From: Maritimibacter sp.
Lineage (GTDB): Bacteria; Pseudomonadota; Alphaproteobacteria; Rhodobacterales; Rhodobacteraceae
NCBI GenBank assembly: GCA_020441225.1
Contig: JAGRMP010000506.1
Coordinates: 1 to 8,266, forward strand
DNA: 8,266 nucleotides
Reading direction: 5' to 3'
This document shows, piece after piece, positions 1-8,266 of this stretch (position 1 is the first letter of the stretch; each line of letters begins with the position of its first letter). The notes under the pieces were generated by a model, which worked only from the letters and a program-made list of their open reading frames with translations, was not told the DNA's origin and did no database searches. Position numbers and translations under genes: made by a program.

Positions 1-212
1 GCGCTTGCCTCCTCGATCGGCAGATCGTCGCCCTGCAGCGGCCAGATGCCGACCTGCGGCGCGTTGCCGAGCCGGCAATCGGCGTCGATCTGCAGCTGTG
101 CCGCAAGGATCCCCGCCGCCGTGTTGATCGCCGGGTAGGGGGTCTGGGCAAGGGTCGGCGCGACACCCGCAAAGGCGATGAGCGCCGCGAAGAGCTGGAG
201 GAGATGGCGCAT
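1..212 (-). CDS. Exported protein, N-terminal fragment (runs off the window's left edge)
   Basis: The open frame starts at an ATG (212-210 on the minus strand) and continues past base 1, so only about 70 residues are visible. The start is well supported: AAGGAAAG lies just upstream on the minus strand. Residues 1-22 form a signal peptide (basic start MRH, hydrophobic core LFAALIAFAGVA, likely cut after TLA before Gln23), so the protein should be exported. The visible mature part has one cysteine (Cys46) followed by a stretch containing VGIWPLQGDD. That faintly recalls the first strand of TolB- or CsgG-like periplasmic domains, but this is too weak to name a family. The gene lies 67 bp downstream of the 280-1197 gene on the same strand, so co-transcription is likely. 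The export signal is clear; the function is unknown. Confidence 0.75.
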   Translation of the reverse strand, partial: MRHLLQLFAALIAFAGVAPTLAQTPYPAINTAAGILAAQLQIDADCRLGNAPQVGIWPLQGDDLPIEEAS

Positions 213-279
213 GGGTCTTTCCTTCTGGTCCAATTCCGGGGCCCGCGCGGCGCGGGGCGTCAAAGTCTGATCTGCGGTC

Positions 280-1197
280 CTAATCCGCCGCCGGCAGGGC
301 GATCCGGGCCGCGGTGAAACCGTCTTCGGTGCCCTCGAGCCAGACCTCTGCCGCGGACCGGTCGAACATCGCGCGCAGGTTGTCGGCGAGCCGGTCTGCT
401 GTGGCACAGCTCTGGTAGCGAAACTCGGTGAGCGTCGGGGTGGTTCTCACCACGCTGTGGCTTGCGTAGCCGCCGAAAACCACAAGATAGGCCTCGAACC
501 CGGCGATCTCGGCCGGGTCGAACCCCTTGAACGCAAGGGAAAAGGTATGGGCCTCGGCGCCGCAGCCCGGGTCTTCGTCCATTGAAGCGTCCGCCGCTGC
601 GGCATCGCCCCGCATCACGGCGGCGAGCTGGGCTGCCAGCGCCGCGCCCACATCGCGCGCGATCGGCACCGCCTGGTCGCCGACAAAGGCGATCTGGCAG
701 GCGCGGTCGCAATTGAGCGGCAGCATCGGCAGATCGCCGGGTCCGTAGCTCACCTCGTAGCCGCCGAGCGTGAGCCCGTCGGCCAAGGCAATCGTCCGCC
801 CGGCGATCCGCAGGCGAAAATCGGTGATCCCCTCGTAGGGGCTCGGTACTTTCTCGGCATGGATCTCGAAAGCGGTCACCGCGTCGACCGGCACCACCTC
901 GACGCTGCGCGCGAGGCTGATGAGCTCCGCGTCCGGGCGGCGGGTACGGCCGATGTCGTAAAACTCCATCGTCACCGCGGTCTCGTCATAGACCGAGATG
1001 CCCGCGGCGCGCATCTCGCCGGCGATGGCCTGCACCACCCGGTCGAAGATCGGGTTGTGGCGCTCGATGCTGTCCGGATCGGCATCCTCGCCCATCACCA
1101 GCAGGTTGACGCCGTCGGCATGGGCGATCACGGGCGCACAGGTGAGGCCCGCGCCCAGGGCGACGGCGGCCAGGGTGCTGCGGATCAGGTGAAACAT
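280..1197 (-). CDS. Exported protein of unknown function, 305 residues
   Basis: I chose the ATG at 1197 because the signal peptide starts there (MFHLIRSTLAAVALGAGL, probable cut after AHA at residue 27) and a G-rich Shine-Dalgarno-like run (GGGGGG) precedes it. An in-frame start 11 codons upstream would put a basic tail before the signal. Residue 20 is a cysteine, but the preceding GLT is a poor lipobox, so I favour a soluble periplasmic protein. Residues 30-115 alternate predicted strands and helices (VNLLVMGEDAD, then a helix, then ISVYDETAVT), reminiscent of CsgG/LpoB/FlgO-like periplasmic domains. A second domain (about 215-300) contains KGFDPAEIAGFEAYLVVFGG followed by a short helix. Cys163, Cys167, Cys212 and Cys264 could form disulfides. 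The gene sits 70 bp after the OmpA-like gene, probably in one operon. I do not recognise the family firmly and assign no function. Confidence 0.85.
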   Translation of the reverse strand: MFHLIRSTLAAVALGAGLTCAPVIAHADGVNLLVMGEDADPDSIERHNPIFDRVVQAIAGEMRAAGISVYDETAVTMEFYDIGRTRRPDAELISLARSVEVVPVDAVTAFEIHAEKVPSPYEGITDFRLRIAGRTIALADGLTLGGYEVSYGPGDLPMLPLNCDRACQIAFVGDQAVPIARDVGAALAAQLAAVMRGDAAAADASMDEDPGCGAEAHTFSLAFKGFDPAEIAGFEAYLVVFGGYASHSVVRTTPTLTEFRYQSCATADRLADNLRAMFDRSAAEVWLEGTEDGFTAARIALPAAD

Positions 1198-1267
1198 GGC
1201 GCTGCCCCCCGGGGTCCTGCGCGCCGCCACCGGGGGCCCGGATCGGCGGGCGCGGCGGCGGGCGGGG

Positions 1268-1915
1268 TCACGAGCCGGTGGCCCAGGCCACGGTCACCCG
1301 GCGGTTGCCGGCGGCGCGCGGGTCGTGGGGGAATTTCAGCACTTCGTAGCCCATCCCGACCGGCAGGAAGCGGTCGTAGGGAATGCCGGTGATCGCGCTC
1401 ACATGGGCGGCGACGGCGACCGCGCGCTTGCGCGACAGCTCCTGGTTATAGGCATAGCCGCCGACGCTGTCGGTATGGCCGACGATCAGGATCGGCTTGT
1501 CGCGCACCGCCGGGTCGGCGAGCATCCCCGCGAGCGGGGCGAGCCGGGCGATGGCCTGCGGCGTGAGCTGGAAGCTGTCATAGCCGAACTGCACCTCGAT
1601 ATCGATCTGGGGCAGGGCGACCGGCTGAATTGTGGGCTGGGCCGCCTGTACGGCGGCGGCTTCGGTCACTTCGACCGCGGCCTGGGTGGTCTGGTCGAAC
1701 TTGCCGAAATTGACCACGCATTCGAGCGAGATGGTGCCGTCGTCGGGACAGCCGTTCAGCACGCCCGGGGCCGGCGCTTCTGCGGCCGGTGCAGCGTCGC
1801 CGCCCGCGTTCAGGTCGAACGAGGGCAGTTGCGTGGTCTGTTGGGCGCTGGCGGCTGTACTGGCGGCGGTGGCGAGCACCAGCCCTGCCAGGATGTAAAA
1901 CGGTCTTCTGGACAT
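1268..1915 (-). CDS. OmpA-family (OmpA-C domain) periplasmic peptidoglycan-binding protein
   Basis: The 215-residue protein has a signal peptide (MSRRPFYILAGLVLATAAST..., cut near ASA-Q at 24/25), an Ala/Pro-rich segment with two cysteines (Cys56, Cys66), and a C-terminal OmpA-C domain at about 106-211. Diagnostic features are VQFGYDSFQLTPQA at its start, GHTDSVGGYAYNQELS at 146-161 and GNRRV at 203-207. Asp149 and Arg164 are 15 residues apart, as are the two OmpA residues that bind the diaminopimelate of peptidoglycan, so cell-wall binding is expected. There is no N-terminal beta-barrel and no lipobox, so it is likely a periplasmic, wall-associated protein rather than a porin. The ATG at 1915 is preceded by AAGGAG at ideal spacing. 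The gene is first in the leftward set and diverges from the protease genes. Confidence 0.93.
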   Translation of the reverse strand: MSRRPFYILAGLVLATAASTAASAQQTTQLPSFDLNAGGDAAPAAEAPAPGVLNGCPDDGTISLECVVNFGKFDQTTQAAVEVTEAAAVQAAQPTIQPVALPQIDIEVQFGYDSFQLTPQAIARLAPLAGMLADPAVRDKPILIVGHTDSVGGYAYNQELSRKRAVAVAAHVSAITGIPYDRFLPVGMGYEVLKFPHDPRAAGNRRVTVAWATGS

Positions 1916-1922
1916 CCCCAAT

Positions 1923-1928
1923 CTCCTT
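1923..1928 (-). promoter_or_regulatory. Ribosome binding site of the OmpA-like gene
   Basis: AAGGAG on the minus strand, seven bases before the ATG at 1915. It decides the start: an in-frame TTG at 1921 would lie right beside this site, too close to be used. Confidence 0.8.
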
Positions 1929-1959
1929 TATCCCTCAAGGTTACGCCATTTCCGGCGTC

Positions 1960-1980
1960 CGGGCAGCAGGATTCTGCCCG
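1960..1980. other. Inverted repeat (hairpin) in the divergent region
   Basis: CGGGCAG at 1960-1966 and CTGCCCG at 1974-1980 are perfect reverse complements separated by seven bases. The hairpin lies in the probable 5' leader of the OmpA-like gene, about 45 bases before its start codon. It could be an mRNA structure or a protein-binding site. There is no T run, so a terminator is unlikely. Confidence 0.4.
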
Positions 1981-2179
1981 AAAGGCGTTTGTTCCGGGCG
2001 CATTAAACACGCCGATTTCGACGGTGGAGTGGAAAGTGCAGGGCGATATCCGGGCCCGCGCAGGTTGTGCCCGCACTTTTCCCGTCATTTGATCGGTCGC
2101 CGCCGGCCGCGTTGATCCGCGCCCGGGGGTCGCGTAGGCTCCGGCCGAGGAACGGCCGCCTGGCGCGGCCCGGTTCACC

Positions 2180-2185
2180 GGAGGG
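2180..2185 (+). promoter_or_regulatory. Ribosome binding site that fixes a GTG start
   Basis: GGAGGG lies five to six bases before the GTG at 2190. The codons after that GTG begin a normal signal peptide, so this site supports GTG 2190 over the in-frame ATG at 2067. That ATG has no comparable site and would add 41 Arg/Pro-rich residues before the signal. Confidence 0.75.
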
Positions 2186-2189
2186 TAGG

Positions 2190-3689
2190 GTGCGGACAGT
2201 CTGGTCGATCTTATGGGCGCTCTGGCTCGCGGTCCTTGCCGCGCTGCCGCTCCGCGCCGAGACCGTGACCGATCTCGCCCCCTTCCGCTGGGACAGCACC
2301 CGGCCGCAGGTGCTGGTGCTCGAGGGCGAGATCACCCGGCGCACCCCGCCGCTGCTCGGCCTCGCGCTCGGTCGGTTCGCCGATGTTGCGGTGCTGGAGC
2401 TGTCCAGCCCCGGCGGCGACGCCTATGCGGCGATGGCGATGGTCCCGACGATCCGCGCCGCCGGGCTCGCGACCCGGATCGGAGCGGGGGACAAGTGCCA
2501 TTCCGCCTGTTCCTTCCTCTACTTCGCCGGGGTGGAGCGGACGGCGGAGGGCGAGCTCGGCGTCCACCAGCTCGCCTCCGCCAACGAGGCGTCGGGGCAT
2601 TTCATCATGAACGACGTGCTCGACGTGTTCTCGGATCTCGGCCTGCCCGACATGGTACGGCGACGGATGATGCAGACGCCGCCCGACCAGATGTATGTCT
2701 TTACGCCCGAGGAGCTGGTGGCGCTGGGTCTGGTCGGCCCGGCGCGCCCCGCGGTCGCCGCCGCGCCCGATCCGGCGCCCGATCCCGCGCCAGTCCCCGA
2801 TCCGGCCCCAACCCCGGCTCCCGATCCAGCCCCCGACCAGACGGCCACCCATATCGCCCTCGATATCGCCGGCGAGGCCAACGGGCGCGTGGTGATCGAG
2901 CTCTATGACGACATCGCTCCCGAGCATGCCGCCCGCCTCACCCGCCTCGCCCGCGAAGGCGCCTATGACGGCGTGGTCTTCCACCGGGTGATCGACGGGT
3001 TCATGGCCCAGACCGGCGACGTGGAGTTCGGCAAGGCCGGCGGCGATCTCTCCCGCGCGGGCACCGGCGGCTCGGCCTATCCGGACCTCGCGGCCGAGTT
3101 CTCCGACACCCCCTTCGTCGCCGGTACCGTCGGCATGGCCCGGGCGCAGGACCCCGACAGCGCCAACGCGCAGTTCTTCATCACCTTCGGCCCCGCGTCC
3201 TATCTCGACGGCCAGTACACTGTGGTCGGAAAGGTGGTCGAGGGGATGGATGTGGTCAACGCGATCAAGCGCGGCGGCGGCGACAACGGCGCGGTCGAGG
3301 GCACGCCGGACCGGATCACCCGCGCAGTCGCGCTGGATGCGCAGGGCCGGCCGCTGGCCGCGGCCGTGCGGCTGGTCGCCACCGCCAGCGGCGCAGCGGT
3401 CGAGATCCTGGGGATGCGATTGGCGCCGGTCAGCGACGCCGTTAGGGCCGAATTCTCGCTCGCAGCTGGGGCAAAAGGCCTTCTGGTGATCGAGATCGAC
3501 GAAACCAGCAGAGCCTACGAAAAAGGCGTCCGAAGTGGCGACGTGATCGAAGAGGCCGGGCAAATAGCCGTCGGCTCGGTCGCTGAGTTTTCCGATGCGA
3601 TCGAGGCGATCCGCCAGCAGGGCCGGAGAAACATACTTCTGATGATCCGAGCTCAGGGCAAGCCCAAGTTCGTGTCTTTTTACATGTGA
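2190..3689 (+). CDS. Periplasmic ClpP-like serine protease fused to cyclophilin PPIase and HtrA-type PDZ
   Basis: The 499-residue protein starts at a GTG. Residues 1-23 are a signal peptide (cut after LRA). About 38-183 is a ClpP/SppA-fold domain of the predicted-periplasmic-protein type: LSSPGGD at 71-77, Ser105 in KCHSAC, His126 in GVHQ and Asp166 in TPPD, matching the ClpP Ser-His-Asp triad by motif. Residues 193-216 are a Pro-Asp-Pro-Ala linker. About 220-378 is a cyclophilin domain with Arg266, Phe271, Met272, Gln274 and Phe330 at the positions of CypA Arg55, Phe60, Met61, Gln63 and Phe113; CypA Trp121 and His126 are replaced by Tyr338 and Tyr343. About 403-499 resembles the second PDZ of DegP/Do proteases (LGMRLAPVSDAVRA; YEKGVRSGDVIEEAGQ). 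The inferred role is to bind, isomerise and cleave envelope proteins. The frame is unbroken across all junctions. Codon use changes abruptly in the PDZ tail. Confidence 0.92.
   Translation: MRTVWSILWALWLAVLAALPLRAETVTDLAPFRWDSTRPQVLVLEGEITRRTPPLLGLALGRFADVAVLELSSPGGDAYAAMAMVPTIRAAGLATRIGAGDKCHSACSFLYFAGVERTAEGELGVHQLASANEASGHFIMNDVLDVFSDLGLPDMVRRRMMQTPPDQMYVFTPEELVALGLVGPARPAVAAAPDPAPDPAPVPDPAPTPAPDPAPDQTATHIALDIAGEANGRVVIELYDDIAPEHAARLTRLAREGAYDGVVFHRVIDGFMAQTGDVEFGKAGGDLSRAGTGGSAYPDLAAEFSDTPFVAGTVGMARAQDPDSANAQFFITFGPASYLDGQYTVVGKVVEGMDVVNAIKRGGGDNGAVEGTPDRITRAVALDAQGRPLAAAVRLVATASGAAVEILGMRLAPVSDAVRAEFSLAAGAKGLLVIEIDETSRAYEKGVRSGDVIEEAGQIAVGSVAEFSDAIEAIRQQGRRNILLMIRAQGKPKFVSFYM
2766..2837 (+). 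repeat. Pro-Asp-Pro-Ala-Pro coding repeat (interdomain linker)
   Basis: Degenerate repeats of a GAT-CCG-GCG-CCC-like unit encode PDPAPDPAPVPDPAPTPAPD, residues 193-212, continuing to 216, between the ClpP-like and cyclophilin domains. This is a typical extended periplasmic linker. It could also vary in length by slippage or recombination, and it may mark where the domains were joined. Confidence 0.75.
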
Positions 3690-3690
3690 A

Positions 3691-3722
3691 CCCGCAATCC
3701 CGTCCCGCCGGCGGCTTGCGGG
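3691..3722 (+). terminator. Hairpin directly after the fused protease gene, candidate weak terminator
   Basis: CCCGCAA (3691-3697) and TTGCGGG (3716-3722) are perfect complements that start one base after the stop codon. The loop contains the self-complementary CCGCCGGCGG. No T run follows, so it may only protect the mRNA 3' end or partly terminate before the next gene. Confidence 0.35.
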
Positions 3723-3786
3723 CACAGGTACGATCACACAGAGACCGGTCGGCGCCCGCCCGGCCCCCATTTCGAAAGGTACACCC

Positions 3787-4902
3787 ATGTTCCGCCCTTC
3801 TACCCCGGTCCTGCCCATCCTTCTGACTCTGGCAGCGCTGACCGCCGCCCCCGCCACGGCAGGCCAGTGGACCCGTCTCGCCGCCGCCGACGAATTCGAG
3901 GATTGCGCCTTCGCCTTCACCGGCCCGATCAACCCCGGCGATCTCACCGGCATCCTCACCGACCCGGCCTGGAACGACGCCTTCCGCAAGCGGGTCTGCC
4001 TCGACAGCCCGGGCGGCAGCCTCAAGGAGGTCTACGACTTCATCACCGCCGAGGGCGACGAGGGGCTCGGCTTCGCCACCACGGTCAAATCGGACGCGCG
4101 CTGCGAGAGCGCCTGCGCCATCCTGTTCATGTTCGGCCAGTCCTGGGGCGCCAACAGCCCCTATCCCGACCGGATGCTCGAACCGGGCGCAAAGCTCGGA
4201 TTTCATTCGCCTTTCCTTGCCGGCGCCGACATCGCCGAGGACCAGCGCGAAGACGTGTTCCGGGTCGCGCTCGACGTCGCCAAGCTGCTGATGGACACCT
4301 CCTACAAAGCCACGACCCAGGCGGGCGCGCCCTTGCCTTATGAGCTCGTGTCGCTGGTGCTGAGCACGCCGGGCGACCAGATGCACTACGTCGAGACGCT
4401 GGGCGAGTTGAAGCTGCTCGGCATCGAGCGCCCCTACGACACCGAGGCGCGGGTGCGGATCGGGGCCGACCGGGCCAGCATCGCGGCGCTGGTCGAGCGG
4501 GTCTGCGTCTCAAGCTACGCCATGACCTTCCGCAACTGGCTGGTGGATGACGGCTACGATTTCAACGACCTCGTCGCCTATGTGCGCGAGACGCTGGCCT
4601 CGGGCGGCACCAATGTGGAAAACCTCGTCGAACTCCCCGCCTCCGATTACCAGGATCCCCGGATCGTCGGCATCCTGAGCGGGCCGTTCCACGTGCCGGG
4701 GTGGTATTCCGCGGGCGCGGCGCTCTATTGCCGGGCCGAGCTTTCGGTCGCGCCGGGCGCCGGGGTCTACGATGTCAGCGTCAACAATTTCAACGTCAGC
4801 TTCGGTCCGCTGTTCGACCTCGACGAGACCCCGCTGCCGGAGTGGAACGGCGAATACAACGTGATCTCGGCCGGCGTCGAGCCGATCGACACGCCGTTCT
4901 GA
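3787..4902 (+). CDS. Periplasmic ClpP-like putative serine protease with unrecognised C-terminal domain
   Basis: The 371-residue protein starts at an ATG preceded by AAAGG at seven bases. The signal peptide is MFRPSTPVLPILLTLAALTA..., cut near ATA-G at 25/26. A ClpP-fold domain covers about 36-215: CLDSPGGSL at 71-79, Ser108 in RCESAC, His140 in LGFHS and Asp197 in STPGD. These correspond to the nucleophile, base and acid of ClpP. Compared with its two neighbours it has about 11 extra residues between Ser and His, including a loop containing GANSPYPDRMLEPG, so it is the most divergent of the three. Cys40 and Cys71 may pair, as may Cys106 and Cys110 around the serine. Residues about 222-371 match nothing I know; Cys240 and Cys315 there may form a disulfide, and the end is rich in predicted beta strands. 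It likely acts in the periplasm; its substrate is unknown. Confidence 0.88.
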   Translation: MFRPSTPVLPILLTLAALTAAPATAGQWTRLAAADEFEDCAFAFTGPINPGDLTGILTDPAWNDAFRKRVCLDSPGGSLKEVYDFITAEGDEGLGFATTVKSDARCESACAILFMFGQSWGANSPYPDRMLEPGAKLGFHSPFLAGADIAEDQREDVFRVALDVAKLLMDTSYKATTQAGAPLPYELVSLVLSTPGDQMHYVETLGELKLLGIERPYDTEARVRIGADRASIAALVERVCVSSYAMTFRNWLVDDGYDFNDLVAYVRETLASGGTNVENLVELPASDYQDPRIVGILSGPFHVPGWYSAGAALYCRAELSVAPGAGVYDVSVNNFNVSFGPLFDLDETPLPEWNGEYNVISAGVEPIDTPF

Positions 4903-4903
4903 A

Positions 4904-5010
4904 CCGGGCGGACGACCGGTCCCCGGCCCGCGCGCCCCCAAATGGCCCCAGAACCGCCCGGCTGAAGACGTTGAATTTCAGGGGGTTTCGAGCTACCGTT
5001 CGCCGGGCGG
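4904..5010 (+). other. Two competing inverted repeats in the 4903-5061 intergenic region
   Basis: CCGGGCGG occurs at 4904-4911 and again at 5003-5010, with its exact complement CCGCCCGG between them at 4954-4961. The central arm could pair with either side but not both, the geometry of an attenuator or switch. Such words are not rare in G+C-rich DNA, so this may be chance. Confidence 0.25.
4971..4999 (+). promoter_or_regulatory. Possible promoter for the third protease-like gene
   Basis: TTGAAT (4971-4976) and TACCGT (4994-4999), 17 bases apart, weakly resemble -35 and -10 boxes. They lie about 65 bases before the GTG at 5062, in the least G+C-rich part of this gap. The -10 match is poor. 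Confidence 0.2.
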
Positions 5011-5050
5011 GGCCAGGTTTTGTTTGGGTCCCGGTCCCCGGTCATTCGAG

Positions 5051-5054
5051 AGGA
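5051..5054 (+). promoter_or_regulatory. Ribosome binding site supporting a GTG start at 5062
   Basis: AGGA within GAGAGGAA lies seven bases before GTG 5062. A TTG at 5020 in the same frame would give 14 more residues, including several arginines, but has only AGG two bases before it. The GTG product lacks a positive charge at its N-terminus, so the start is not fully certain. Confidence 0.6.
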
Positions 5055-5061
5055 ACGCATA

Positions 5062-6495
5062 GTGAGCATTTGGGCTAACTTTGGCGGGATGGCGGCTTTG
5101 GCGCTTCTGGGCGCGGGCCTTGCCGCGCCGGTGCGCGCCGAAGTGATCACCGAATACGAGCCCTTCGTCTACGACACCGATACCCCGGACGTGCTGCAGC
5201 TCGACGGTGCGATCAACCATCGTGCGGCGGTGCTGTTCAAACTGGCGCTCAACGATTTTCCCAAGGTGACCACGCTCAGCCTGTCGAGCGAGGGCGGCTC
5301 GGTCTATGCCGCGCTGCCCGCCGCCTATGACGTGCGCGTCGCCGGGCTCAAGACCATGATCCCCGAAGGCAAGACCTGCGCCTCGGCGTGCTCGTATCTG
5401 TTCTTCGCCGGCGCCGAGCGGATGGCCGAGGGGCGGCTCGGCGTGCACCAGATCGCGACCAGCTCCGACAGCCTGTCGGACGGGCAGGTGACGCTGGGCG
5501 ACATCTTCAAGGCGTTCGAGGATTTCGGCGTGCCGACCTCGGTGATCAGCCGGATGATGCGCACGCCCGCGGATTCGATGTATCTCTTCGACCCCGAAGA
5601 AATGGAGCGCCTCGGCCTGCTCGGCCCGGTGCCGGGGGCGACCGAGGTGCCGGTCGAGGCCCCCGCACAGGTGGCCGAGCCCGCCCCGCAACCGGCCCCG
5701 GTCCAGCCCACGCCCGACCCGCAGGTGGCCGAACCGGCGGCGCCGGCCGTGCCGGACCCGGCGCCGGCGGAGGACACCCAGATCGCCGCCGTCGAACCCG
5801 CGCCGGCGCCGCCCACCGAAATGGCGGACAGCGAGGGGCTCGACGCCGCGACCAACGCGCTCGACCCGCTGGTGGCCGCCTGTTTCGACGCGGCGCTGCC
5901 CTGGGCCAACGATTTCGGCTGGCCGGGCATCCGCTCGAAAGAGATCCAGACCGGGCGCGCGATCCCGGCCTGCGAACGCGCCCGGGCGCAGGCGCCCGAG
6001 AACGACTGGGTCACCATCTCGCTCGCCCGGGCGCTGGGCGAGGCGGGGCAGGACACCCGCGCCGTGTCGCTCTATGAGCCGGTCGCCAACCGCGGCCATG
6101 CCTATGCCCAGGGCAGCCTCGGGGTGTTCTACCTCAACGGCCGCGGCGTGGCGAAGGATCAGGGCCGGGCCTACCGGCTGTTCCTCGACGCCGCCGCCGA
6201 GGGCGATGCCACCGCCAATTTCGCGCTCGCCGTGATCAACGCTTTCCCGAGCCACACCATCGCCAACGATATGCAGGCGGCCATCGATTACGCCTATGAG
6301 GCGCTGGCCGCGGGCGAGGACCGCTCGCCGCAGATCTACCGCGACATCAACAAGTTTCCCCAAGCCGTGCGGGTCGGCGTGCAGCGCCGGTTGCAGCGCG
6401 AGGGCTTCTATTCGGGCGCGCTCGACGGGTCGTTCGGCCCCGCCTCGATGGCGGCGGCGCGGCTGCTTGCGCTCAGCCGCCAGGCCGAGGGGTAG
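5062..6495 (+). CDS. Periplasmic ClpP-like putative serine protease with Sel1-like and peptidoglycan-binding domains
   Basis: The 477-residue protein has a signal sequence (FGGMAALALLGAGLAAPVRA, cut near residue 26). The ClpP-fold domain at about 43-188 is clearly paralogous to that of the 2190-3689 gene: LSSEGGS at 74-80 (Glu where ClpP has Pro), Ser108 in TCASAC, His129 in GVHQ, Asp171 in TPAD, then MYLFDPEEMERLGLLG. A long Pro/Ala/Glu linker (about 188-260) follows, then a TPR-like helical region with Cys274 and Cys304. A Sel1-like repeat unit covers about 334-390 (GHAYAQGSLGVFYLNGRGV, then KDQGRAYRLF). A peptidoglycan-binding-1-like motif at about 436-471 includes VQRRLQREGFYSGALDGSFG. 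The family logic is a protease held at the cell wall, with Sel1 helices for partner binding. It lies 159 bp after the preceding gene, so it may be co-transcribed or have its own promoter. Confidence 0.92.
   Translation: MSIWANFGGMAALALLGAGLAAPVRAEVITEYEPFVYDTDTPDVLQLDGAINHRAAVLFKLALNDFPKVTTLSLSSEGGSVYAALPAAYDVRVAGLKTMIPEGKTCASACSYLFFAGAERMAEGRLGVHQIATSSDSLSDGQVTLGDIFKAFEDFGVPTSVISRMMRTPADSMYLFDPEEMERLGLLGPVPGATEVPVEAPAQVAEPAPQPAPVQPTPDPQVAEPAAPAVPDPAPAEDTQIAAVEPAPAPPTEMADSEGLDAATNALDPLVAACFDAALPWANDFGWPGIRSKEIQTGRAIPACERARAQAPENDWVTISLARALGEAGQDTRAVSLYEPVANRGHAYAQGSLGVFYLNGRGVAKDQGRAYRLFLDAAAEGDATANFALAVINAFPSHTIANDMQAAIDYAYEALAAGEDRSPQIYRDINKFPQAVRVGVQRRLQREGFYSGALDGSFGPASMAAARLLALSRQAEG
5623..5841 (+). 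repeat. Pro/Ala/Glu-rich coding linker
   Basis: This encodes roughly residues 188-260, with recurring QVAEPA and PDPAP units between the ClpP-like and helical domains. It is low-complexity and probably a flexible spacer reaching through the periplasm, comparable to the linker in the 2190-3689 gene. Confidence 0.65.
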
Positions 6496-6705
6496 GGCGG
6501 ATCGGGCAGGAGCTGCGGGACCGGAGCCGGAAACGGGGTCGGATCGGAACGACATCTCACGGCTTCGTGAGTACGCCGCACAGGACGCCTCGCGCGTCCT
6601 TGCCTAAGCTTTCCAATTGGAGGCCGGCAAAACCATGGTTCCGTACGCCTGGCCGTCGGTGTCGCGTTGTTGCCATGGAACGCAATTGAATTGGAGCACC
6701 AAGAT
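6496..6705. other. Intergenic region between third protease-like gene and cytochrome gene
   Basis: These 210 bp hold two short hairpins in the first half (6556-6571: CTCACG, GCTT loop, CGTGAG; and 6582-6600). The second half is A/T-richer and has several palindromic words: CCAATTGG at 6613-6620, AACCATGGTT at 6631-6640, CCATGG at 6673-6678 and CAATTG at 6683-6688. No clear -35/-10 pair or FNR-type box is visible. A possible 24-codon leader ORF occupies 6635-6709. Confidence 0.45.
6582..6600 (+). terminator. Hairpin, candidate weak terminator after the third protease-like gene
   Basis: AGGACGC (6582-6588) and GCGTCCT (6594-6600) pair perfectly around a five-base loop, 87 bases after the stop codon and just after another perfect 6-bp hairpin. 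Only TTGCC follows instead of a T run, so termination would be inefficient or factor-assisted. Confidence 0.35.
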
Positions 6706-6709
6706 ATGA
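6635..6709 (+). CDS. Possible 24-residue leader ORF overlapping the cytochrome start
   Basis: ATG at 6635 opens a frame encoding 24 residues (MVPYAWPSVSRCCHG... to ...NWSTKI). It stops at TGA 6707-6709, overlapping the cytochrome ATG at 6706 as ATGA, the classic layout for coupled translation. AATTGGAG precedes both this ATG (12 bases between) and the cytochrome ATG (9 bases between), so the same ribosome-binding context occurs twice. It has no recognisable domain; the adjacent cysteines are followed by His. It could be a leader peptide, a remnant of a duplicated start region, or chance. Confidence 0.3.
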   Translation: MVPYAWPSVSRCCHGTQLNWSTKI

Positions 6710-8266
6710 ACAGGCCATCACGTCACATGCTGTCCATTTCCGCCCTGGCGCTGGTCGTCGCGGGCGGGCTCGGGGCGCCCGCGCGCGCGCAGGGGGAAGG
6801 CGACATCAACTCGATCCTGCAGGGCGGCACCGACGAACCGGCAGCGCCCGCCGCACCTGCTGCGCCGGCGGAGACCCCTGCGGATACCGCGACCGACCCG
6901 GCGCCCGAAGAACCGGCCGCCCCCGCGCCGGATGCCCCGGCCACGGCCCCGGACGCCGACACCGGGACCGACACCACCGCCGCCCCGGCGACCGATTACG
7001 GCGACCCAGTTGCGCCCTTCGGCCTCGCCGATGCCGACCGGCCCTCGCTGGTTGCGGGCATCCGCCTCGACCAGGACGCGATCGGCGCGGGCGAGGTCAG
7101 CTTCCGGGCGATGATGGAGATCGGCCGCCACCTGTTCACCCAGCGCTTCACCGCCGAGGACGGCTACGGCGAAGGCCCTTACGGCCCGCGCGAGGTCAAG
7201 CGCCAGGAAGCCGACCACGGGCCGATGGCCGCCTTCGGCAAGCTGCCGTGGATGCGCGTGAACGGGCTCGACAGCCAATCCTGCCTCGAATGCCACTCGG
7301 CTTCGGGGATGCAGGCCGAGGGCTATGCCGCGGTGCCCGACAGCCGCACGATCCGCACCGACGGGCTGTCCGGCGCGGGCACCATCGCCACCACGGCGAT
7401 CATCAACCCGATGCAGCAGACGCCCGCCCCGACCTGGGCGCGCGACGCGCTCCTCGCCAACGGCTACCAGGACCCCGACGCCATGCTGGCCGTGTTCCTG
7501 CGCAACCCGCCGCATGTGTTCGGCGCGGGCTATACCCAGAGCGTGGCCGAGGAGATGAGCTTCGATCTGATCGACGCACGCTACCGCACGCTTGAGGCCG
7601 CCGCCGCCGATCCGGGCGTGGTCTATGAGATCGGGCTCGAATCCAAGGGCACGTCGTTCGGCGTCTACAGCGCTGCGGTGCGGCCCGGGTCGGGCGAGAT
7701 TTTCTTCGACCAGCTCGGCCCCTGCGGCACCAACCCGCAGCTCGACGAATATTGCGGCCAGATCGAGGGGGTCGGCGAGGACTTCATCGTCCGGCCCTTC
7801 CAGTGGAAAGGCATCGCGTCGAGCATGCGCAACTTCGTGCGCGACGCGCTCAACTTCCACTTCGCGATGACCCCGGACGAGCTGTCGCCGGGCACCCCCG
7901 ATCTCGACGGCGACGGGGTGGAGAACGAGGTGTCGGTCGGCGAGGTGACCGCGCTCACCGCCTTTGCGCTCAGCACCCGCCCGCCGGTCCAGGCCGAGGC
8001 CGAGACCGACGCCGATTATGCGCTGGTCGAGCGCGGGCGCTGGCTGTTCAACGGCGAGGATATGCCGGCGGGCTACGATGCCGGCGACAGCTGTTCGTCC
8101 TGCCACCACCCGTCGAAAGAGCTGTGGGACCCGACCGCCTATGTCCACGATCCCCGCACGCCCGAAGCGGCGCGCGTCGCTTCGGCGGAAAGCACCGGCG
8201 GACGTCCGGCGCTGATCGTCGAGGGCACCGGGGTCGGGCTCGGCCAGGCCGCGCCGCTGGGGCTGA
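6706..8266 (+). CDS. Exported di-haem c-type cytochrome, putative oxidoreductase (3' end beyond window)
   Basis: The frame starts at ATG 6706 (GGAG nine bases upstream) and stays open to the last base, giving 520 residues. The signal peptide ends near PARA-Q (28/29). An Ala/Pro/Asp-rich linker (about 44-100) precedes the catalytic part. Covalent haem sites are CLECH at 193-197, in the context NGLDSQSCLECHSASG, and CSSCH at 463-467, following GRWLFNGEDMPAGYDAGDS. The second context resembles the haem segments of MauG/CcpA and di-haem oxidoreductase (DHOR) families. A DLDGDGVENE loop at 399-408 looks like an EF-hand or dockerin-type calcium site, preceding VGEVTALTAFALSTRPP. It presumably carries out periplasmic electron transfer or peroxidase-like oxidation, but the substrate cannot be read. 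Haem attachment is near certain; family placement is moderate. Confidence 0.88.
   Translation, partial: MNRPSRHMLSISALALVVAGGLGAPARAQGEGDINSILQGGTDEPAAPAAPAAPAETPADTATDPAPEEPAAPAPDAPATAPDADTGTDTTAAPATDYGDPVAPFGLADADRPSLVAGIRLDQDAIGAGEVSFRAMMEIGRHLFTQRFTAEDGYGEGPYGPREVKRQEADHGPMAAFGKLPWMRVNGLDSQSCLECHSASGMQAEGYAAVPDSRTIRTDGLSGAGTIATTAIINPMQQTPAPTWARDALLANGYQDPDAMLAVFLRNPPHVFGAGYTQSVAEEMSFDLIDARYRTLEAAAADPGVVYEIGLESKGTSFGVYSAAVRPGSGEIFFDQLGPCGTNPQLDEYCGQIEGVGEDFIVRPFQWKGIASSMRNFVRDALNFHFAMTPDELSPGTPDLDGDGVENEVSVGEVTALTAFALSTRPPVQAEAETDADYALVERGRWLFNGEDMPAGYDAGDSCSSCHHPSKELWDPTAYVHDPRTPEAARVASAESTGGRPALIVEGTGVGLGQAAPLGL

Follow-up and report, generated by a model that had tools for sequence, protein, structure and literature searches.

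A putative exported ClpP-fold hydrolase fused to a cyclophilin and a DegP-like PDZ domain in Maritimibacter

The locus and its three-domain protein

The window, by which we mean the whole 8,266-nucleotide stretch of Maritimibacter sp. DNA that was analysed, carries at 2190-3689 on the plus strand a single unbroken frame of 499 residues, which begins with GTG and is preceded by GGAGGG. This gene is the first of three tandem paralogues (2190-3689, 3787-4902, and 5062-6495). The features of the three genes are as follows.

2190..2258, plus strand: export signal, residues 1-23, recognised by eye as a hydrophobic stretch followed by LRA-ET; helix over residues 2-18 in the model
2259..2738, plus strand: ClpP-fold module, residues 24-183
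2739..2840, plus strand: linker rich in Pro, Ala, and Asp, residues 184-217, seen in the sequence; GC 0.83 over 2742-2845
2877..3326, plus strand: cyclophilin domain, residues 230-379 (PF00160, 2.8e-39)
3393..3674, plus strand: DegP-type PDZ2, residues 402-495
3787..4902, plus strand: second paralogue, whose ClpP-fold module is divergent and is followed by a C-terminal part of its own (A1 module profile, 4e-7; CESAC and GFHS kept)
5062..6495, plus strand: third paralogue, a ClpP-fold module with a Pro-rich linker, TPR/Sel1 repeats, and an end resembling a peptidoglycan-binding domain (A1 profile, 4e-74, its own module being among the ten rows of that profile)

An earlier note on this DNA had proposed that a ClpP-like protease, a cyclophilin, and a DegP-type PDZ are fused in one periplasmic protein. 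The joining of three domains in one frame is borne out by the structural match of the module to the ClpP fold, by PF00160, and by homology of the tail to the PDZ2 of TIGR02037, and the residues that the note named are found where it placed them. It missed the three tandem paralogues and the many other forms of the module. With these in view, the protein matters less as a unique combination of three functions than as one member of a family whose partners are exchangeable. In an AF2 model of the full chain the cyclophilin middle and the PDZ part were poor, with pLDDT mostly below 60.

Pfam gave no family for any part of the second paralogue, its C-terminal part included. A syntenic copy of this gene lies in frame 8397-9653 of L006, a locus from Rhodobacteraceae UBA9292 whose neighbouring stretches show 70-81% DNA identity to the window. 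In the third paralogue, TPR_19 (7.4e-5), Sel1 (1.7e-4), and PG_binding_1 (0.0062) were all below the Pfam cut-offs. On the minus strand, the protein encoded at 280-1230 starts with a signal-like stretch and matches no Pfam family, and 1268-1921 encodes an OmpA-domain protein (PF00691, 3.3e-15); similar DNA is present in L006 for both. The plus-strand frame at 6667-8265 contains CxxCH motifs with a weak match to di-haem peroxidase (0.0035), and runs off the window.

The ClpP-fold module and its candidate active site

The module of the 2190-3689 protein is predicted to adopt the ClpP fold, and the structural matches listed for it were ClpP. In Pfam, residues 24-183 matched neither the ClpP family profile PF00574 nor any other named family; PF00574 matched two of ten modules weakly, with a best value of 0.065. 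NfeD1b_N was matched by one of the ten modules (0.00075) and not by the query module. Searched against PDB sequences, the module profile matched the NfeD/1510-N type of membrane protease best (0.0076). These proteases use Ser-Lys and carry an NfeD domain, whereas the module here has a conserved His. Four positions of the module were considered as catalytic residues.

2502..2504, plus strand: Ser105, predicted nucleophile, in C103-x-S-A-C107
2565..2567, plus strand: His126, predicted general base, in GVHQ
2613..2615, plus strand: Asp142, candidate third catalytic residue
2685..2687, plus strand: Asp166, third catalytic residue of the earlier note

Conservation was counted over 94 rows: P0001, 12 proteins from the database, and 81 frames from the loci or the window. 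Duplicates of P0001 were excluded, and so were partial modules, defined as those whose profile match starts after position 12 or ends before position 150; window ORF2 and the frames of L006 fall in this class. Most loci in this set had been found by patterns that contain the Ser or the His motif; a control set of 31 modules was found by profile search, without such patterns. For the control, 43 loci were aligned, two of them truncated rows without the His column, and 12 (L081-L092) come from genomes that the set already contained, leaving the 31 quoted.

Ser105 and His126 were kept in all modules of both sets (94/94 and 31/31), along with the flanking Cys and Gly76, and the GG was conserved across modules as well. 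The Ser-His pair of the triad proposed earlier (Ser105-His126-Asp166) is thus upheld, and its third member stays a candidate. Position 166 is acidic in 55 of the 94 modules (Asp 37, Glu 18) and in 27 of the 31 (Asp 21, Glu 6); 166 or 167 is acidic in 80 of the 94, and neither in 14. Asp166 was set aside as an invariant catalytic acid on the first count, and was kept as a candidate because of the second. Position 142 is acidic in 92 of the 94 (Asp 87, Glu 5) and in 28 of the 31 (Asp 18, Glu 10), which makes the putative catalytic Asp142 the better conserved alternative in the 94-module set.

Since the third catalytic residue varies, the module might have little catalytic activity and serve as a scaffold or platform for oligomerisation, on which cyclophilin, PDZ, PAN, SPOR, and SH3 domains are presented in the periplasm. 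Many of the partner domains are binding domains, and in one fusion protein (P0006) the His motif reads GVHK and the first Gly of the GG is missing. A pure scaffold, however, should lose Ser and His in some lineages, and both are retained throughout the two sets with the flanking Cys and Gly76. In addition, stand-alone modules present nothing, and in 24 of the 31 modules found by profile the protein stops no more than 10 residues past the module. We therefore regard this explanation as rather doubtful, and favour a module that is an active hydrolase.

The cytosolic ClpP (S14) relies on ATP-driven partners and is active as a double heptamer. The module shares with it the fold, the Ser, and the His; it differs in being apparently exported and fused to other domains, in its conserved CxSAC, and in its variable catalytic acid. 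Unlike for ClpP, no AAA+ partner was seen within the window, and the periplasm is without ATP. The C-terminal processing proteases Prc/CtpA (S41) act in the envelope, have a related fold, and carry a PDZ; they have a Ser-Lys dyad and another domain order, and are not known to contain a cyclophilin. No S41 family was found for the 2190-3689 protein in Pfam or NCBIfam, nor among the structural matches listed. A 2008 survey gives extra domains for 3 of 121 Clp homologues, all of them NfeD (PMC2605481). Our literature search found no description of a ClpP–cyclophilin fusion. Each of the domains is known; their combination, and the exchange of partners, is unusual.

Origin and distribution of the fusion

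Protein database searches with the module recovered five other proteins (P0004-P0008) in which module and cyclophilin are joined in the same order. The first protein search scored the best 7999 candidates, and was repeated with the Pro/Ala linker left out. The five proteins are 77-95% identical to the window protein in the module and 75-94% in the cyclophilin. Misassembly as the source of the ClpP–cyclophilin join was rejected because these further proteins carry the same join, and the observed fusion is confirmed as real. Beyond the cyclophilin, P0007 and P0008 have little or nothing, P0004-P0006 have a tail in which Pfam finds no significant family, and the window protein has the PDZ.

A module tree was built from 39 hand-chosen rows of the 94, with midpoint rooting and with partner labels set by hand. 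The six module-cyclophilin fusions formed one clade (support 0.98), within which the PDZ form was nested among forms with the other tail (0.84 and 0.95). Forms with WD40 and beta-helix partners stood next to the fusion clade (0.98 and 1.0) under this rooting, and several deep nodes of the tree were weakly supported (0.06-0.33).

The cyclophilin domain scored 135.3 bits against PF00160, for which the cut-off is 21.7. It has R266, F271, Q274, and F330, which we take to be the catalytic residues of cyclophilin, and all six fusions keep them. Exported cyclophilins of the PpiA type stand alone; here an export signal and then the ClpP-fold module precede the cyclophilin. Across the 15 best loci from the family of G001, the best stand-alone cyclophilin of each locus was 65.6-74.5% identical to the domain, and in 7 of those 15, inspected by eye, its N-terminus is a hydrophobic stretch of the export or anchor kind. 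The fusion therefore probably arose when an isomerase that was already exported joined a protease module that was exported as well. The cyclophilin was probably acquired once, its source being an exported protein of this type from Rhodobacteraceae.

The PDZ tail aligned to positions 341-432 of the 434 in TIGR02037 (Do protease; 8e-8), matched serine protease Do (P0016) at 7e-8 in a search of 5.8 billion sequences, and matched the DegP-like PDB chain 7xs0_A at 6.1e-9. Pfam PDZ models stayed below their cut-offs on the tail (PDZ_2, 18.3 bits against 27), and an AF2 model of this part from a 3-row alignment had a mean pLDDT of 46. These similarities suggest that the PDZ probably derives from a DegP-type protease. 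DegP/HtrA (Do) is thus the likely source of a PDZ2-like tail, with the ClpP fold and the cyclophilin here in place of the trypsin-fold domain; Pfam listed no trypsin family for the 2190-3689 protein. We infer that the PDZ replaced an earlier tail, the one seen in P0004-P0006.

The PDZ tail is known from the window protein only, being present in no other module fusion found, and its GC content over 3390-3686 is 0.60, compared with 0.70 in the module and the cyclophilin. Both observations would fit an assembly chimera, the natural gene ending after the cyclophilin or in the tail of P0004-P0006. So would the syntenic place in L006 (7996-8550), where the front of a module is followed by a short remnant in another frame, without a cyclophilin, and then by the next gene. 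The remnant ends in FVTRFY, which resembles the other tail; this locus fits a fusion gene that has lost its middle, or a collapsed assembly. A chimera, however, needs two precise joins: the first must keep the frame behind the cyclophilin, and the second must fall ahead of the next gene, which has the same position in L006. The corresponding database cluster, which may not be independent of the window, holds three member sequences and a 2,046-base contig. We consider a chimeric tail very improbable.

The full protein was used to scan 394 genomes of the family of G001, with up to three candidates scored per genome. Among the matches listed, none spans module and cyclophilin, the lowest query start being 186; the fusion therefore looks rare. 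The module itself was present at 1e-20 or better in 54 of 198 genomes of this family, at 1e-45 in 2 of 390 genomes of the order, and at 1e-20 in 2 of 7 genomes of the genus. In one of these two genus genomes, no cyclophilin match was found in the two short pieces examined. An origin from phages was not supported, a distant module occurring in 3 of 50,697 phage records, two of which are one phage. A scan of viral contigs with the A1 profile gave no relative, and one with DegP gave three loci.

Partners of the module and proposed function

Searches of genome contigs gave 106 confirmed loci, of which 80 were kept. The C-terminal parts of at least 30 residues from these loci and the window, 85 in all, fell into 18 sequence groups. 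Partners were named by Pfam or NCBIfam in the representatives that were scanned, and include PAN (L021, PAN_4 2.4e-19), SPOR (L009, P0014), Sel1 (L058), YbjN (L004), SH3_3 (L002, P0012), beta-helix (P0010), WD40 (P0009), and PG_binding_1 (L005 and L080; in L009, N-terminal to the module). The genome of L005 (G003) has 18 module-profile matches, some of them pieces of one gene, which indicates an expansion. Because representatives alone were scanned, a 41-member group is called PAN from one scanned member together with plasmid annotation, three of the listed plasmid hits being annotated as PAN domain-containing proteins. The rhizobial PAN-domain proteins have the same N-terminal module, with a C-terminal PAN instead of cyclophilin-PDZ. 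Stand-alone modules being common, fusion to a partner is one habit of the family and not its rule. At L116-L139, in the family of G001, most of the listed modules are alone, in proteins of about 250-290 residues with no domain after the module.

Two further partners bear on what the module may hydrolyse. L023 (789-2258) joins it to a divergent polysaccharide deacetylase (PF04748, 2.3e-22), and P0011 (730 aa) to a DppA-like dipeptide-binding protein (NF043070, 2e-190, below its cut-off; SBP_bac_5, 1.5e-94). The deacetylase, along with SPOR, PG_binding_1, and SH3_3, points to the wall, and the ClpP/crotonase superfamily includes non-proteases. The module could accordingly hydrolyse a non-protein bond, such as an ester or a peptidoglycan-linked amide, its partners bringing it to the wall and the cyclophilin and PDZ being general protein-binding additions. 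We consider this unlikely, as the DppA-like protein, the cyclophilin, and the DegP PDZ handle proteins or peptides, and the structural matches listed for the module were ClpP.

We favour, at a probability of roughly 0.55, a predicted exported and ATP-independent serine hydrolase of ClpP fold, most likely a protease, with substrate-handling domains in cis. Once exported, the module would cut envelope proteins that are unfolded or expose their C-terminus, using Ser105 and His126. Exposed chain ends would be captured by the PDZ, and the cyclophilin would bind and isomerise X-Pro bonds close to the captured segment, which would then either fold or enter the active site. Across the family, one secreted protease module may act either by itself or joined to interchangeable domains that direct it to substrates, the task which in cytosolic ClpP falls to the AAA+ partner; the cyclophilin would attend to proline-containing unfolded segments, and other partners to wall or peptide targets.

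More tentatively, these proteins may form a broad class of secreted ClpP-fold proteases that work without ATP, the AAA+ unfoldase being replaced by cis-fused domains; the form described here would be a self-contained envelope quality-control enzyme that holds its substrate and isomerises or cleaves it. The earlier note's 'new type of envelope quality-control factor' is an inference of this kind. If this is true, exchanging the partners of a secreted ClpP-fold module would be another ATP-free route to substrate choice. With the cyclophilin-PDZ form, the joint action of an isomerase and a protease on one substrate could be studied in a simple case, and the rhizobial PAN forms are members in named, cultivated species where the module is testable.
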